A stretch of DNA of 64,000 bases, taken from positions 62,001 to 126,000 of the forward strand of contig DATNQD010000081.1 of assembly GCA_036702865.1 (NCBI GenBank), given 5' to 3'. Source of the DNA: Trichocoleus sp. Its GTDB lineage: Bacteria; Cyanobacteriota; Cyanobacteriia; Elainellales; Elainellaceae. Of the stretch, positions 1 to 64,000 are shown piece by piece. Each line of letters starts with the position of its first letter. Position 1 is the stretch's first letter. Position numbers and translations under genes: made by a program. The notes under the pieces are model-generated. The model searched no databases. It saw only the letters and a list, made by a program, of their open reading frames with translations, and was not told where the DNA came from.

Positions 1-59
1 GGCTGTCCTCCGCGTCTCTGCGTTCTTTCCTTCGTCCCGATATCCTTCATCCCTCCACT

Positions 60-662
60 CTATTTTTTACTGCCAGGGATCAGCTCACGAGGACGCTCCG
101 GTAGCGTCAGGGCATCTGACTGGATCTGGTTTTGAGCTAGTTCATCGGGCAGGAAGTCACGGCGAGCCAGCACGATCGCCCCAATCATTGCCATCAGCAG
201 CAGTACGGAAGCGAGTTCAAAAGGCAGCAGGAAATCGGTAAAGAAGTGTTTGCCAATCACAACGATCGCCTGATCACCTGCGGGCATCGCAGCAGAAATT
301 GCCCAGGGAGTCGCCAGAATCATTGCACCAAGCAGCGCAAACAAACCCAAACAAACAGCAGCCGTTGTAACTTTACCCAGCCAAGCATTTTTGACCGGAA
401 CGAAGTCTTGCCGCTTATTGACCAGCATGATCCCAAACAGAATCAAGACGTTGACGGCTCCAACGTAAATCAGCACTTGAGCAGCAGCTACAAATCCGGC
501 ATTCAACAGGATATAAAGCCCAGCAATACTGATAAACACTAAGCCCAACAGAAAGGCAGAGTAAACAATATTTTGAAGCAGGACAACACCCAGGGCTGCC
601 CCAATCATGAGCGCGACTAATATCCCAAAAGAAACGAGTTGAACCCCATCTGCAAGCGTCAC
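60..662 (-). CDS. ndhG: NAD(P)H-quinone oxidoreductase subunit J/6 (NdhG)
   Basis: Membrane subunit of the thylakoid NDH-1 complex, which passes electrons from reduced ferredoxin to plastoquinone and pumps protons in respiration, cyclic electron flow and CO2 uptake. The 200-residue product has about five hydrophobic segments (near residues 10-30, 33-53, 58-80, 97-120 and 148-168), the family topology, and a hydrophilic tail ending in lysines. The motif AQVLIYVGAVNVLILFGIM is characteristic of NuoJ/NdhG. It is the third gene of a minus-strand ndhA-ndhI-ndhG run; ndhE normally follows and would lie beyond the left window edge. Length and start are normal for the family. Confidence 0.95.
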   Translation of the reverse strand: MTLADGVQLVSFGILVALMIGAALGVVLLQNIVYSAFLLGLVFISIAGLYILLNAGFVAAAQVLIYVGAVNVLILFGIMLVNKRQDFVPVKNAWLGKVTTAAVCLGLFALLGAMILATPWAISAAMPAGDQAIVVIGKHFFTDFLLPFELASVLLLMAMIGAIVLARRDFLPDELAQNQIQSDALTLPERPRELIPGSKK

Positions 663-776
663 GTTATCAGCCTCCCAGTATCACGGTTAGTCTAAAGGTA
701 CGAAATGAGATACGCAATTATAGAAGCCAGGGGAGCGAGAAGCCTTCATTTTGTCTGGCTTATTCTCCCCAATTGT

Positions 777-1364
777 CTACTTTGCTTCGGTTTCTTCCAG
801 AATTTCGGCGGGTAATTTTCCAGCACGACGGGAGTTCTCTGGAAGTCCATGAGGGTCAACAACGCCTTTGGGCAGGTAAGCCAATTCGCGCAGCGGCGTC
901 ACCATCGGGTCTTCGCTGATGTTAAACGGCAAGCGACCAAGTGCCACGTTGTCAAAGTTGAGTTCGTGACGATCGTAGGTGCAGAGTTCATACTCTTCGG
1001 TCATCGAGAGGCAGTTGGTGGGGCAATATTCAACGCAGTTGCCGCAGAAAATACAAACCCCAAAGTCAATACTGTAGTGGTTCAGCTTTTTCTTCTTGGT
1101 TTCTTTGTTGAACTCCCAATCCACCACGGGCAGGTTAATGGGACAAACGCGAACGCAAACTTCACAGGAAATGCACTTATCAAACTCAAAGTGAATCCGT
1201 CCCCGAAATCGTTCGGAGGGAATCAGCTTTTCGTAGGGGTATTGCACAGTAATAGGACGGCGCTGCATGTGGTCGAAGGTAACAGACAAACCCTGACCAA
1301 TATACTTTGCTGCCTGGACTGCTTCCTTGGTGTAGTCGCTTACTTGCTTAAGAAACTTCAGCAT
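777..1364 (-). CDS. ndhI: NDH-1 ferredoxin-like subunit I (NdhI)
   Basis: Peripheral-arm iron-sulfur subunit of NDH-1 that carries electrons toward the quinone site. Two canonical [4Fe-4S] motifs are visible, [12 protein letters not shown] and [12 protein letters not shown], in a protein of about 195 residues, the usual NdhI size. I chose the ATG at 1364 (MLKFLKQV) instead of the longer frame opening at 1445, because the extra 27 residues look non-coding and the family starts with this short amphipathic helix. It lies between ndhA and ndhG on the same strand and is surely co-transcribed with them. Confidence 0.95.
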
Positions 1365-1476
1365 AATTTTCGGCTCTGAGTTTCGAGAATGAATTCTAAG
1401 TTCTATGGTTTGTGTCAGCCCTGAGCCAGCAATCACGCGACGCAAGCTGACACTTTAGAGACAGGCGATCTGGCAC

Positions 1477-2595
1477 CTACCCACCAAACGCCATTGGAAA
1501 GGCAAGCTTTAAGCCAGCGGTTAGCAGTAGGTTCACCAAACCGATCGGCAGAAGGAACTTCCAACCCAGGTCGAGCAGTTGGTCAATTCGGACGCGAGGC
1601 ACTGTCCAGCGCAGGAGGATTGCCAGGAAAACGAGCAGATATGCCTTGAAGACCGTCATCACAATTCCCAGCGCTCCGGTTAGCACTTGTAGCCAAGGCG
1701 TTGCTTCACTCACTCCAATCCAGTCAGCGATGACATGAACCGGAATAATGAATTCCCAACCACCCAGATAAAGGACGGCAAACAGCAGCGCCGAGAGAAC
1801 TAGGTTGACATAGGAGCCAAGGTAGAAGAGACCAAACTTAATGCCTGCGTACTCGGTTTGGTAGCCTGCAACCAGTTCTTCTTCTGCTTCGGGCAAGTCA
1901 AACGGCAAGCGCTCACATTCTGCCAGAGCAGCGATCCAAAAAATCAAAAAGCCGATTGGCTGTCGCCAAATATTCCAGCCCAAGATCCCATAGCCTGCCT
2001 GCTGCTGCACAATGTCAACGGTGCTGAGCGAGTTAGACATCATCACAACTGCCAACACTGCCAGAGCCAGCGGAATTTCGTAGCTAATCGACTGGGCAGC
2101 AGCTCGAAGCCCACCCAGCAGAGAGTACTTGTTATTAGAGGCATAGCCTGCCATCAACAGACCGATCGGCGCAATGCTGGAGAGCGCGATCCAGAGGAAA
2201 ATCCCGACACCCAAATCTGTAATCTGGAGGTTTTGTCCAAACGGCACAATCAGGAAGGACAAAAAGACTGGAACAACAACCAGCACTGGACCCAGCGTGA
2301 AGAGAAGGGCATCAGACTTGGCGGGAATAATATCTTCTTTAACGAGCAGCTTTAAGCCGTCTGCGGCTGGGATCAGCATCCCTAATGGACCCGCAAATTC
2401 GGGACCAATTCGCTGCTGAGCAGCGGCGGAAATTTTTCGCTCTAACCAGGTTGTGACCAACACACCGAAGGTTGCGCCAACCAAAAGCAGGATACATGGA
2501 AGAGGAATCCAGAGGAGCTTGGCAACTCCAACGGACAGCCCTAAATCTCCTACGAGCTGGATAAAACTTGCTTGCAGATCAATTCCTGAACTCAT
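1477..2595 (-). CDS. ndhA: NAD(P)H-quinone oxidoreductase subunit 1 (NdhA)
   Basis: Membrane subunit at the junction of the peripheral and membrane arms of NDH-1, forming part of the plastoquinone chamber. The 372-residue protein has about eight transmembrane segments and family motifs such as [19 protein letters not shown] and the acidic loop [20 protein letters not shown]. It is the promoter-proximal gene of the ndhA-I-G run, starting with ATG at 2595. In many cyanobacteria citrate synthase lies just upstream; here a 600-base gap precedes it instead. Confidence 0.96.
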
Positions 2596-3195
2596 GTGCT
2601 TCCCTAACTGCTACAAATAGGGCAATCGCTAAAATAAGGCGACCCGGCGATCGAGTTAAAATCTTCTCAACAAATGCTTTATGAAGATTTTTCGCGGAAC
2701 CTACAGCCTTAGTATACCGTTGCCCGGTTTGTCATGCGGTTGGGCAATCGAGAAGAAATCCTATCGGTAAAATAAGCTAGTCTTAATTCGCAATCCCTGA
2801 AATCGCGGAATTCCGCAGGATTGAGCCAAGATATAGAGTTGAGGCTATGGAGTAGGGCTACAAAGTCTGATTATCCTGAGAAATTATAATTGGCGTCATG
2901 GGAAGCCTCGTGCTTGTTAAGAAGCACACAATCAGTTGCGCCAAAACTGGCTGAATCTGGTTATGATGTGCTGGTCATGACAGCCGCCCTAAGTTCTCCT
3001 ACCGTTAAATCTGGTTAGACCGATCAAGGTTGACGTAGAACGATGCAAAGCTTGCTGGTTCTGGATAGTACAGATTTTGCAACGCTAGATAGGGCAATCG
3101 CTTTAAGCAGCTATTTCTTTGATGTTGGTTTTTAATGATGAGTGGATTTGGCAGCATCAAGCCGCATTTTCTGATTTCGTGAGGGGTTGAGAACG
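2596..3195. other. Intergenic region upstream of ndhA
   Basis: About 600 bases between the divergent ndhA and the sigma-like gene; it should hold both promoters. I find no convincing gene. A stretch near 2898-3015 reads in shifting frames like fragments of protein (for example KLAESGYDVLVM, reminiscent of a receiver domain), but it is too short and interrupted to call. A minus-strand open frame reaching 3005 overlaps the next gene antisense and looks like a shadow. Confidence 0.5.
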
Positions 3196-3888
3196 GTGCA
3201 AATTCCCAATTTTCCTGAATGTAATCATTCGCTGGTCGGTTCACTGCATCACTACAGCGATCAAGAAATGTTGACCCTGTTTCAGCGATACCCTGAAGCC
3301 GGAAAATATTTTTTGGGCATTTTTTGCCGCTACAGCCCGATCGTCTATTCCCTGATCCACCACTCAGTTCGATCGCCCGCCCAGGCAGATTATCTCTTTG
3401 CAATTACCTGGCGACATATTTACTACGAGTTAGGCGGATTAGACTTATACGCTCATGTACCAGTCGGAACAGACAATCCTTCCCTGCAAAGCTGGTTGAT
3501 TCAGGTAACAGCCGTTTGTATTAACCGGGTTGAGCTACCCCCTGTCGAGTCTATTCATTATTCCCTCCGCGAAGCTTCTCCACCGCTCTGGTGCTATGTT
3601 GAGCAGGTTCTTGACCAGCTTCAACCGATCCAGCGGCTCATTGTACTGATGTCCCAGACCTTTCACTGGAGCGAAACTCGCATTGCTGCCTACTTACAGG
3701 CAGAAGGAGAAGTGATTACTGTAGCGGAAGTGCGACGACAGCGCGAGGAAGGTTATCAGCACCTTGAAGCCGCACTCCCCGATGATATTGCAGCCATCTA
3801 TCTCGATCGCGCAATCAGCCCAGAAGAAGAAACCACAGATGATTTGTTTCGGGTAGAGCCGCTAGAGCCAATTTTTGAATCCCAGTAA
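3196..3888 (+). CDS. Sigma-70-like conserved cyanobacterial protein
   Basis: About 230 residues. An N-terminal part (YSDQEMLTLFQRYPEAGKYF, then a run ending in ADYLFAITWRHIYYEL) resembles sigma region 2 of ECF-type factors. A C-terminal part (LDQLQPIQRLIVLMS, followed by ETRIAAYLQAEGEVITVAEV) looks like a region 4 helix-turn-helix. I infer a sigma-70-like transcription factor, but key promoter-contact residues cannot be verified by eye. The GTG at 3196 is preferred over TTG at 3187 because AGGGG lies 9 bases upstream of the GTG. The acidic C-terminus (SPEEETTDD) is outside the fold. No anti-sigma gene is adjacent. Confidence 0.55.
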   Translation: MQIPNFPECNHSLVGSLHHYSDQEMLTLFQRYPEAGKYFLGIFCRYSPIVYSLIHHSVRSPAQADYLFAITWRHIYYELGGLDLYAHVPVGTDNPSLQSWLIQVTAVCINRVELPPVESIHYSLREASPPLWCYVEQVLDQLQPIQRLIVLMSQTFHWSETRIAAYLQAEGEVITVAEVRRQREEGYQHLEAALPDDIAAIYLDRAISPEEETTDDLFRVEPLEPIFESQ

Positions 3889-3930
3889 GATTTGAATCAC
3901 GGGAAGAACTGACTACAGCTTGAGCCTGTC

Positions 3931-3970
3931 TAGCCCCCCCTAAATCCCCCAAATTGGGGGACTTTGAGTT
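3931..3970. repeat. C-rich palindromic intergenic repeat, possible bidirectional terminator
   Basis: The core CCCCCAAATTGGGGG (3946-3960) forms a perfect hairpin and is flanked by a C-run with CTAAAT on the left and ACTTTGAGTTTTT on the right. Elements with the pattern CCCCCTAAATCCCCCAAT-GGGGGACTTT recur between genes in many cyanobacterial genomes (from memory). It sits exactly between the converging ends of the sigma-like gene and the nucleoside transporter, where a two-way terminator would be expected. Confidence 0.6.
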
Positions 3971-3982
3971 TTTGGAGCGGTG

Positions 3983-5482
3983 TTAGGGGCTGGGGGAAGT
4001 AACAGGAGGTGCAGCAGGAGTTGGGGCGATCGGGGGGGCAGTTTGGACAGGTGGAACTGAGCTTGGAGCAGTGCTAGGGATGGGAGCAGGAATGGTTTCA
4101 GTGGGGGTCGTGGGGGTTCCCAGGATACTGCTGCTGCCCGTATCAAAGGTTCCAGCAACGCAAGCGATCATATAGGTTGCTAGCGTCCCCACAAACAGGG
4201 CTTTCCAACCGAGTTCAGAAATATCCTTCCGCCGAGAAGGGGCAAGGGCAGTTACGCCGCCAACAAAAATTCCGACTGAAGGAATGTGAGCGAACCCAGA
4301 TAGGGCATAACTGACGATCAAAATCGCACGCGCATCGAGTGTGCCTTGCTGTCCGGCAGCGGCCAAAGCCTGATAAGGCGGAATTGCCGTTTCAAAGAGC
4401 CTGCGACCGATGATGACTGAAGACTGCCAGAGTTCACTCCAGTCCAGCGATATCCCAGTTAATACCGTTAAGGGTAGGAAAAGAACGCCCAAAATATTTT
4501 GTAGCGTAATGATTTCAAAGAGAGCGCCGATCGGGTCGGGCAGCGTTGCTAGCCAGCCAAAGAGTTGATTAATCAGCGATACCAGACCCAGGATGACAAT
4601 TAGCACAGCCGCGATCGAGGCTGCCATTTTTAAACCATCCAGTGCGCCTACAATTGCAGCATCCATTGGGCTCATTCGCTCAAGTGGTTCGCCGCCAACC
4701 GTTTCTTGTCGATCGCTCGTCCCACCTTGAAAGTCTGCGAGATCCTTATCATCCGGAATGCCGTTTGCCGTGAGTGGCAGTTCTGTTTCTGGAATCAAGA
4801 TTTTGGACAGCACAAAGCAGGCAGGAATCGCCATGATGGAAGCAGAAACCAGATGCCCCAGGATATTGGGGAAAACCGGACGCAGAAAGCTCACATAGAT
4901 TGCCAACGTTGAAGAAGCTGCCGTACCAAAGCAGCAAGCCAGAATTGCACAGAGTTCGCTGCGGGTCATCTTGGCAATAAACGGACGAACGACGATCGCT
5001 GCCTCAATCCCTACAAAAATGTTGGCTGCTCCACTGAGGGCTTCAGCACCACTAAGACGCATCAGGTTATAGAAGATTTTGGCAAACCAGTTTGTGATTA
5101 CTTGAATAATGCCTAGATTATAAAGCAGTGCCATTAAGCCAGAGAAGAAAATGACCGCAGGTAGGGCACGAAAGGCAAAGATGTAGCCCAAATTAATATC
5201 AGGTGGCTGATCAAGCGGGGGAACAAGATTTCGCCCAAAGATAAACCTGGCACCAAAGTCAGCAGCGACAAACAGACTATCCAGCAGCTTGCTGAACCCG
5301 TTTAGAATTTCTCGCGTAATTGGCAGAGCAAAGACGAGCGCACCGAGCAGCAGTTGCAGCAGAATTCCCATGACCACGACTCGCCAAGGGAAGTACTTAA
5401 GATTACGATTTTCGGAAAACAACCAGGCGACTCCACAAAGCCCAAAGATTCCGATAAACGACAGAATGTTGAGATAACTCAT
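3983..5482 (-). CDS. nupC: CNT-family nucleoside transporter (NupC-like)
   Basis: Concentrative nucleoside transporter that imports nucleosides with Na+ or H+ across the plasma membrane. The 499-residue protein begins with N-terminal transmembrane helices. It carries a Gate-domain segment (GAANIFVGIEAAIVVRPF) and a conserved core (SGFAHIPSVGIFVGGVTALAP), both typical of CNT proteins. Unusual: after the last helix there is a tail of about 50 residues rich in Pro, Thr and Ala (from about residue 452), which the family does not need. No nucleoside catabolic genes are nearby. A nested inverted repeat lies upstream at 5578-5632 and could be regulatory. Confidence 0.88.
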   Translation of the reverse strand: MSYLNILSFIGIFGLCGVAWLFSENRNLKYFPWRVVVMGILLQLLLGALVFALPITREILNGFSKLLDSLFVAADFGARFIFGRNLVPPLDQPPDINLGYIFAFRALPAVIFFSGLMALLYNLGIIQVITNWFAKIFYNLMRLSGAEALSGAANIFVGIEAAIVVRPFIAKMTRSELCAILACCFGTAASSTLAIYVSFLRPVFPNILGHLVSASIMAIPACFVLSKILIPETELPLTANGIPDDKDLADFQGGTSDRQETVGGEPLERMSPMDAAIVGALDGLKMAASIAAVLIVILGLVSLINQLFGWLATLPDPIGALFEIITLQNILGVLFLPLTVLTGISLDWSELWQSSVIIGRRLFETAIPPYQALAAAGQQGTLDARAILIVSYALSGFAHIPSVGIFVGGVTALAPSRRKDISELGWKALFVGTLATYMIACVAGTFDTGSSSILGTPTTPTETIPAPIPSTAPSSVPPVQTAPPIAPTPAAPPVTSPSP

Positions 5483-5823
5483 AGATACACAGTAATTAGC
5501 GAAGGGGGAAGAAGAAGAGGAAAAGGGCAGAATGAGTTATGAAAGTTAGAAAAAATCAAGAAATAAGGCGTTTTTTATGAATGGCTATTTTATGTCTGTT
5601 CAGAAGCTTGAGTTTTCTGAATGAACCATTCAAAAGAGATCGGGAAATTACACCTTCAGAGAGTACCCCAAAATCAAGAAATGGACGGCAACCTTTGCAA
5701 TTGTCTAAAGGAACAAATTTAGTGCCAAAGCTCCACTTTTAATCCACCCCTTAAAACTTCGATAAACTTTGTTTTCCTCTATCCCTTCCCTCACCCCTCC
5801 TGCTGCCAAGTGTAGGATAGTGA
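5483..5823. other. Divergent intergenic region upstream of nupC
   Basis: 341 bases between the divergent nupC and the zinc-ribbon gene. No ORF is supported. The most notable content is a nested inverted repeat at 5578-5632 (outer TGAATGG/CCATTCA, inner TTCAGAA/TTCTGAA), listed separately. The rest is AT-rich and should hold both promoters. Confidence 0.5.
5578..5632. repeat. Nested inverted repeat upstream of nupC
   Basis: Outer arms TGAATGG (5578-5584) and CCATTCA (5626-5632) enclose inner arms TTCAGAA (5599-5605) and TTCTGAA (5615-5621). Both pairs are perfect 7-base palindrome arms. It lies about 100 bases upstream of the nupC start, so it could be an operator pair or a structured 5' leader; there is no direct proof. 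Confidence 0.5.
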
Positions 5824-6132
5824 ATGAACCCTCCTCACACCCTATCCAGCATGGATGCCTTCGCTCCTATTCCTCCTGACTGGGCTCAGACTGCGGTTCA
5901 CGCACATGAGTTTTGCTGCCCAACCTGCCGATCGCTCGTTCTAGAAGCCCAAGCAGTATGGGTCAACCGTCGATCGCCCGTTTTTACTGAAGATCACCGT
6001 CGTAAGTGGCAAGAATTTTATCAGTGTCAGTGTGGAACGGTTTGGTGGGCATGGAGCAACGATCGACCCCCAACCACGCTCAAGAAGCCCGATCGAGTTG
6101 AACCGAGCCGCGATCAGAACTGGTTTGAGTAG
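5824..6132 (+). CDS. Small conserved zinc-ribbon-like protein
   Basis: A 102-residue soluble protein of unknown function. It has a CPTC knuckle near residue 35 and a CQC pair near residue 72 within QEFYQCQCGTVWWAWS, a likely two-knuckle zinc ribbon of the type found in small nucleic-acid or protein-binding factors. Trp-rich surroundings and a polar C-terminus (RDQNWFE) are visible. The ATG at 5824 is used; a second ATG at 5851 (MDAFAPIPP) is also plausible. It seems to be a single gene with its own promoter. No function can be assigned. Confidence 0.6.
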   Translation: MNPPHTLSSMDAFAPIPPDWAQTAVHAHEFCCPTCRSLVLEAQAVWVNRRSPVFTEDHRRKWQEFYQCQCGTVWWAWSNDRPPTTLKKPDRVEPSRDQNWFE

Positions 6133-6312
6133 ATTTGAGCAGAAGTTTTTGGGCAGAATAGATTATCTCAGCGAAGATAATTGCCTTTGCAAAACTAAAT
6201 CGGGCTTGCGGAATCATTCCTGCCGTACTTTTAGCTACAGCTCGATCGCTGATAGGCTAGAGTTTCAGCGCTGATCTCTCAACCCTTCTCTCCATCTCAC
6301 CCGATTGCAGCC

Positions 6313-6690
6313 GTGAAGCAAGCCGACCAAACTGCGATTCGCTCTATTGTTGAACGCCAGCTTCAAGCCTTCCGAACCGACGATGCCATGAGGGCGTTTG
6401 CCTTTGCCAGCCCCAGCATCCAGGCACAGTTTGAAACACCTGAGAATTTCATGCAGATGGTGCGGCTAGGCTATGCTCCTGTGTATCGTCCGCGATCGGT
6501 CATCTTTGAGGACATCATTACCGTAGAAGGGATGCCTGCCCAAAAAGTCATGTTGATGAGTGCAGCAGGGGAACTGGTCATGGCGCTTTATCTAATGCAA
6601 CAGCAGCATGATGGGAGTTGGCGGATTCACGGTTGTTTGATTGTGCCGATCGAAGGACGCACCCCCGATCAGTGGGAGGAGTCTCAGTAG
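6313..6690 (+). CDS. DUF4864-type protein
   Basis: A 125-residue soluble protein that I recognise as a DUF4864-like, NTF2-related fold. It shows an N-terminal helix (ADQTAIRSIVERQLQAFRTD), the middle motif FASPSIQAQFETPENFMQMV, and a C-terminal strand region ending WRIHGCLIV. The start is GTG at 6313. No catalytic residues are evident and the biochemical role is not known. It is a single gene; the 278 bases before the RTX gene show no further ORF I would support. Confidence 0.7.
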   Translation: MKQADQTAIRSIVERQLQAFRTDDAMRAFAFASPSIQAQFETPENFMQMVRLGYAPVYRPRSVIFEDIITVEGMPAQKVMLMSAAGELVMALYLMQQQHDGSWRIHGCLIVPIEGRTPDQWEESQ

Positions 6691-6968
6691 TTCCTCCTGC
6701 GGTTCGACTCAGGGGCACGACAAACAAGCCCCAAGTTTTTACAAGATCATCAAAACAAGTCATTCATGCTCCGCAGGATCGCTGATGGAGTGAGAAATCT
6801 GCGTTGATTAAAGTTGATTACAACAGAAGGTAGAACAGCCCGATCGAGGTTGCTGCTGGTCTTCTGTTTGGGTTCCTGTTGAATTGTTGAACGTTTCGAT
6901 CGTTCGGGGTGGGTCTGCCAGGTGAATGTCAAGTGCGCTCACAAACCCTTTCTTCTCAGGAATAATTC

Positions 6969-8399
6969 ATGCTTGTGCCAATTAGTCTAGATTCAGCAAG
7001 GGACACTGCCCTTTTCTCTGCGTCTCCAGTCGCCAGTCATTCAAGCCTATATGCAATTCCGAATTCCCTAGATCAAACAGCAGGTCGTCTCTCTCAAGCA
7101 ACAACTCGCTTACTTCAGGCTGATCTGGGTTTGAAGCAATTGGGCGATCGACAAAACAATCGCTTGATCGGCAGCCAGCGCAATGACCTGATCCGGGGTA
7201 AAGCGGGAAATGATCAGCTTTCTGGGCGAGGAGGCGCAGATCAACTGTTTGGTGATCAGGGTAATGATCTTCTTAAAGGAGGCGCAGGAGACGATCGCCT
7301 CACAGGAGGCAGCGGCAAAGATATCTTAGTCGGTGGAGCAGGCAACGATAGCCTTTCGAACGATAGCGGGACTGATCAGCTAACAGGTGGAGCAGGCGCA
7401 GACCGATTTATTTTGAGAGCCACCAGCAAGAAACTCACCACAGTCAGCATCATTACAGACTTTGACCCGATCGCCGATTCGCTTCAAATTGGTGCAACTA
7501 CAACAGAGCAAATTCATCAAATCAGCGGTGCCGGACCTTTTAGCGGCAGTACAATCTTGCAGAACAATGCCACGGGTGAATATCTCGTTGTCCTTAAAAA
7601 CATTGATAGCGCCAGCGTTAACCTGCTTGACCGCCTCACCTTCCCTCCTTCAGCCGAAACACCGACCCCCAACTATCCCCTGCCAAACCCTGCCGATCCC
7701 ACATTCCCCAACCCCTCACCCACGAATCCACTCACTGCTGCTCTCAATCCTGCAACCGTTAAGTTTTCCGCCATTGATAGCGAAGCAACGATCGCTGCGA
7801 CTGGAGCAGCCAGCCTCAAACTGGGGACTCAAACGCTTTACATTGGCACGCAGCAAGTCAGCAGCACCAACCAGAATCCCATTATTGCCAGCTTTGACAG
7901 TAACAATCCGGCAAACCAGTGGGTGAAGACCAACTATGAGATGACAGGTGCAGATGGACGGGGCTATGGGCTGTTCTGGAGCGGGACAAACTTATACGGC
8001 TTGTTTAGTGTCGATGGTACGCAAGGAACCCCTGACCAAGACTTCCGGCGAGTCAGCACCGGAGCAACCCAATCCTGGCTTCGCAGCTATGGACAGGGAG
8101 GCGGTGCAAAAGTGGCAGTTCTGGCTCGACTCAATCCGGCAACCGGAGAAATGCTAGAAGCTGCCTATCTCTCTGCAATTCTCAGCAACGGCAACAGCAA
8201 CAGCTTTGAAGTGACGGGCTTCAGCGTTAACAGTACAGGCAATTTGGTGATTGCTGCTAAATCCTGGTTTGCACCCCGTCAACCTGATGGCAAAGCCATG
8301 ACTCAACTCACGTCTGGTAGTTCGCCCTTTAACTACAGTGTTGAAATCACCCCTGACTTACGAACAGTCATCAGTACGGGTGCGATCGGTTGGGCGTAA
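6969..8399 (+). CDS. RTX (hemolysin-type calcium-binding repeat) protein
   Basis: A 476-residue probably secreted protein. Residues about 60-145 contain glycine/aspartate nonapeptides (GNDQLSGRGGADQLFGDQG, GAGDDRLTGGSGKDILVGG) that bind Ca2+ and fold as a parallel beta roll on export. A Pro-rich linker near residues 218-250 leads to a C-terminal domain of about 220 residues with motifs such as ANQWVKTNYEMTGADGRGYG and LARLNPATGEMLEAAYL, suggestive of beta-propeller-type repeats (inference). There is no Sec signal peptide, consistent with type I secretion, but no T1SS genes are in the window. An AGGA precedes the ATG by about 7 bases. Confidence 0.8.
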   Translation: MLVPISLDSARDTALFSASPVASHSSLYAIPNSLDQTAGRLSQATTRLLQADLGLKQLGDRQNNRLIGSQRNDLIRGKAGNDQLSGRGGADQLFGDQGNDLLKGGAGDDRLTGGSGKDILVGGAGNDSLSNDSGTDQLTGGAGADRFILRATSKKLTTVSIITDFDPIADSLQIGATTTEQIHQISGAGPFSGSTILQNNATGEYLVVLKNIDSASVNLLDRLTFPPSAETPTPNYPLPNPADPTFPNPSPTNPLTAALNPATVKFSAIDSEATIAATGAASLKLGTQTLYIGTQQVSSTNQNPIIASFDSNNPANQWVKTNYEMTGADGRGYGLFWSGTNLYGLFSVDGTQGTPDQDFRRVSTGATQSWLRSYGQGGGAKVAVLARLNPATGEMLEAAYLSAILSNGNSNSFEVTGFSVNSTGNLVIAAKSWFAPRQPDGKAMTQLTSGSSPFNYSVEITPDLRTVISTGAIGWA

Positions 8400-8469
8400 A
8401 GGAAAGGAGATAGGAAATTGGGGGAGTCTGGAAGCAAGGAGCAGTCAGCCTCACTGGCATTTCTCTTCT

Positions 8470-10206
8470 CTAGCTCTCTCCACGTCCCTCATTTTTTTCC
8501 TCAGTTTCCTGTGTTAAGTAAAGCGGCAGTTTGACTGTAAACGTTGTTCCAACTCCTTGTTGAGTCGAGAAACTGATTTCACCACCATGATGAGTCACAC
8601 ATTGTTTGACGATCGCCAGCCCTAAACCTGTACCTCGAATCATGCTGGCATTACTGGCGCGATGGAATAGCTCAAATAGGCGCGACTGATCTTCCTTTGG
8701 GATACCAATGCCGCTGTCCCGAATCTCAAACATGCCATTGCCCCGACTACAGGTGAGATTGAATTCAACAGTGCTGCCGGGAGGCGAATATTTGATGGCA
8801 TTTGACAGGAGATTGGTCAGGATCGATCGCAGCAGCGCTTTATCTAAACAAGCCCCAGTACAGTTGCCGTTGCTCAAAAACTTGAGAAAATGGCTGCCTT
8901 GAGTGCTAACACGCATTTCTTCTAGCAGTTCCAGGCAAAAAGATTGCAGGTCGATGGGGATGGGGTTGCATTGCAGTTTACCTGCCTCACTTTTGCCGAT
9001 CGCCAGCACGTCTTCCAGGAGTTGGGTCATTGTATGAATTGCAGCCCGACATCGCTGGAAGTATTCTGCTTTTTTGTCCTCAGAGGCAACGTGCCCATAG
9101 CGTTGCAGCAGTTCTAACGAAGTCCGAAGCACCGTTAAGGGAGTACGAAGCTCATGAGACACCATAGAGACAAAGCGGGACTTCAGTTCGTTGAGTTCTC
9201 GCTCTTGCTGGAGTTCTAGCCGCACCTCATCCTCAATCTGCTTGCCTTCACGAATTTGCTGCTCTCGGAGGCGAATGCTGTCCACCATATTTTCAAACAT
9301 CTGCGCCAGCACATTCATTTCATCTGGTACGGCGCTCTGCTTGACGGAAGACAAGTCCAAATTATAGTTGCCTACCGCAGTTTGTTCTGCCGACTGGGTT
9401 AGCTCTCGTAGATGCTTAGTCAGGATGCCTGAAAGCACATAAATCAGCACGAACAGGACACCATAGGTGATGACAAAAGATGCCAGCACCCGATCGCGGA
9501 TGGCTTCCTGCACTTCCAGCACATAGCTCGCTTCAAGGTCTAGCCCCAATACCGCAGCAACATTGCCTTGCTTATCCAGCAAAGGGGCTGAGGCAGAGAG
9601 CCAGCTTCCCCACTTATCCTGGTAGATTTTTGATTCTTCAATTAGACGCTTTTCGCGAAGAATTTGATATGCCGCACCTCCTGCCACATCTGGCTCCAAG
9701 AACTTAGATGCTTTTTCTGGGTGGTAGGCAGCCCACAGATCGACAAGGTAAATAATTTCCAGGCGATCGGGCTGTACAGGGGATGCTCCAACTCGGCGGT
9801 TTTGCTTGGCAGGCGCAACAATGTAGCTATATAACCAGACGCGAGGTTCAATCTGGTGAACTGTCTGAAACCAGGCAAGCTGCTTTTGATAGCGGGGATC
9901 ATCTGAAAACCCAGAAGGATTGCGTTCCCCTTGCCGATAAAGAGCAAGCAAGTCGTTTACATCAACCCCCTTGACCGCTCCTTCCAGCGTCGATCGCATA
10001 TCTGCCCGCAAGCGGGTCATCGTCTTCTCGGTTGCAAAAGAGTAAAACCAATAGAAAGCGCCTGCAAATACAAAACTAAATACAATGCTGAAGCCAATCA
10101 GTAACTTGACGCGAAGACTGATTCGCACATGCACAGGCTGATTCGATGAATTACTCACCTGTTTAGCTCCAGGCAATAATGGGAAGAAATGCCCTACTGG
10201 TGTCAT
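8470..10206 (-). CDS. Membrane sensor histidine kinase (orphan)
   Basis: A 578-residue two-component sensor. A transmembrane helix near residues 33-53 is followed by an extracytoplasmic sensing domain of about 190 residues, a second helix near 243-262, a HAMP linker, and a HisKA domain with the phospho-acceptor His at residue 351 in SMVSHELRTPL. The HATPase_c domain shows N and G boxes (NLLSNAIKYSPPG, EIRDSGIGIP, GTGLGLAIVKQ). No response regulator is adjacent, so its partner and signal are unknown. The ATG at 10206 lies only 7 bases from the start of a divergent small ORF; a GTG at 10158 (VSNSSNQ) is an alternative start. Confidence 0.9.
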   Translation of the reverse strand: MTPVGHFFPLLPGAKQVSNSSNQPVHVRISLRVKLLIGFSIVFSFVFAGAFYWFYSFATEKTMTRLRADMRSTLEGAVKGVDVNDLLALYRQGERNPSGFSDDPRYQKQLAWFQTVHQIEPRVWLYSYIVAPAKQNRRVGASPVQPDRLEIIYLVDLWAAYHPEKASKFLEPDVAGGAAYQILREKRLIEESKIYQDKWGSWLSASAPLLDKQGNVAAVLGLDLEASYVLEVQEAIRDRVLASFVITYGVLFVLIYVLSGILTKHLRELTQSAEQTAVGNYNLDLSSVKQSAVPDEMNVLAQMFENMVDSIRLREQQIREGKQIEDEVRLELQQERELNELKSRFVSMVSHELRTPLTVLRTSLELLQRYGHVASEDKKAEYFQRCRAAIHTMTQLLEDVLAIGKSEAGKLQCNPIPIDLQSFCLELLEEMRVSTQGSHFLKFLSNGNCTGACLDKALLRSILTNLLSNAIKYSPPGSTVEFNLTCSRGNGMFEIRDSGIGIPKEDQSRLFELFHRASNASMIRGTGLGLAIVKQCVTHHGGEISFSTQQGVGTTFTVKLPLYLTQETEEKNEGRGES

Positions 10207-10213
10207 CTCAAAT

Positions 10214-10438
10214 ATGCCTGAATATGACAGGAAGCCAGGAATAGAACTTAACCCGAACTATCACTTCAGCTATTACTTCATACAGGTGGGCGGCTGCGAG
10301 GTCAGGCAGACTTTCGATGTATTTCAGGCGGATCGGCTTGAGGTTGAAGAGATCCTTAACCCTCCCATTGTAAATAAAGCAATTTCTCGACCGCTAGAAG
10401 ATAAAGATTGGCTACAAATCCGCCGTGAGCCTTATTAA
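10214..10438 (+). CDS. Possible small protein, unknown function
   Basis: A 74-codon frame starting with ATG and ending in LQIRREPY. The predicted product is soluble and acidic, without a motif I recognise. It begins 7 bases from the annotated kinase start on the opposite strand, leaving no room for promoters unless the kinase starts further downstream. It may be real or a chance frame. Confidence 0.25.
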   Translation: MPEYDRKPGIELNPNYHFSYYFIQVGGCEVRQTFDVFQADRLEVEEILNPPIVNKAISRPLEDKDWLQIRREPY

Positions 10439-10468
10439 CTTGTGACTTGATTTGCGACGATTTGCCCT

Positions 10469-11734
10469 CTATCCCCGCTGCAGCCTCCGACGCAACAGAT
10501 CGAGCGCTGAGCAGATACTCATCCATCGAATATGATCTCGACTGCGATCGCCAAACTGATATCGGAAGCTTTCAACCTGCTGGTCTGTTGGTCCTGCTAA
10601 GCCAATGTAGACAAGTCCAACGGGTTTCGCCTCAGTTCCACCATCAGGGCCAGCAATGCCCGTAATGCTCAGGCTCCAGGTGGTTCCCAGGCGCTGCCGC
10701 ACCCCGATCGCCATCTGTTGCGCCACAATATCGCTCACGGCTCCCTCATCGGCTAGAGCCTGCGGCGCAACCCCCAACAGATTAACCTTGACCTGATTAT
10801 CGTAAGAAATTACGCCACCCCAAAAATAGCTCGAACTGCCCGGAACAGCGGTCAACTGCTGACCTAAGCCACCTCCTGTACAAGATTCTGCAACTGACAG
10901 CGTTTGCTCTGCCTGCTTTAGTAAATGACCAACTGCCGATGCCAGAGTTGCCTCATCTGCTCCATAGTAATCTGCACCACCGAGGGCTTGCAGTTGTTGA
11001 GCTACTGGGTCAATTCGCTCAAGCGCCTCTGCCTCACTGGCTGCTTTAGCAGAAATTCGCAAGCGAACTTCACCATTTCCGGCATAAGGTGCGACTGTCG
11101 GATTTTCGAGATCTAAAAAAGTAGCGGCTCTCTCAGCTAAAACGGATTCTGGCACGCCCCAAAAGCGCAAGATGCGGCTATAAATAATTTCCTGTCCCCA
11201 TCCTTGACTCTGAAGAAAAGGGACAGCCGTTTGTTGCCACATCGCCTTCATTTCACTCGGAACACCGGGAAACGTCATTAGCGTTAACCCCGATCGCGGT
11301 TGCCAGATGATACCGGGTGCGCTGCCTACCGGATTCGGTAAAACCGTTGCTCCCTCTGGAAAGAGAGCCTGTTTACGGTTGCTCGGTGACATGGTTCTGC
11401 CACGACGGGCAAATTTCTGGGCAATTTCTTCTAATACATCTGTCCGTTCAATGAGAGGTACCCCAAAAAAATCAGCGATCGTTTCAGTTGTCAGATCATC
11501 TGGGGTCGGACCTAATCCCCCTGTAAAGACGAGTAAGCGCGATCGTTCACAGGCAATTGCAATTGCTTTTTGCAGCCGCAGCGGATTGTCACCCACCACG
11601 GTTTGGTAGTAGTGCGGAATCCCCAATTGAGCAAATTCCTGTGCCAAAAACTGCGCGTTCGTGTTCAGGATGTCTCCGAGCAGGAGTTCCGTACCGACAG
11701 AGATAATTTCTGCACTCACAGATGTCAATGTCAT
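10469..11734 (-). CDS. cinA: CinA-like protein (competence/damage-inducible, NMN amidase domain)
   Basis: A 421-residue two-domain protein. The N-terminal MoaB/MogA-like molybdopterin-binding fold (EIISVGTELLLGDILNTNAQ, FTGGLGPTPDDLT) has, in other bacteria, ADP-ribose pyrophosphatase activity. The C-terminal PncC domain (AESCTGGGLGQQLT, SLSITGIAGPDGG) deamidates nicotinamide mononucleotide in pyridine-nucleotide recycling. The length is normal for full CinA. The minus-strand WecA-like gene lies just upstream of its start (54-base gap), so the two could be co-transcribed. Confidence 0.93.
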   Translation of the reverse strand: MTLTSVSAEIISVGTELLLGDILNTNAQFLAQEFAQLGIPHYYQTVVGDNPLRLQKAIAIACERSRLLVFTGGLGPTPDDLTTETIADFFGVPLIERTDVLEEIAQKFARRGRTMSPSNRKQALFPEGATVLPNPVGSAPGIIWQPRSGLTLMTFPGVPSEMKAMWQQTAVPFLQSQGWGQEIIYSRILRFWGVPESVLAERAATFLDLENPTVAPYAGNGEVRLRISAKAASEAEALERIDPVAQQLQALGGADYYGADEATLASAVGHLLKQAEQTLSVAESCTGGGLGQQLTAVPGSSSYFWGGVISYDNQVKVNLLGVAPQALADEGAVSDIVAQQMAIGVRQRLGTTWSLSITGIAGPDGGTEAKPVGLVYIGLAGPTDQQVESFRYQFGDRSRDHIRWMSICSALDLLRRRLQRG

Positions 11735-11788
11735 ATCGCAACGCCTACTAACGCCTGAACCCTGCCCCTACCTCCTGCCCCTCCGCTC

Positions 11789-12835
11789 CTATTGCCTTGC
11801 GTGTTTCTTCACCTGCCATCCGGTATAGCTTAAGAGTGCTGTTGCAGCGATCGCATAAGTCAAGCCGCTCGGAATTCCAGAGAATGCTAGTGCCAGCGTT
11901 CCGACCCAGAGCGTCAGGCTATAGATGAATAAAACAGCTGCTCGGTGAGAAAGACCTGCCTTCAGCAGACGGTGATGGAGGTGACGCTTATCCGCAGTGA
12001 AGGGAGATTTACCGTTACGAAGGCGATCAAGAATGACAGCAGACATATCAAGAATTGGCACTGCCAGAATTAGGTAGGGCAGCAGGACTGCTGCTGTGGT
12101 CACACTCTTGACCAATCCCACAACACCAATCCCTGCGAGTGTGAAGCCCATAAAGTAGGCTCCGCCATCTCCCATAAAAATCTGGGCTGGGTTGAAGTTA
12201 TAGCGTAGAAAGCCAAGTGAACCTCCTGCCAAAGCTGCTGCAATCAGAGCTGCCGCAGGCTGATCCATAAACAGACAGACAATCAGCATCACGACTGCTG
12301 CAATGCCTGAAACCCCGGCTGCTAATCCATCTAAGCCATCGATCCAGTTAATGGCGTTTGCCATGCCAACCAGCCAAATCACCGTTACTGGCAAACTGAC
12401 CCACATCGGCAGAGAGGTCAGCCCCACCGAAGGAATCGACAGAAACTCAATTTGCACGCCTGCCAGCCAGGCTCCAGAAGCAATCACTGCCTGCAGCAGC
12501 AGACGAGTCAGGGGAGAGAGGCTAAAGAGATCGTCTGCTAGACCCACTAAAAAGAAAGCAAGCCCGCCAATTGTCAGTCCCCAAATTTCATATTCTTTGT
12601 GAGGAGGGAGGATGCCAAATCCACCTGTCCACCAAACTACCAGCAGCGCCACTAAAGTGCCTAGAAAAATTGACACGCCACCTAATCGAACCATCGGGCT
12701 TTGATGAACTTTGCGACCACCGGGTTTGTCAACATATCCGCTTTTCAAGCCAATTCGCTTAACAATCGGCGTAGTAAGCAGGACAACTACGACAGAAATG
12801 AAGAAAGCAGCAATATGGTAGAACTCAGGAGGCAT
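11789..12835 (-). CDS. Undecaprenyl-phosphate sugar-1-phosphate transferase (WecA/TagO family)
   Basis: An integral membrane enzyme of 348 residues that would transfer a sugar-1-phosphate, probably GlcNAc-1-P, from a UDP-sugar to the polyprenyl phosphate carrier, starting synthesis of surface polysaccharide. About ten hydrophobic segments are present. Family motifs visible are GLADDLFSLSPLTRL, NAINWIDGLDGLAAG, FMGDGGAYFMGF and the cytoplasmic DKRHLHHRLL. These fit WecA/TagO better than MraY. The exact substrate is not proven. It is followed on the same strand by cinA. Confidence 0.88.
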   Translation of the reverse strand: MPPEFYHIAAFFISVVVVLLTTPIVKRIGLKSGYVDKPGGRKVHQSPMVRLGGVSIFLGTLVALLVVWWTGGFGILPPHKEYEIWGLTIGGLAFFLVGLADDLFSLSPLTRLLLQAVIASGAWLAGVQIEFLSIPSVGLTSLPMWVSLPVTVIWLVGMANAINWIDGLDGLAAGVSGIAAVVMLIVCLFMDQPAAALIAAALAGGSLGFLRYNFNPAQIFMGDGGAYFMGFTLAGIGVVGLVKSVTTAAVLLPYLILAVPILDMSAVILDRLRNGKSPFTADKRHLHHRLLKAGLSHRAAVLFIYSLTLWVGTLALAFSGIPSGLTYAIAATALLSYTGWQVKKHARQ

Positions 12836-13222
12836 CAGCAGTTAGTGAGAGTTAGAACAATTGTGTGAATGTCAAATCAATATAGGTTGCTTTAAGGCTG
12901 AAAGAGTTGAAAAAGCTTTCACTATGTAAAAAGGCTTAAAGCGGTTTATATCATATATCGCTACCTGATTTGCTCATTCAACGGAAGCAAGCGATCGATT
13001 CAATCTGCCTTGCCCGAAAGTATTTTTAGCACATGACTTCAATTCAGAAACAACGATTTCCAGATTCCTCCCAATCCTGAGAATCCAACTATCTGCCGAA
13101 TGTGATTCTTGCTGTCTCATACAAAAAAAGAGAGCAGATGTAAAAACCTGCTCCTCGTTTAGATTGAATTAAAAGCGCTTAGACTATTGTTTCAAAATTC
13201 TATAGTCACTCATGATTGAACT
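12836..13222. other. Intergenic region upstream of the WecA-like gene
   Basis: 387 bases with the promoter side of the WecA-like gene and the downstream end of the 13.2 kb small membrane gene. It contains a strong minus-strand terminator (13123-13153) and otherwise AT-rich, non-coding sequence. Confidence 0.5.
13123..13153 (-). terminator. Rho-independent terminator after the small membrane protein gene
   Basis: Read on the minus strand, GAGCAG (rc of 13148-13153) pairs with CTGCTC (rc of 13132-13137) across a 10-base loop, followed by TCTTTTTTT (rc of 13123-13131). It sits about 70 bases past the stop at 13223. Confidence 0.75.
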
Positions 13223-13516
13223 CTACATGCGCCCATCGTGAAGAGATGGACTAGAGGGCGAGCTCACCAAATTTGCTAAAGATTGATCAAATGCAGCCCA
13301 TTCTACCGAGTCATGAAGGTAGCTGCGATGCGCCATTTCAGTCATGTAGCCAAAATAATGACCCATCAAGAAATAAACAGACATTAGAGCGGCTGCGGCA
13401 GACGAGACAAGGAAACCAGCCAACATCAAGGAGAATTCACGACGTTGGACGGCTTCTTGCATCAAGTGCAGTGCCCAGGCAACTAACCCGATTACGATGA
13501 CAAGGAGAAAAAACAT
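13223..13516 (-). CDS. Small two-helix membrane protein, unknown function
   Basis: A 97-residue protein with two clear hydrophobic helices (residues about 1-18 and 29-52) joined by a short polar turn (QEAVQRREFS), and a soluble tail (HRSYLHDSVEWAAFDQ). It has its own terminator downstream, supporting a genuine transcribed gene. I do not recognise the family; it does not match small photosystem or cytochrome b6f subunits that I know. Upstream and downstream neighbours give no functional clue. Confidence 0.6.
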   Translation of the reverse strand: MFFLLVIVIGLVAWALHLMQEAVQRREFSLMLAGFLVSSAAAALMSVYFLMGHYFGYMTEMAHRSYLHDSVEWAAFDQSLANLVSSPSSPSLHDGRM

Positions 13517-13863
13517 TCTTAAAAACGTGTTACGAATCGTAATGCTTTACATATGGTAACAGTTTCTCAAAAAGGTGTCGCTAGGTATATGCACTCAGTC
13601 AAAGCCAGATCTATCGGCTGTAGCGAATCAGACGAGCCTGCCTGAGACATTCTACGATTTTCAGAATCTTAGCAAAAAGTATATAAACTACACGATCGCG
13701 CCGCTCACATCCTCCCATCGCCCGATTGACAGATTAAGCCAACAAATCACTCTGGTTAAAAATTTATATCAGACCTAAGCCGTCCTCAGAATTGAGGCAT
13801 TTCGTCAAGAAGTGACCTGGAAGGCAGGTTTTACAAGGACGCGATCGGTTAGTGGCTTAGCAA
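13517..13863. other. Intergenic region between small membrane gene and hisF
   Basis: 347 bases. An open plus-strand frame of 67 codons (13575-13778) has no recognisable features and a poor context, so I do not call it. The stretch should hold the promoter of the 13.2 kb gene and the 3' end of hisF. Confidence 0.45.
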
Positions 13864-14631
13864 TCATTGACGGATTGAAACCTGGTGCTCTGCCAGATAA
13901 TCCTTAATTTCCGAAACCGTTAACTGACCATAGTGCAGCAGTGATGCCAGGAGCGCAGCCTCAGCTCTGCCTTCAGTCACCGCTTCATAGATATGGTGAC
14001 AGTTGCCTGCGCCACCAGAAGCAATGACCGGAATCTGCACCTGTTCTGCGATCGTTCGCGTCAGTTCCAGGTCATAACCTGCCTGAGTTCCATCAGCATC
14101 CATACTGGTCACTAGCAATTCGCCCGCGCCACGCTGCGCCACTTCTTTTGCCCAGGAAACTGCATCAAGCCCGGTATTTTCTCTGCCGCCCCGGACAAAG
14201 ACATCCCAGCCCGGATTTTCAGGATCATCCCGTCGTCTGGCATCGATCGCCACCACAATACATTGATTGCCAAATCGATCGCTGGCTCGGTTGACAAAAT
14301 CTGGATCGCTCACGGCTGACGAGTTAATGCTGACCTTATCTGCTCCAGCTCTTAACAATTTTTTAATTGTTTCTAAGGATTGGATGCCGCCTCCAACAGT
14401 CAGAGGAATAAAGACCTGCTCCGCAGTGCGATAGACCACATCATAAATAATGTCTCGATCTTCATGGGTGGCAGTAATGTCGAGAAACACCAGTTCATCT
14501 GCCCCTGCCTGGTTATAGATTTGCGCCAGTTCGACCGGATCTCCCGCGTCTCGCAGGTTGACAAAATTCACGCCTTTTACCACGCGCCCTGCTTTCACAT
14601 CAAGACAAGGCAAGATTCGTTTCGCCAGCAT
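13864..14631 (-). CDS. hisF: Imidazole glycerol phosphate synthase cyclase subunit (HisF)
   Basis: Cyclase subunit of the HisH-HisF complex; uses ammonia from HisH to turn PRFAR into imidazole glycerol phosphate and AICAR in histidine synthesis. The 255-residue TIM barrel carries the catalytic aspartates in [16 protein letters not shown] and VVAIDARR, and phosphate-binding loops TVGGGIQS and [10 protein letters not shown]. Length and start are normal. hisH is not adjacent, as is common in cyanobacteria with scattered his genes. Confidence 0.96.
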
Positions 14632-14728
14632 AATTCACAACTTGACAATCCGGTTCTCAGAATAGCGTAATCGCAGTCAAGACACTGATACACTGGTTCA
14701 TGTTTATTTGCTTTCTGTGGAATTGGCG

Positions 14729-14923
14729 ATGGAAATAGGTCAAAAGGTACGCGTGCGTCGCTTGCGCGATCGTTCTCCCAAGTCGGTCATTGACTGTTTA
14801 GGTAAAACAGGAACGATTAAAGAATTCAGAATGACTGATGGGAGCGGAGTCGGGGTCGTTGTCAGGTTTGAAAGTGGGTTTTCGACCTGGTTTTTTGAGG
14901 ATGAGTTGGAGCCAACGAGTTAG
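14729..14923 (+). CDS. DUF2862-type small cyanobacterial protein
   Basis: A 64-residue basic-then-acidic protein starting MEIGQKVRVRRLRD, with core GKTGTIKEFRMTDGSGVGVVV and end STWFFEDELEP. I recognise the DUF2862 pattern, an SH3-like small barrel conserved in cyanobacteria and plastids. The ATG at 14729 is chosen over an in-frame TTG at 14708 because the homologous start is MEIGQ. The function is unknown. It lies divergent from hisF and upstream of the ArsA-like gene. Confidence 0.75.
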   Translation: MEIGQKVRVRRLRDRSPKSVIDCLGKTGTIKEFRMTDGSGVGVVVRFESGFSTWFFEDELEPTS

Positions 14924-15103
14924 GCAGCAAGCTCAAACTTTTGGTTCAGCTTTACCAATTCGCTTGATGAATTCAGCGGGGGCGATCGTTTTGGGGTAGA
15001 TCATGATCAGGTGATAGTGATCATCCGCCAGTACGAAGGCATTCCCCGCTTTTGGTTGCTACCATATCTCTGGTTAGAGCTTAGACAGCAGGACATTCTG
15101 GCG

Positions 15104-16204
15104 ATGGCGTTAATTCTGACATTTTTGGGCAAAGGTGGAACGGGTCGCAGCACAATGGCGATCGCTGCCGCAAAACAGTTTGCAGGACAGGGAAAGCGCG
15201 TGCTGTTTGTGGGGCAAGATCCAAGTCCCGCGCTGGATTTACTGCTGGGCGCACCCTTGACTGCTGACCCACAAGAGATTGCTGCTAACTTCCAAGCCGT
15301 AAAGCTATTGACTGCAACCCTGCTAGAACGCAGTTGGGAAGAAGTGAAAAAGCTGGAGGCACAATATTTACGATCGCCCTTTTTCAAAGCAGTCTACGGA
15401 CAGGAATTAGGCGTACTGCCCGGCATGGACAATGCCCTTGCCCTTAATGCAATTCGAGAATTTGAAACGAGCGGCAAATACGATGTGATTGTCTTCGACA
15501 GTGAAGGCGATGCTGCAACGCTGAGAATGCTGGGAATGCCAGAAATCTTGAGCTGGTATATTCGCCGTTTCCGCCAAGTTTTTGCTGATTCTGATCTGGG
15601 TAAAACCATTGCCCCTTTTGTGCAGCCGATCGCCAGTGCCGTACTGAATGTGAACTGGTCAAGTGGTGACATCTTCTCTCAGCCTGCGGCAGCACAGGTA
15701 AATAACCTATTAGATGAAGGCAAAGCAGCAGTTGCAGACCCCAATCGCTTTATTGCTTACTTAGTGACAACAAACGATCCAGCTGCCATTGCAGCGGCGA
15801 AGTATCTTTGGGGCAGTGCTCAGCAAATTGGTTTGACGATCGGCGGTGTTTTGCTCAATCAAAGTAATGGAACAGAGGCAGTTCAGTCTGAATTTGCGCC
15901 TCTCACTGTGAAAGCTCTGCCAACTCGCCAAGGTGATGATTGGCAACCCCTTCTGTCAGCCCTGCCTGACTTTACTCAAGCAGCCCAAGCCCCCAAACCG
16001 ATCCGCATCGATACGTCTGAGCGAAAAGTTTATCTGTTCCTGCCTGGGTTTGATAAGAAGCAGGTCAAACTCACCCAATATGGTCCCGAAGTGACGATCG
16101 AGGCAGGCGATCAGCGGCGCAATATTTTCCTGCCGCCCGAACTTAGCGGTAAACCTGTGACCGGAGCGAAGTTTCAGGACGGTTATTTGATTATTTCTTT
16201 TTAG
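15104..16204 (+). CDS. ArsA/Get3-like ATPase-fold protein with C-terminal HSP20-like domain
   Basis: A 366-residue soluble protein of the ArsA/Get3 branch of SIMIBI NTPases. The N-terminus MALILTFLGKGGTGRST is a deviant Walker A loop. Central segments DVIVFDSEGDAATLRMLGMP and YLVTTNDPAA are typical of this group. The last 70 residues (ERKVYLFLPGFDKKQVKL to GYLIISF) form the alpha-crystallin-like domain found at the end of many bacterial ArsA proteins. Odd: the P-loop lysine of GK[ST] is Arg15. I chose ATG 15104; a GTG at 15011 would add 31 residues of doubtful value. It is followed by chlG 116 bases downstream. Confidence 0.82.
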   Translation: MALILTFLGKGGTGRSTMAIAAAKQFAGQGKRVLFVGQDPSPALDLLLGAPLTADPQEIAANFQAVKLLTATLLERSWEEVKKLEAQYLRSPFFKAVYGQELGVLPGMDNALALNAIREFETSGKYDVIVFDSEGDAATLRMLGMPEILSWYIRRFRQVFADSDLGKTIAPFVQPIASAVLNVNWSSGDIFSQPAAAQVNNLLDEGKAAVADPNRFIAYLVTTNDPAAIAAAKYLWGSAQQIGLTIGGVLLNQSNGTEAVQSEFAPLTVKALPTRQGDDWQPLLSALPDFTQAAQAPKPIRIDTSERKVYLFLPGFDKKQVKLTQYGPEVTIEAGDQRRNIFLPPELSGKPVTGAKFQDGYLIISF

Positions 16205-16320
16205 TAGGGTGAAGTTGGCGGAGTTGCAGTTGCAGAAATTGCTCAATCAGGCTTTATTAGACTTCACAATAAAGGGTAGGCTAAGAGACTGTTTGACCTC
16301 CTACAACTGAAGCAACGATT

Positions 16321-17319
16321 ATGTCCGAGTCTTCAACCCCTTCGCCCGCTCCAGAGTCAGCGACAGCCGATCGCAGTGCCAAAACGCGCCAGTTGCTTGG
16401 TATGAAAGGCGCACAGCCCGGAGAGACCTCAATCTGGAAGATCCGGCTGCAGCTCATGAAACCGATTACCTGGATTCCGCTGATCTGGGGTGTGGTTTGT
16501 GGTGCAGCTTCTTCTGGGCAATATACCTGGACGCTAGAGAATTTTCTGATTTCAGCCGCCGCGATGCTGCTGTCGGGTCCCTTGCTGACAGGCTATACCC
16601 AAACCCTCAACGATTTCTACGATCGAGAAATTGACGCGATCAATGAACCCTATCGTCCGATTCCTTCTGGCGCGATTTCTATTCCGCAGGTCGTGACGCA
16701 AGTCGTCATGCTGTTGGCTGGCGGTATTGGAGTTGCCTATCTGCTTGATCGCTGGGCAGGTCACAGTTTCCCGACTATTACAGCATTGGCAATCGGCGGT
16801 TCCTTCCTGGCTTATATCTACTCTGCACCACCGCTAAAGCTCAAGCAAAATGGCTGGCTGGGAAATTATGCTCTAGGTGCAAGCTATATTGCCTTGCCCT
16901 GGTGGACGGGACATGCGCTGTTCGGTGACTTGAACTGGACGATCGTGCTGTTGACCTTGTTTTACAGCCTCTCTGGCCTGGGAATTGCGATCGTTAATGA
17001 CTTTAAGAGTGTCGAAGGCGATCGACAGTTGGGCTTGAAGTCACTGCCTGTCATGTTTGGCATTACGACGGCTGCCTGGATTTGTGTACTGATGATTGAT
17101 GTCTTTCAGTCCGGTGTAGCGGTTTATTTAATGTCTGTGCAGCAAAACCTTTATGCAGTGCTGCTGATTTTGCTGATTATTCCTCAGATCACCTTTCAAG
17201 ATATGTATTTTCTGCGTGACCCGCTCAAAAATGATGTGAAATATCAGGCAAGTGCTCAACCTTTCCTGGTTTTGGGAATGTTGGTCACGGCTCTAGCATT
17301 GGGACATGCAGGCTTGTAG
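16321..17319 (+). CDS. chlG: Chlorophyll synthase (ChlG)
   Basis: Thylakoid membrane prenyltransferase of the UbiA superfamily that esterifies chlorophyllide a with phytyl or geranylgeranyl diphosphate, the last step of chlorophyll a synthesis. The 332-residue protein has about eight or nine hydrophobic helices. The first Asp-rich motif is in NDFYDREIDAINEPYRPIPSG-type sequence (NDxxDxxxD, about residues 97-105) and the second in NDFKSVEGDRQLG. The hydrophilic N-terminus (about 40 residues) and the motif QLMKPITWIPLIWG are typical of ChlG. It lies downstream of the ArsA-like gene on the same strand. Confidence 0.97.
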   Translation: MSESSTPSPAPESATADRSAKTRQLLGMKGAQPGETSIWKIRLQLMKPITWIPLIWGVVCGAASSGQYTWTLENFLISAAAMLLSGPLLTGYTQTLNDFYDREIDAINEPYRPIPSGAISIPQVVTQVVMLLAGGIGVAYLLDRWAGHSFPTITALAIGGSFLAYIYSAPPLKLKQNGWLGNYALGASYIALPWWTGHALFGDLNWTIVLLTLFYSLSGLGIAIVNDFKSVEGDRQLGLKSLPVMFGITTAAWICVLMIDVFQSGVAVYLMSVQQNLYAVLLILLIIPQITFQDMYFLRDPLKNDVKYQASAQPFLVLGMLVTALALGHAGL

Positions 17320-17661
17320 TAGAACAGCATTTAATTTGGGTTCTGTCGTTCGGTTGCGCTTTAGCCTGAAAAAGACTAATTTTGGATGAAGTTACGTGAA
17401 GGTTGTTTGAGGTTAGAGTGCACTGGCCGTCGTTCTCCAAAATTTCCGCATCCCTGCCCATCAAAAATTCTGGTGCACATCTTGCTTTCGGCGATCGAAT
17501 CAAACATGAGGATACATTGCTGCATCTTGTTGTTTTACAACGGTTTTACAAGGGAGCCTCTTCATCTAGCTTTCGTCCATTGAGAGAGTAGGCAGAAGCT
17601 GTGGGCATTGCAGCAAGCTCGATCGCAGCTTGTGTGGTTTGTGAGGAACTGAGGAACAAAC
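17320..17661. other. Intergenic region before the PBP gene
   Basis: 342 bases between chlG and the penicillin-binding protein gene. Several short frames exist in all directions, but none has recognisable content. No clear terminator is visible after chlG. It presumably carries the promoter of the PBP gene. Confidence 0.45.
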
Positions 17662-20112
17662 GTGACGGACTTTTTTACCAAGCTCAAATCATTGTCCAAT
17701 CGAACCAGCAAGACTGATTCAAGGACAACCAATAGAGAACAGTCGAGCCAGGCGGACGACAGCCCAGGAGAGAGGCTTTTTCTACCACGCATGATGAAAC
17801 GATTCAAGCGGACGATCGGCAAGTCAGAGATTCTGGGTCAGCTTCTTCCACCCAATGAGCAGCCACCGGGAATGGGACTCTATCGCAAACGATGGGCTTG
17901 GGTTGTAGTGGGAGTCAGCTTTGGGCTGCTTGGTACAGGGTTGGCTGTCTATGAAACGCTAATGGCAGTTCGACGAGATCTTCCCAACACAGCAGAAGTG
18001 TTGACTTATACTCGTGTCGGAACGCTGACGCTCAAAGCTGCCGACGGTACTGTTTTACAGCAGATTGGACCAGCGACGCGAGATAAAGTGACGCTGAAGG
18101 AAATACCCGTTGATCTTAAAGAAGCCTTCCTTGCTTCCGAAGATCGAGATTTTTATACCCATCATGGGCTAGATTATCAGGCGATCATCCGTGCCTCTCT
18201 CGCCAACCTTACTGCTGGACAAGTGGTTGAAGGAGCCAGCACCATTACTCAACAGTTAGCCCGAATTGTCTTCCTCGATCAAGAGCGCAGCTTAGGGCGC
18301 AAACTGCGGGAAGCGATGCTGGCACAGAAAATGGAAGATGAACTCAAGAAAGACCAGATATTGGAGCGATATCTCAATCTGGTTTATCTGGGGTCGGGGG
18401 CGTATGGCGTTGCGGATGCTGCCTGGGTCTATTTCAGCAAACCCGTGAATAAGCTGACTCTTAGCGAAATAGCAATGATTGCTGGCATGGCTCCGGCTCC
18501 CAGCGTTTACTCACCATTAGTTAACCCAGATCTAGCCCGTAAGCGCCGCGATACGGTACTTCAGCGGATGGTCGATGCAGGGTTCATTACAGCATCAGAG
18601 CGAGATGCAGCCCTGACAGACCCGATTAAGGCGAAGCCTAGCAGTCCAAAGTATCTTAATAGCGCTGCTCCCTATTTCACCTCCTATGTGCAGCAGCAGC
18701 TACCGAAACTGGTTCCGCAAGAAGAACTAGAAGCAGGTGGCTTAACAGTAGAAACGACTTTGAATCCTAAGTGGCAAAAGTACGCTCAGGAAACTGTTAA
18801 CTATGCGATCGACAACTACGGGCCGGGAGAAGCCTTTGAACAGTCAGCTTTAGTGTCGATCGATCCGCGTAACGGCGAAATTAAAGTGCTTGTTGGCGGC
18901 AATGACTTTTCCAAAAGCCAGTTCAATCGGGCAACGCAAGCCCAAAGACAACCCGGTTCAACGTTCAAAACCTTTGTTTATGCCACGGCGATCGCGGCTG
19001 GATTTTCGCCCTACACCACTTATATTGATGCCAAGTATGTTATTGATGGCTATCAGCCGCACAACTATGGCAAAACCTATCGAGGACCTGTCACAGTCCG
19101 CGATGCACTGATTTCCTCAATCAACATTGTTGCTGTGAAAACGCTGGTTGATGTTGGGTTTGATCCGGTCATTGAAATGGCAAAGCGGATGGGTATCAAG
19201 TCGAACTTACTGCCTGCCTACTCGCTGGCACTAGGCTCTTCTGAGGTCAACCTGCTGGAGCTAACCAGCGGCTATGGAGCTCTGGCAAACAAAGGCAACC
19301 ATATTGAACCTCATGCAGTAACGCGGGTTTTTAATCGCTTCGGCAAACTTATTTATCAGGCAAAGTATAAGCCAGAAAGGGCGATCGATGCGGATAGTGC
19401 AGCCATTACAACATGGATGCTGCGCGGTGTTGTCAATAGTGGGACTGGCGGCAATGCGGCTCTGCCCGATCGAGCAGTTGCAGGAAAAACAGGCACCTCT
19501 GAAAAGCGGCGCGATCTCTGGTTTGTTGGTTATATTCCGCAGCTCGTCACTGGGGTTTGGATGGGCAATGATGACAGTAGCCCCACTTGGGGAGCAAGCA
19601 GTACAGCGGCTCTCACCTGGTATGACTTCATGCGAAATTTGACCGACGAAATCCCGCCAGAGTCATTCCCTGACCTTCCCGAACTGGAAGGGCGAAAAAC
19701 CACTGTGAAGGCAAAACCTGTGAATCCGAAGCGGGTCTATGCCAGTACAACAGGCGGCAGAGAAGACGACGGGGAAAGCAGTGATAACTGGGAAGATGAT
19801 GCTGGGAGAAGTAGCGATGACTCTTATCGCAATGACTCCTACTCCAATGATTCCTATAGCGAACCATCCTATGACAGCGGCTACAGCAGCAATTCTGACG
19901 ATTCAAGCTACTCAGAACCTGCCCCTGAGCCTGAGCCTGCACCTGCCGAAGAAGCTGCACCCGCAGAGCCGCCGCCACCTGCCGCAGAATCCGCCCCTGA
20001 GCCTGAGGCCGCACCTGCCTCTGACCCAACTCCAGCACCCATCTCCGAACCTCCACCTGTAGTCGTTCCGACAGAACCTGCACCGCCACCTGCCCCGGCT
20101 TCCAACCCTTAA
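17662..20112 (+). CDS. Class A penicillin-binding protein (PBP1A family)
   Basis: Bifunctional peptidoglycan synthase anchored in the plasma membrane. A cytoplasmic N-terminus of about 75 residues precedes one transmembrane helix (near 80-105). The glycosyltransferase 51 domain shows EDRDFYTHHGLD, GASTITQQLAR and GSGAYGVADAAWVYFSK. The transpeptidase domain shows the active-site PGSTFKTF, SSINIV and KTGTS. After about residue 690 comes a low-complexity tail of about 120 residues: first Asp/Ser/Tyr-rich, then Pro/Ala/Glu-rich. Start GTG at 17662. Length 816 residues, longer than typical because of the tail. Confidence 0.93.
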   Translation: MTDFFTKLKSLSNRTSKTDSRTTNREQSSQADDSPGERLFLPRMMKRFKRTIGKSEILGQLLPPNEQPPGMGLYRKRWAWVVVGVSFGLLGTGLAVYETLMAVRRDLPNTAEVLTYTRVGTLTLKAADGTVLQQIGPATRDKVTLKEIPVDLKEAFLASEDRDFYTHHGLDYQAIIRASLANLTAGQVVEGASTITQQLARIVFLDQERSLGRKLREAMLAQKMEDELKKDQILERYLNLVYLGSGAYGVADAAWVYFSKPVNKLTLSEIAMIAGMAPAPSVYSPLVNPDLARKRRDTVLQRMVDAGFITASERDAALTDPIKAKPSSPKYLNSAAPYFTSYVQQQLPKLVPQEELEAGGLTVETTLNPKWQKYAQETVNYAIDNYGPGEAFEQSALVSIDPRNGEIKVLVGGNDFSKSQFNRATQAQRQPGSTFKTFVYATAIAAGFSPYTTYIDAKYVIDGYQPHNYGKTYRGPVTVRDALISSINIVAVKTLVDVGFDPVIEMAKRMGIKSNLLPAYSLALGSSEVNLLELTSGYGALANKGNHIEPHAVTRVFNRFGKLIYQAKYKPERAIDADSAAITTWMLRGVVNSGTGGNAALPDRAVAGKTGTSEKRRDLWFVGYIPQLVTGVWMGNDDSSPTWGASSTAALTWYDFMRNLTDEIPPESFPDLPELEGRKTTVKAKPVNPKRVYASTTGGREDDGESSDNWEDDAGRSSDDSYRNDSYSNDSYSEPSYDSGYSSNSDDSSYSEPAPEPEPAPAEEAAPAEPPPPAAESAPEPEAAPASDPTPAPISEPPPVVVPTEPAPPPAPASNP

Positions 20113-20289
20113 TTTGCTTAGTCTGTTTTGCTCAGATAGAGATGCAAAAGGGCACAGTCACAACTATGCCCATCCAGGCTCGATTGGGTGTATTACAGCC
20201 ATTATCGAAATCTAGGGAGTATTAATCGGGCAAGCTTGCACTCAGCTTATTCTCTACTCCCCGTCCTCTATTGGCTATCACCAACTCTA

Positions 20290-21156
20290 TTACCGGGTTG
20301 CTGAACCTCGATAAATCCGCTGGGCTTGTTCTGGAGAGAGCCAGGGTAAGGCAGTTGGCACTGAAGTTGAAGTAGCAGCAACGGCAGGTCGCGCGATCGG
20401 GGTTGGGATTGGGGGAGTACTCGTCGTGGAGGGACTATCCGTATCTTGGCCTGAGGGCATTTCACAGGCAACTGGGGGAGCGCTCGTTGTCTTGTAATGT
20501 CCGGGCTTGAAGCTACCTGGCTCAGATTCGGACAACTGGCTTTGAGGATGAATGTAGGAATGGGTAGTGGGGTCAAACGCGAGAACCTCGCCTGTCTCAA
20601 TTAGATAGACCCAGCCAAAAATTTGCAGCTTGCCCTGAAACAGCTTCGAGCGAATTACCGGATAGGTTTTCAGGTTTTCGATCTGAGTGATGACATTTTC
20701 GGCAACGGCAACTTCCAGCATTTCGTCCTTGCTGAGGTGGGAATAGTTCTCTTTCACCAAACGACGAGTTGCTTCAGCATGCTGTAGCCAGTCATAAACC
20801 AGCGGCATTTCTTCTGCAAGATTGCCCAGTTGCAACAGCCCCTTCATCGCACCACAGTGAGAATGGCCGCAAACTACAATTTGTGTGATACCCAGTGCAT
20901 GAATGGCATATTCCACTGATGCCCCTTCTCCCCCATTTGCTGCACCGTAAGGCGGGATAATGTTACCGGCATTTCGAATGACAAACAGATCACCCAGATC
21001 GGTATTTGTCAGCAGGGCTGGATCAATGCGCGAATCGGAGCAGGTAATAAACAAAACCCTTGGTTTTTGCCCTTGAGCCAGTTGCTCAAGCAGATCTCGA
21101 TGGGTGGGAACGTAGGTGTTTTTGAACTTGTGTAATCCGCTGATTAGCTTCCGCAT
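20290..21156 (-). CDS. ccaA: Beta-carboxysomal beta-class carbonic anhydrase (CcaA)
   Basis: Zinc enzyme that interconverts bicarbonate and CO2 inside the carboxysome. Zinc-site residues are visible in CSDSRID (Cys39, Asp41, Arg43) and HSHCGAM (His about 98, Cys about 101). The catalytic core (about 195 residues) matches CcaA/IcfA closely, with RNAGNIIPPYGAANGGEGA. The C-terminal extension of about 80 residues ends with LSPEQAQRIYRGSATR, resembling the end of Synechocystis CcaA (recalled), whose tail contacts CcmM (established). A Ser/Thr/Pro-rich linker connects them. No ccm genes are in the window. Confidence 0.94.
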   Translation of the reverse strand: MRKLISGLHKFKNTYVPTHRDLLEQLAQGQKPRVLFITCSDSRIDPALLTNTDLGDLFVIRNAGNIIPPYGAANGGEGASVEYAIHALGITQIVVCGHSHCGAMKGLLQLGNLAEEMPLVYDWLQHAEATRRLVKENYSHLSKDEMLEVAVAENVITQIENLKTYPVIRSKLFQGKLQIFGWVYLIETGEVLAFDPTTHSYIHPQSQLSESEPGSFKPGHYKTTSAPPVACEMPSGQDTDSPSTTSTPPIPTPIARPAVAATSTSVPTALPWLSPEQAQRIYRGSATR

Positions 21157-21252
21157 ACCGCTCAGTCCCTTCCAGTGGTTAATGACATTTTTTGATTGTC
21201 TCGCAAAGTTTGGTTGAAAGTTTGGTCAATCTGGACATTGATGGTGAGAGTG

Positions 21253-22116
21253 CTAATTCATCACTGCACCCGACAGATCGATCGCCGCCTGCAACTGCGG
21301 TAATAGTGTCTCGACATAATTTTCCCAACCAATGACGATTGGCTGTTGATGAGCCAGGGTTTGAGCATCGATCGCATCTGGCGTAAATTTGAGCGGGTTT
21401 CCGGCCAAGTCACAGCAAATCAGCCCTGCCATCCTTGCCATTGCCAGAGGTCCAGTTGTGTCCCACAGTTTGACGCGCCGATTGAGATAGACATATAGCC
21501 CTGCCTCTCCAGAAATGACGCGCAACACCTTTAACCCAAAACTACCAATGCAATCAAATTGGGCGGCTGGAATAAATTTAGTGATGATTTCTCCATAGCG
21601 TCGCTGGTCTTTGTAGCCCAACAAAATTGGACAATGCTTTGAAGAAGGCGGTTCTGGTGCTTGCGGAATGAATGGAACAGCCGCCTGATCGCCCTCTGCT
21701 TGAAACAAACCCCAGTTGGCGCCGCCATAATACATTCGGTCAAAAGCAGGCGCATAGACCCAACCTGCGATCGGCTGGGAGTGCTCTAGCAGCCCAACCA
21801 TGACCGAATAGTGAGGTCTCCGGTGAATAAAGTCTTCTGTGCCATCCAGCGGATCGATAAACCAGAAGCGATCGGTCTGCTGCGAAAAGCGCTGCCAAGA
21901 CTGGCTATTTTCTTCAGTAATGATGCAGTCTTGCGGAAACAGATCGGTAAATCCGGCAGTGAGTTGCTGATCCAGCGCCCGATCGACAGTTGTGACATAA
22001 TCCTCGATGCCTTTTTCATAGACCTGAAAAGGTTCTGCTGCCATCTGATGGGCTTGCTGTCCGCAGCCTCGAATCAAGCGGTGGATTTGCTGAAGTCGCT
22101 CGGTTGAGAAATCCAT
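21253..22116 (-). CDS. Inositol-phosphatase-family phosphatase, probably CysQ-like
   Basis: A 287-residue Mg2+-dependent, Li+-sensitive phosphatase of the IMPase/FBPase superfamily. Metal-binding residues are in EENS and DPLDGTEDFIHRRP; the C-terminal WDTTGPLAMARMAG replaces the usual WDxAAG. In cyanobacteria such proteins act on 3'-phosphoadenosine-5'-phosphate (CysQ), or on inositol phosphates; the sequence alone does not decide. ATG 22116 (MDFSTERLQQ) is used; the longer frame to 22191 would add 25 hydrophobic residues. It lies 96 bases from ccaA on the same strand. Confidence 0.85.
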   Translation of the reverse strand: MDFSTERLQQIHRLIRGCGQQAHQMAAEPFQVYEKGIEDYVTTVDRALDQQLTAGFTDLFPQDCIITEENSQSWQRFSQQTDRFWFIDPLDGTEDFIHRRPHYSVMVGLLEHSQPIAGWVYAPAFDRMYYGGANWGLFQAEGDQAAVPFIPQAPEPPSSKHCPILLGYKDQRRYGEIITKFIPAAQFDCIGSFGLKVLRVISGEAGLYVYLNRRVKLWDTTGPLAMARMAGLICCDLAGNPLKFTPDAIDAQTLAHQQPIVIGWENYVETLLPQLQAAIDLSGAVMN

Positions 22117-23155
22117 GAGGAATTGGGAGTAAGAGATCAAGTTGGGCAGAAGGAGGAACGCGCTGAGATGAATCATGGTTGCGGTATCCACCCAAGTCTA
22201 TCCGCTTGAGGTGAAGCATTGTCCAATCTCTTCAATTCTCGGCGTAGAGATGAGCGATCGGAGCGCCAAAATTGTTCGTGCAGGAGGATAGTTTGCGGGT
22301 ACTAAATGTACTGAATTCGTCCCAATTCTACAGCTTTAAAGGATTTTCGACCCGGTCTCTCAATTTCCGCAAGCAAGAAGCGGCTCAAGAGGCAATTCGC
22401 ACTTTTACAACCCACCTCTCGTTATGAAGCTGATAGTTTTTTAGATTTATCATTCGACTTCTTCTATTAGGAAAAAAGCGATTCAGAAAACAAAATTCCA
22501 GGCTAGATCTTGCTAATTTTCTATTCACCACTTCGGCGCAGCATTCGTTCTAAAGCCAATCGATCGTCATGATGAAATCTTGATAGCCCTATTGCGATAA
22601 TTTCTAGCTCCTGCGACACTTCAATAAAAGTTTAATTCGCTGCCAGAGGCACTGCCAGAACGTCGGTAATTTTAGATTTTCTGTGGCACAATCGAGCAAT
22701 TCCGTCACCCGATCGGCAATCACTTCAGCCCTATCTGGATCAGAGCCTCCTTCCATCAAGGCTAATGCATGTTCTTCTCAACTTTTGCCTGACGCGAACC
22801 GAGCTTAACTATAGACAAGTTGGACAAATATTTCTTTGTAGCAAACCATGATTGCTATAGAGTAAGGTTTGCAGTTCACCTACCAGAAAAGGATGACAGC
22901 AGATGACACAGCACAATGGATGATGAAACAGCTCTAAAGGACGATCAAAGAGAACTTTCATCGTGAGTTCACCGACTTAAGACAGTTGTCTCAATCGATC
23001 GAATTTAATCCAAAGCTTTGGAGCAGGGGGAAAGGTCAGAGGTCAGGAAAAAGCACTGAGCTGATGACTGTTTGGGTCTTGATTCAATTTGATTGAGTGG
23101 TCGTTTCACCCATCCAGATCCAGCAAGATGCCTATCCGCTTTGTTGCGTCCTCCC
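22117..23155. other. Gene-poor region of about 1 kb
   Basis: The largest gap in the window. It contains one short open frame of coding appearance (22604-22756, minus), listed separately, and otherwise AT-rich non-coding sequence. Near 23020-23048 lies a G-rich motif (AGCAGGGGG followed by GGTCAG repeats) resembling other intergenic sites of this window. No transposase or RNA gene is recognised. Decay of an older gene is possible. Confidence 0.45.
22604..22756 (-). pseudogene. Possible small protein or gene remnant
   Basis: Fifty codons from ATG at 22756, starting MEGGSDPDRAEVIADR and ending IKLLLKCRRS. Composition and amphipathic character look protein-like. The frame remains open upstream to a stop at 22778-22780, and adjacent frames upstream carry stops, so this may be the 3' part of a decayed gene. 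I cannot assign a family. Confidence 0.3.
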
Positions 23156-24379
23156 TCAAACCACCACCTGTACTGCCGCCGCACAAGCCCTCGCCCGTTC
23201 TCTTGCTTGGTCGATCGACTCACCCAATGCCAGCGCAACGCCCATACGCCGATTTTTGTGGCAAGCAGGCTTACCAAACAAGCGCAGTTTGCTAGTCGGA
23301 ACTTGTAATGCTGCTTGAACGCCAGTGAAGCGAGGATTCGTGCCAGCTTCAGTTGCCAGAATGACGGCAGAGGCTCCGGGCTGGATCAGATCAATCGAGC
23401 CAATCGGCAGCCCTGCAATGGCGCGAACATGCAGTTCAAATTCAGACATATTTTGACTGATCATCGTCACCATCCCCGTATCATGTGGACGAGGACTGAC
23501 CTCACTGAAATAAACAGTCTGTTCCCCTGCCGGATCACCCTGGATAAATAGCTCTACGCCAAAGATGCCCCAACCGCCCAACGCTTCAGTAATTTTGGCG
23601 GCAATGTCCTGGCACTGCTTCAGGGTTGTTTCAGATAAAGGACAGGGTTGCCAGGATTCTCGATAATCGCCACTGATCTGGATATGCCCGATTGGAGGAC
23701 AGAAATATGTGCCGTCGATCGATCGCACCGTTAGCAGCGTAATTTCGGTGTGAAAATCAACGAATCCTTCAACAATGACTCTGGCATTTTTGGTGCGTCC
23801 CCCCGCATGAGCATAATCCCAGGCAGGCATCACCTCAGCTTCTGTACGAACGGTGCTCTGCCCTTTGCCCGACGAACTCATGACAGGTTTCACGACGCAG
23901 GGTAGCCCCAAAGCCGCGATCGCTTCCTGGTACTCTGCTGCAGTTTCGGCAAAGCGATAGGGTGAGGTTTGTAAGCCTAACTCCTCAGCCGCTAAACGCC
24001 GAATTCCTTCCCGGTTCATAGTTAAAAAGGTTGCCTTAGCAGTGGGAATCACTGTCCAGCCTTCCTGTTCCATCTCAATTAAGGTGGCAGTGGCAATTGC
24101 TTCCACTTCAGGCACAATCAAATTTGGCTTTTCTTGCTCAATCACCTGCCGCAGTTTTGCCCCATCCAGCATTTCGACAACGTGCGATCGGTGAGCAATC
24201 TGCATTGCGGGGGCATTGGGGTAAGCATCTACTGCAATCACCTCTAAGCCCAGGCGCATTGCCTCGATCGCCACTTCGCGCCCCAGTTCTCCCGAACCCA
24301 GCAAGAGTAAACGTTGAGCAGAAGGAGCCAGCGGAGTTCCCCAGGTTTGCCAGGATTGAGATGATTGCGGTACGTTCAT
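23156..24379 (-). CDS. purT: Formate-dependent phosphoribosylglycinamide formyltransferase (PurT)
   Basis: ATP-grasp enzyme that makes formyl-GAR from GAR, formate and ATP in purine synthesis, without folate. The protein (407 residues from ATG 24379) shows the N-terminal motif [20 protein letters not shown], the ATP-grasp segment [16 protein letters not shown], and ligand residues in [16 protein letters not shown]. The TTG-initiated extension to 24406 is rejected, since the ATG at 24379 (MNVPQSS) fits better. The folate-dependent counterpart purN lies at 49.8-50.4 kb. Confidence 0.95.
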
Positions 24380-25029
24380 AGTCCAATGCAGGTGAATTTG
24401 TTCCAACTATTCTCTATCATTAAAATCCCATCAGTCATCTTGATTCTCTTCCAGAGTTCTCCTAAATGGCAGGGGGAAGGAGCAAATTAGGAAGACATCG
24501 CCTGGAAAAGAACAACAGCTAGAACGATTTATCAACCTGAACGATTCACCTCAAACTATTAATAAAGCCATGTCTTTTTTTCCACAGATCGCAAATTCTT
24601 CGGCATCGGCTCAAAAAATTTGAAAAATTTCGTTCCATCTGCTGCAAATTACGTTATCATCTCGCCAGAAGTTCGCTACAATGCTGTGGCAAAATCAGGT
24701 CATCGAGTCAGCGGTTTATGGGTAAGTCATGGGACCCGGATCGCTGGTTCAAGCCATTTTTTGATTTTGCCTAATTGAGTTTTTTGGGCTTCACAAGTGA
24801 CTGTTGAGCAGATAAAGTACAGGGCAGGACTTTCTTTTTTAAGGTTTGTATCCTTATTGAAGAATTCCCCAGCCTCGTTATTAGATTGATTAGATTGGAT
24901 AAATAGATCCAGTTTGATTTAGATTGGGTATCCTGAGTTAGCACGATTGAAACTGGGATTGTTCTATTCCAAGTTTGTTTTAGTTCTCTCATGATGTTTG
25001 CTTTCTTTTGAGTTATACGGATAGAAACT
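24380..25029. other. Intergenic region and long leader before pilM
   Basis: 650 bases between divergent purT and pilM. It contains a candidate sigma-70-type promoter at 24654-24682 and a stretch with repeats of ATTAGATTG (24880-24888, 24889-24897, and a near copy at 24917-24926). A minus-strand frame that starts inside pilM and ends at 24771 is judged a shadow. No RNA gene is recognised. Confidence 0.5.
24654..24682 (+). promoter_or_regulatory. Candidate promoter of the pilMNOQ operon
   Basis: TTATCA (24654-24659) and TACAAT (24677-24682) are separated by 17 bases, a reasonable sigma-70 promoter. Transcription would start near 24689, leaving an unusually long leader of about 340 bases before the pilM GTG. 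Prediction only. Confidence 0.4.
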
Positions 25030-26148
25030 GTGGTTAGCAACCTCAAAAGCCTACTTGCCAAAAAAACGAAGGGAATTGGTGTTGAGTTAACGCCCGATCG
25101 CGTCAATGTCGCTCGGCTCAAGAAAAAGGGGCAGGGTTTTCAGTTATCAACGCTTGCTTCTGCTGAAGTCCCAGAAGGCATTTTTCAAGAAGGTCAAATC
25201 ATCGATTCTGGAGCGATGGCAGAAATCATTCAGTCGGTGATGGCAGAAAGCAAACTGAAAGTAAAACATGCCGCAACTGCAATTCCAAGTGGTCGCGATA
25301 CGGTGACGCGCATTATTCCGGTTCCGGCAGAACTCGACGATCGAGAACTGAGAGAAATGGTGCTGAATCAGGAAGCTGGGCTTTATCTGCCCTTTCCGCG
25401 TGAAGAAGCCGATGTCGATTACCAGAAGCTAGGCTTTTTTGTGGATGAAGATGGCATCGAAAAAGTACAGGTGCTACTGGTAGCAACCCGCAAAGAAGTC
25501 ACCGATTCCTATATGGAAACCTTTCGGCAAGCAGGGCTGATGATTGATGTACTGGAGATCAGCAGCTTTTCGCTGATTCGCACGATCCGGCAACAGCTCC
25601 GGCAGTTCTCGCCCCAGGAAGCCGCTGCGATCGTCGATATTCAGTTTGAAAGCACCGAAATTTCAATCATTGTTGATGGAGTACCCCAGTTTTCTCGCAC
25701 TGTCCCGATCGGCACACTTCAGGTTCAAACATCACTGAGCCGCGCCATGAACCTCCCACCCTCGCGAAACACTGATTTACTTCAAGGCATGACCATTCCT
25801 GTCACTCCAATGGACAGTATCGGCGCGATGCCCTCTAAAGTAGGCGGCACAAATCCAGGAACAGCCGCGATGCTGCGGGTACTGGGTGAATTGGCAGACG
25901 AACTGCGTCGCTCGATCGACTTCTACCACAACCAAGGTGAAAACATGGAGGTCGCACAGCTGCTCTTAGCAGGACCTGGAGGGGCGATCGGACAGCTCGA
26001 TGAATTCTTTTCGCAGCGGCTCAGCTTGCCTGCGAGTCCGGTTGACCCTGTCAGTGCACTATCACTTGAAGTTGATCAAGAAATTCCGCCAGCGCAGCGG
26101 GTTGGGTTAGGCGTAGTCTTGGGTTTGGGCTTACGGGAGGCATGGTAG
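25030..26148 (+). CDS. pilM: Type IV pilus inner-membrane assembly ATPase-like protein PilM
   Basis: Cytoplasmic actin-like (FtsA-fold) protein that binds the N-terminus of PilN and forms the alignment subcomplex of the type IV pilus, used for motility and DNA uptake in cyanobacteria. The 372-residue protein starts with GTG at 25030 and shows GIGVELTPDRVNVARLKK, SGRDTVTRIIPVPAEL, the ATP-fold segment AAIVDIQFESTEISIIVDG and the late LLLAGPGGAIGQLDEFF. The next gene pilN starts immediately after its stop codon (26149), so translation is coupled. Confidence 0.95.
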   Translation: MVSNLKSLLAKKTKGIGVELTPDRVNVARLKKKGQGFQLSTLASAEVPEGIFQEGQIIDSGAMAEIIQSVMAESKLKVKHAATAIPSGRDTVTRIIPVPAELDDRELREMVLNQEAGLYLPFPREEADVDYQKLGFFVDEDGIEKVQVLLVATRKEVTDSYMETFRQAGLMIDVLEISSFSLIRTIRQQLRQFSPQEAAAIVDIQFESTEISIIVDGVPQFSRTVPIGTLQVQTSLSRAMNLPPSRNTDLLQGMTIPVTPMDSIGAMPSKVGGTNPGTAAMLRVLGELADELRRSIDFYHNQGENMEVAQLLLAGPGGAIGQLDEFFSQRLSLPASPVDPVSALSLEVDQEIPPAQRVGLGVVLGLGLREAW

Positions 26149-27015
26149 ATGTACAGTCTTGACATTAATTTTCTCAGCGATCGGACGGAGCGTCAGGGAG
26201 ATCTGGGACGCAAGAAAAAAGTAGTCGTTCGAGATGATCCACGTCCAATTTATATTGGGGCGATCGCCGCAGTGGCGTTGTTGGGTTTGGCAGGGGGTGC
26301 CTGGTTGTTTCTAAGTAACCAGAATCAAACTCTGGAGCAGCAGTCAGCCGAGCTTGACAATCAACTCAATACGCTGAAGGCGCAGCAGAGCGAAGTTGCC
26401 AACATCAATACTGAAGTGGCAACCGTTGAAACTCAAACGCAGGCACTCGCCACCGTGTTTGATCAAATTCGCCCCTGGTCAGCCATTTTGCAAGACGTTC
26501 GAGCCAGAGTTCCAAATGGGGTACAAATTGGCACAATCTCCCAACTAGCCCCAGACCCTGCTACCACTCCCCCTGCACCCACTCCGAGCCCGAGCCCAAG
26601 CCCAAGCCCTGGAGCGAGCCCAAGCCCTGGAGCTGCCAGCCCAAGCCCTTCGCCTCAGACAAGTGCACCGCCAGCAGTACCGCTCTCTAGAGTGCAGATT
26701 CAAGGAAGAGCCAGATCGTTCAATGATGTCAATGACTTTGTGTTGACGCTGCAGCGATCGCCCTTCTTAGATGGTCAGACGGTGCGATTGGTTAGCTCAA
26801 CGCTTGTGGACAATGCCACACAGGTCGAGTTCGCAAGGGGAGACAATCAACCCCAGTTTGACGTTAAGTTGCCTAGGGTTGTGCAATACACCATCGAAAG
26901 CGACCTGACTGCCCTCCCAGCATCAGAACTGCTGAAAGATTTGGAGCGGACGCTATCAGTCGGTCTTGCATCTAGAATTCAAGCACTGAGGGATAGAGGA
27001 GTTTTGAAACCATGA
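26149..27015 (+). CDS. pilN: Type IV pilus assembly protein PilN
   Basis: Bitopic inner-membrane protein. The N-terminal cytoplasmic MYSLDINFLSDR contains the short PilM-binding motif (INFL). One transmembrane helix (about residues 42-58) leads to a periplasmic coiled coil (LEQQSAELDNQLNTLKAQQ) and a ferredoxin-like domain that pairs with PilO. Odd: between about residues 140 and 180 there is a Pro/Ser/Ala low-complexity insertion (SPSPSPSPGASPSPGAASPS) built from repeated AGCCCAAGCCC-like units. The stop overlaps the pilO start by 4 bases (ATGA). Confidence 0.92.
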   Translation: MYSLDINFLSDRTERQGDLGRKKKVVVRDDPRPIYIGAIAAVALLGLAGGAWLFLSNQNQTLEQQSAELDNQLNTLKAQQSEVANINTEVATVETQTQALATVFDQIRPWSAILQDVRARVPNGVQIGTISQLAPDPATTPPAPTPSPSPSPSPGASPSPGAASPSPSPQTSAPPAVPLSRVQIQGRARSFNDVNDFVLTLQRSPFLDGQTVRLVSSTLVDNATQVEFARGDNQPQFDVKLPRVVQYTIESDLTALPASELLKDLERTLSVGLASRIQALRDRGVLKP

Positions 27016-27785
27016 CCGTTGGCGGAGATTTTATACCCACAGACGATCGAGATCTAGAGGGACCGTCATATCCGAAGATTTTCGGACTGAGCCTGACTCC
27101 AACGGTTGCTGGAATTGCGCTTGCTTTGGCGGGGGCGGTTGGGGCATACCTGCTGTGGGCAAACCTGGCGCAACCTCAACTCGATCGCAATCAGCAACTC
27201 AAGACAGATATTGCCTCAAAACAGCAGCAGCTAGAAGGGCAGGGAAATCCGCAGCAGCAACTCGCTCAGGCAAGAGAGCGGCTACGAACTTCCAGACAGT
27301 TGCAGGCCGATGTGTTGAGCCTCTTTGCCTCTGAAGACAGCCTGGATACACTTCTGTTAGATGTAAACGAACGAGTACAGGCGGTGAATGCAGGCATCCA
27401 AGATCCAACGAGACGGGCATCGCTCTCGAGGTTTGATTTTGATCCCAAAGCATCTGGTCTGATCACCGATAGCTCGCTTGGACCTAGCGTTAATAATCAG
27501 CTTGAAAGGCGCGTCTACAATGTAGCGATCGTTGGCTCGTTTCCCCAAGCACAGTCGATTATTCGCAATATTGAACGGCTACAGCCGCTGCTGGTTGTGT
27601 CCAACTTCAAGTCTGATCTGGATCAATCAACGCAGAGAATTGTGCTCGATCCTCGGGGTCGGCTGGTGCCAGCAGGGCAACCTGAAACGCAGATCACCAC
27701 TACTTTTCGACTAGAGGCGTTGGTTCCAGCGAAGTCTTCAACAGGCAACAGTGCGCCTGGAGGAGGTCAACGACCCGCGCAGTAA
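27012..27785 (+). CDS. pilO: Type IV pilus assembly protein PilO
   Basis: Bitopic inner-membrane partner of PilN, 257 residues. A short cytoplasmic segment, one transmembrane helix (about residues 31-52), a coiled coil (QQLKTDIASKQQQLEGQ) and a periplasmic ferredoxin-like domain (RVYNVAIVGSFPQAQSIIRN) are visible. It starts inside the pilN stop codon. No separate pilP is found between pilO and pilQ, as is usual in cyanobacteria (established knowledge). A 148-base gap precedes pilQ. Confidence 0.9.
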   Translation: MTVGGDFIPTDDRDLEGPSYPKIFGLSLTPTVAGIALALAGAVGAYLLWANLAQPQLDRNQQLKTDIASKQQQLEGQGNPQQQLAQARERLRTSRQLQADVLSLFASEDSLDTLLLDVNERVQAVNAGIQDPTRRASLSRFDFDPKASGLITDSSLGPSVNNQLERRVYNVAIVGSFPQAQSIIRNIERLQPLLVVSNFKSDLDQSTQRIVLDPRGRLVPAGQPETQITTTFRLEALVPAKSSTGNSAPGGGQRPAQ

Positions 27786-27918
27786 TATTTCGTAGTTTTC
27801 TTCTCTCGTTTTTCTAAAGTTGGGCTTTGTCTGTCGGCAGTTTGGGTTTGGCGTGGGGTGCATTCATTAAGGGCATGACAACTTTTTTGATTTCAGCTTA
27901 TTTTGATTACCTTGCCCG

Positions 27919-27927
27919 AAGGAGGAG
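27919..27927 (+). promoter_or_regulatory. Strong ribosome binding site of pilQ
   Basis: AAGGAGGAG lies 6 bases before the GTG start of pilQ at 27934 and settles that start. Confidence 0.8.
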
Positions 27928-27933
27928 TGGATT

Positions 27934-30507
27934 GTGAAACGGCATCATCGGTTTAGCAGTATTTTAGGAAGCGGTATTTTAACGGGCATGGCGGCGATCG
28001 CTGCATCAGTTCAGCCTGCTCAAGCCGCAGCAACACAGATTACAAATGTGCAGGTAAATCCCAAAGATGGAGGGATGGAGGTAGTCTTACAGACTCAAAA
28101 CGGAGAGCGACCTCAGGTTTTCACCGTCAATCGCGGCAATACGCTGGTGGCTGATCTGGTTAATACTCAGCTGCAACTGCCGACCGGAAACGGTTTTCTA
28201 CAAAACAATCCGGCTCCCGGGATTAGCTCCATTACCGTTGCTCAACTTGACGCAAATAGTGTCCGGGTAACGGTGAGCGGTGGAGCAGATGCACCCAGCG
28301 GGCAGGTCAATCAAAGCAATAGCGGACTGGTTTTGAGTGTGAATCCGGCAGGTGGAGCAGCAGCTCAAACTTCCCAGCCCACTGCCTCAACTACAGCTCC
28401 TACAGCTCCGGCTCCTACAACGGTGGCTCAATCTCCGGCACCCGCTCCGGCTCCGGCAGCTCCGGCTCCTACAACAGTGGCTCAAGCTCCGGCACCCGCT
28501 CCGGCAGCCCCAGCAGTTCCACCGCCACCTACCTCTGCACCTCTTGTTCCAAATCCGCAAATCACGATCGATGGAGTACCAGTCGTACAGGCTTCTCAAA
28601 CGGGTGTACCGCCACTGCTGCCAAGGGCGATCGCGCCTCCGGTCGGAGATATTGCAGTTGGCTCCGTTGACGTTGCGGCCTCAGAAATTCAACTTGGTAC
28701 GACAGAGGTTGTGCCACGTCTTGTATTACGGGACGCCCCAGCGAGAGAAGTGTTATCGCTACTGGCAAGAGCAGCAGGGCTAAACGTTGCTTACATCGAT
28801 GACGGTGCCGCTGGTCAGCAGCAAGCACAAGCAGGACAACAGGGCCAGGAAACTGCGCCACAAGATGTCAGGGTGTCGTTAGATATTGAAAACGAACCTG
28901 TGCAGAATGTGTTTAACTACGTGCTGCGGATCGCCAACCTGCAGGCAAATCGATCGGGTCGTACCGTTTTTGTGGGCAGAAGCCTTCCCAATTCAGCCCG
29001 GCAGGTTATCTCTCGTACCCTCCGCCTCAATCAGGTTCCCATACCCTCTGCCTTAAACTTCCTCGTTGGTTTGGGGGCAGAAACTGCGGTTAGCCGTGAA
29101 CGTCAAGTTGCCAGCGTTGTGGCAATTCCCTTGGCAAACGTGTCAGCCGACGGGGGAGGACAGCAGGCATCGGGTGTAAATCAGGTACAAACCACAACCG
29201 AGCAGCGGTTAGAAGTTCAGCGAGTTGATTTTCAGGATTCAACCCCAATTCTCCGGGGCTTACAGGTCATTGGGGATGAGCGCACCAGTTCCGTAACGAT
29301 GGTGGGTACACCACGGCAGATCGAAATTGCGGCAGCACAACTCACTCAATTAGATATCCGCAGAAGACAGGTCGCTGTCAACGTCAAGATTGTGGATGTC
29401 AACCTGCTTGCGACTGAAAATATCAATACCAGCTTCTCGTTTGGCGTTGGAGATACTTTCGTAGTCAGCGATGGCGGCACTGGCTTTGTGAATTATGGTG
29501 GGTTCAATCCACCTTCTGCAGCAACGGCATCTGGCAGCGTCATTAGCTCTCCTGTCATCCAAAATCCTCTGGTTGGCTTAGGCGCAAATACGATCGTCGA
29601 TTTAAGCTCTCCGGGGGTCAGGGTTCCGGGAACCACGCCAGGAACAGTCATCGTCGACCAACGTCCAGGACAAACTCCCATTCGTCGAATCAGTAATGCG
29701 GCAGCGGGTGAATTTTTACGACGGGTTGCAGGTGTTTCAGAAAATCCTTTTGAAACTGGCATTACAGATATTAGCCAGGCGGAAGACAACATTATTACGA
29801 TTGACGCAGATGGGAACGCAACTGTCACTCAGGGAACGCTCGGTACGGCAACGGCTGGATTACCTTCTTTGTTCCAGTATCCAACTCGCTTCCTGGCAAA
29901 CCTCCAGGCGCAGGTGACAAACGGCAACGCCAAGATTTTGACTGACCCCACCCTGGTTGTGCAGGAAGGTCAAACTGCAAATGTGGTCTTAGGGCAAGAT
30001 GTTGTGACAAATGCCAGCATTACGCAAAACACCACGAATGCAGGAACAAGCCAGAGCCAGGATATTGAGAAAGAAATTGCGGGATTATCACTGGCACTGG
30101 AGGTGAATCGAATTGATGACAACGGTTTTGTCACCTTACAAATTAATCCTCAGGTCACCTCGCCTGCAGATACTCAGGTCATCAACAACACCCAGATTAC
30201 ACTGCTCGCTAGGCGAAATTTGCAATCCGGTCAGGTACGCTTGAGAGATGGGCAAACGCTGATTCTTTCTGGAATCATTCAAGAAACCGATCGCACCACC
30301 GTCTCTAAAGTGCCAATTCTGGGTGACATTCCAATTCTGGGTGCGCTATTTAGAAGAACCGATCGCAACAACTCCCGTCAGGAAGTGATCGTGCTGCTCA
30401 CCCCCCGTGTTCTGGATGATTCCGACTTCTCCACCTTCGGCTATCGCTATACACCTAGCCCAGAGGCACAGGAGCTACTCCAACGTCAGGGTGTTCAGGT
30501 TCCGTAA
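27934..30507 (+). CDS. pilQ: Type IV pilus secretin PilQ
   Basis: Outer-membrane secretin channel through which the pilus exits, 857 residues. It has a signal peptide (about residues 1-32, SVQPAQAAA), an AMIN domain (about 38-150) that binds peptidoglycan, a Pro/Ala-rich linker (about 152-220) with an 18-codon tandem duplication, N-domains (LVLRDAPAREVLSLLARAAG; RTLRLNQVPIPSALNFLVGL) and the secretin core ending with VPILGDIPILGALFRR. The start is GTG at 27934 with strong Shine-Dalgarno AAGGAGGAG. It closes the pilMNOQ run, followed by a terminator. Confidence 0.96.
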   Translation: MKRHHRFSSILGSGILTGMAAIAASVQPAQAAATQITNVQVNPKDGGMEVVLQTQNGERPQVFTVNRGNTLVADLVNTQLQLPTGNGFLQNNPAPGISSITVAQLDANSVRVTVSGGADAPSGQVNQSNSGLVLSVNPAGGAAAQTSQPTASTTAPTAPAPTTVAQSPAPAPAPAAPAPTTVAQAPAPAPAAPAVPPPPTSAPLVPNPQITIDGVPVVQASQTGVPPLLPRAIAPPVGDIAVGSVDVAASEIQLGTTEVVPRLVLRDAPAREVLSLLARAAGLNVAYIDDGAAGQQQAQAGQQGQETAPQDVRVSLDIENEPVQNVFNYVLRIANLQANRSGRTVFVGRSLPNSARQVISRTLRLNQVPIPSALNFLVGLGAETAVSRERQVASVVAIPLANVSADGGGQQASGVNQVQTTTEQRLEVQRVDFQDSTPILRGLQVIGDERTSSVTMVGTPRQIEIAAAQLTQLDIRRRQVAVNVKIVDVNLLATENINTSFSFGVGDTFVVSDGGTGFVNYGGFNPPSAATASGSVISSPVIQNPLVGLGANTIVDLSSPGVRVPGTTPGTVIVDQRPGQTPIRRISNAAAGEFLRRVAGVSENPFETGITDISQAEDNIITIDADGNATVTQGTLGTATAGLPSLFQYPTRFLANLQAQVTNGNAKILTDPTLVVQEGQTANVVLGQDVVTNASITQNTTNAGTSQSQDIEKEIAGLSLALEVNRIDDNGFVTLQINPQVTSPADTQVINNTQITLLARRNLQSGQVRLRDGQTLILSGIIQETDRTTVSKVPILGDIPILGALFRRTDRNNSRQEVIVLLTPRVLDDSDFSTFGYRYTPSPEAQELLQRQGVQVP

Positions 30508-30960
30508 AGGAACTTAATTGCACAATATCCTCCTTCGATTCACACTACGGTCTTGCAATTTTCTTGCTGCCGTGGTGTTTTTTTAGGAATATTCTCCTTG
30601 CGTTTCCATGAAAATGAATCACGTTCTTGAGCATTATTCTCTACAGAACTACAGCTTGTGCTGCCACTTTTATCCCCTTCCTTTTACCCCCTGCTACCCC
30701 TGATTTTGCCGCCTTTTGATCGCTATTTCTATCAAAACCCCCTCAATTGACTAACTTTTTTCTAAAAAATCGTCCAAATCCACATAAATTAAAGGTTTCA
30801 CCGTTCCATATCGTTGATCTTGCCTTTAGAATAAAGCATTGAAAATCCGATTGAATGAGGGTTTCAGCGATCGTCGTTTGAATCCTTCCTCAATCTTCCA
30901 TTAGATCAATTCACGATCTGATGATTCTCTATCGCTGAGTAACCTCTTAAGGAGATAACC
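30508..30960. other. Intergenic region between pilQ and hup
   Basis: 453 bases. After the pilQ terminator (30543-30584) comes a C-rich motif TACCCCCTGCTACCCC (30685-30700) similar to other intergenic sites here, then an AT-rich stretch that should hold the hup promoter. A good Shine-Dalgarno AAGGAG (30949-30954) precedes the hup ATG. No small gene is recognised. Confidence 0.5.
30543..30584 (+). terminator. Terminator after pilQ
   Basis: CACTACGG (30543-30550) pairs with CCGTGGTG (30570-30577, one G-T wobble) and is followed by seven T (30578-30584). It lies 36 bases after the pilQ stop. Confidence 0.65.
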
Positions 30961-31239
30961 ATGAATAAGGGCGAATTAGTGGACAAAGTTGCAGAAAAGG
31001 CAAACGTCACTAAAAAACAGGCGGATGCCGTCCTGACTGCTGCCATTGATTCCATCATGGAAGCCGTTTCTCACGGTGACAAAGTAACCCTAGTCGGCTT
31101 CGGTTCTTTTGAACCACGCGAACGCAAAGAACGGGAAGGTCGCAATCCTAAGACAGGTGAAGCGATGCAGATCCCGGCAACCAAAGTCCCAGCTTTTTCA
31201 GCAGGCAAACTGTTCAAAGAAATGGTGGCATCAAAGTAA
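30961..31239 (+). CDS. hup: HU-family DNA-binding protein
   Basis: Nucleoid-associated histone-like protein, 92 residues, that bends and compacts DNA as a dimer. It shows the HU pattern: N-terminal helices MNKGELVDKVAEKANVTKKQ, the glycine turn VGFGSFEPRERKEREGRNPK and the C-terminal helix AFSAGKLFKEMVASK. The sequence is of the cyanobacterial HU type. A well-placed AAGGAG and a single clear start support it. The CobD-like gene begins 11 bases after its stop, without a visible terminator. Confidence 0.96.
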   Translation: MNKGELVDKVAEKANVTKKQADAVLTAAIDSIMEAVSHGDKVTLVGFGSFEPRERKEREGRNPKTGEAMQIPATKVPAFSAGKLFKEMVASK

Positions 31240-31250
31240 CAGGTTTATTT

Positions 31251-32357
31251 GTGCAACAGTTCTTCCGGACACAGCCCGGACATGGGGGAAATTTGACCTG
31301 GGCAGCATCACTGGCAGGCTGTTCCCCCGTTGATATTCTGGATTTTTCTGCCAGTATCAGCCCGCTAGGTCCACCCCAATCCGCGATCGATGCAATTCAG
31401 GCTCACCTCATCGATCTGCCTCACTATCCCGACCCCAATTACACGTCTCTTAAGCAAGCACTCGCTCAGCTCCATCACCTCTCTCCAGAGTGGATTTTGC
31501 CCGGCAATGGCTCTGCTGAACTGCTCACCTGGGCAAGCCGGGAGTTAGCCAGTCTTCAGACAACCCATCTCATCACGCCTGCCTTTGGGGACTATCTACG
31601 GGCACTTAAAGCATTTGATGCGAATGTCATGCGATGTCCGCTTCAGTTAGAAATTGCGGCAGATGGAGCAGCACAGGTTCAGTTCTCATGGCGTTCGGTT
31701 TTAACAGAAAGCCAACAGTCTGGGCTATTAATCAATAACCCCCATAACCCAACGGGAAAACTTTTTCAGGTTGATGATTTACTGCCGCTGCTAGAACGGT
31801 TTGCGCTCGTCGTCATTGATGAAGCGTTTATGGATTTTCTACTACCAGAACAGCAGCAAAGCCTCATCGATCGCATCACCGATTTTCCCAACCTTGTCAT
31901 CCTTCGATCGCTAACAAAATTCTACTCGCTAGCAGGCTTGCGGCTTGGATATGCCATTGCCCATCCCGATCGCCTCAATCATTGGCAACAGTGGCGCGAC
32001 CCCTGGTCAGTGAACGTTTTGGCAATTGCCGCTGCCGAAGCTGTTTTACAAGACACCGAATTTCAGCAGCAAACCTGGAGCTGGCTACCCCCTGCTCGTC
32101 AGCAGCTTTTCGAGGGGCTTAAAACCCTTCCTGGTCTCTGTCCTTTCCCCGGATCTGCAAACTATCTCCTCGTCCAGGCAACAGTCTCCACTGTCGAACT
32201 CCAGCATCGCCTCCTCAAGCAAAGCCAAATTTTAATCCGCGACTGCACCAGCTTCCCTGAACTAGGCGATCGATTCTTCCGCGTTGCTGTTCGCACTGGC
32301 AGCGACAACGAAAAGCTGCTGAGAGGGCTGCGGAAAGGGATGGAATTTGAGCAATAA
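31251..32357 (+). CDS. CobD-like threonine-phosphate decarboxylase (PLP aminotransferase fold)
   Basis: A 368-residue fold-type I PLP enzyme. Features include the N-terminal GHGGNLTWAASLAG, DFSASISPLGPP, PGNGSAELLTWA, the substrate loop INNPHNPTGKLF, and the PLP lysine in LRSLTKFYSLAGLRLGYA. The pattern N-terminal HGGN...DFSASISP with C-terminal RDCTSFPELGDRFFRVAV matches L-threonine-O-3-phosphate decarboxylase (CobD) of cobalamin aminopropanol-arm synthesis more than HisC, but HisC-like activity is not excluded. Start GTG at 31251. No other cobalamin gene is in the window. Confidence 0.8.
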   Translation: MQQFFRTQPGHGGNLTWAASLAGCSPVDILDFSASISPLGPPQSAIDAIQAHLIDLPHYPDPNYTSLKQALAQLHHLSPEWILPGNGSAELLTWASRELASLQTTHLITPAFGDYLRALKAFDANVMRCPLQLEIAADGAAQVQFSWRSVLTESQQSGLLINNPHNPTGKLFQVDDLLPLLERFALVVIDEAFMDFLLPEQQQSLIDRITDFPNLVILRSLTKFYSLAGLRLGYAIAHPDRLNHWQQWRDPWSVNVLAIAAAEAVLQDTEFQQQTWSWLPPARQQLFEGLKTLPGLCPFPGSANYLLVQATVSTVELQHRLLKQSQILIRDCTSFPELGDRFFRVAVRTGSDNEKLLRGLRKGMEFEQ

Positions 32358-32471
32358 AGAGGACAAGGGAAACCACAGAGATGCCAGGAATTAATGGGAG
32401 CATGGTTGATGGGAAGCCAATTTCCCACCCTGACTCCTGACACTGACCTTCCCACTACCTACTCCTACCTC

Positions 32472-33899
32472 ATGCCCGTAGACTACGATCTCGTCATCCT
32501 CGGCGGTAGCTCCGTTGCCCGATATGCCGCGGCTAAGGCAAGTCGTTTGCAGGCAAGGGTTGCTCTTGTTGAGCCTGAGGGTTTTCAATGGCAGATGGCA
32601 AGCCACCTAGTTTCGACCCTGCATCAGTTTGGTCGTCTGACTCGTCTGGTTCATCAATCGCCCCAATGGGGATTTCAGCCTTCCGCTTCGCTGACTTTTC
32701 CGTTTTGGCAGGCTCAGACTTGGGCGCAAGATGTAACGGAAGCGATCGCCATTACCAAGCATCAAACGCTAGACTCGCTGACCGCACTGGGAGTGGATGT
32801 AATTGTAGGCGAAGGAAGATTTGAGCGTCATCCTCACCCTAGCTTTGGGGTAAACGGGCGAAGACTTCGAGCGCGTCGATATCTTCTGGCTCCAGCGACT
32901 TATCCCTTTCTACCTGCAATTGATGGGTTGTCTGATTGCCCGTTTCTCACCGTTGATAGCCTGCCTCAGCAAACCTGGACATCGGTTCCCAATCGGCTGC
33001 TCATTCTCGGCAATGAACCGAGCGCGATCGAACTAGCACAATCTTTTCAGAGGCTTGGTTCTCAAGTAACACTAATCAGGCATCAGGCTTTATTCACCAA
33101 AATCGATCCAACAGCGATCGGCTTCATTCAAGCGCAGTTAGAAGCAGAAGGCGTGCAGATTTTTACCCAGGAGGCTTCGCAAGTTCGGCAATCAGGGGAG
33201 GCAATTCAGGTTCTGGTTGGTGATCGATCCCTGGTAGCAGATGCGTTACTGGTGGCAATGGGACGGCAGATCTCGCTCGCATCGTGGAATCTGGAGGCGA
33301 TCGGTGTTAAATGGCAACCCTGGGGCATTCCAGTCAATCGAAGACTACAAACGACTCATCCTCGTATTTATGCCTGTGGTGATGCGCTGGGTGGCTATCC
33401 ACTGCCTCATATTGCTTTGTTTGAAGCCGATCTCGCTTTACAGAACATCCTGTTTCAGCCCCAGTCGATCGATTATCGTCCTGTTCCCTGGACTCTGTTT
33501 ACTGATCCAGAACTCGTACAAATTGGACTGACTGAGGCTCAAGCCAGACGCGCTTATGGTCAAGAAATTACGGTGATTTCAACATCCTGCCAGTCAAGCA
33601 TCAAAGCCCAAATTCTAGACGCAACATCCGGCTTCTGTCAGCTCATTCTCCATCAAAACGGCAAGCTCTTGGGCGCACAGCTTATCGGACGCGAAGCCAG
33701 CGAATGGAGCAGCCCGATCGCCCTCGCCATGCAGCAAAACCTGCGAATCTCTGATCTGGCTCGTTTCCCCTATCCTTCCCCCACCTTTATCGAACTTTTG
33801 TCCCAGCTTATCAACCGCTGGCAGCACGAACACTTCACGTCAAAACAGCGAGACTGGCAGGAGGCCTGGTTTGATCTACGGCGATCGATCGGGTGGTAA
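32472..33899 (+). CDS. FAD/NAD(P)-dependent oxidoreductase of the disulfide reductase family, lacking the redox disulfide
   Basis: A 475-residue flavoprotein of the dihydrolipoamide/mercuric reductase family. The N-terminal FAD-binding strand (DYDLVILGGSSVARYAAAKA), the central NAD(P)-binding fold (RLLILGNEPSAIELAQSF), the second FAD motif (RIYACGDALGG) and the dimerisation domain are present. The usual CxxxxC redox pair after the first fold is absent (the region reads PEGFQWQMASHLVSTLHQFG), and the C-terminal HPT is replaced by SPT (PYPSPTFIELL). ATG 32472 is preferred over the earlier frame start at 32394. Substrate unknown; quinone or other acceptor reduction is possible. Confidence 0.75.
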   Translation: MPVDYDLVILGGSSVARYAAAKASRLQARVALVEPEGFQWQMASHLVSTLHQFGRLTRLVHQSPQWGFQPSASLTFPFWQAQTWAQDVTEAIAITKHQTLDSLTALGVDVIVGEGRFERHPHPSFGVNGRRLRARRYLLAPATYPFLPAIDGLSDCPFLTVDSLPQQTWTSVPNRLLILGNEPSAIELAQSFQRLGSQVTLIRHQALFTKIDPTAIGFIQAQLEAEGVQIFTQEASQVRQSGEAIQVLVGDRSLVADALLVAMGRQISLASWNLEAIGVKWQPWGIPVNRRLQTTHPRIYACGDALGGYPLPHIALFEADLALQNILFQPQSIDYRPVPWTLFTDPELVQIGLTEAQARRAYGQEITVISTSCQSSIKAQILDATSGFCQLILHQNGKLLGAQLIGREASEWSSPIALAMQQNLRISDLARFPYPSPTFIELLSQLINRWQHEHFTSKQRDWQEAWFDLRRSIGW

Positions 33900-34034
33900 G
33901 CGCTAGGAATTAGCAGCCAGGATAGAAAATTTAATTCTCGATCGACCGTTTCCTAGTCATTTCCTGCGTTTCTACACCCTCCCCTCCACATCCTCTTCTT
34001 ATTGGACGACCTAAAGATGTTTTTTTATTGAAGC

Positions 34035-34068
34035 AAGGGTGACCTTTAGCTGTTAGAGGACCCTTTTG
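34035..34068 (+). terminator. Candidate terminator downstream of the flavoprotein gene
   Basis: AAGGGT (34035-34040) pairs with ACCCTT (34060-34065), followed by TT and then TTGTTGGG. The stem is short, the T-run brief, and it lies 135 bases past the stop, so support is moderate. Confidence 0.4.
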
Positions 34069-34105
34069 TTGGGTAATCTCTATCTATAGGCAGAGAACAA
34101 CCCAA
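34069..34105. repeat. Nested stem-loop
   Basis: Outer arms TTGGGT (34069-34074) and ACCCAA (34100-34105), inner arms TCTCT (34077-34081) and AGAGA (34092-34096). It lies 300 bases before the TPR gene; its role is unknown. Confidence 0.4.
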
Positions 34106-34403
34106 TTAGTAGACAATGATCAGATTACTAACTGTCATTAGTTTTAATTAGTGTCGTCGTAGGAAAATTGGGTAAGTCGCTACTTATTTCTCTGGTGAAA
34201 TAAGAGTAGCAAAAAGTGAATGCTTTAGTCCTTAAATTCCTTAATAATTCAGCATATTTCCTGCTTTACGTCTTGTACCGAAAGGTAGAGAATGGTCATT
34301 AACATCAATTTATGGTTACGTTAACAGTAGTGCTACTGGCATTAGCGAGTTACACATCGTAAACCCAGTCATCGATCCAGTTCCCTCACACACCTTCAAC
34401 GAG

Positions 34404-35432
34404 ATGCAAATGTCGCAGACTCTCAGCAAACTTCAGGAATGGGAAAATCGTCGTAACGAGGCAAACCATTACTACAAGCAAGGCAAGTACAAAGAGTATC
34501 TCGAACTTTCGCGGCAAAATCTACGGCTGGCAAGAGAGCTAGAAGATCGAGCGAGAGAAGGTCATGCATTAAATGATGTGGGTCTGGCTTACGTCTGCTG
34601 TTGGCAACCGCAAAAAGCCCTGGAATTCTTTTATCAGGCATTAAACATTGCTCAAGACCTGAAAGATCAGCGGGCAGAAGGTTCGAGCTACTGCAATTTA
34701 GGCTCTGCCTACAGCCAAGTTGGGCAGCTTTCACTGGCGCTTAACTTTTTTAATCAAGCAGTTCCCATCTTCAAGACGCTTGGCGATACTCAGGGCGAAA
34801 TTTCTGCGCTCAATAATATTGCGCTAATTCACACCAAACTTGAAGAACCGAAGCGGGCACTGCTGTTGCATCACCAAATTCTGGCAATTCGCAGAACAAC
34901 AGGCGACTTTTCAGGTGAAGCCACAACGTTAAACGGCATCGGTTTTGCTTACTGTGCAATGGGTAAGGCAGATCAAGCTTTGGGCTTCTTTCAGGGGGCG
35001 CTTTCAATCCAGAGAGCCGTCAAAAATCTGGCGGGGGAAGCCACGACGCTCAACAATATTGCGTCCATCTACAGTGATTTAGGGCAGCCGAAGCAGGCGA
35101 TCTTGCTCTATCACCAAATTCTACTCAGCCGTAGAGAACTCAAAGACCGGGCAGGAGAAGCAAACACCTTACACAATCTTGGCTTTTCCTACAATCTAGT
35201 CTGTGAGCGTAAGCAAGCTCTGAGCTACTACAACAAAGCGATCGCCATTTATCGCGATTTAGCAGACTGTTTAGGCGAAATTTCAACGCTGCTTAATATC
35301 GGCAGTATCTACGCTGACATGAATCAGAAAGACTGGGCGCAATCTTATTACAAAGACGCGCAACGGCTGAGCGAACAGATTGACCACAAGCCTCTTGTCG
35401 AGAGGGTGAAACGGCTCATGGATGCTCTGTAG
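34404..35432 (+). CDS. TPR-repeat protein
   Basis: A 342-residue soluble protein made almost entirely of about seven 40-residue TPR motifs (the longer TPR_12-like type) such as ALNDVGLAYVCCWQPQKAL and LNNIASIYSDLGQPKQAI. Alternate repeats resemble one another, giving an 80-residue super-repeat. No catalytic or membrane segment is present. It may serve as a protein-protein scaffold. Start ATG 34404 or 34410 (MSQTL). A weak terminator follows. Confidence 0.8.
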   Translation: MQMSQTLSKLQEWENRRNEANHYYKQGKYKEYLELSRQNLRLARELEDRAREGHALNDVGLAYVCCWQPQKALEFFYQALNIAQDLKDQRAEGSSYCNLGSAYSQVGQLSLALNFFNQAVPIFKTLGDTQGEISALNNIALIHTKLEEPKRALLLHHQILAIRRTTGDFSGEATTLNGIGFAYCAMGKADQALGFFQGALSIQRAVKNLAGEATTLNNIASIYSDLGQPKQAILLYHQILLSRRELKDRAGEANTLHNLGFSYNLVCERKQALSYYNKAIAIYRDLADCLGEISTLLNIGSIYADMNQKDWAQSYYKDAQRLSEQIDHKPLVERVKRLMDAL

Positions 35433-35462
35433 AAATGAGCTAAACCAGTCTAACCTTCTCAA

Positions 35463-35487
35463 TCCCTCAACCCTGGGGGACTTTTTT
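35463..35487 (+). terminator. Weak candidate terminator after the TPR gene
   Basis: TCCCT (35463-35467) can pair with GGGGA (35476-35480), then C and TTTTTT. Stem of five pairs including a G-T; low to moderate support. Confidence 0.35.
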
Positions 35488-35615
35488 ATATTGTTTAATG
35501 CAAGATAGCTGATCTAACAAAAACTTGAACAAGCGCTTAGCCTACCCCCTGCTACCTATTGACACCGATCGACAGACAGGGTTAGCTCAAGGAAGTAGAG
35601 CGAAAAAGCGAACGG

Positions 35616-36023
35616 ATGTCTGCAACCCTGAAAGATTTTTTAGAAGCCTGCGAATCACTCGGTTTGCTACGGATGATTGTCACCAGTAGCGCGGCAGTGT
35701 TAGAAGTGCGGGGCACGATCGAAAAGCTATTTTATGCTGAACTGCCCAAAGGCAAGTACGCGAATATGCATCAAGATCTGTTTGAGTTTCATCTGAACAT
35801 GGATCGGATTACTCAGGTGAAATTTGAAACGGGTGAAGCAAAACGCGGCAACTTTACGACCTACGCAATTCGCTTTGTGGATGACGCAGGTGAGAATGCC
35901 TTTAGCCTGTTTTTGCAGTGGGGCAAGCCTGGGGAATATGCGATCGGACAGGTCGAGGCTTGGGAAGCGCTGCGGCAGCAGTATGGGGAAGTTTGGCAAC
36001 CGGAACCTGTGGCAATTCTCTAA
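35616..36023 (+). CDS. HutX/ChuX-like heme-carrier-fold protein
   Basis: A 135-residue protein that matches the HutX/ChuX pattern: TSSAAVLEVRGTIEK, ELPKGKYANMHQDLFEFHLNMD, RITQVKFETGE, and AFSLFLQWGKPGEYAIGQV. In proteobacteria this family binds heme and delivers it to degradation enzymes; the family in cyanobacteria is uncharacterised, and no heme transport genes are nearby. It lies 42 bases before the DUF6816-like gene on the same strand, so co-transcription is possible. Confidence 0.65.
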   Translation: MSATLKDFLEACESLGLLRMIVTSSAAVLEVRGTIEKLFYAELPKGKYANMHQDLFEFHLNMDRITQVKFETGEAKRGNFTTYAIRFVDDAGENAFSLFLQWGKPGEYAIGQVEAWEALRQQYGEVWQPEPVAIL

Positions 36024-36065
36024 AGCTTCAGTCAAGGGTGAGCAGTCAAGGGCAGTAAGGATGTT

Positions 36066-36935
36066 ATGCGGTGGAAATGGCGGCTTATCTGGTTTGGTTT
36101 GTTGGCGCTGCTATGGCTTTTCTGTAGTGGAACGGCACTCGCGGGCGTTTTGTCCGATCGCCTTTCGCAGTTTCCCGACTGGCAGAGCAAGCCGTCGATC
36201 CAGGCGTCTAAGGGTGATTTAGTTTATCCCGATTGGTTTGCAGGGGATTGGACAGTGACGACAACGCTGGTAAAGATGGTGGCTCCGTTGGCTCCCGAAC
36301 TCGTCACTCCGGGGTTTGAGAGTAATCGGCAGTTTCTCAAGCAGCCCGTTACGTTTCAGGTGCGATTTGTGGAAGAACAGCCGCGCGGACTAGCTGCCTA
36401 TCTCCCTTCAGTCCATGAGCGCCCCAAACCGATCGTTTCAGATCGGGCATTTAATGGGCTGAGTTTGGCGGAGGCTTATCTGGGCGATCGAGCCGTCTTT
36501 GCGGTTAAAGTTGATCCTCAAAATCCGAATCGACAGATCACTTTATTGAAAGGCGATCGGCAACTTGTCTCAACGGTGACAGGACGAGCAACAGAAGCAC
36601 CAGACGCGAGCCAGTTCATTACAACAGAACTGTTTCAACAAGAATTTCGCGGGACGCAGCAGCTTTACTTCAACGAAGTTGAAAATACGACTGCCTACCA
36701 TTATCAGCCCGACACCCCACCTGATCAGCCGCGTATTATTGCGAATCAAGTGACTGCCGTTTACCTCTCGCCGCAAGACCCGGATTACTTTAAAACCCTT
36801 TCAGCCGAGAATTTATTGGGTGAATCCCGTCCAGTCGCACTATATCGATATCAGATGGCATTTGAGCGATCGAATCCACCTGGTGAAGTAGAACGACCAA
36901 CCCCATCTCTCTTCAGTCCCCCTGATCCAATCTAG
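36066..36935 (+). CDS. Predicted thylakoid-lumen or periplasmic protein, DUF6816-like
   Basis: A 289-residue protein with a clear signal peptide (hydrophobic LIWFGLLALLWLFCSGTALAG, cleavage after about residue 26). The mature part has PDWFAGDWTVTTTLVKMVAP and VTPGFESNRQFLKQPVTFQ, a lipocalin-like pattern I associate with the DUF6816 group of cyanobacteria and plastids. Function unknown. Its stop overlaps the stop of the convergent TgpA-like gene by 4 bases. Confidence 0.65.
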   Translation: MRWKWRLIWFGLLALLWLFCSGTALAGVLSDRLSQFPDWQSKPSIQASKGDLVYPDWFAGDWTVTTTLVKMVAPLAPELVTPGFESNRQFLKQPVTFQVRFVEEQPRGLAAYLPSVHERPKPIVSDRAFNGLSLAEAYLGDRAVFAVKVDPQNPNRQITLLKGDRQLVSTVTGRATEAPDASQFITTELFQQEFRGTQQLYFNEVENTTAYHYQPDTPPDQPRIIANQVTAVYLSPQDPDYFKTLSAENLLGESRPVALYRYQMAFERSNPPGEVERPTPSLFSPPDPI

Positions 36936-39238
36936 CGACGGGGCTGCTGCATTTGTTTGAGGCAATGCTTAAGATAAGCCAGATCTGGCTGTTCACCGCC
37001 ATATCGCCAGCGGACGTAGGCATCAGTGATTTCGTCGATCGCCTTGATTTGCTCGGAGGGGTGATGCAGCCGACAGGACTGAGCATACTCCATGGGCGTC
37101 TGGAACTCTGGCTTCTGAATCCCCTGAACTGCCAGGTAGCGAAGCATCTGCTGATAAACAGCTTCAGTAGGAGGCAAATGGGACAACCAGCGACGATATT
37201 GCCAGGACTGCAAGCCGCTCCAGCCAAGCCAGCCCAGGAAGCCTAAGCCAGTCAAGACGCCTAACCCTGTCAGCAAGCCTGCCCACCCTTCGGTAAAGAG
37301 TCCCGTGAACCAGCCGATCACCCACCCTAAAACTGAGGCAATTTGCTCAAACACCCAGTTTAGCCAGCCTGTGACGGGCGAAGGCAGCCAACCTGCGATC
37401 CAGTTCCAGAACTGTTTCACAACTCCAAACACTTGAGATTCCTCGATCGAAGGCGGAATCAGGGGATGTCCGGGAATTGGGTCGAAGCTGAACCAGCCAT
37501 ATTTGTGGAAGTAAACCTCCGTCATGGCATAGGCATCAGTGTTCTGCACCACATAGTATCCGGTGAACGGATTAAACTGCCCTGTCCCAAAGCCCACGAC
37601 TAGTCGCGCCGGAATGCCAATCGATCGCAGCATCACTGTTAGTGCAGTCGAGAAATGATCAGGATAGCCGCCTTCATACTGCAACAAAAACGCCTCAACT
37701 AAATCTTCATCCTGATTAAGAAAAGGTAAGTCTGGCTGAATGCGATACTGCTGCTTCAGATATTGCGCCAGATAAAGAGCTTTTTCATACTCAGAGGTGA
37801 GCGACTTAGGAGAACGTGCCAGCATTGCCTCAGTTTCTTGGCGGATGCGCGGCGCAATTGATTCTGGAATCGCTAAATAGTGGCTACGAATCGCTTTGGG
37901 ATAGTCAGAAGAAGCCTGTTGCAAAACAGTTCGATCGCGGTAGGGCACTTCTGAGACGACGCTGTAAGTCAGTCCTTCCGAGAGGGGAACTGGCGATCGA
38001 AGCCCGCCTTCTGCATCGAGGGCTGCTTCTGTTGTGGGAAAGTAAAGCTCTTTTGGCTCATAGAGGACTGGAATCAGGTTTGGCAGATCAGCAACGACTG
38101 TATAAGACTGCACAACTTCTCGAGTCCGGTTCAGCGTCGTCAACCAGGGTAGGCTGAAGCGAAATGTCCAGCTAGGGCGCTCAATTTTTTGGACTTCATC
38201 TTCACCATTGCGCGACACCTCCCATCCCTGTCCTGTGTAGTGATCGAACGCCAATACGCGCCAAAATCCTGGAGCCTGCGATCGAACGCGCATCACCACT
38301 TGCGGCTCCATCGTACCCCGAAGGTTCTGATTGATCTTGCTGTTGAAACCGTAATAAAACTGCCGATCGACTTGTCCGGCTCCTTCACCGGGGGGCGATT
38401 CTCCAGTTCCGGTTCCGGTTCCTCGCCCTTCACGCACATAGCCCGGATTGACGATGGCACTGCGGTTAAATGCTTGTTGAAGCGGAATTGGCGTGCTGAC
38501 AGGAAAGGTACGCAGCTGGTAACCGGGAAAGCGTGGCAGCAGTAGAAAGATGGTCAGCCCCAAACCGAGAATGGTCAGCACAACCAAGCCCATGCGTTTT
38601 GGAGCCAGATCCAATCGTACGGGTTGAAAAGTCTGTGAGGTCAATCCCAGGCGCGATCGATAGTCCAGCAGCAGGACTGGAATGGTAAACAGGAAAAACA
38701 GCAGCAAAATTGGCGCAAAGAGCAGGGTTTGGCTCAGAGTTGCCGCAACACCAATGAGAATCAGCCCAATTACGGCTGAATAGCCCAAATCTTTCCGCCT
38801 AGGAGTATCAAAGCTGTGGAAAATCTGAAGATGAATGAGTAATGTGGCTAAGGCTAATCGGGTATCGTTTCGATCGCCCCAGAGCCGCATGAAAAAGACT
38901 GCCAACGACAGCAGCATGCCGATCGCAATGCAGAACTTAATCGGAACATTGCGTTTGCGCCGCCGATACCAGCTCCAGGCTGCCCCCACTGCACTCACGG
39001 GCACTGCCCACAAGCTAATTCCTTCGGTTCCAGTAGAGTCTGCTGCTGCTACATCAACCGCAACAATGCCAATTGTCACCAAAACCTGAATCAGAAGGCG
39101 AAGCGGAATCGAGTTTTCTGGCTCAGGTAAGGGCTGTGCCTCAATCCGTTGCCAAAGCTGCTTCAGCAGCGGTAGACGAAGAACCTGATTTGATGATTCC
39201 GCAGTAGGCTCAACAGCGCGAACAGCCTCATCCCTCAT
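36932..39238 (-). CDS. TgpA-like membrane protein with transglutaminase-fold domain, catalytic residues lost
   Basis: A 768-residue membrane protein with the DUF3488-transglutaminase-DUF4129 architecture: several N-terminal transmembrane helices (about residues 40-240), an extracytoplasmic transglutaminase-like domain, one or two helices near 640-660 and a cytoplasmic C-terminal domain (LPPTEAVYQQMLRYLA). In the core, the usual GYCEHF-type motif reads GGYPDHFST, so the catalytic Cys is Pro526, and the usual DAHAW reads DAYAM, so the His is Tyr570; the Asp in FDPIPG remains. It is therefore probably not an active transglutaminase. It converges on the DUF6816-like gene. Confidence 0.85.
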   Translation of the reverse strand: MRDEAVRAVEPTAESSNQVLRLPLLKQLWQRIEAQPLPEPENSIPLRLLIQVLVTIGIVAVDVAAADSTGTEGISLWAVPVSAVGAAWSWYRRRKRNVPIKFCIAIGMLLSLAVFFMRLWGDRNDTRLALATLLIHLQIFHSFDTPRRKDLGYSAVIGLILIGVAATLSQTLLFAPILLLFFLFTIPVLLLDYRSRLGLTSQTFQPVRLDLAPKRMGLVVLTILGLGLTIFLLLPRFPGYQLRTFPVSTPIPLQQAFNRSAIVNPGYVREGRGTGTGTGESPPGEGAGQVDRQFYYGFNSKINQNLRGTMEPQVVMRVRSQAPGFWRVLAFDHYTGQGWEVSRNGEDEVQKIERPSWTFRFSLPWLTTLNRTREVVQSYTVVADLPNLIPVLYEPKELYFPTTEAALDAEGGLRSPVPLSEGLTYSVVSEVPYRDRTVLQQASSDYPKAIRSHYLAIPESIAPRIRQETEAMLARSPKSLTSEYEKALYLAQYLKQQYRIQPDLPFLNQDEDLVEAFLLQYEGGYPDHFSTALTVMLRSIGIPARLVVGFGTGQFNPFTGYYVVQNTDAYAMTEVYFHKYGWFSFDPIPGHPLIPPSIEESQVFGVVKQFWNWIAGWLPSPVTGWLNWVFEQIASVLGWVIGWFTGLFTEGWAGLLTGLGVLTGLGFLGWLGWSGLQSWQYRRWLSHLPPTEAVYQQMLRYLAVQGIQKPEFQTPMEYAQSCRLHHPSEQIKAIDEITDAYVRWRYGGEQPDLAYLKHCLKQMQQPRR

Positions 39239-39351
39239 CCTTCATCCTCATCCCATTTTGTTGCTCCTATGCTAACCGTCCCTTGGTGTGAAACGGGAGA
39301 GCAGAAGCAAAAGTTCGGTAGATTCTGGGAGCAGGGGACAGGTGTCAGAGC

Positions 39352-40434
39352 TTAAGAGATCGCGGTGGATTCGTTGCTGCAATAAACGGTGAAAGTCAGG
39401 GGGGCATCCCCTTCTGCCAGGTTTAGCACCAAGGAATAGGGGTGATTTGGTTCTAGATGATCAATTTTGAGCGACAAGTCACCGGATTCAGATCGCTCTA
39501 CGATCACGGTTTCTCCTTGTCCCTGAAACTGAACTTTGCCGCCGCAGGGAAGTTCAACCTGCACCTGGAGCTGATGGTCAGACAGATAAACGAGATCGAG
39601 CCGCAGTAAGCCTGCTCTGGTTAACCAAGAGCGTTCTACCTGACGATTCGCAGCAGAGAGGTTAAGCGTCATCGCATCAAAAATCTCACGGGCAGCCAGC
39701 AAGGACAGCGCCATTTGCTGCAACGGGTTTGCCTGATCATAGTGAGTGGGGAAGCCCAACTCAGACGGCTCGGCTTGCGGCATCCGGGTCAGCGTACCGC
39801 TGCGGCTGGGAGAAGTCAGCACCATCCCTGCCAGTTGATTGAGGGCGATCGATTCTCCGGGAAAGAGAGATTCAACTGCCTGAACCAGTCTACGCCCCTG
39901 GCGCATCGAGGCTTGCAGGGAAGATTCCATTAGATTGCGGCATTGCTCAAATAGCGTTTCCAGGACCGAGTCGGGCATTGGAATCGGCAAATTGAGGGTG
40001 CGAAGATGGGCTGCCCATAAAGAGCCTGGTAGCAGATCGGAATGCCAGTCCGATCGCTCCGCATCATAGTCATACAATTCTGTCTCCCAGGGAAACAGGG
40101 GCGGTTTGCGCTCAATTTCAGTCCTGAGCCGACGTTTGAGCAACGTATGAAAACGGTCTTGCACAGCAGGTATTTCTCCGAATGCGAGTGGTGAAATTTC
40201 CTCAGCGGAACATGTACCCAACTCTGCTACGTCAGTGAGATCATCGATCAGATCCACCTCTGTTTCAGAGTCGAGCAACTCAATCGAGAAACATTGCAAA
40301 TCCACTGCCCCGGACTCCGGTGGGTCAGGTGTTGCCTGACCGGGAGTCTCCCCTGATGGCTCTAAAATTGCCGGGTCTGGTTCTTGCAACAGCCAAGCCA
40401 GAAATTGCTTCATGGCTTCTGCGTCTTTATTCAT
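39352..40434 (-). CDS. patU: PatU-like protein (heterocyst pattern gene family)
   Basis: A 360-residue soluble protein directly behind hetZ, overlapping its end by 8 bases. N-terminal acidic region, then LFPWETELYDYD, LRTLNLPIPMPDSVLETLFEQC and a C-terminal beta-rich part. In Anabaena and Nostoc the gene following hetZ is patU (split as patU5 and patU3 in strain 7120), whose PatU3 product interacts with HetZ. The assignment rests on position and general resemblance. A DUF1822 label is also possible for this family. Confidence 0.65.
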   Translation of the reverse strand: MNKDAEAMKQFLAWLLQEPDPAILEPSGETPGQATPDPPESGAVDLQCFSIELLDSETEVDLIDDLTDVAELGTCSAEEISPLAFGEIPAVQDRFHTLLKRRLRTEIERKPPLFPWETELYDYDAERSDWHSDLLPGSLWAAHLRTLNLPIPMPDSVLETLFEQCRNLMESSLQASMRQGRRLVQAVESLFPGESIALNQLAGMVLTSPSRSGTLTRMPQAEPSELGFPTHYDQANPLQQMALSLLAAREIFDAMTLNLSAANRQVERSWLTRAGLLRLDLVYLSDHQLQVQVELPCGGKVQFQGQGETVIVERSESGDLSLKIDHLEPNHPYSLVLNLAEGDAPLTFTVYCSNESTAIS

Positions 40435-41635
40435 TGGCGGATGCCCCTGCTCCGGATACTAAATTGTTGCGAATTTCCCAGGCTTGTTCAAGTAGTTTTG
40501 ACCATTGTTTTTGTAGTTGGGTCGCACTCAATCTTAGCGTTTGGGCGATCGACACATCCTCCCGACCGGACTGCTTGAGACGGAGCAACTCTTGCTGTTG
40601 AGCGGTTAACTGGCTCTGAAATTGCTGCCACTGCTGTGGCGTTAATCCCAGGTTATGCTCCAAGTCTGCCTCTAGCCACTGATGCACCAATTCCCACTGA
40701 TGCGACAGCGCAAACCGAATCAGGTGATACTTAAACCGCTGCTGCAAATAGTCTCGCTGTCTTGCTGTCAGACCCAAGATTGCCTCAATTTCACTGGCAG
40801 GCAGGTCTTTTAGCCTCAAAGCGAAATAATTTGCACAGTCTTGCTGCTGTCGTTCCTCCAGGTATTGCATTAACTCAGCGATCACCGTGGTTCGCAGCGC
40901 GTCTTCATGTAATTCTGGCTCCTGCGCCACCATTTGTTCTCTGACTTGAGGCACAGATACACCGCTTCGGGCTTGGTCTCCATCCCCCGATGAACCTTCA
41001 GCAGCCTGTTCGATATCTACCATCGTTTCCGGTGGTTGCTGCTGCGAGAAAGTCTGCGCCCGCAAAATAATTAATTGCTGGCTGCGGCGACCCGGGAGTG
41101 GAATTCGGCGTTTGCCATAGCGCTCGGTGAATGCCATATACTCTGCCAGTTCGAGCAGCGTCCGGGGACGATAGGTAGCTGGAAGCTGGTTTTCGCGCCG
41201 AAATGCGTTCAGTGCTTCAATGTAAAAGCCCTGAAGAAAGTCTTCGATCAGCGTCAGCCTTGCCTGATAGCTCGATTGCACTTGCGGCGGCGTAATATAG
41301 CGATAAACGACGGCACTGAGTGTACTGTGCAGTTCGATCCTGCCGCGATGTGAGCCGAGTTCGTGGTACTTGAGGCACTGCTTCAGTCGATGCCATGCCA
41401 GCGTTGTAGACCAGGAATCGATCTCTCCAGAGTCCTGAATGCGCTTACTTTCGGAGCAGATGCGAGAAACTTCGCTATTGAGACGAGCGGCAACCTCTCG
41501 ACATTGTTGTTCAGAGGCGCGAGTAGACTGCCTGAGTTCCCTGAAAATGAGTTGCAAGATTGCCTCAGTCCCGCAGTCGGGTGTTTCCTGATGGTGGATC
41601 GTCACGGTTGACTTCGCACACTGAAGGTTGTGCAT
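40427..41635 (-). CDS. hetZ: HetZ-like regulator of filament differentiation
   Basis: A 402-residue protein that I recognise as HetZ: the middle part AEYMAFTERYGKRRIPLPGR, the block ILRAQTFSQQQPPETMVDIE and the C-terminal helix-rich part YLQQRFKYHLIRFALSHQWE with QLQKQWSKLLEQAWEIRN. HetZ is a DNA-binding regulator acting early in heterocyst differentiation in Anabaena; it also occurs in filamentous strains without heterocysts. A helix-turn-helix-like segment is likely (inference). It is followed by and overlaps patU, so both are one transcript. Confidence 0.8.
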   Translation of the reverse strand: MHNLQCAKSTVTIHHQETPDCGTEAILQLIFRELRQSTRASEQQCREVAARLNSEVSRICSESKRIQDSGEIDSWSTTLAWHRLKQCLKYHELGSHRGRIELHSTLSAVVYRYITPPQVQSSYQARLTLIEDFLQGFYIEALNAFRRENQLPATYRPRTLLELAEYMAFTERYGKRRIPLPGRRSQQLIILRAQTFSQQQPPETMVDIEQAAEGSSGDGDQARSGVSVPQVREQMVAQEPELHEDALRTTVIAELMQYLEERQQQDCANYFALRLKDLPASEIEAILGLTARQRDYLQQRFKYHLIRFALSHQWELVHQWLEADLEHNLGLTPQQWQQFQSQLTAQQQELLRLKQSGREDVSIAQTLRLSATQLQKQWSKLLEQAWEIRNNLVSGAGASANE

Positions 41636-41877
41636 AAGCGATGTTATGGATGCGATTGAACAAGTTATCGACTCGATCGCCCTTCAAGCTACCGTGAGGC
41701 AACTCGACAGCAATAAGTCTGCCCTGATGGACTGTAATAGATGACTGAATTCTGTGCCTTTGCGCTTCCCGAATTGCGGTAGTATGCTTCGCCTGATTGT
41801 GTCGTTACGTCCGAGCGCGTCTAGTCTAGACTGAAAAGGACACAGATTTTGATGTTACACCCTCGTTAAGCGGTGAT

Positions 41878-42354
41878 ATGAACCTCGATCAGCAGATTCA
41901 AGTCTTGATGGATCAAGCTCCTCTTTATGGGTCGTCCCCAGAGGAAGTTGGGTTGATTGCGCCTATCCTCAAGGCAATTGCAGAACAGTTGAAGCACCCT
42001 CAGTATTATATTTTACAGAACCTTGAGCAACAGTGGCTCATGACAACTGTGGCACAACAAATCCAACCTGAACCTATCACCAAGACTATTATTCACGCTT
42101 TTCCGAATTTGGAATCTGCAAAAGCCAACGCTAACGCATTCAGTGATCCGCAGCTTGTGGCTCTGCCAATTCCGGTGGTTCATGTGCTATTTCAAATGCT
42201 AGCAATGAAGCCGATCGATAGCATCGTATTTATTGAGACTTCAGCAAATCTCCAATCTGGCGTTGAAATTAGCCGAGAAAATCTTCAAAACTTAATCGAA
42301 TTACGGTTGCAGAGTCTTCAAGGACAGTCACAATTACCACCAGACATTGCCTAA
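41878..42354 (+). CDS. Conserved protein of unknown function
   Basis: A 158-residue soluble protein starting MNLDQQIQVLMDQAPLYG. It has an alpha/beta pattern with a hydrophobic core (IPVVHVLFQMLAMKPIDSIVFIE), followed by a helical C-terminus. No catalytic motif is recognisable. It is divergent from hetZ across 242 bases and convergent with rnc. I do not recognise the family. Confidence 0.55.
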   Translation: MNLDQQIQVLMDQAPLYGSSPEEVGLIAPILKAIAEQLKHPQYYILQNLEQQWLMTTVAQQIQPEPITKTIIHAFPNLESAKANANAFSDPQLVALPIPVVHVLFQMLAMKPIDSIVFIETSANLQSGVEISRENLQNLIELRLQSLQGQSQLPPDIA

Positions 42355-42374
42355 GTACAGCGGAATCGTTTCAA

Positions 42375-43115
42375 CTAAGAGGCACGATCAGCTGCATTTT
42401 GAGAATTTTCGGTTTGCTGAAGCGATAAAAATGCTTCTTGAGCCGCTGCTTGTTCCGCTGCTTTTTTAGACTGCCCTCTGCCCCTTCCTAAACACTTCCC
42501 CTGAAACCAAACTTCAGCCGCAAACCGTTCTGCATCACCATAAGCTTGACCGACTTCTTGAACTTGATATTGCGGTAAGGACTGATAGTGCATCTGAGTC
42601 CAGCCTTGAAGCGCGCCCTTATAGTTTTGCAGGGCGGGGTCACTGCGGATCTCCTCTGCAAGCTTATGAAAGTGGTCATCGAGCCAGGGATGAACCAGCG
42701 ACAGATTGTGAGTGCTGAGAAACAGAGCAGCCAGCGTGGCTTCCAGGGCAGCAGCAAGGCGAGTCTCCATGCCAACTTTGTCGCTCAAGGCACTATAAGA
42801 CATCACCAAATAGCGATCGATACTATAGGCATCGGCGATCTGGGCAAGCATTCGATCGCTGACCAAAATACTGCGAACTGCAGAAAGCTCACCTTCTGAG
42901 GAACCAGGATAGGCAGCATACAAATATTCAGCGGCGGCTAGTTTGACTACTGCATCCCCCACAAACTCCAGCCGATCGTAGTTTAATTCCGCCGAAGCAG
43001 TCGGATCAATGAGTGCCAGATCAAGCAAATCCCACTTGATGGGAGCGGTAGTGGGCAATCCCAATTTTTGGATGAACTGCTGGAGTTGTTTCTGGCGACG
43101 GGGATCAGCAATCAT
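42375..43115 (-). CDS. rnc: Ribonuclease III (Rnc)
   Basis: Double-strand-specific endoribonuclease that processes rRNA precursors and mRNAs. The 246-residue protein has the catalytic signature YDRLEFVGDAVVKLAAAEYLY (Glu, Asp ligands), the second motif in ALEATLAALFLS and a C-terminal dsRBD (NYKGALQGWTQMHYQSLPQY to GRGQSKKAAEQAAAQEAF). Cyanobacteria often have more than one RNase III-like protein. The gene begins only 27 bases after the 3' end of rnpB on the same strand. Confidence 0.94.
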   Translation of the reverse strand: MIADPRRQKQLQQFIQKLGLPTTAPIKWDLLDLALIDPTASAELNYDRLEFVGDAVVKLAAAEYLYAAYPGSSEGELSAVRSILVSDRMLAQIADAYSIDRYLVMSYSALSDKVGMETRLAAALEATLAALFLSTHNLSLVHPWLDDHFHKLAEEIRSDPALQNYKGALQGWTQMHYQSLPQYQVQEVGQAYGDAERFAAEVWFQGKCLGRGRGQSKKAAEQAAAQEAFLSLQQTENSQNAADRAS

Positions 43116-43142
43116 GGAAGCGCAAAAGCCATCAAAAGAATC

Positions 43143-43584
43143 GGGAAGAGGCGGTCATAAGCCGGGTTCTGTGTTCTTGAGACTGAGCGCCCCAAGACGG
43201 CAGTTATCTATCTGGGATGCCTGTCACCAGACACCTCTAGCGGAGTTCGCAAGGATGAATTTCATCCTGCTCGGAGCTGGAAAATGACCAACCATCGCTC
43301 CTTCGACCTTGCTTCCAACCGGGGTTTACCGAGCCAACGCCTCACGACGTTGCTGGTGCGCTCTTACCGCACCTTTGCACCCTTACCTTATTCGGTGTCA
43401 GGTATCAGATATCAGAGAATCAATTCTCTAACCGCTGACCTCTGACTTCGGTAAGGCGGTATGTTTCTGTGGCACTATCCTCACGGTCGCCCGCACTGGG
43501 CGTTACCCAGCAAGTTTGGTCATTCGGAAGCCCGGACTTTCCTCAGGCAAATAATTGCCCGCAACTGCCTCGCCTCCTCTTCCC
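43143..43584 (-). ncRNA. rnpB: RNase P RNA (rnpB)
   Basis: Catalytic RNA of ribonuclease P that matures tRNA 5' ends, about 440 nucleotides, read on the minus strand. Conserved elements include GAGGAAAGTCCGGGCTTCC (rc around 43533-43552), the CR segment GTGCGGGCGACCGTGAGGAT and the 3' AACCCGGCTTATGACCGCC. The ends pair through GGAAGAGG (5', rc 43577-43584) and CCTCTTCC (3', rc 43144-43151), forming P1. It contains degenerate heptamer repeats at 43396-43416. No CCA is encoded at the 3' end. The exact ends are approximate. Confidence 0.93.
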
Positions 43585-43665
43585 TTGCTATCAGTTTATC
43601 TTGTGGGATGCGATCGCATAAGGAAATGGATATTTAGTGATAGGTGATACTCATGCACCCCTTCC

Positions 43666-44355
43666 CTACTTCGGATTCCAGGGCAAGTAATCCATCTGGG
43701 AAATTTTTTCAATGACAAAAGTGCAGGGAACAAAGCACCAATATTCCCGCTTAGCACCATCCGTGACGTTAATGATTTGAAAAAGCAGGCGCAGGCTGAA
43801 TTGAAGGGCAGTTTGGCGTTCTCTGAATTTGGCGTAGGTTCCTTTATCTTTTTCCACTTCTGCCATACTGACGATCGCACCGTTGGTAACAACTCCTGTG
43901 TTGTCGGCATTGGGTTTGAGCAGATCTTCGGGCACCAGTGTTGCTTGCAGGTTGCGGCTGGGGGGAATGGTGCTTTTGACCTGGGGTTCGGAGAGATCAG
44001 AGGGTTGCAGACCGGGGGTAAGGCGGATGACTCGGCGAACTCGACCCGCGTGATTGGTGATAGAGCTATTGTCCCAATCGATCGATACAGTTGCGGTACG
44101 AGATTTGTTTTGGATAATCGTCCCCAGGGTGGCAGGCTGCTGAGAGAACTTATAGCGTCCCTGGATCCCAAAGCTGATATCAATGAAGTTGTTGAGGCTG
44201 ACGTCGGCAATTTTTTCTTGCTCAAGAAACTGAGCCAGCGCTGCTTGATCAAATCGGATAACGGTTCGCTCTTCCAGAGAATTAATTGCCTGATAGATCA
44301 CATAGGTAATGCTGATCAGGTAAACCACCAGAATAATCAGATCCGTTTGGTTCAT
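43666..44355 (-). CDS. Membrane-anchored protein of unknown function coupled to narM
   Basis: A 229-residue protein with one N-terminal transmembrane helix (residues about 6-25, LIILVVYLISITYVIYQAI) and a soluble domain: a small helical part (FDQAALAQFLEQEKIADVS), a beta-rich part (ATVSIDWDNSSITNHAGRVRRVIRL) and an end (KREYWCFVPCTFVIEKISQMD) with two Cys residues close together. The ATG at 44355 overlaps the narM stop (ATGA), so translation is coupled. I do not recognise a family. The context suggests, without proof, a role linked to nitrate reductase. Confidence 0.7.
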   Translation of the reverse strand: MNQTDLIILVVYLISITYVIYQAINSLEERTVIRFDQAALAQFLEQEKIADVSLNNFIDISFGIQGRYKFSQQPATLGTIIQNKSRTATVSIDWDNSSITNHAGRVRRVIRLTPGLQPSDLSEPQVKSTIPPSRNLQATLVPEDLLKPNADNTGVVTNGAIVSMAEVEKDKGTYAKFRERQTALQFSLRLLFQIINVTDGAKREYWCFVPCTFVIEKISQMDYLPWNPK

Positions 44356-44843
44356 GCCGTTTCGACGAGCTGAAACTCCTGAAGGGCGGGCAAAAAGTTT
44401 TTGTTTTCGTGCTGCGATCGGCTCAGTTTAATCAAGGCAAATCGCTGGATCGGCGTCAGGCCTGCCCACTGGTCGAGGGTTAACTGCACACCAACTTTTT
44501 CACCTTGTTCCTGGACACTATCAGGGATGGTACTGACGTTCAGCCAATCGGGTTGCGGGTCGATCGGCAGATCAGAGGGCGTTTCATTGGAGTGGGCTTG
44601 GACGAGTTGGTGCAGGTGCGATCGATAAGCCGCAATCTCGGGTTCTGTGGTGCAGGGTAGCGTCACCAATGTTTCTCGATCGGGCTGAGTCAACTGATTC
44701 CAGTGAGGCAATTTGAGCTTAACGCCGCAGGTATCAAGCTTATAGCGAACACACATGGGAATGCAGCGCAGAGAATCTGCGAAATCTGCCTCAAACTGAA
44801 ACAGGGCAGGCTGAAAGACTTTGGATGAAAAAGCTTCAGACAT
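44352..44843 (-). CDS. narM: Nitrate reductase associated protein NarM
   Basis: Accessory protein needed for active nitrate reductase (NarB) in cyanobacteria, 163 residues. I recognise the pattern FQFEADFADSLRCIPMCVRY, then DTCGVKLKLPHWNQL, and the late VQLTLDQWAGLTPIQRFAL. No nirA, nrtABCD or narB is in the window, so nitrate genes are scattered in this genome. I could not find a clean NtcA site (GTA-N8-TAC) in the 174 bases upstream. The next gene overlaps its stop. Confidence 0.85.
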   Translation of the reverse strand: MSEAFSSKVFQPALFQFEADFADSLRCIPMCVRYKLDTCGVKLKLPHWNQLTQPDRETLVTLPCTTEPEIAAYRSHLHQLVQAHSNETPSDLPIDPQPDWLNVSTIPDSVQEQGEKVGVQLTLDQWAGLTPIQRFALIKLSRSQHENKNFLPALQEFQLVETA

Positions 44844-45017
44844 GGGGCGTAGACATAGGGCGATGACTCTTTAGTATGCCACTCGTTCATCCTGTCAAAC
44901 CGAAAAGTTAGCAAGAGAACTAAACCCAATCACTTCTGTTGAGAGATTGACAGAAAGCAGCAGGAACGATCGACACTGGAAGATGCTGTGTTTTGCTATG
45001 GGAGCAACGAGTTTCGG

Positions 45018-46391
45018 ATGAAATTGCCTAACGGTTCCAAACTACCCTCTCTTCTGCAAACCCTGACTTTAATTGCCGACCCGATCGCTTTTCTGGAAGC
45101 CCAGTCGCGCCGCTATGGGGATGCTTTTACCCTGCGAGTGTTGGGAGCCAATTCGCCACCTGTTGTCTTTTTCAGCAATCCGCAGGCAATTCAAGCAATT
45201 TTTACCACGCTATCGAGCAAGCTTGAGTTGGGCAAAGTCGCCTACATTTTTCGCCCCCTGACGGGTGATCACTCGCTGATTATGCAGGATGGAGCGAGAC
45301 ACCAGCACCAGCGACAGATGCTTATGCCTGCCTTGCATGGGGAAGGTTTGTCTCGTTGGGGACAGGTAATTTGCCAGTTAACCGAGGAGAAGATTGGCAA
45401 TTGGACGATCGGTTCTTCTCTCAACATCCAGACGGCAATGCTGGAAATTTCACTGGAAGTGATTCTGCGCGTCGTGTTTGGGATGCAGCCTGGAAGCCGC
45501 TATCGGCAAATCAAACAGCTTTTGCACCGTTTGCTGGAAGACATTAATTCGCCGCTTTACTCGGTGCAGTTTTTCCTGCCACCCCTTCAGCAAGATTTAG
45601 GCAGTTGGAGTCCTTGGGGCAAATTTGTGCAGATACGTCAGCAAATCGATGACCTGCTTTATGCCGAAATTGCCGATCGCCGCACCGCCTCTGATGCCGA
45701 TCGTACCGATATTCTTTCCATGCTGATTGGGGCAAAAGATGAAGCTGGGCAATCGCTGAGCGATGTGGAAATCCGTGATCAGCTCATGACCTTGCTGCTG
45801 TTGGGGCACGAAACCACCGCTTCTGGGCTGACCTGGGTCTTTTATTGGCTGCACCGTTCTCCGCAAATCTGCGATCGGCTGCGGCAAGAACTCGATGCTC
45901 TCGGAGCAAACCCTGATCCGCTGACGCTGGCGCAACAGCCTTATTTAACCGCCGTTTGTAAAGAAGCGCTGCGAATCTACCCGATCGCCCTGATCTCTCA
46001 GCCACGCCTGGTGAAAGAGACGATCGAGCTGGAAGGTTATGAGTTTGAACCGGGAGCAGTCTTGGTGCCCTGCATTTATTTGGCGCATCGTCGGGCTCAG
46101 AGCTATCCGCAACCCGATCAGTTTCAGCCAGAACGGTTTTTGCTCAGCAAATCACCTTATGAGTACCTGCCCTTTGGTGGCGGCAGTCGAAGCTGCATCG
46201 GCATGGCACTGGCAATGTTTGAGATGAAATTGGTGCTGGCAACCGTTTTGCAGCATTACAGCTTTACGATGGCAGCGTCTCATCTGCGCCCAGTGCGTCC
46301 CGCCCGAAGAGGCATTACCTTTGTGCCGCCGGGAGATTTTCGGTTAGTGGTGAGCGATCGACAACGGCTTGCCCCCGTACTGATGGGATGA
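45018..46391 (+). CDS. Cytochrome P450 (CYP110-like)
   Basis: A 457-residue soluble P450 monooxygenase. Oxygen-binding I helix GHETTASGLTW, K helix ExxR in EALRIYP, and the heme-ligand loop FGGGSRSCIGMALAMFEMK with the Cys thiolate are visible. The N-terminus KLPNGSKLPSLLQTLTLIADPIAFL resembles CYP110 of cyanobacteria, some of which oxidise fatty acids or alkanes. ATG 45018 is preferred over GTG 44988. No ferredoxin or reductase gene is adjacent, so electrons would come from cellular ferredoxin. Substrate unknown. Confidence 0.9.
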   Translation: MKLPNGSKLPSLLQTLTLIADPIAFLEAQSRRYGDAFTLRVLGANSPPVVFFSNPQAIQAIFTTLSSKLELGKVAYIFRPLTGDHSLIMQDGARHQHQRQMLMPALHGEGLSRWGQVICQLTEEKIGNWTIGSSLNIQTAMLEISLEVILRVVFGMQPGSRYRQIKQLLHRLLEDINSPLYSVQFFLPPLQQDLGSWSPWGKFVQIRQQIDDLLYAEIADRRTASDADRTDILSMLIGAKDEAGQSLSDVEIRDQLMTLLLLGHETTASGLTWVFYWLHRSPQICDRLRQELDALGANPDPLTLAQQPYLTAVCKEALRIYPIALISQPRLVKETIELEGYEFEPGAVLVPCIYLAHRRAQSYPQPDQFQPERFLLSKSPYEYLPFGGGSRSCIGMALAMFEMKLVLATVLQHYSFTMAASHLRPVRPARRGITFVPPGDFRLVVSDRQRLAPVLMG

Positions 46392-46553
46392 TCGAGATCA
46401 CGGTTTTTTTAATTCCTGGCTTATCGTTTAGACACAGCGATAAGATTCTAAATATGCGATAGTAAATGGTTCAACGATTGCACCTTTGACGGTTCGATAC
46501 AGCAAATTTTGATCCCTTTGACAACTTATTTTTAAAGGACTGTATTTTCCTCA

Positions 46554-47981
46554 ATGCTATGTCAGTCGCCTTTTGCACAACTGCCGTTTCTGCAAGATCG
46601 TAAACAAATATATCAATTTCTTGACTTCTGCCAAAAGCGATCGGTTGCGGAAAATCAAACCAAAATTGTTAGTATTGCGCTCGAACTCGATGCGGTTGAT
46701 CCATTGGTTGTTCTGCATCAATTGAGTCAACCTGATCAACTTCATTTTTATTTTGAAAGCCGCGATCACGATCGATCGATTGCAGCAATGGGGACAGCAG
46801 TTTCGCTTGCTGTTAAAGGCAGTCAGCGATTTCAAAAAGCAAAAGCATTTATCCAAAAAAGTCTTGATCACTTATTAGCAAGTCACTCATTTGAACTGCC
46901 CTGGCTCACGCCACGATTTTTCTGTAGTTTTACATTTTTTGAAAACCAATTTGAGACTGATTCACCCTTTCCGCCTGCAACGCTTTTCTTACCCCGATGG
47001 CAAGTCATTCGCTGGCAAGAACATTACGTCGCGCTGCTCAATTTAGAGGTTGATTCTGAGTCAAAACTTCGGCAATTAACCGAGCAAATTTGGCAGGAAT
47101 TTCGATCGATTCAGCAAGCACAATATGATCCGTTTCAGCTACCACAAGGTATTTCTAAGTTCCTGAATCAGTGGGAAATTGTGGATGCCAATTCATTCAA
47201 GCCTGCTGTTATTTCTGCCCTCAAATCAATTCAAAAAAATCACTTTCATAAGCTCGTTGCGGCTCATGCGATCGATGTCATTTCACAACTCACGTTTCAG
47301 TGGGGTCGATCGCTCCATAACTTGCGGCAACTCCATCCTGACTGCACTGTTTTTTCCATTGGTAACGGAGCCGGACAAAGCTTTATTGGAGCCAGTCCCG
47401 AACGACTCTTAAGCATTCAAAATCATCGGTTGCTGACAGATGCACTGGCAGGTTCCGCGCCCAGAGGTCGATCGGTTGCTGACGATACCAATTTTGCTTA
47501 TCGGTTGCACAGCAGCGACAAAGAGCGACATGAGCATCAGGTGGTGGTTGATTTCATCACGCAGCGGTTGGTTCACCTCGGACTCACGCCTCAATTTACA
47601 GCAACCCCCGGACTGCTAAAACTCTCCAACATCCAGCACCTCCACACACCGATTCAAGCCCTTCTCCCCGGTACATTACATCCGCTCGATCTGGTGGCAG
47701 AGCTTCACCCCACGCCTGCGGTTGCTGGATTGCCACGCGATATTGCCTGTGAGCAGATCTATCGGCACGAAGGGTTTGAACGATCGCTCTATGCTGCACC
47801 GCTTGGCTGGATTGACCCCCAGGGCAACGCTGAGTTTATCGTCGGCATTCGGTCTGCCTTAATTGATGGCTATCGGGCGCGCCTCTATGCCGGAGCTGGA
47901 ATTGTCGCAGGCTCAGACCCCGATCGAGAGCTGGCGGAAGTGCGCCTGAAGCTGCAAGCTCTATTACAGGCATTGGTGTAG
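46554..47981 (+). CDS. menF: Isochorismate synthase (MenF)
   Basis: Chorismate-binding-family enzyme that turns chorismate into isochorismate, the first step of phylloquinone (the photosystem I quinone) synthesis. The 475-residue protein shows GNGAGQSFIGASPERLLS, TDALAGSAPRGRSVADD, KERHEHQVVVDFI, and the Mg2+ and substrate-site region ELHPTPAVAGLPRDIA with GAGIVAGSDPDRELAEV. It is followed 10 bases later by menD, so both form one operon. Confidence 0.95.
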   Translation: MLCQSPFAQLPFLQDRKQIYQFLDFCQKRSVAENQTKIVSIALELDAVDPLVVLHQLSQPDQLHFYFESRDHDRSIAAMGTAVSLAVKGSQRFQKAKAFIQKSLDHLLASHSFELPWLTPRFFCSFTFFENQFETDSPFPPATLFLPRWQVIRWQEHYVALLNLEVDSESKLRQLTEQIWQEFRSIQQAQYDPFQLPQGISKFLNQWEIVDANSFKPAVISALKSIQKNHFHKLVAAHAIDVISQLTFQWGRSLHNLRQLHPDCTVFSIGNGAGQSFIGASPERLLSIQNHRLLTDALAGSAPRGRSVADDTNFAYRLHSSDKERHEHQVVVDFITQRLVHLGLTPQFTATPGLLKLSNIQHLHTPIQALLPGTLHPLDLVAELHPTPAVAGLPRDIACEQIYRHEGFERSLYAAPLGWIDPQGNAEFIVGIRSALIDGYRARLYAGAGIVAGSDPDRELAEVRLKLQALLQALV

Positions 47982-47991
47982 GTTGGGAAGA

Positions 47992-49719
47992 ATGTCGATT
48001 AACTTCAGTAACACCAATTCCGTTTGGGCATCTGTCCTGGTCGAAACGCTGTATTGTCTGGGTCTACAAACAGCGGTTATCTGTCCCGGATCGCGGTCTG
48101 CCCCGCTAGCCGTTGCTTTCGCGACGCATGGCAAAATTGAAGCCATTCCCGTTTTAGACGAACGATCGGCTGCTTTTTTTGCGCTGGGTTTAGCCAAACA
48201 AACCGGACGCGCTACTGCTTTAGTTTGTACCTCTGGAACGGCTGGCGCAAATTTTTATCCGGCAGTGATTGAAGCCAGAGAAAGCCGCATTCCGCTCTTG
48301 GTTCTAACGAGCGATCGTCCCCCCGAACTGCGCGACTGTAACGCTGGACAAACCGTTGATCAGCAAAAACTTTTTGGCACATACCCCAACTGGTACAGCG
48401 AACTCTCCATCCCCTCGCTTGACCTGTCCTTACTCGCCTACCTCAGACAAACGATCGTTCATGCCTGGGAACGCACGCTTCATCCCGTCGCGGGTGTTGT
48501 TCACCTCAACCTACCCTGCCGCGATCCGCTTGCCCCGATTCCTCAACCCGAAGCCCAAACGCTTGCCCAGACCTTCCCTTCCAACTTCTTTGCTGGCATT
48601 TCATCGCTTCACTTTGCGGCTTCCTTCCCTGCCGCCGTTTCTCCCCTCCCCAATTGGCAAACCGATCGCGGCATCATCATCGCGGCCATTGCCCAACCCC
48701 AAGACCCTCAAACTTACTGTGAGTCGATCGCGCAGCTTTCCCGATCGCTCGGCTTTCCGGTTCTGGCAGAAGGGCTTTCTCCCGTTCGCAATTATGCCGA
48801 CCTGAACTCCAATCTGATTTCGACCTATGATCTGATTCTTCGCAACGCCGATCTTGCCGATAAATTGAAGCCCGATGTCGTGATTCGAGTGGGTGAAATG
48901 CCCACCAGCAAAGTGTTACGCCAGTGGCTCAATCAAACTCAACCGCAACAATGGATTATTGACCCCACCGATCGCAACCTCGATCCGCTTCATCTCCGCA
49001 CCGTTCACCTCACAACCTCGATCGAAGCCCTCACGTCACCTCTCACCTCCTATCCTTCAGCCGCTACCCCCTACACCCAGATTTGGCAAGAAGCAGAAGC
49101 AACCGTCAGACGATCGATCGATCAAACCTTCAGCCAGATCGATCATTTATTTGAAGGAAAAGTCGCCTGGTTACTGTCGCAACATCTGCCTCCCGAAACG
49201 CCGCTTTTTATTGCCAACAGTATGCCAGTCCGGGATGTTGAGTATTTCTGGAAGCCCGGAGATCGCAGAATTCAGCCCTATTTCAATCGCGGTGCAAACG
49301 GCATTGACGGCACATTATCTACAGCGATCGGGATTGCACATCGTCAGCAAAGCAGCGTTTTATTAACCGGAGATTTGGCACTGCTGCACGACACAAATGG
49401 TTTCTTGTTGCGAAATAAACTCATCGGACATCTCACGATTATTCTGATCAACAACAATGGCGGTGGAATTTTTGAGATGCTGCCGATCGCCCAATTTGAT
49501 CCACCGTTTGAAGCGTTTTTTGCCACCCCTCAGGACATTGATTTTGCTCAACTTTGTGCCACTTACAACGTTGAATATCAACAGAGCCAAACCTGGGAAG
49601 AGTTAATTCAGTTATTGAATCCTTTGCCTGAAAAGGGCATTCGGGTTCTGGAAGTGAAGACCGATCGCAAGTTAGATTCTGCCTACCGAAAACAATTACT
49701 CAACCGTTCATTCTGGTAG
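47992..49719 (+). CDS. menD: SEPHCHC synthase (MenD)
   Basis: Thiamine-diphosphate enzyme that joins isochorismate to 2-oxoglutarate, the second committed step of phylloquinone synthesis. The 575-residue protein has the pyrophosphate and PYR domain motifs AVICPGSRSAPLAVAF and LDERSAAFFALGLAKQTGR, ThDP-binding NRGANGIDGTLSTAIG and the metal-site LTGDLALLHDTNG with INNNGGGIF. The ATG at 47992 follows a TTG at 47983; GGGAAG precedes it, so I take the ATG. It is co-transcribed with menF. Confidence 0.95.
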   Translation: MSINFSNTNSVWASVLVETLYCLGLQTAVICPGSRSAPLAVAFATHGKIEAIPVLDERSAAFFALGLAKQTGRATALVCTSGTAGANFYPAVIEARESRIPLLVLTSDRPPELRDCNAGQTVDQQKLFGTYPNWYSELSIPSLDLSLLAYLRQTIVHAWERTLHPVAGVVHLNLPCRDPLAPIPQPEAQTLAQTFPSNFFAGISSLHFAASFPAAVSPLPNWQTDRGIIIAAIAQPQDPQTYCESIAQLSRSLGFPVLAEGLSPVRNYADLNSNLISTYDLILRNADLADKLKPDVVIRVGEMPTSKVLRQWLNQTQPQQWIIDPTDRNLDPLHLRTVHLTTSIEALTSPLTSYPSAATPYTQIWQEAEATVRRSIDQTFSQIDHLFEGKVAWLLSQHLPPETPLFIANSMPVRDVEYFWKPGDRRIQPYFNRGANGIDGTLSTAIGIAHRQQSSVLLTGDLALLHDTNGFLLRNKLIGHLTIILINNNGGGIFEMLPIAQFDPPFEAFFATPQDIDFAQLCATYNVEYQQSQTWEELIQLLNPLPEKGIRVLEVKTDRKLDSAYRKQLLNRSFW

Positions 49720-49755
49720 CAAATTATCCAGCAGGTCTGCTCTTGCCAATCAGCA

Positions 49756-50382
49756 TTAAGTCCTTGCTTGCGCTGCTAACCCGATCGCCTTTGGATAAAT
49801 CAAATGTTCCTGCACCTGAATTCGATCATGTAATGTTTCCGCCGTGTCATCAGGGAGAACGGGAACTGCAGCCTGCATAACAATCGCACCACTATCGACT
49901 TCAGGCACAACATAATGCACCGTACAGCCTGTAATTTTTACGCCTGCGGCTAATGCCTGCTCAACAGCGCGGACACCCGGAAAACTAGGCAGTAAACTCG
50001 GATGGATATTCAGAATCCGATCAGCAAAGGCATTGATCAGCACCGGAGTGACCACACGCATCCAGCCTGCCATGATCACCCAATCGACTTGATAGTGATG
50101 AAAGGTTTGAACGATCGCCTGATCTAACGCTTCGCGACTGGGAAATTCTTTGTGGTTCAGCAAAACTTTGGGGATGTTCCAGCGATCGGCTCTGGCGGCT
50201 GCTTTGATGTCAGGCTTGTTGTAAACCAAAACCTGAATCTGGGCGGGAAGTTGGCTATCGGCAATTGCCTGCGCGATCGACTCTAAATTGCTACCGTTGC
50301 CCGATGCCATCACTCCTAAGCGCAGCGGTTCTGAAACAGGAGATATCAAAGATGCGTCTGGAGAAACGAGGCTGGCAGTCAT
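49756..50382 (-). CDS. purN: Phosphoribosylglycinamide formyltransferase (PurN)
   Basis: Folate-dependent GAR transformylase, transferring the formyl group from 10-formyl-THF in the third step of purine synthesis. Visible motifs: LGVMASGNGSNLESIAQA, YNKPDIKAAARADRWNI, the catalytic region RILNIHPSLLPSFPG (Asn and His) and HYVVPEVDSGAIVMQ (Asp). Protein of 208 residues from ATG 50382 (MTASLVSP); the longer frame to 50448 is rejected. It converges with menD 36 bases away. The formate-dependent purT is also in the window. Confidence 0.95.
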   Translation of the reverse strand: MTASLVSPDASLISPVSEPLRLGVMASGNGSNLESIAQAIADSQLPAQIQVLVYNKPDIKAAARADRWNIPKVLLNHKEFPSREALDQAIVQTFHHYQVDWVIMAGWMRVVTPVLINAFADRILNIHPSLLPSFPGVRAVEQALAAGVKITGCTVHYVVPEVDSGAIVMQAAVPVLPDDTAETLHDRIQVQEHLIYPKAIGLAAQART

Positions 50383-50536
50383 CACAATCACAATCCGTAA
50401 CGAAGAAGCGATCGGGATTATAGCAGGCGGGAATACTACAGATCTCACGGGGAAAGCGCAACAAAACTGCCCTGGTTAGAGAAAAACCTCAGCTCGATAA
50501 AACCGCTTTACAAGCATCGACTCAGGAGATCAACCC

Positions 50537-51835
50537 ATGCCCAACTCAATGCCCAATTGCGAATCGATCACCAGGCTCGAATCTCACCCTGATCACCGGG
50601 TAAGTTTTTTAACACAAGTTTATGATAAGGGAAACGTTTCCCCAGAAGATTGGTCAATGTTAAGCCGAATCAAAGACATTGCTGCGAGTCTTGCTCCCCG
50701 TTTTATTGAAATTCGTCGCCATATTCACAGTCATCCGGAGTTGAGCGGTCAAGAGTATCAAACAGCGGCTTATGTGGCAGGGGTGCTATCGTCCTGTGGA
50801 ATTCATGTACAGGAATTGGTTGGCAAGACGGGCGTGGTGGCTGAGATGAACGGAACAGGCGAAGACCCACGCTTGTTGGCAATCCGTACGGATATGGACG
50901 CGCTGCCGATCCAAGAGCGCACCGGGCTTGAATTTGCCTCGCATCAGCCGGGAATGATGCACGCCTGCGGTCATGACGTTCATACAACTGTGGGACTGGG
51001 CACAGCAATGGTGCTATCGCAACTGGAAAAACAGCTTCCGGGCACAATCCGCTTTCTATTCCAGCCTGCAGAAGAAACCGCACAAGGCGCAAGCTGGATG
51101 ATTCGAGATGGCGCAATGCAAGATGTTGATGGAATCTTCAGCGTTCATGTGTTTCCAACAATCCCAGGTGGCTCAGTTGGCATTCGCTATGGTGCACTGA
51201 CTGCCGCAGCCGATGATCTGGAAATCACGATTATTGGCGAATCAGGGCACGGGGCACGCCCACACGAAGCGATCGATGCAATTTGGATTGCTTCTCAAGT
51301 CATCACTATGCTCCAGCAGTCCATTAGCCGCACCCAAAACCCGCTTCGTCCTGTTGTCCTGACGATCGGACAAATTCAAGGGGGTCGCGCTCCCAATGTG
51401 ATTGCCGATCAAGTTCGCCTGCTGGGAACCGTTCGATCGCTGCATCCCGAAACCAGCGCCACACTACCCGCCTGGATTGAAAACATCGTGGCAAATGTTT
51501 GCCAAACCTATGGCGCAAAATATGAGATGAACTATCGGCATGGCGTTCCCTCTGTCCAAAATGACCCCTACCTAACTCAAATCGTTGAAACTGCTGCTCA
51601 AGAAGCTTGGGGCAATGCTCGCGTCCAACTATTATTAGAACCGTCCTTAGGCGCAGAAGATTTTTCACTTTATCTCGATCACGCACCAGGTACAATGTTC
51701 CGCCTGGGCGTAGCGTTCGCTGATAAACCCAACTACCCCCTGCATCACCCCCAATTCCACGTCGATGAATCCGCGATCCTGACTGGCGTTGTAACGATGG
51801 CTTATTCAGCTTATAAATATTGGCACCCTCGGTAG
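50537..51835 (+). CDS. M20-family amidohydrolase (amino-acid conjugate / hippurate-type)
   Basis: A 432-residue metal-dependent hydrolase. It shows HIHSHPELSGQEYQTAAYV, the metal ligands in MMHACGHDVHTTVGLG, QPAEETAQGASWMI, and the dimerisation domain with GESGHGARPHEAIDAIW, then EPSLGAEDFSLYLDHAPG. This is the M20D branch that hydrolyses N-acyl or conjugated amino acids (hippurate or IAA-type substrates); the true substrate is unknown. The ATG at 50537 has AGGAG 9 bases upstream; a first 45-residue extension before MLSRIKDI may be real or not. Confidence 0.88.
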   Translation: MPNSMPNCESITRLESHPDHRVSFLTQVYDKGNVSPEDWSMLSRIKDIAASLAPRFIEIRRHIHSHPELSGQEYQTAAYVAGVLSSCGIHVQELVGKTGVVAEMNGTGEDPRLLAIRTDMDALPIQERTGLEFASHQPGMMHACGHDVHTTVGLGTAMVLSQLEKQLPGTIRFLFQPAEETAQGASWMIRDGAMQDVDGIFSVHVFPTIPGGSVGIRYGALTAAADDLEITIIGESGHGARPHEAIDAIWIASQVITMLQQSISRTQNPLRPVVLTIGQIQGGRAPNVIADQVRLLGTVRSLHPETSATLPAWIENIVANVCQTYGAKYEMNYRHGVPSVQNDPYLTQIVETAAQEAWGNARVQLLLEPSLGAEDFSLYLDHAPGTMFRLGVAFADKPNYPLHHPQFHVDESAILTGVVTMAYSAYKYWHPR

Positions 51836-51904
51836 GTCAATACAGGTCGATCAATACAGGTCGATATAGGTCAACAAATGCCACATTTGAAATGTCACAT
51901 TTGA
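51833..51904. repeat. Two adjacent 14-base tandem repeat pairs
   Basis: TCAATACAGGTCGA occurs at 51837-51850 and 51851-51864, followed by a partial third copy. AATGCCACATTTGA at 51877-51890 and AATGTCACATTTGA at 51891-51904 form a second pair of the same period. They lie downstream of the M20 gene and 60 bases before the next start. Confidence 0.7.
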
Positions 51905-51964
51905 CAGAGGAGCGCATTCACCTAATTTGCTACGGTTAGTGGGACGTCTTTCAAAATAGTTGCG

Positions 51965-52219
51965 ATGGCTGCATCCCAACCGTTGACCGGAATTGATTTA
52001 ATTGACTGTGCCAAGGCTAACGCTAAGCAAGGCATTGGGGTCGCCGCCGGCCTCTGTGGCTATGGCAGTAATACGGCTCACTTTCAGCAAGAATTGCAGC
52101 AGGCTTGCCACAATATTGGAGTTGAAATTGCTGATCTGAAGGATTTGATCACCGATCAGCAAAACGTGCGGCAAATGGGCGGAATTGAAGTCGCACCCGA
52201 TACCCCAGACGACCTTTAA
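51965..52219 (+). CDS. Small conserved cyanobacterial protein, unknown function
   Basis: An 84-residue protein (MAASQPLTGIDLIDCAKANAK at the start) with hydrophobic-polar alternation and an acidic end (APDTPDDL). The segment GIGVAAGLCGYGSNTAHFQQ looks ordered and helical parts follow. No motif I know. It is preceded by the tandem 14-base repeats (51837-51904) and converges on arsS. Confidence 0.5.
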   Translation: MAASQPLTGIDLIDCAKANAKQGIGVAAGLCGYGSNTAHFQQELQQACHNIGVEIADLKDLITDQQNVRQMGGIEVAPDTPDDL

Positions 52220-52298
52220 ACCAAGCAAATCAAGCACCATCAACCCCTCTTCAGCTTATAGGTGGGCATTTCGCCGATTCATTCAGGCAAACCCACTG

Positions 52299-53438
52299 TT
52301 ATCCAACATCCAAAGCCTTTTCTGGCTCGATCGCCCCACCACAAGAACTGCCTGCGCCTGCCGTACAGCCAAAACAGTGCCGACCTGTAACAATGTGCCG
52401 TTCTGCAAGCATTTTTGGGTTAAAGTCGCGGATGTGCGGACGTTCTCCACTCGGCTGCCGAATTTCTAGATCGAGCATCTGGTTGAAGTCGCAGTCAAAG
52501 AGTCGTCCGTCCCAGGAAATGGAGATCGTGTTGCGGCACATCAAGCCAGCGATCGTTCCCGGATTAAAGGAATTGACCAGCAGTTCCATATACTTTTGCA
52601 GATTGCCCGATTCCTCCAGCCATTCCAAAAAGCGCGAGATCGGCATGTTGTTTAACGTGATCAGGCGATCGAAACGAACTCCATGATTTCGCATCAGCCC
52701 TGCCTTCCATTCCTGCTCCATTTTCTTCTGACTATTCGCCAGAAACGCCCCAACCGGATTCGATACTAGCGTCAGTCTGCGCTGCGGATCGTCCTGCCCA
52801 TAGCCTGCTGCATTAAGGCGACGGAGCGCTTCGATCGACTTTTCAAATGTCCCATCTCCCCGTTGAGCATCCGTATTGAGTTTACGGTAATGGGGCAGTG
52901 AACAAACCACCTCAACTCCTCTTTCTGCCAGCCATTCTGGGAGATCTTGCATTCCGGGCAGCAACAGGACTGTCAGGTTACAGCGATCGATCACCTGCTT
53001 CCCACGCTGCACACACTGATCAACCAAATCGCGAAAGTGAGGATTTAGCTCAGGCGCACCGCCTGTAAGATCCACCGTATGGGCCGTGGTTTGATCTAAT
53101 GCTCGCAAGCAAGCCTCCACGGTTTCTCGATCCATAATTTCTTTGCGATCGGGGGCAGCATCCACATGGCAATGCCGACAGGTCATATTACAGAGCCGAC
53201 CCACGTTAATCTGAAAAATCTCGAGCGGAGCAGGCTGAAACGTCTCCCATCCAGAACCGCTCAACGCTTGCTCAAACTGGATCGCATTCCGACCGGGCGC
53301 AATCTCCAACTCTGCCAATGCCTGGATCTGATATTCCGCAGCCGCCAAAGGCGATCGACGCTGCAACAAAGACCCGATCGCCTGTTTTTTCGCCTCTTTC
53401 TCAGACTCCTTTTGAGCCGTGCCTAACACATCCACCAT
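52299..53438 (-). CDS. arsS: Radical SAM protein ArsS (arsenosugar biosynthesis)
   Basis: Radical-SAM enzyme that, in cyanobacteria, makes the arsenosugar precursor from dimethylarsenite and SAM-derived deoxyadenosyl. The [4Fe-4S]-binding CNMTCRHCHVDA (CxxxCxxC) is near the N-terminus; central segments VDLTGGAPELNPHFRDLVDQ and NRLTLVSNPVG-type pattern; the C-terminal Cys-rich region CFGCTAGAGSSCGGA is typical. The ATG at 53438 (MVDVLGTAQ) is used; TTG 53444 is possible. The partner gene lies just upstream (53502-53834) on the same strand. No arsM or arsenite transporter is in the window. Confidence 0.88.
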   Translation of the reverse strand: MVDVLGTAQKESEKEAKKQAIGSLLQRRSPLAAAEYQIQALAELEIAPGRNAIQFEQALSGSGWETFQPAPLEIFQINVGRLCNMTCRHCHVDAAPDRKEIMDRETVEACLRALDQTTAHTVDLTGGAPELNPHFRDLVDQCVQRGKQVIDRCNLTVLLLPGMQDLPEWLAERGVEVVCSLPHYRKLNTDAQRGDGTFEKSIEALRRLNAAGYGQDDPQRRLTLVSNPVGAFLANSQKKMEQEWKAGLMRNHGVRFDRLITLNNMPISRFLEWLEESGNLQKYMELLVNSFNPGTIAGLMCRNTISISWDGRLFDCDFNQMLDLEIRQPSGERPHIRDFNPKMLAERHIVTGRHCFGCTAGAGSSCGGAIEPEKALDVG

Positions 53439-53501
53439 CCCCAACTTCCTTTCCTTACAAGCCTGACTTTATGGCTAATCTCCGCGTCCTCTTTCCTGGC
53501 T

Positions 53502-53834
53502 CTACATCGTCAACTGCTTGACCTGATCCAACATCTGCATTCCATGCACTAATGAAGCACCTCCACGAATTGCCGTAGCCACATGAATCGCCTCTGTCAT
53601 TTGCTCCAGATCAGCACCTTGCTGAAGCGACTCTTTACTATAGGCATCAATGCAATAGGGGCACTGCACCGTATGAGAAACGGCTAACGCAATCAAGGCT
53701 TTCTCGCGGGCTGAAAGTGCGCCTTCGGCAAAAACTGCCCCATAGTAAGCAAAAAACTTTTCTGCTAGTTCCGGCTGACCTTCGCTAATCTTGCCAAAAT
53801 TTGCCAGGTGTTCGGGCTTGTAATACTGATCCAT
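53502..53834 (-). CDS. AhpD/carboxymuconolactone decarboxylase-like protein of the arsenosugar pathway
   Basis: A 110-residue protein of the AhpD fold with the redox motif CPYCIDAYSKESL (CxxC plus following acidic His-like site), in sequence resembling the arsenosugar biosynthesis-associated peroxidase-like family (MDQYYKPEHLANFGKISEG). It lies upstream of arsS, 63 bases apart, same strand, so one operon is likely. The exact reaction is not established. Confidence 0.8.
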   Translation of the reverse strand: MDQYYKPEHLANFGKISEGQPELAEKFFAYYGAVFAEGALSAREKALIALAVSHTVQCPYCIDAYSKESLQQGADLEQMTEAIHVATAIRGGASLVHGMQMLDQVKQLTM

Positions 53835-54098
53835 AAATTAGAACGACTCCTATCGTTATCGGGCTGAAAGTTCCTCAGCACTGAGGGTTTTAGGGGTAAA
53901 TGCAGAACGTTCAAAGCCGTCTAATCCAGTTCAAACATCTTCTGAGTAATGTAACGAAAGATCGGGTCGTGGGGGATGATTTTGCCCAATTCTCCAAAAG
54001 CAGGCGCAGGGTCGGAAATCCACAATGGATAAGGCAACCTTGCGGAAAGCGACCCTCTAGAATAGAGAAAGACCTATTAAGAAGTATGTAGGGTTCGC

Positions 54099-55004
54099 AT
54101 GGCAGACCAACTGATTCGGGCAACGGCAGCCGATGGTGGCATTCGAGCAGTCGGCGTAATTACCACTCGCCTAGCCGAAGAAGCAAGACAGCGGCACAAT
54201 CTTTCCTATGTGGCAACGGCAGCACTGGGGCGCACCATGTCCGCCGGGCTGTTGCTGGCATCGAGCATGAAGCGGGCAGAATCGAGAGTTAATATCCGCA
54301 TTCGGGGTAACGGACCTTTGGGCGGCGTCATGGTTGACGCAGGGGTTGATGGTACGGTGCGCGGCTATGTTGATCGTCCTGAAGTCGAGCTTCCACCTAA
54401 TGCAAAAGGCAAGCTGGATGTAGGCGGCGCAGTCGGCAATGATGGTTATTTATATGTGGTGCGGGATGTGGGGTATGGCTATCCCTATTCCAGTACGGTG
54501 CAGCTCGTTTCGGGCGAAATTGGCGATGATATTACGCATTATTTAGTCCGATCGGAGCAAACTCCCTCAGCCTTGATGATTGGGGTATTTGTGGGAGCAG
54601 AGGGCGTCACAGCATCGGGTGGGCTACTGGTTCAGGTGCTTCCCAAAGCCGCAAATGATGAAACTCTGGTAGAAAAGCTGGAATCTCGTTTAGCAACGCT
54701 GGCAGGCTTTACGCCGCTCCTGCAGCAAGGAAAAACGCTACCGCAAATTTTAGAGGATCTGTTGGGCGATGTGGGGCTAGAAATGTTCCCCGAAACGCAA
54801 ATGGTTCGCTTCCACTGCGGTTGCTCGTTCGATCGCATGATGGGCGCACTCAAGATTTTGGGTGAGTCAGAATTGGAAGACATGATTGTCAAAGATGAAG
54901 GCGCAGAAGCAACCTGTCATTTCTGCAACGAGGTTTATCGAGCCAATCGCCACCAGCTTGAGCAACTATTGGATGAATTGCGCGTGGAGCAAGCCAATTC
55001 TTAA
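54099..55004 (+). CDS. hslO: Redox-regulated chaperone Hsp33 (HslO)
   Basis: Cytoplasmic holdase chaperone that is activated by oxidative stress through zinc release and disulfide formation. The 301-residue protein has the N-terminal substrate-binding domain (AADGGIRAVGVITTRLAEE, SMKRAESRVNIRIRGNGPLG) and a C-terminal zinc site formed by CGCSF and CHFCNEVY. Length is normal. It has its own upstream region of 264 bases, divergent from the arsenosugar pair. Confidence 0.95.
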   Translation: MADQLIRATAADGGIRAVGVITTRLAEEARQRHNLSYVATAALGRTMSAGLLLASSMKRAESRVNIRIRGNGPLGGVMVDAGVDGTVRGYVDRPEVELPPNAKGKLDVGGAVGNDGYLYVVRDVGYGYPYSSTVQLVSGEIGDDITHYLVRSEQTPSALMIGVFVGAEGVTASGGLLVQVLPKAANDETLVEKLESRLATLAGFTPLLQQGKTLPQILEDLLGDVGLEMFPETQMVRFHCGCSFDRMMGALKILGESELEDMIVKDEGAEATCHFCNEVYRANRHQLEQLLDELRVEQANS

Positions 55005-55096
55005 GCGCCAATTCCTGCAGCAGATTGCGTGATTCACCTGTGAAAACGATAGGCTAGTATTGACTGACAACCGCTCGACCGTAAATTCATCCGCCC

Positions 55097-55918
55097 ATGA
55101 CTGTGCCTTCAGAACTGGAAACTGCATCGGCATTCCCCTCCGACGATCTCGAGATCGATCGCTCCATCCTGCCCGATTCTGATGCTGATGCAGAGCTGGA
55201 TTATCTGGACGAAGTCCCAGAAGATGTCGAAATGTCGCTGTTTGATCACTTAGAGGAACTGCGGCAGCGGATCTTCTATGCCCTGATCGCGATCGTTGCA
55301 GGCATTATTTTGTGCTTTGTTTTCGTCAATCCGATCGTGCAGTGGCTCGAAACTCCAGCGCATGGAATTAAGTTCTTGCAGTTGGCTCCGGGAGAATATT
55401 TCTTCGTCTCGTTGAAGGTCGCAGGCTATAGCGGATTAGTCATTTCTAGCCCGTTCATTCTTTATCAAATCGTGCAGTTTGTTTTGCCAGGGCTGACCCG
55501 CCGTGAGCGTCGATTACTTGCGCCGATCGTCTTTGGCTCAACTTTCTTGTTTGCGGGTGGGCTGGCATTTGCCTATTTTCTACTCATCCCGGCTGCGCTC
55601 AATTTCTTCATTAGCTATGGTGAGGGTGTGGTTGAGCAAGCCTGGTCGATCGAACGCTACTTTGAGTTTGTTCTATTGCTGCTGTTTAGTACCGGGCTAG
55701 CATTTCAGATTCCGGTCATTCAGTTGCTTTTGGGGGTTTTGGGTATTGTCAACTCGAAGCAGATGTTGGCTGGCTGGCGGTTTGTGGTGTTAGGTGCGGC
55801 AGTGTTAGGTGCCGTCTTGACTCCTTCGACTGATCCAGTGACGCAGAGTTTGCTGGGTGGCGCAGTTCTGGCGCTTTACTTTGGTGGAATTGGCATGGTG
55901 AAACTGGCAAGACGGTAG
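55097..55918 (+). CDS. tatC: Sec-independent protein translocase TatC
   Basis: Membrane core of the twin-arginine translocase, exporting folded proteins to the thylakoid lumen or periplasm. Six hydrophobic helices and the signature [20 protein letters not shown] are present (273 residues). An N-terminal extension of about 50 acidic residues is rich in Asp and Glu, typical of cyanobacterial TatC. tatA is not adjacent. It follows hslO by 92 bases and converges with the DUF3067 gene. Confidence 0.95.
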
Positions 55919-55950
55919 CAGAGAGCAGGGTTTTGAGCAGGCGCTAGAAG

Positions 55951-56265
55951 TCACCCTTCCAGAATCCATTCTGAAGCGCGTTCACCTAGATCGATCGGAA
56001 TATTAACGGCTTTCCCCAAGCGTGGACGTTCGCGGGTCTGCTCGACAAATTGCTGTACCTGCTCTGTGCCACCCCAAGCGGTAATATAGCTGGCGATCGT
56101 TTCGAGATGTGCCATATATTCAGCTTCCGTCATGGGAAACGAAGCCTGCTCCAGATATTTCCACATCACCTGGAGAATCACCTTCCCCTGAACCCGACGC
56201 AGCTGCACATCAAAAGAATATCCCCACTTTGTTAATAAAAGCTGGTGTAAGTCGTCTCCCGTCAT
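55951..56265 (-). CDS. DUF3067-type protein
   Basis: A 104-residue soluble protein conserved in cyanobacteria and plastids. Recognisable pattern: TGDDLHQLLLTKWGYSFDVQ, LQVMWKYLEQASFPMTEAEY, and the end GKAVNIPIDLGERASEWIL. The ATG at 56265 is taken over GTG 56280. The function is unknown. It converges with tatC. Confidence 0.75.
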   Translation of the reverse strand: MTGDDLHQLLLTKWGYSFDVQLRRVQGKVILQVMWKYLEQASFPMTEAEYMAHLETIASYITAWGGTEQVQQFVEQTRERPRLGKAVNIPIDLGERASEWILEG

Positions 56266-56617
56266 GGTTGCCTTCAGCACAGTTGCGTTGAATCATTTGC
56301 TGCTGATCTAGCCTGACTTAGATCAACGCATTGATCAACTGCAAGGATAATACCAATCTTTCCACGCTCCTGCGCGGCTGTTGCAGTATAGAAACGCCTA
56401 GAAATGATTAATTAATTGTTGTTCAGAAGTTACTTGGCATTTGTTAACTCACTTGAAGTTGCTCGATAGATTCATCACAAATTGGTTTACTGGGATAGGA
56501 TAAAAGCGATAAAAGTTGAGATAGAATTCTGGATGCTTTAAGTGCAGCCTCACAATTCAGTGAAAGCAGTTTTTAGCAGATGAATCGCGCCAACCGCAGT
56601 TTTGATGATGACAAACC
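56266..56617. other. Intergenic region between DUF3067 gene and the next gene
   Basis: About 350 bases. AT-rich with no ORF of normal length. A 13-codon frame starting ATG 56580 (MNRANRSFDDDKP) ends at TGA 56619-56621, overlapping the ATG at 56621 of the next gene; it may be a leader peptide for translational coupling. Confidence 0.45.
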
Positions 56618-56989
56618 GTGATGGAACTTTGGGAACAAATTAGCAAGCAACGAGTAAAACATATTGTTAGTAGCTACCAGCTTGGGGGCAGTGAAACAGG
56701 TAGCTTTGATGCGTATTTGGAAGAGTTACTGAACTGTTATCCCCGTCCACTGATTGAGTTAGCGCTCATTGAAACCTTGATTGATCAATGGTTGTCAGTA
56801 CCGCTGATGCGAGGCATTGCCTTTCTCACGCAGACACACCACAAATTGAGGGATTGGGAGAGCAAACCGATCGTCAGCACAATTACCCCAGAGCAGTTTC
56901 AGCAGATCGCTGGACTTGATCCAACCCCAATCTTCGGATCTTCAGAATATCCACCAACCTGCCCGATCATGCGTCCTTTCTCTTCATAA
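56618..56989 (+). CDS. Conserved protein of unknown function
   Basis: A 123-residue soluble protein (122 residues from ATG 56621). It looks alpha-helical (LNCYPRPLIELALIETLIDQWL, RGIAFLTQTHHKLRDWE) with a loop end. A small upstream frame overlaps its start. I recognise no family; such short proteins are common in cyanobacteria next to unrelated genes. It converges with the comF-like gene. Confidence 0.5.
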   Translation: MMELWEQISKQRVKHIVSSYQLGGSETGSFDAYLEELLNCYPRPLIELALIETLIDQWLSVPLMRGIAFLTQTHHKLRDWESKPIVSTITPEQFQQIAGLDPTPIFGSSEYPPTCPIMRPFSS

Positions 56990-57008
56990 ATTCCATAATC
57001 CGCAAGCT

Positions 57009-57686
57009 CTAACGCTGGAATCCTGCCCTGGCAACTGCTGCAATTCCCCAGACTGAAATTCCTTGCTGTTGTAAGGCTTGTATCGCTGCTCTAGCGGTGG
57101 CTCCTGTGGTGTAAATGTCGTCTAGCAACAGTACTGATTTGGACGATCGTCCTTGAAACTTCGGGTTCACTTGAAACGCATTTGTGAGGTTTTGCTCTCT
57201 TGCCTCAGCCACAAGATTAAACTGAGCTTCTGTTGCCCGAATCCGCATTAGGGCATGACGCTCCAGCGGCAATTGAGTTTGTTTGCAAAATGCTTCAGCA
57301 ATTAACTCTGCCTGGTTAAAACCGCGCTGCTTCAGCTTATCTTGGTGCAGTGGAATGGGCAGGACAAGAAGTGACGTTTGAACAGGAGCCGCAATGTTCC
57401 AGGCTTGCCCGAGCCATTGACCCAAAAGAGCCGCCAGCTTCGGTTGATTGTCGTATTTCAGTGCTGTGATCGATCGCTTCAAAGCTCCGGCATACCCACC
57501 CCAGGCAAACACTGGATCAGGTTCCCGCAACAGAGAATTCTTCGTTTGACACTGCTTAACCTGCCGCTGGCAATCCAGACATAAACTTGATGCAGTCGAT
57601 CGATTGCACAATGCACAACGAGACTCCATCACCCAATCCAGCAATCCTGACAGTCTGCTTCGCCAACGTTGCCTTGGTTCTGCCAT
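57009..57686 (-). CDS. ComF-family phosphoribosyltransferase-like protein
   Basis: A 225-residue protein with the N-terminal double zinc knuckle (CALCNRSTASSLCLDCQ) followed by a type I PRTase fold (PIPLHQDKLKQRGFNQAEL, and the PRPP-binding VLLLDDIYTTGATARAA). In other bacteria ComF acts in transformation by natural competence; this fits the pilus genes seen elsewhere in the window, though they are distant. ATG 57686 (MAEPRQRW) is chosen; the extension to 57836 is rejected. Confidence 0.85.
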   Translation of the reverse strand: MAEPRQRWRSRLSGLLDWVMESRCALCNRSTASSLCLDCQRQVKQCQTKNSLLREPDPVFAWGGYAGALKRSITALKYDNQPKLAALLGQWLGQAWNIAAPVQTSLLVLPIPLHQDKLKQRGFNQAELIAEAFCKQTQLPLERHALMRIRATEAQFNLVAEAREQNLTNAFQVNPKFQGRSSKSVLLLDDIYTTGATARAAIQALQQQGISVWGIAAVARAGFQR

Positions 57687-58052
57687 TTCTTTGACCTGCT
57701 CTTTTGGCGCTATTACCGTCCCACCGTACTCACAAACCAGAAGGTTAAGGTAATTACGGCTCCTTAGTCTCTCTGGCCTCTGTGTCCTAGTGTGAGCTCT
57801 CCTTAAACCTCCAATCACTCGATCGGCAGTAGACATAAGGCAGATTTAAGCGGGTAAAATAGCTTTTACAAATCTATAGTTCCAATTCACACGAGGAGAT
57901 TTAACATAGTTTGTTAAACCCCCAAAATCTTTGTCTGTTTGTCAGCCGGTGGCTGTACACCATTCAAAGGACGTCAAAGTACATTTCACAGTTGAACTGT
58001 TGTAAATCAAACTAACAACTCTACTTAACCCAAAAAATTCCATCAACGGCTC
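57687..58052. other. Intergenic region and infC leader
   Basis: 366 bases between the divergent comF-like gene and infC. It contains the intergenic repeat-like phrase near 57760-57796 (CCTCTGTGTCC), an inverted repeat at 57900-57918, and a strong GAGGAG (57893-57898) far upstream of infC that is not placed for its ATG. No gene is recognised. Confidence 0.5.
57900..57918. repeat. Inverted repeat in the infC leader
   Basis: TTTAACA (57900-57906) and TGTTAAA (57912-57918) around a 5-base spacer TAGTT, directly after a GAGGAG. It may be an operator, hairpin or leader-peptide control element. Confidence 0.45.
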
Positions 58053-58580
58053 ATGGCTCTGACCAAACCAAATCGTGATTTACCGACCATCAACGAACGC
58101 ATTCGCTTTCCCAAGATTCGGGTAATTGATAGTGACGGTGGACAGTTAGGGATAATGGCTCCTCGCGATGCGCTTCGGCTTGCAGAAGAAAAAGAGCTTG
58201 ACTTGGTTCTCGTTAGTGACAAGGCAGATCCACCAGTTTGCCGGATTATAGACTACGGCAAGTTCAAGTTTGAGCAAGAGAAGAAAGCCCGCGAAGCCCG
58301 CAAGAAGCAGCATACTTCTGATGTAAAAGAAGTGAAGATGCGCTACAAGATTGAGGATCACGACTATCAGGTACGGGTTAACCAGGCAGAGCGCTTCTTA
58401 AAAGCAGGTGATAAGGTTAAAGCTTCAATTATGTTCCGAGGACGAGAAATCCAGCACAGCGATCTGGCAGAAAGCTTGCTGAAACGCATGGCAACCGACC
58501 TGCAAGAATTTGGAGAGGTGCAACAGGCTCCAAAGCGGGAGGGTCGAAACATGATGATGTTACTCTCCCCTAAACGCTAG
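58053..58580 (+). CDS. infC: Translation initiation factor IF-3
   Basis: Binds the 30S subunit, blocks premature 50S joining and checks the start codon. The 175-residue protein shows the N-domain [20 protein letters not shown] and [20 protein letters not shown], the linker [15 protein letters not shown] and the C-domain [17 protein letters not shown]. Start ATG 58053 with no strong Shine-Dalgarno. Unlike E. coli, it does not begin with ATT, and rpmI-rplT do not follow directly; the next gene is the NTT-like carrier. Confidence 0.96.
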
Positions 58581-58612
58581 TCCTAATCTTACGCTCAACT
58601 GAATGAAGCTTG

Positions 58613-58653
58613 GCTCTGTCTTAAGGCAAGAATTTCCCAAAGGCAGAGCTTTT
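58613..58653 (+). terminator. Candidate terminator after infC
   Basis: GCTCTG (58613-58618) pairs with CAGAGC (58644-58649) followed by TTTT. The loop is 25 bases with possible internal pairs, so support is moderate. Confidence 0.5.
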
Positions 58654-58834
58654 GCTATTTATCCTCTCTACCACCGACCCACCCTGACACCGAACCCCGC
58701 AAACTGGGCATTCTAGAACTGCAAACACCCTGTATCTTGCCGGAAAAAGCAAGATCGCTGTCAGAATTGCACCAGACTTGCAAAAGCATGGTTAGATGGG
58801 CAGTGATACAGGCTAAACAGGCGGAAGGCACTGC

Positions 58835-61810
58835 ATGAGACAGGAAGGAGATGCCGCATTCCTAGCTCGAACCGGGAAAAATGCGATCGGGCGAGGCTGG
58901 TTGCGTTGGGTAAATCTGCGTCCAGAGGAAAGTGGACGAACGTTTTCGATGTTTGCCTTCTATACGCTCTCTTCCGTCGGCATTTTGTGGCTGGAGGTCA
59001 GCGTTGCAGCCCTGTTTTTAGGTGAATATGGTGCTCAATCATTGCCCTGGATCTACCTTGCGAGTGCCGGAATTGGGACAGGCTTAGGATTCATCTATTC
59101 CTGGCTTCAGCGCATTTTGCCTTTAAGGGGGGCGATCGTTCTAACTTCGGTACTGATGACGCTGCCGCTGTTGCTGTTTCGCGTCGGGCTAAATCCGGCG
59201 TTGCTGGGTGGATATACCATCTTTTTGATGCGGCTCTGGCTGGAAGCAATCTACGTCATCAATGAACTGAACACATCCATTACCGCTAATCAGCTCTTTA
59301 CAATCCGAGAAATTAAGCGCACCTATCCATTTATTAGTAGCGGTATCCTGGCAGCAGATGTCATTAGCGGCTTCTCCTTACCTTTGCTGCGAAGTCTCAT
59401 CGGGTTGCCGAATGTCATTCTGATGGCTTGCCTGATGCTATTTATTGGCTCTGGGATTCTGTTTTATCTCACTAGAGCCTACGCGCAGTTCTTCCCAGAT
59501 GCTTCTCGACGCCGAGCGCAGAGCAAACAGCAAGACTTCACGGCAAAAAGGTTGAAAGGCTCACTACGGCAATATGTCTGGCTTGTCATTGCGGTTTTTC
59601 TGATGGTGCAGGTGCTGGCATTGCTGCTGGACTTCCAATATCTCAGCCAAATTGAGCAGAGTATGGAGGTTGATGTTGAGCAAATCGCTGACTTTCTCGC
59701 CCTCTTTAGTGCCATTTTGGGCATTTTTGAACTGCTGACCCAATGGTTTATTTCTGGGCGAATCGTAGAACGGTTGGGCGTGTTTGTAGTAGCGCTGCTG
59801 CCACCTGTGGCGATCGTGGGTCTCAGTGCCTTGACGCTGATAGGGGCACTCAAGCTATTTGTCGGCATTGTCATTCTCAAATTTGTGGATGAACTGCTCC
59901 GCTATACCTTTGTCGCCAGTACGGGTCCAGTCCTCTTTCAGCCCATTCCAGATGGGATTCGCAATCGGGTTCAGTCTTTTGTCCGAGGGATTGCCGAACC
60001 GCTGGTAACCGGACTGACAGGGCTGGGAATGCTGACAACCATTTGGCTCGTTGAACAAGTTTCGACCAGCAAAGCCGAAGTGTTTCAGCGAACGCAAAGT
60101 TTGATATTTCTGGTTTACACGGCTCTGTTTGCGCTGGGCTGGCTTCTGGCGATTTTCCTGCTGCGATCGAAGTATCTGGATGTGCTGGTGTTGAGCACGG
60201 AACGGGGACGAATTAGTTTGTCCGAATTAGATTTGCAGGCATTTAAGCGCAGTATTGTTGAAGCGTTAAATCGTTCCAGCCCAGAAGCAGAAAAAAAATC
60301 TTGTATTGAGCTTCTGACGCAAATTGACCCCAAAAATGTCAGTGATATCCTCACGCCACTGCTGCCTAGTTTTCCCCCTGCGCTCCAGCGTCAAAGCTTA
60401 GAGGTGATGCTGAATGCACCCAGTGCGGTCTATCTAAAATCTGTGCGGCAGTTGTTAGATCGTCCACTTCCTCCAGAGGTTGTTGCCGTTGCTCTACGTT
60501 ATGTTTGGCTGACTGAGCCAGACCCAGAGATTGGGCAACTTCGTCGCTATTTGAAGCCAGCAGTTGATCCGGTCGTGCGAGGGACAGCAGCTTCCCTGAT
60601 GTTACGGCGCGGCAATCCACAGCAGAAAGCAGAAGCAACCGATACCCTGCGACGAATGCTCACTCACAAGCAAGAACGAGAGCGGGTCATGGGCTGTCGG
60701 GCATTGGGTGAGGCAATGTATCTGCAGTCGCTGCGGCTCTATATTAAATCCCTGTTGCAAGATGAATCGTTGCGGGTGCGCTGTGCCATCTTAGAAGCGA
60801 TCGCCGCTACTCATTTGGAAGAATACTATCCAGTACTGCTGCGGGGGCTCCGCTACAAATCCACTCGCGAAGCAGCAATGCGGGCACTGGTGCGCTTGGA
60901 GAATGAAGCCATTCCGCTATTGGTGAAACTGGCAGAAGATCCTTACCAACCTGACATCGTGCGGTTCCATGCTTGGAGCGCGATCGGGCAAATTGGCACC
61001 ACAGATGCATTGAATGTGTTGGTATCGCGATTGATGACTGCCTGGGGAGCCAACCGCCAAACGCTGCTGCGAATTCTGCTTAAGCTGCCTCATGAAGCTG
61101 GAATTGAAGCAGTTGCTGACACCCTTGGACGCAGCGGCATCGAAACATTCATCAACCAAGAACTGCTGTTTCTGGCACAACTCTATGCCAGCATGCTAGA
61201 CCTCAACGCAGAGCAAGTTCCAGGTGAAATTGCCGATTTGCTCCGGCGTGCCCTTCGAGACTCTGAGCGAGATGGAATCGATCGTCTGTTTTTGCTCATG
61301 CGCTTTCTTTATGACGCAGATGCAATTCAGGCAGCAGCATTCAGCATTGAGTCAGATTCGCGGGTAAGTGTGGCGAGAGGGCTGGAAATTCTCGACAACA
61401 CTCTGGATATTTCTAGCAAACAGGCGTTGCTCAACATCCTTGACCAGCAGGACAATGTCGTAAAACTGCAAAGCCTGACAGATTTTCTCCGCTATCAGCC
61501 CATGCAGCCTACCCAAAGACTGCGCCATCTGGTTGAACTGCGCCATTTCCTCTCTGATTGGACATTAGCTTGCTGCTTCCACCTTGCTCGGCAAGCCCGC
61601 TGGAGCCTCACCTCCGAACAAATCCTTTCCTGCCTCCGCTCCCCCACAAGCTACGTCCGAGAAGCAGTGCTATCTTACCTGCGTGCCGTCTCCCCCAGAA
61701 CCTTAAACGACCTCCTACCTTACCTCAAGGACGATCCCGATCCGCTGATCGTTGCCCAGGTTCAAGAGATTCTGGCAAAATCTGCACTGATAATGAGTAA
61801 TCGCCCATGA
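58835..61810 (+). CDS. NTT-like (ADP/ATP carrier-type) MFS transporter with C-terminal HEAT repeats
   Basis: A 991-residue membrane protein. Residues about 35-440 form a transporter core of about 12 helices (VNLRPEESGRTFSMFAFYTL, WLEAIYVINELNTSITANQ, REIKRTYPFISSGILAADV, the pattern of NTT/Npt-type nucleotide carriers). Residues about 490-980 hold HEAT-like helical repeats (RQSLEVMLNAPSAVYLKSV, RVMGCRALGEAMYLQSLRL, EAAMRALVRLENEAIPL). HEAT-fused NTT relatives occur in free-living bacteria (established knowledge); their substrates are mostly unknown. It is followed 73 bases later by a cNMP-binding protein. Confidence 0.8.
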   Translation: MRQEGDAAFLARTGKNAIGRGWLRWVNLRPEESGRTFSMFAFYTLSSVGILWLEVSVAALFLGEYGAQSLPWIYLASAGIGTGLGFIYSWLQRILPLRGAIVLTSVLMTLPLLLFRVGLNPALLGGYTIFLMRLWLEAIYVINELNTSITANQLFTIREIKRTYPFISSGILAADVISGFSLPLLRSLIGLPNVILMACLMLFIGSGILFYLTRAYAQFFPDASRRRAQSKQQDFTAKRLKGSLRQYVWLVIAVFLMVQVLALLLDFQYLSQIEQSMEVDVEQIADFLALFSAILGIFELLTQWFISGRIVERLGVFVVALLPPVAIVGLSALTLIGALKLFVGIVILKFVDELLRYTFVASTGPVLFQPIPDGIRNRVQSFVRGIAEPLVTGLTGLGMLTTIWLVEQVSTSKAEVFQRTQSLIFLVYTALFALGWLLAIFLLRSKYLDVLVLSTERGRISLSELDLQAFKRSIVEALNRSSPEAEKKSCIELLTQIDPKNVSDILTPLLPSFPPALQRQSLEVMLNAPSAVYLKSVRQLLDRPLPPEVVAVALRYVWLTEPDPEIGQLRRYLKPAVDPVVRGTAASLMLRRGNPQQKAEATDTLRRMLTHKQERERVMGCRALGEAMYLQSLRLYIKSLLQDESLRVRCAILEAIAATHLEEYYPVLLRGLRYKSTREAAMRALVRLENEAIPLLVKLAEDPYQPDIVRFHAWSAIGQIGTTDALNVLVSRLMTAWGANRQTLLRILLKLPHEAGIEAVADTLGRSGIETFINQELLFLAQLYASMLDLNAEQVPGEIADLLRRALRDSERDGIDRLFLLMRFLYDADAIQAAAFSIESDSRVSVARGLEILDNTLDISSKQALLNILDQQDNVVKLQSLTDFLRYQPMQPTQRLRHLVELRHFLSDWTLACCFHLARQARWSLTSEQILSCLRSPTSYVREAVLSYLRAVSPRTLNDLLPYLKDDPDPLIVAQVQEILAKSALIMSNRP

Positions 61811-61883
61811 GTTACTCAATTCTTGTCCTTCAAGCTTGCCCGCATCTCCCCACTTCTCCTCACTTTTCATTCTTCGTCTCCCC

Positions 61884-62336
61884 ATGCTAACTAGCGTCGA
61901 TCGCCTCCTATTTGTCCGCAAAGTGCCAATTTTTCAGGAATTGCGCGATGACTTTCTGGTGCGTCTCGCCGCCTCAATGGAAGAACTTTCTTTTCCCACC
62001 AAGCATACGATTTTTACGCAAGGGGAAGAAGGACGATCGCTCTATGTTCTGGTATCAGGACGAGTACGAGTGCACATTGGCGATCGAGAAATCGTACAGC
62101 TTGAGCAGGGAGCTTGCTTTGGAGAAATGGCAGTATTTGATGCAGAACCTCGATCGGCTTCCGTCACCACAATGGAACTTTGCGAGTGTTTGATGCTAAC
62201 GCAGCTGCAGCTCTACGACGCGATCGAGGAGACGCCTGGCATTGCTATTAACATTATTCGCTTACTTTCTCGACGCACCCGCGAACTGAATCAAACAATC
62301 AACGCACTCAGTCAACGCATGAGACAGGAAGCCTAA
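61884..62336 (+). CDS. Cyclic-nucleotide-binding domain protein
   Basis: A 150-residue protein consisting almost only of a cNMP-binding domain: LLFVRKVPIFQELRDDFL, then HTIFTQGEEGRSLYVLVSGR and the phosphate-binding cassette FGEMAVFDAEPRSASVTTME, then the hinge helix IIRLLSRRTRELNQ. No HTH follows, so it is not a CRP-type regulator. Pairing with the NTT-HEAT carrier suggests it senses cAMP, cGMP or another nucleotide and regulates that transporter (inference). ATG 61884 is used. Confidence 0.85.
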   Translation: MLTSVDRLLFVRKVPIFQELRDDFLVRLAASMEELSFPTKHTIFTQGEEGRSLYVLVSGRVRVHIGDREIVQLEQGACFGEMAVFDAEPRSASVTTMELCECLMLTQLQLYDAIEETPGIAINIIRLLSRRTRELNQTINALSQRMRQEA

Positions 62337-62369
62337 CATTCTCCCTCCCTTACCCCCTGATCACCCACA

Positions 62370-63308
62370 TTATCGTCGATCGTTTGCGCGAATTTGCGGC
62401 AAGAATTGCCCCGGATCCTGAGCCACCCAACCCAGATTGGAGTTCGATCGCACCTCAAAATGCAAGTAAGTAGAGCCAGCCTGAGAACTACTAGACTGAG
62501 CACCACTAGACTGAGCACCAACTGTCCCAATTTGTTGCCCTGCCTGAACCTGCTGCCCCGATCGGACTGCTACCGCACCCAGTTGCGAATAGCGGGTCTG
62601 TAGTCCTTGAGCATGATTAATCACAATCAGCTTGCCCTCTCCGGTCTGGTTGCCTACAAAGGCGATCGTCCCTGCCCCCACTGCTAAAACAGGCGTTCCT
62701 GAAGTTGCTGATAAGTTCACGCCACTATGGAAAACAACTTGTCCACTAGCAGGATTAAGTTGCCAGCCATAACGAGTGACAACTGGAGCAACAGCATCGA
62801 GGGGATAGCGATCGATCGGGCTATTGGCAGTAGTGGGAGTAGGGGTAGGCGACCAATTCACCCCAGGGACAAACACAACGCGAGGCGAATCCTGGCAGCC
62901 ATTCACTTCAAATAAAACATCCGCCCGCACGTTATATTTTTTCGCAATCTCCCGCCAGTTGCTACCCGTAGGGACTTCGACGCGAATCCCGTTGTAAGGT
63001 GGAACCAAAATCTCGCTGCCAACTGGAGCCCTCCCCTGACGCAATTGAGGATTCAGCCCAATCAGCGTTGCTGGAATCAGACGGTATTGAGCCGCAATAC
63101 TATTTAGGGTTTCCCCCGATCGCACCCGATGCCGAGTCAGGCGAGACAGAGCAGGTGGCTGACAGGCGGTTGATGAGGAGCTGCTTTGTGCGATTGCTTC
63201 CGAGATTGGCGTCAGGCAGACCCCGATCGGCAAAAGGAGCCACAACACTTGTTTCACTGCTTTCACTACACCTTGAGGCATCTTAAATCGCCTATCTTGA
63301 GATTGCAT
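62370..63308 (-). CDS. LysM and LytM/M23-like protein, probably non-catalytic
   Basis: Exported cell-wall-binding protein, 312 residues from ATG 63308 (an ATG at 63281 is possible). A hydrophobic signal sequence (VLWLLLPIGVCLTPISEAIA) is followed by two LysM domains (RHRVRSGETLNSIAAQYRLI, and a second one near EVPTGSNWREIAKKYNV) and an M23 fold. Zinc and catalytic residues are incomplete: HxxxD is HSGVN (His194, Asn198) and the HxH is YLH (Tyr281, His283). It may act like EnvC or NlpD, activating amidases without hydrolysing peptidoglycan itself. Confidence 0.85.
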   Translation of the reverse strand: MQSQDRRFKMPQGVVKAVKQVLWLLLPIGVCLTPISEAIAQSSSSSTACQPPALSRLTRHRVRSGETLNSIAAQYRLIPATLIGLNPQLRQGRAPVGSEILVPPYNGIRVEVPTGSNWREIAKKYNVRADVLFEVNGCQDSPRVVFVPGVNWSPTPTPTTANSPIDRYPLDAVAPVVTRYGWQLNPASGQVVFHSGVNLSATSGTPVLAVGAGTIAFVGNQTGEGKLIVINHAQGLQTRYSQLGAVAVRSGQQVQAGQQIGTVGAQSSGAQSSSSQAGSTYLHFEVRSNSNLGWVAQDPGQFLPQIRANDRR

Positions 63309-63496
63309 TCCGTCTGATTCAAATTCTGACAAATTTTTGGATAAGCAGGCTTAAGGCAACAGGAACTAGATGTTGAGCAGTCGTCAACCCCCAAACCCGG
63401 TTAACTGCAATCTTTGTTCCAATTCCAAGAAGAATTTGGTTAGATTGGGGGTAGGATATCTGCCAGTGATGCAGGTCGCTCTGTCGGGAAGAAACT

Positions 63497-64000
63497 ATGG
63501 GTTTGTCATTCAAGCATTTTGGACTTTATGCACTCCTGCTAGGCATCGGCGGTGGCACAGGTTGGGCGACCAGTCACTATCTCAAAACAGCCGATCGTCA
63601 AACTCAAGCCTCATCAGCGATTCCTGCCCCTTCTTCTTCCGCAAACTCGATCGCTGTCTATCGACAAACACAGCCTGCGACTTCCGTTCCGGCAAATGAG
63701 CGATTGAACCACAACTTTATTGCCGATGCTGTACGGCGGGTTGGTCCTGCGGTTGTACGAATTGACTCTTCCCGCACCGTTTCACCTCAGATCCCCAATG
63801 CGCTGCAAAATCCCTTATTCAAGCGTTTCTTTGGCGATGATTCGCAGATACCACCGCAAGAGCGCATTGAGCAGGGTACAGGTTCTGGGTTTATTGTCAG
63901 CACTGACGGTCATGTGATTACTAATGCCCATGTCGTTGAAGGGGCAGATACAGTTAGTGTCACCCTCAAAGACGGGCGATCGTTCAAAGGAAAAGTGGTG
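63497..64000 (+). CDS. hhoA: HhoA/DegQ-family trypsin-like serine protease (5' part, truncated by window end)
   Basis: N-terminal 168 codons of an exported HtrA-type protease that clears misfolded proteins in the periplasm or lumen. Translation gives an N-terminal hydrophobic anchor (LYALLLGIGGGTGWATSHYL), a Ser/Pro-rich linker, and the start of the protease domain IADAVRRVGPAVVRIDS and GTGSGFIVSTDGHVITNAHV with catalytic His in NAHVVEG. The catalytic Asp and Ser and the PDZ domain lie beyond the window. It is divergent from the LysM/M23 gene across 188 bases. Confidence 0.9.
   Translation, partial: MGLSFKHFGLYALLLGIGGGTGWATSHYLKTADRQTQASSAIPAPSSSANSIAVYRQTQPATSVPANERLNHNFIADAVRRVGPAVVRIDSSRTVSPQIPNALQNPLFKRFFGDDSQIPPQERIEQGTGSGFIVSTDGHVITNAHVVEGADTVSVTLKDGRSFKGKVV

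What the first reader, a model, noticed from the sequence alone, without database searches (positions are those of the whole stretch)
58835..62336. NTT-like nucleotide carrier with HEAT repeats followed by a lone cNMP-binding protein
A carrier-like domain fused to about 490 residues of HEAT repeats, followed by a stand-alone cyclic-nucleotide-binding domain protein without HTH. The arrangement suggests transport or a transport-derived scaffold controlled by a cyclic nucleotide. Nucleotide carriers of this type are best known from intracellular parasites and plastids, so a role in a free-living cyanobacterium is unexpected.
Basis: partly seen in the sequence, partly recalled or inferred. Interest (0 to 1): 0.55.

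Follow-up and report, generated by a model that had tools for sequence, protein, structure and literature searches.

The report
NTT-HEAT carrier with cyclic-nucleotide-binding partner
A cyanobacterial membrane carrier related to the ATP/ADP transporters of plastids and chlamydiae, fused to a repeat scaffold, is encoded next to a small protein with an intact cyclic-nucleotide pocket; this arrangement was described in 2017, but the two genes were present together or absent together in the genomes sampled, even where they are no longer neighbours, which points to one working unit.

Summary
58835-61810 (+) encodes 991 residues: a carrier-like membrane domain (about 1-455) and a HEAT solenoid. The next gene encodes a lone cNMP-binding protein without HTH, probably starting at ATG 61884 (150 aa).

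The window protein alone misses Pfam TLC (PF03219), but a profile of 35 orthologues hits only Arabidopsis and Chlamydia NTT1 among PDB sequences (2.8e-10, 5.7e-7): a divergent NTT relative. The arrangement is published (Major et al. 2017), so it is not unexpected in cyanobacteria.

Added here: (a) carrier and this cNBD orthologue occur in the same 58 of 292 sampled phylum genomes, near each other in 34, apart in 24; a neighbouring control gene does not share the pattern (no tree correction). (b) Of four charged residues important in Arabidopsis NTT1, two acids are kept (37/39, 39/39), two lysines are not (0/39 basic). (c) The cNMP pocket motif is intact in 45/45 entries checked.

Best reading: an NTT-derived membrane unit sensing a cyclic nucleotide, less likely a classical ATP/ADP exchanger. 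Binding, substrate and gating are untested. New member of a known kind; modest interest.

The parts
58835..60199 (+). NTT-like (MFS-fold) membrane carrier domain, about residues 1-455 of the 991-aa protein
   Evidence: orthologue profile hits AtNTT1 and CpNTT1 only; low-confidence model, top VIA-align row AtNTT1 Z 14.5, tied with other MFS carriers; boundary approximate
60227..61789 (+). HEAT-repeat solenoid, about residues 465-985; cytosolic side inferred
   Evidence: PF13646 1.8e-18; designed HEAT (alphaRep) proteins hit by profile; helical in the model, which reaches pLDDT 70 here only over about residues 501-610
61884..62336 (+). stand-alone cyclic-nucleotide-binding-domain protein, 150 aa, no HTH; the listed ORF begins at TTG 61836
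   Evidence: PF00027 2.4e-19; orthologue alignments start mostly at M17 = ATG 61884
62118..62165 (+). phosphate-binding-cassette motif FGEMAVFDAEPRSASV of the cNBD
   Evidence: sequence; FGE and RSA kept in 45 of 45 orthologue entries checked, this gene being one of them

Best explanation
The two genes encode the membrane part and the sensor part of one unit. The first protein is an NTT-derived, MFS-fold carrier domain with a HEAT solenoid on the cytosolic side; the second is a soluble cNBD subunit that docks on the solenoid and passes the cAMP or cGMP level on to the carrier. Shown: homology to NTTs, HEAT repeats, intact pocket motif, joint presence or absence of the two genes whether linked or not, and a single chain in distant relatives. 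Inferred: topology, docking, cyclic-nucleotide binding, gating. The substrate is less likely to be ATP exchanged for ADP in the classical way, because the lysine tied to nucleoside-triphosphate transport is missing; nucleoside diphosphates or another substrate remain possible.
For: NTT: the A4 profile (35 orthologues of 56 held, carrier domain only) against all PDB sequences gave 2 hits, AtNTT1 2.8e-10 and CpNTT1 5.7e-7; by coordinates, the orthologue itself passes PF03219's cut-off in 14 of the 58 genomes. One unit: same 58 of 292 genomes; cNBD downstream on the same strand within 5 kb in 34 of 58, 32 of them within 500 bp, in 17 families; apart in 24, and in the eight such loci fetched (six f6, one f29, one f23) no other neighbour is shared by more than two; one chain NTT-HEAT-cNBD in distant relatives (six loci; five scanned). 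Control gene next door (M23 peptidase) is in 51 of the 58 and in 29 other genomes. Ligand: pocket motif in 45 of 45; the best PDB sequence matches are cGMP-dependent kinases; the genome has 7 class III cyclase matches. Site: K155 and K527 positions non-basic in 39 of 39; E245 position D/E in 37 of 39, E385 position D/E in 39 of 39.
Against: No biochemical data. The genes are apart in 24 of 58 genomes. Co-occurrence is not corrected for ancestry, and the cut-offs were set after seeing gaps in the scores. An intact motif does not prove binding. The K155 position is aligned with low confidence and is Tyr or Phe in single-domain relatives too; a single-domain relative in G011 also lacks a base near K527. 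Other conserved bases exist (R133, R158, K161, R162, R309, R376, R444) and could take over a lysine's role. G085 and G241 hold a 49-50% identical cNBD without an NTT-HEAT match. Both structure models have mean pLDDT under 50, and Foldseek found no match at E<=0.001.
Confidence: 0.5

Rival explanations
1. Classical nucleotide exchanger: the carrier domain moves ATP/ADP (or NAD) across the plasma or thylakoid membrane, and the cNBD adjusts it to the energy state, as Major et al. 2017 speculated.
For: NTT homology; two acids of the site kept; proposal in PMC5381601; other conserved bases could hold phosphates.
Against: K527, thought to matter for nucleoside triphosphate but not diphosphate transport (PMC4256464 passage), is non-basic in 39 of 39 orthologues, and residue 388 close by is acidic in 37 of 39; four single-domain f32 relatives have Arg there, a fifth in G011 does not.
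Confidence: 0.2
2. Transport-dead receptor or scaffold: the NTT fold only anchors or senses, and the HEAT-cNBD part does the signalling.
For: Large HEAT solenoid with many invariant residues; both lysines of the site absent.
Against: Carrier residues stay strictly conserved in 39 orthologues, including the ANQ..RE.KR..P stretch and D/E at 266, as expected of a working carrier, though a receptor could keep them too.
Confidence: 0.25
3. The cNBD protein is an independent regulator and its position beside the carrier is accidental.
For: 24 of 58 genomes have the two genes apart; lone cNBDs without an NTT-HEAT match exist in G085 and G241 at 49-50% identity.
Against: Identical presence in 292 genomes, joint absence in at least eight f6 genomes, closeness in 17 families, one chain in distant relatives.
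Confidence: 0.05

Closest known systems
NTT-HEAT proteins with an adjacent or fused cNBD (Major, Embley and Williams 2017, PMC5381601)
   Same: Same domain order, same gene order, same phylum; the authors already suggested a common operon and a functional link.
   Different: Nothing in the architecture. Added here: joint occurrence even when unlinked, and the state of the four residues.
NTT ATP/ADP translocases (TLC, PF03219; AtNTT1 9j3j, CpNTT1 9j3n)
   Same: Profile-level homology over much of the carrier domain; two acidic residues; ANQ...E.K..P stretch.
   Different: No Pfam match as a single sequence; two lysines absent; HEAT fusion; cNBD partner.
cNBD proteins such as cyclic-nucleotide-dependent kinases and the MlotiK1 channel
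   Same: cNBD with an intact phosphate-binding cassette; sequence matches in PDB.
   Different: The cNBD is a separate small protein, paired with a carrier-like protein instead of a kinase or channel.
SbtA/SbtB of cyanobacteria (recalled, no call)
   Same: A carrier paired with a small cAMP-binding regulator protein.
   Different: Unrelated families: bicarbonate carrier and PII-like protein; no HEAT solenoid, no cNBD.

Membership tests
NTT / TLC nucleotide transporters (PF03219) | Match of this protein to the Pfam TLC model above its cut-off | tested here: not met
   No PF03219 match for the window protein; its orthologue is over the cut-off in 14 of 58 genomes, e.g. G116 33.3 bits, G045 30.5 bits.
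NTT / TLC nucleotide transporters (PF03219) | Homology to solved NTTs in a profile search | tested here: met
   A4 profile: AtNTT1 2.8e-10, CpNTT1 5.7e-7, no other PDB hit at E<=1; full-length A3 profile 6.3e-9 and 6.3e-8.
NTT / TLC nucleotide transporters (PF03219) | MFS-type 12-helix fold | tested here: inconclusive
   Model mean pLDDT 47.4; VIA-align top row AtNTT1 Z 14.5, tied with SLC19A3 and near other MFS carriers; Foldseek nothing at E<=0.001.
NTT / TLC nucleotide transporters (PF03219) | Four charged residues K155, E245, E385, K527 (AtNTT1 numbering) | tested here: not met
   Two of four: acids kept (37/39 and 39/39), lysine positions non-basic in 39/39; numbering mapped by my own count. 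Roles from passages of PMC10654386 and PMC4256464, which also show that working NTTs vary at some of the four.
NTT / TLC nucleotide transporters (PF03219) | Transport of ATP, ADP or NAD | not testable with these tools
   Needs an uptake assay.
NTT-HEAT with cNBD partner (Major et al. 2017) | NTT-like domain followed by HEAT repeats in one chain | tested here: met
NTT-HEAT with cNBD partner (Major et al. 2017) | cNBD gene downstream, or fused | tested here: met
   Window; within 5 kb downstream in 34 of 58 genomes; one chain in six distant loci.
NTT-HEAT with cNBD partner (Major et al. 2017) | Place in the single NTT-HEAT clade of the published tree | not tested
   No tree was built here.
Cyclic-nucleotide-binding domain (PF00027) | Model above cut-off and intact phosphate-binding cassette | tested here: met
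   69.5 bits, cut-off 27.5; FGE...RSA in 45 of 45 entries. Binding itself not tested.

The most novel reading that the evidence does not exclude
The NTT-HEAT/cNBD pair is a carrier gated by a cyclic nucleotide in which the nucleotide-carrier fold was turned to another substrate: bases are gone from both lysine positions of the site while acids are conserved in the same segments (E137, E144, D266, E388). It would link cAMP or cGMP (light, carbon or nitrogen signals) to membrane traffic of a solute that is not ATP. Conserved bases elsewhere in the domain leave this open.
Probability: 0.17. Interest if true: 0.6.

Novelty: new member of a known kind. Interest (0 to 1): 0.33.

Why it matters
The architecture has been in print since 2017, and no functional study of it was seen in the literature searches made here. 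The joint occurrence of the two genes even when unlinked makes a single working unit testable with two knock-outs in a model cyanobacterium, and the missing lysines predict that the obvious first assay (ATP/ADP exchange) may fail, so other substrates should be screened at once.

Tried and rejected
Foldseek with the second model gave no match at E<=0.001; NTT entries rank 3rd and 9th among MFS carriers. VIA-align puts AtNTT1 first, but tied with SLC19A3. Fold alone does not decide NTT against other MFS.

Weak DUF389 match in the carrier domain (22.5 bits, cut-off 23.9): 1 of 17 members scanned; taken as chance.

A single-domain NTT-like protein of the phylum (L092) against A4 by hhalign: collinear over 404 columns, but probability 9 and E 0.0035. 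Used only to look near K527, where the HMMER and hhalign registers differ by two positions; the window orthologues have no base at either (residues 390 and 392).

Fused paralogue in the window's own genome: one search scored 11 of 11 candidates and found only the window gene at E<=0.001. Three long frames with a cNBD were fetched; in two of the stretches no frame over 600 aa was found, and the third starts unlike an NTT by eye. Not settled further.

Neighbour of the lone cNBD in G085: looks by eye like a cation-diffusion transporter; not scanned.

Literature: eight searches ran, some with capped listings, in an open-licence library only; no later functional study of the NTT-HEAT/cNBD pair was seen in those listings. 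A paper on the 9j3 structures was not seen in them and was not read; only PDB titles were.
Full report
What is there. The first ORF, 58835-61810 (+), encodes 991 residues; the second, listed as 61836-62336 with a TTG start, aligns with its orthologues mostly from residue 17, which is ATG 61884, so the product is probably 150 aa. The gap is then about 73 bp and holds no terminator-like site. Pfam finds HEAT_2 in the first protein (1.8e-18) and a cNMP-binding domain in the second (2.4e-19), no HTH. Upstream lies IF-3 on the same strand, downstream a LysM-M23 peptidase on the other.

Is the carrier an NTT? For the window protein alone Pfam's TLC model PF03219 does not match. A profile from 35 orthologues, carrier domain only, searched against 177,635 distinct PDB sequences, returned two hits at E<=1: Arabidopsis NTT1 at 2.8e-10 and Chlamydia NTT1 at 5.7e-7. 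A full-length profile of 39 orthologues gave the same two NTTs at 6.3e-9 and 6.3e-8, besides HEAT-repeat proteins, most of them designed, that match the solenoid. In 292 genomes of the phylum 31 have a PF03219 match at E<=0.01 and 19 one over the cut-off; by coordinates 14 of those 19 are the orthologue of the window gene, the other five are in more distant genomes. So the domain is a divergent NTT relative. The structure models are too poor to add much.

Residues. Four charged residues of Arabidopsis NTT1, K155, E245, E385 and K527, are reported as important for transport, with K527 tied to nucleoside triphosphates but not diphosphates; the same papers show NTTs that vary at some of the four (passages of PMC10654386, and PMC4256464). 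Counting by hand along the HMMER alignment, an offset of 84 between chain and precursor numbering puts a Glu, a Glu and a Lys exactly at E245, E385 and K527; I take that as a check on the offset, which no tool printed. The window's counterparts are E144 (D/E in 37 of 39 orthologues, Asn in 2), D266 (D/E in 39 of 39) and T392 (no Lys or Arg in 39). K155 lies outside the Arabidopsis alignment; through the Chlamydia one, if no gap lies between, it falls on Y74 (Tyr in 39 of 39), at low alignment confidence. In residues 72-88 no Lys or Arg occurs in the 39 except two Arg at 81; in residues 387-404 a base occurs only in two sequences, at 388, which is acidic in the other 37. The distant fused forms lack a base at both positions as well. 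Of five single-domain NTT-like proteins of the phylum that I read, four (family f32) have Arg in the K527 region and one (G011) does not; the f32 ones have Tyr or Phe in the K155 region. Against my reading: other bases are conserved (R133, R158, K161, R162, R309, R376, R444) and, without a good model, I cannot say that none faces the cavity.

Do the genes belong together? Searching the same 292 phylum genomes with each protein, the NTT-HEAT orthologue (43% identity or more in its main match) is in 58 and the cNBD orthologue (E<=1e-50, 62-100% identity) in 58, and the sets are identical. Cut-offs were chosen after seeing wide gaps: the next carrier-like matches are at or below 67 bits or short fragments, the next cNBD at E 2.9e-40. 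In 34 of 58 the cNBD lies downstream on the same strand within 5 kb (32 within 500 bp), in 17 of 18 families; in 24 it does not: 22 of these are in one family, f6; 13 lie on the same contig at 10 kb or more, 11 on another contig. At least eight f6 genomes lack both (G022, G051, G087, G103, G149, G155, G233, G245); two of these keep short carrier fragments of 54 and 45 residues. In eight genomes whose unlinked cNBD surroundings I compared, no other neighbouring ORF is shared by more than two. As a control, the M23 peptidase gene next door has a strong match (E<=1e-34, also set afterwards) in 80 genomes: 51 of the 58 and 29 others, including all eight f6 genomes above. One control gene is little, and the counts are not corrected for shared ancestry. 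Exceptions to a strict pairing: G085 and G241 have a 49-50% identical cNBD and no NTT-HEAT match.

One chain. In six loci (L056-L059, L061, L062) a distant NTT-HEAT-like region and a cNBD are in one reading frame. L059, L061 and L062 come from genomes that also hold the separate pair, so there they are paralogues; L056-L058 come from f32 genomes without it. Five were scanned by Pfam: all five have HEAT_2 and cNMP_binding; three pass PF03219's cut-off (L056 33.5, L057 32.5, L058 29 bits), L059 matches MFS_1, L061 neither.

The cNBD. Its best PDB sequence matches are cGMP-dependent kinases, followed by cAMP-kinase subunits and CRP-type regulators. FGE and RSA of the phosphate-binding cassette are kept in 45 of 45 entries, 40 of them matching a stricter pattern. 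Ser after the pocket arginine is compatible with cGMP as well as cAMP (recalled rule of thumb, no call). The genome has 7 class III cyclase matches and 19 cNMP-binding matches, 17 over the cut-off, so this cNBD is one of many, singled out by its tie to the carrier.

What is known. Major, Embley and Williams 2017 (PMC5381601; parts 1 to 3 of 4 of the text read) describe NTT-HEAT proteins, some followed by a cNBD gene at a distance of several nucleotides, and NTT-HEAT-cNBD fusions, mainly in bacteria including cyanobacteria, resolved as one clade; they suggest one operon and a cAMP-linked adjustment of ATP uptake, and say that none of the cyanobacterial ones is characterised. The finding is thus a new member of a published kind. 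Eight literature searches listed no later functional study. A carrier paired with a cAMP-binding regulator is known in cyanobacteria from unrelated families, SbtA/SbtB (recalled).

Mechanism. Most likely the cNBD binds cAMP or cGMP, docks on the HEAT solenoid and switches the carrier. Homology, co-occurrence and motif are shown; binding, docking and switching are inferred. Because the triphosphate-linked lysine is absent, classical ATP/ADP exchange is less likely than in characterised NTTs, and a non-transporting scaffold cannot be excluded.

Noticed in passing
L056-L059, L061, L062: Distant relatives with NTT-HEAT-like region and cNBD in one chain (1012-1058 aa with my choice of start); in L059, L061 and L062 the genome also holds the separate pair.
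   Followed up: partly
L079:5925-6398: A lone cNBD (50% identical) in a genome without an NTT-HEAT match, followed directly by a gene that looks by eye like a cation-diffusion transporter; the second such genome (G241, L080) has a related neighbour gene.
   Followed up: no
L075, L092, L093, L094: Single-domain NTT-like proteins in family f32 genomes with a long insertion between the two halves and Arg in the region of K527.
   Followed up: partly
L081, L082: Two f6 genomes keep only 54- and 45-residue remnants of the NTT-HEAT gene and lack the cNBD orthologue.
   Followed up: partly
G072:C4:694327-694755 and G127:C83:75629-76054: The cNBD match carries one in-frame TAG in each of these two genomes of one genus, while the carrier match has no stop inside.
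   Followed up: no
window 62373-63332: LysM-M23 peptidase gene on the opposite strand; its best matches in the other genomes listed do not lie beside the pair.
   Followed up: partly
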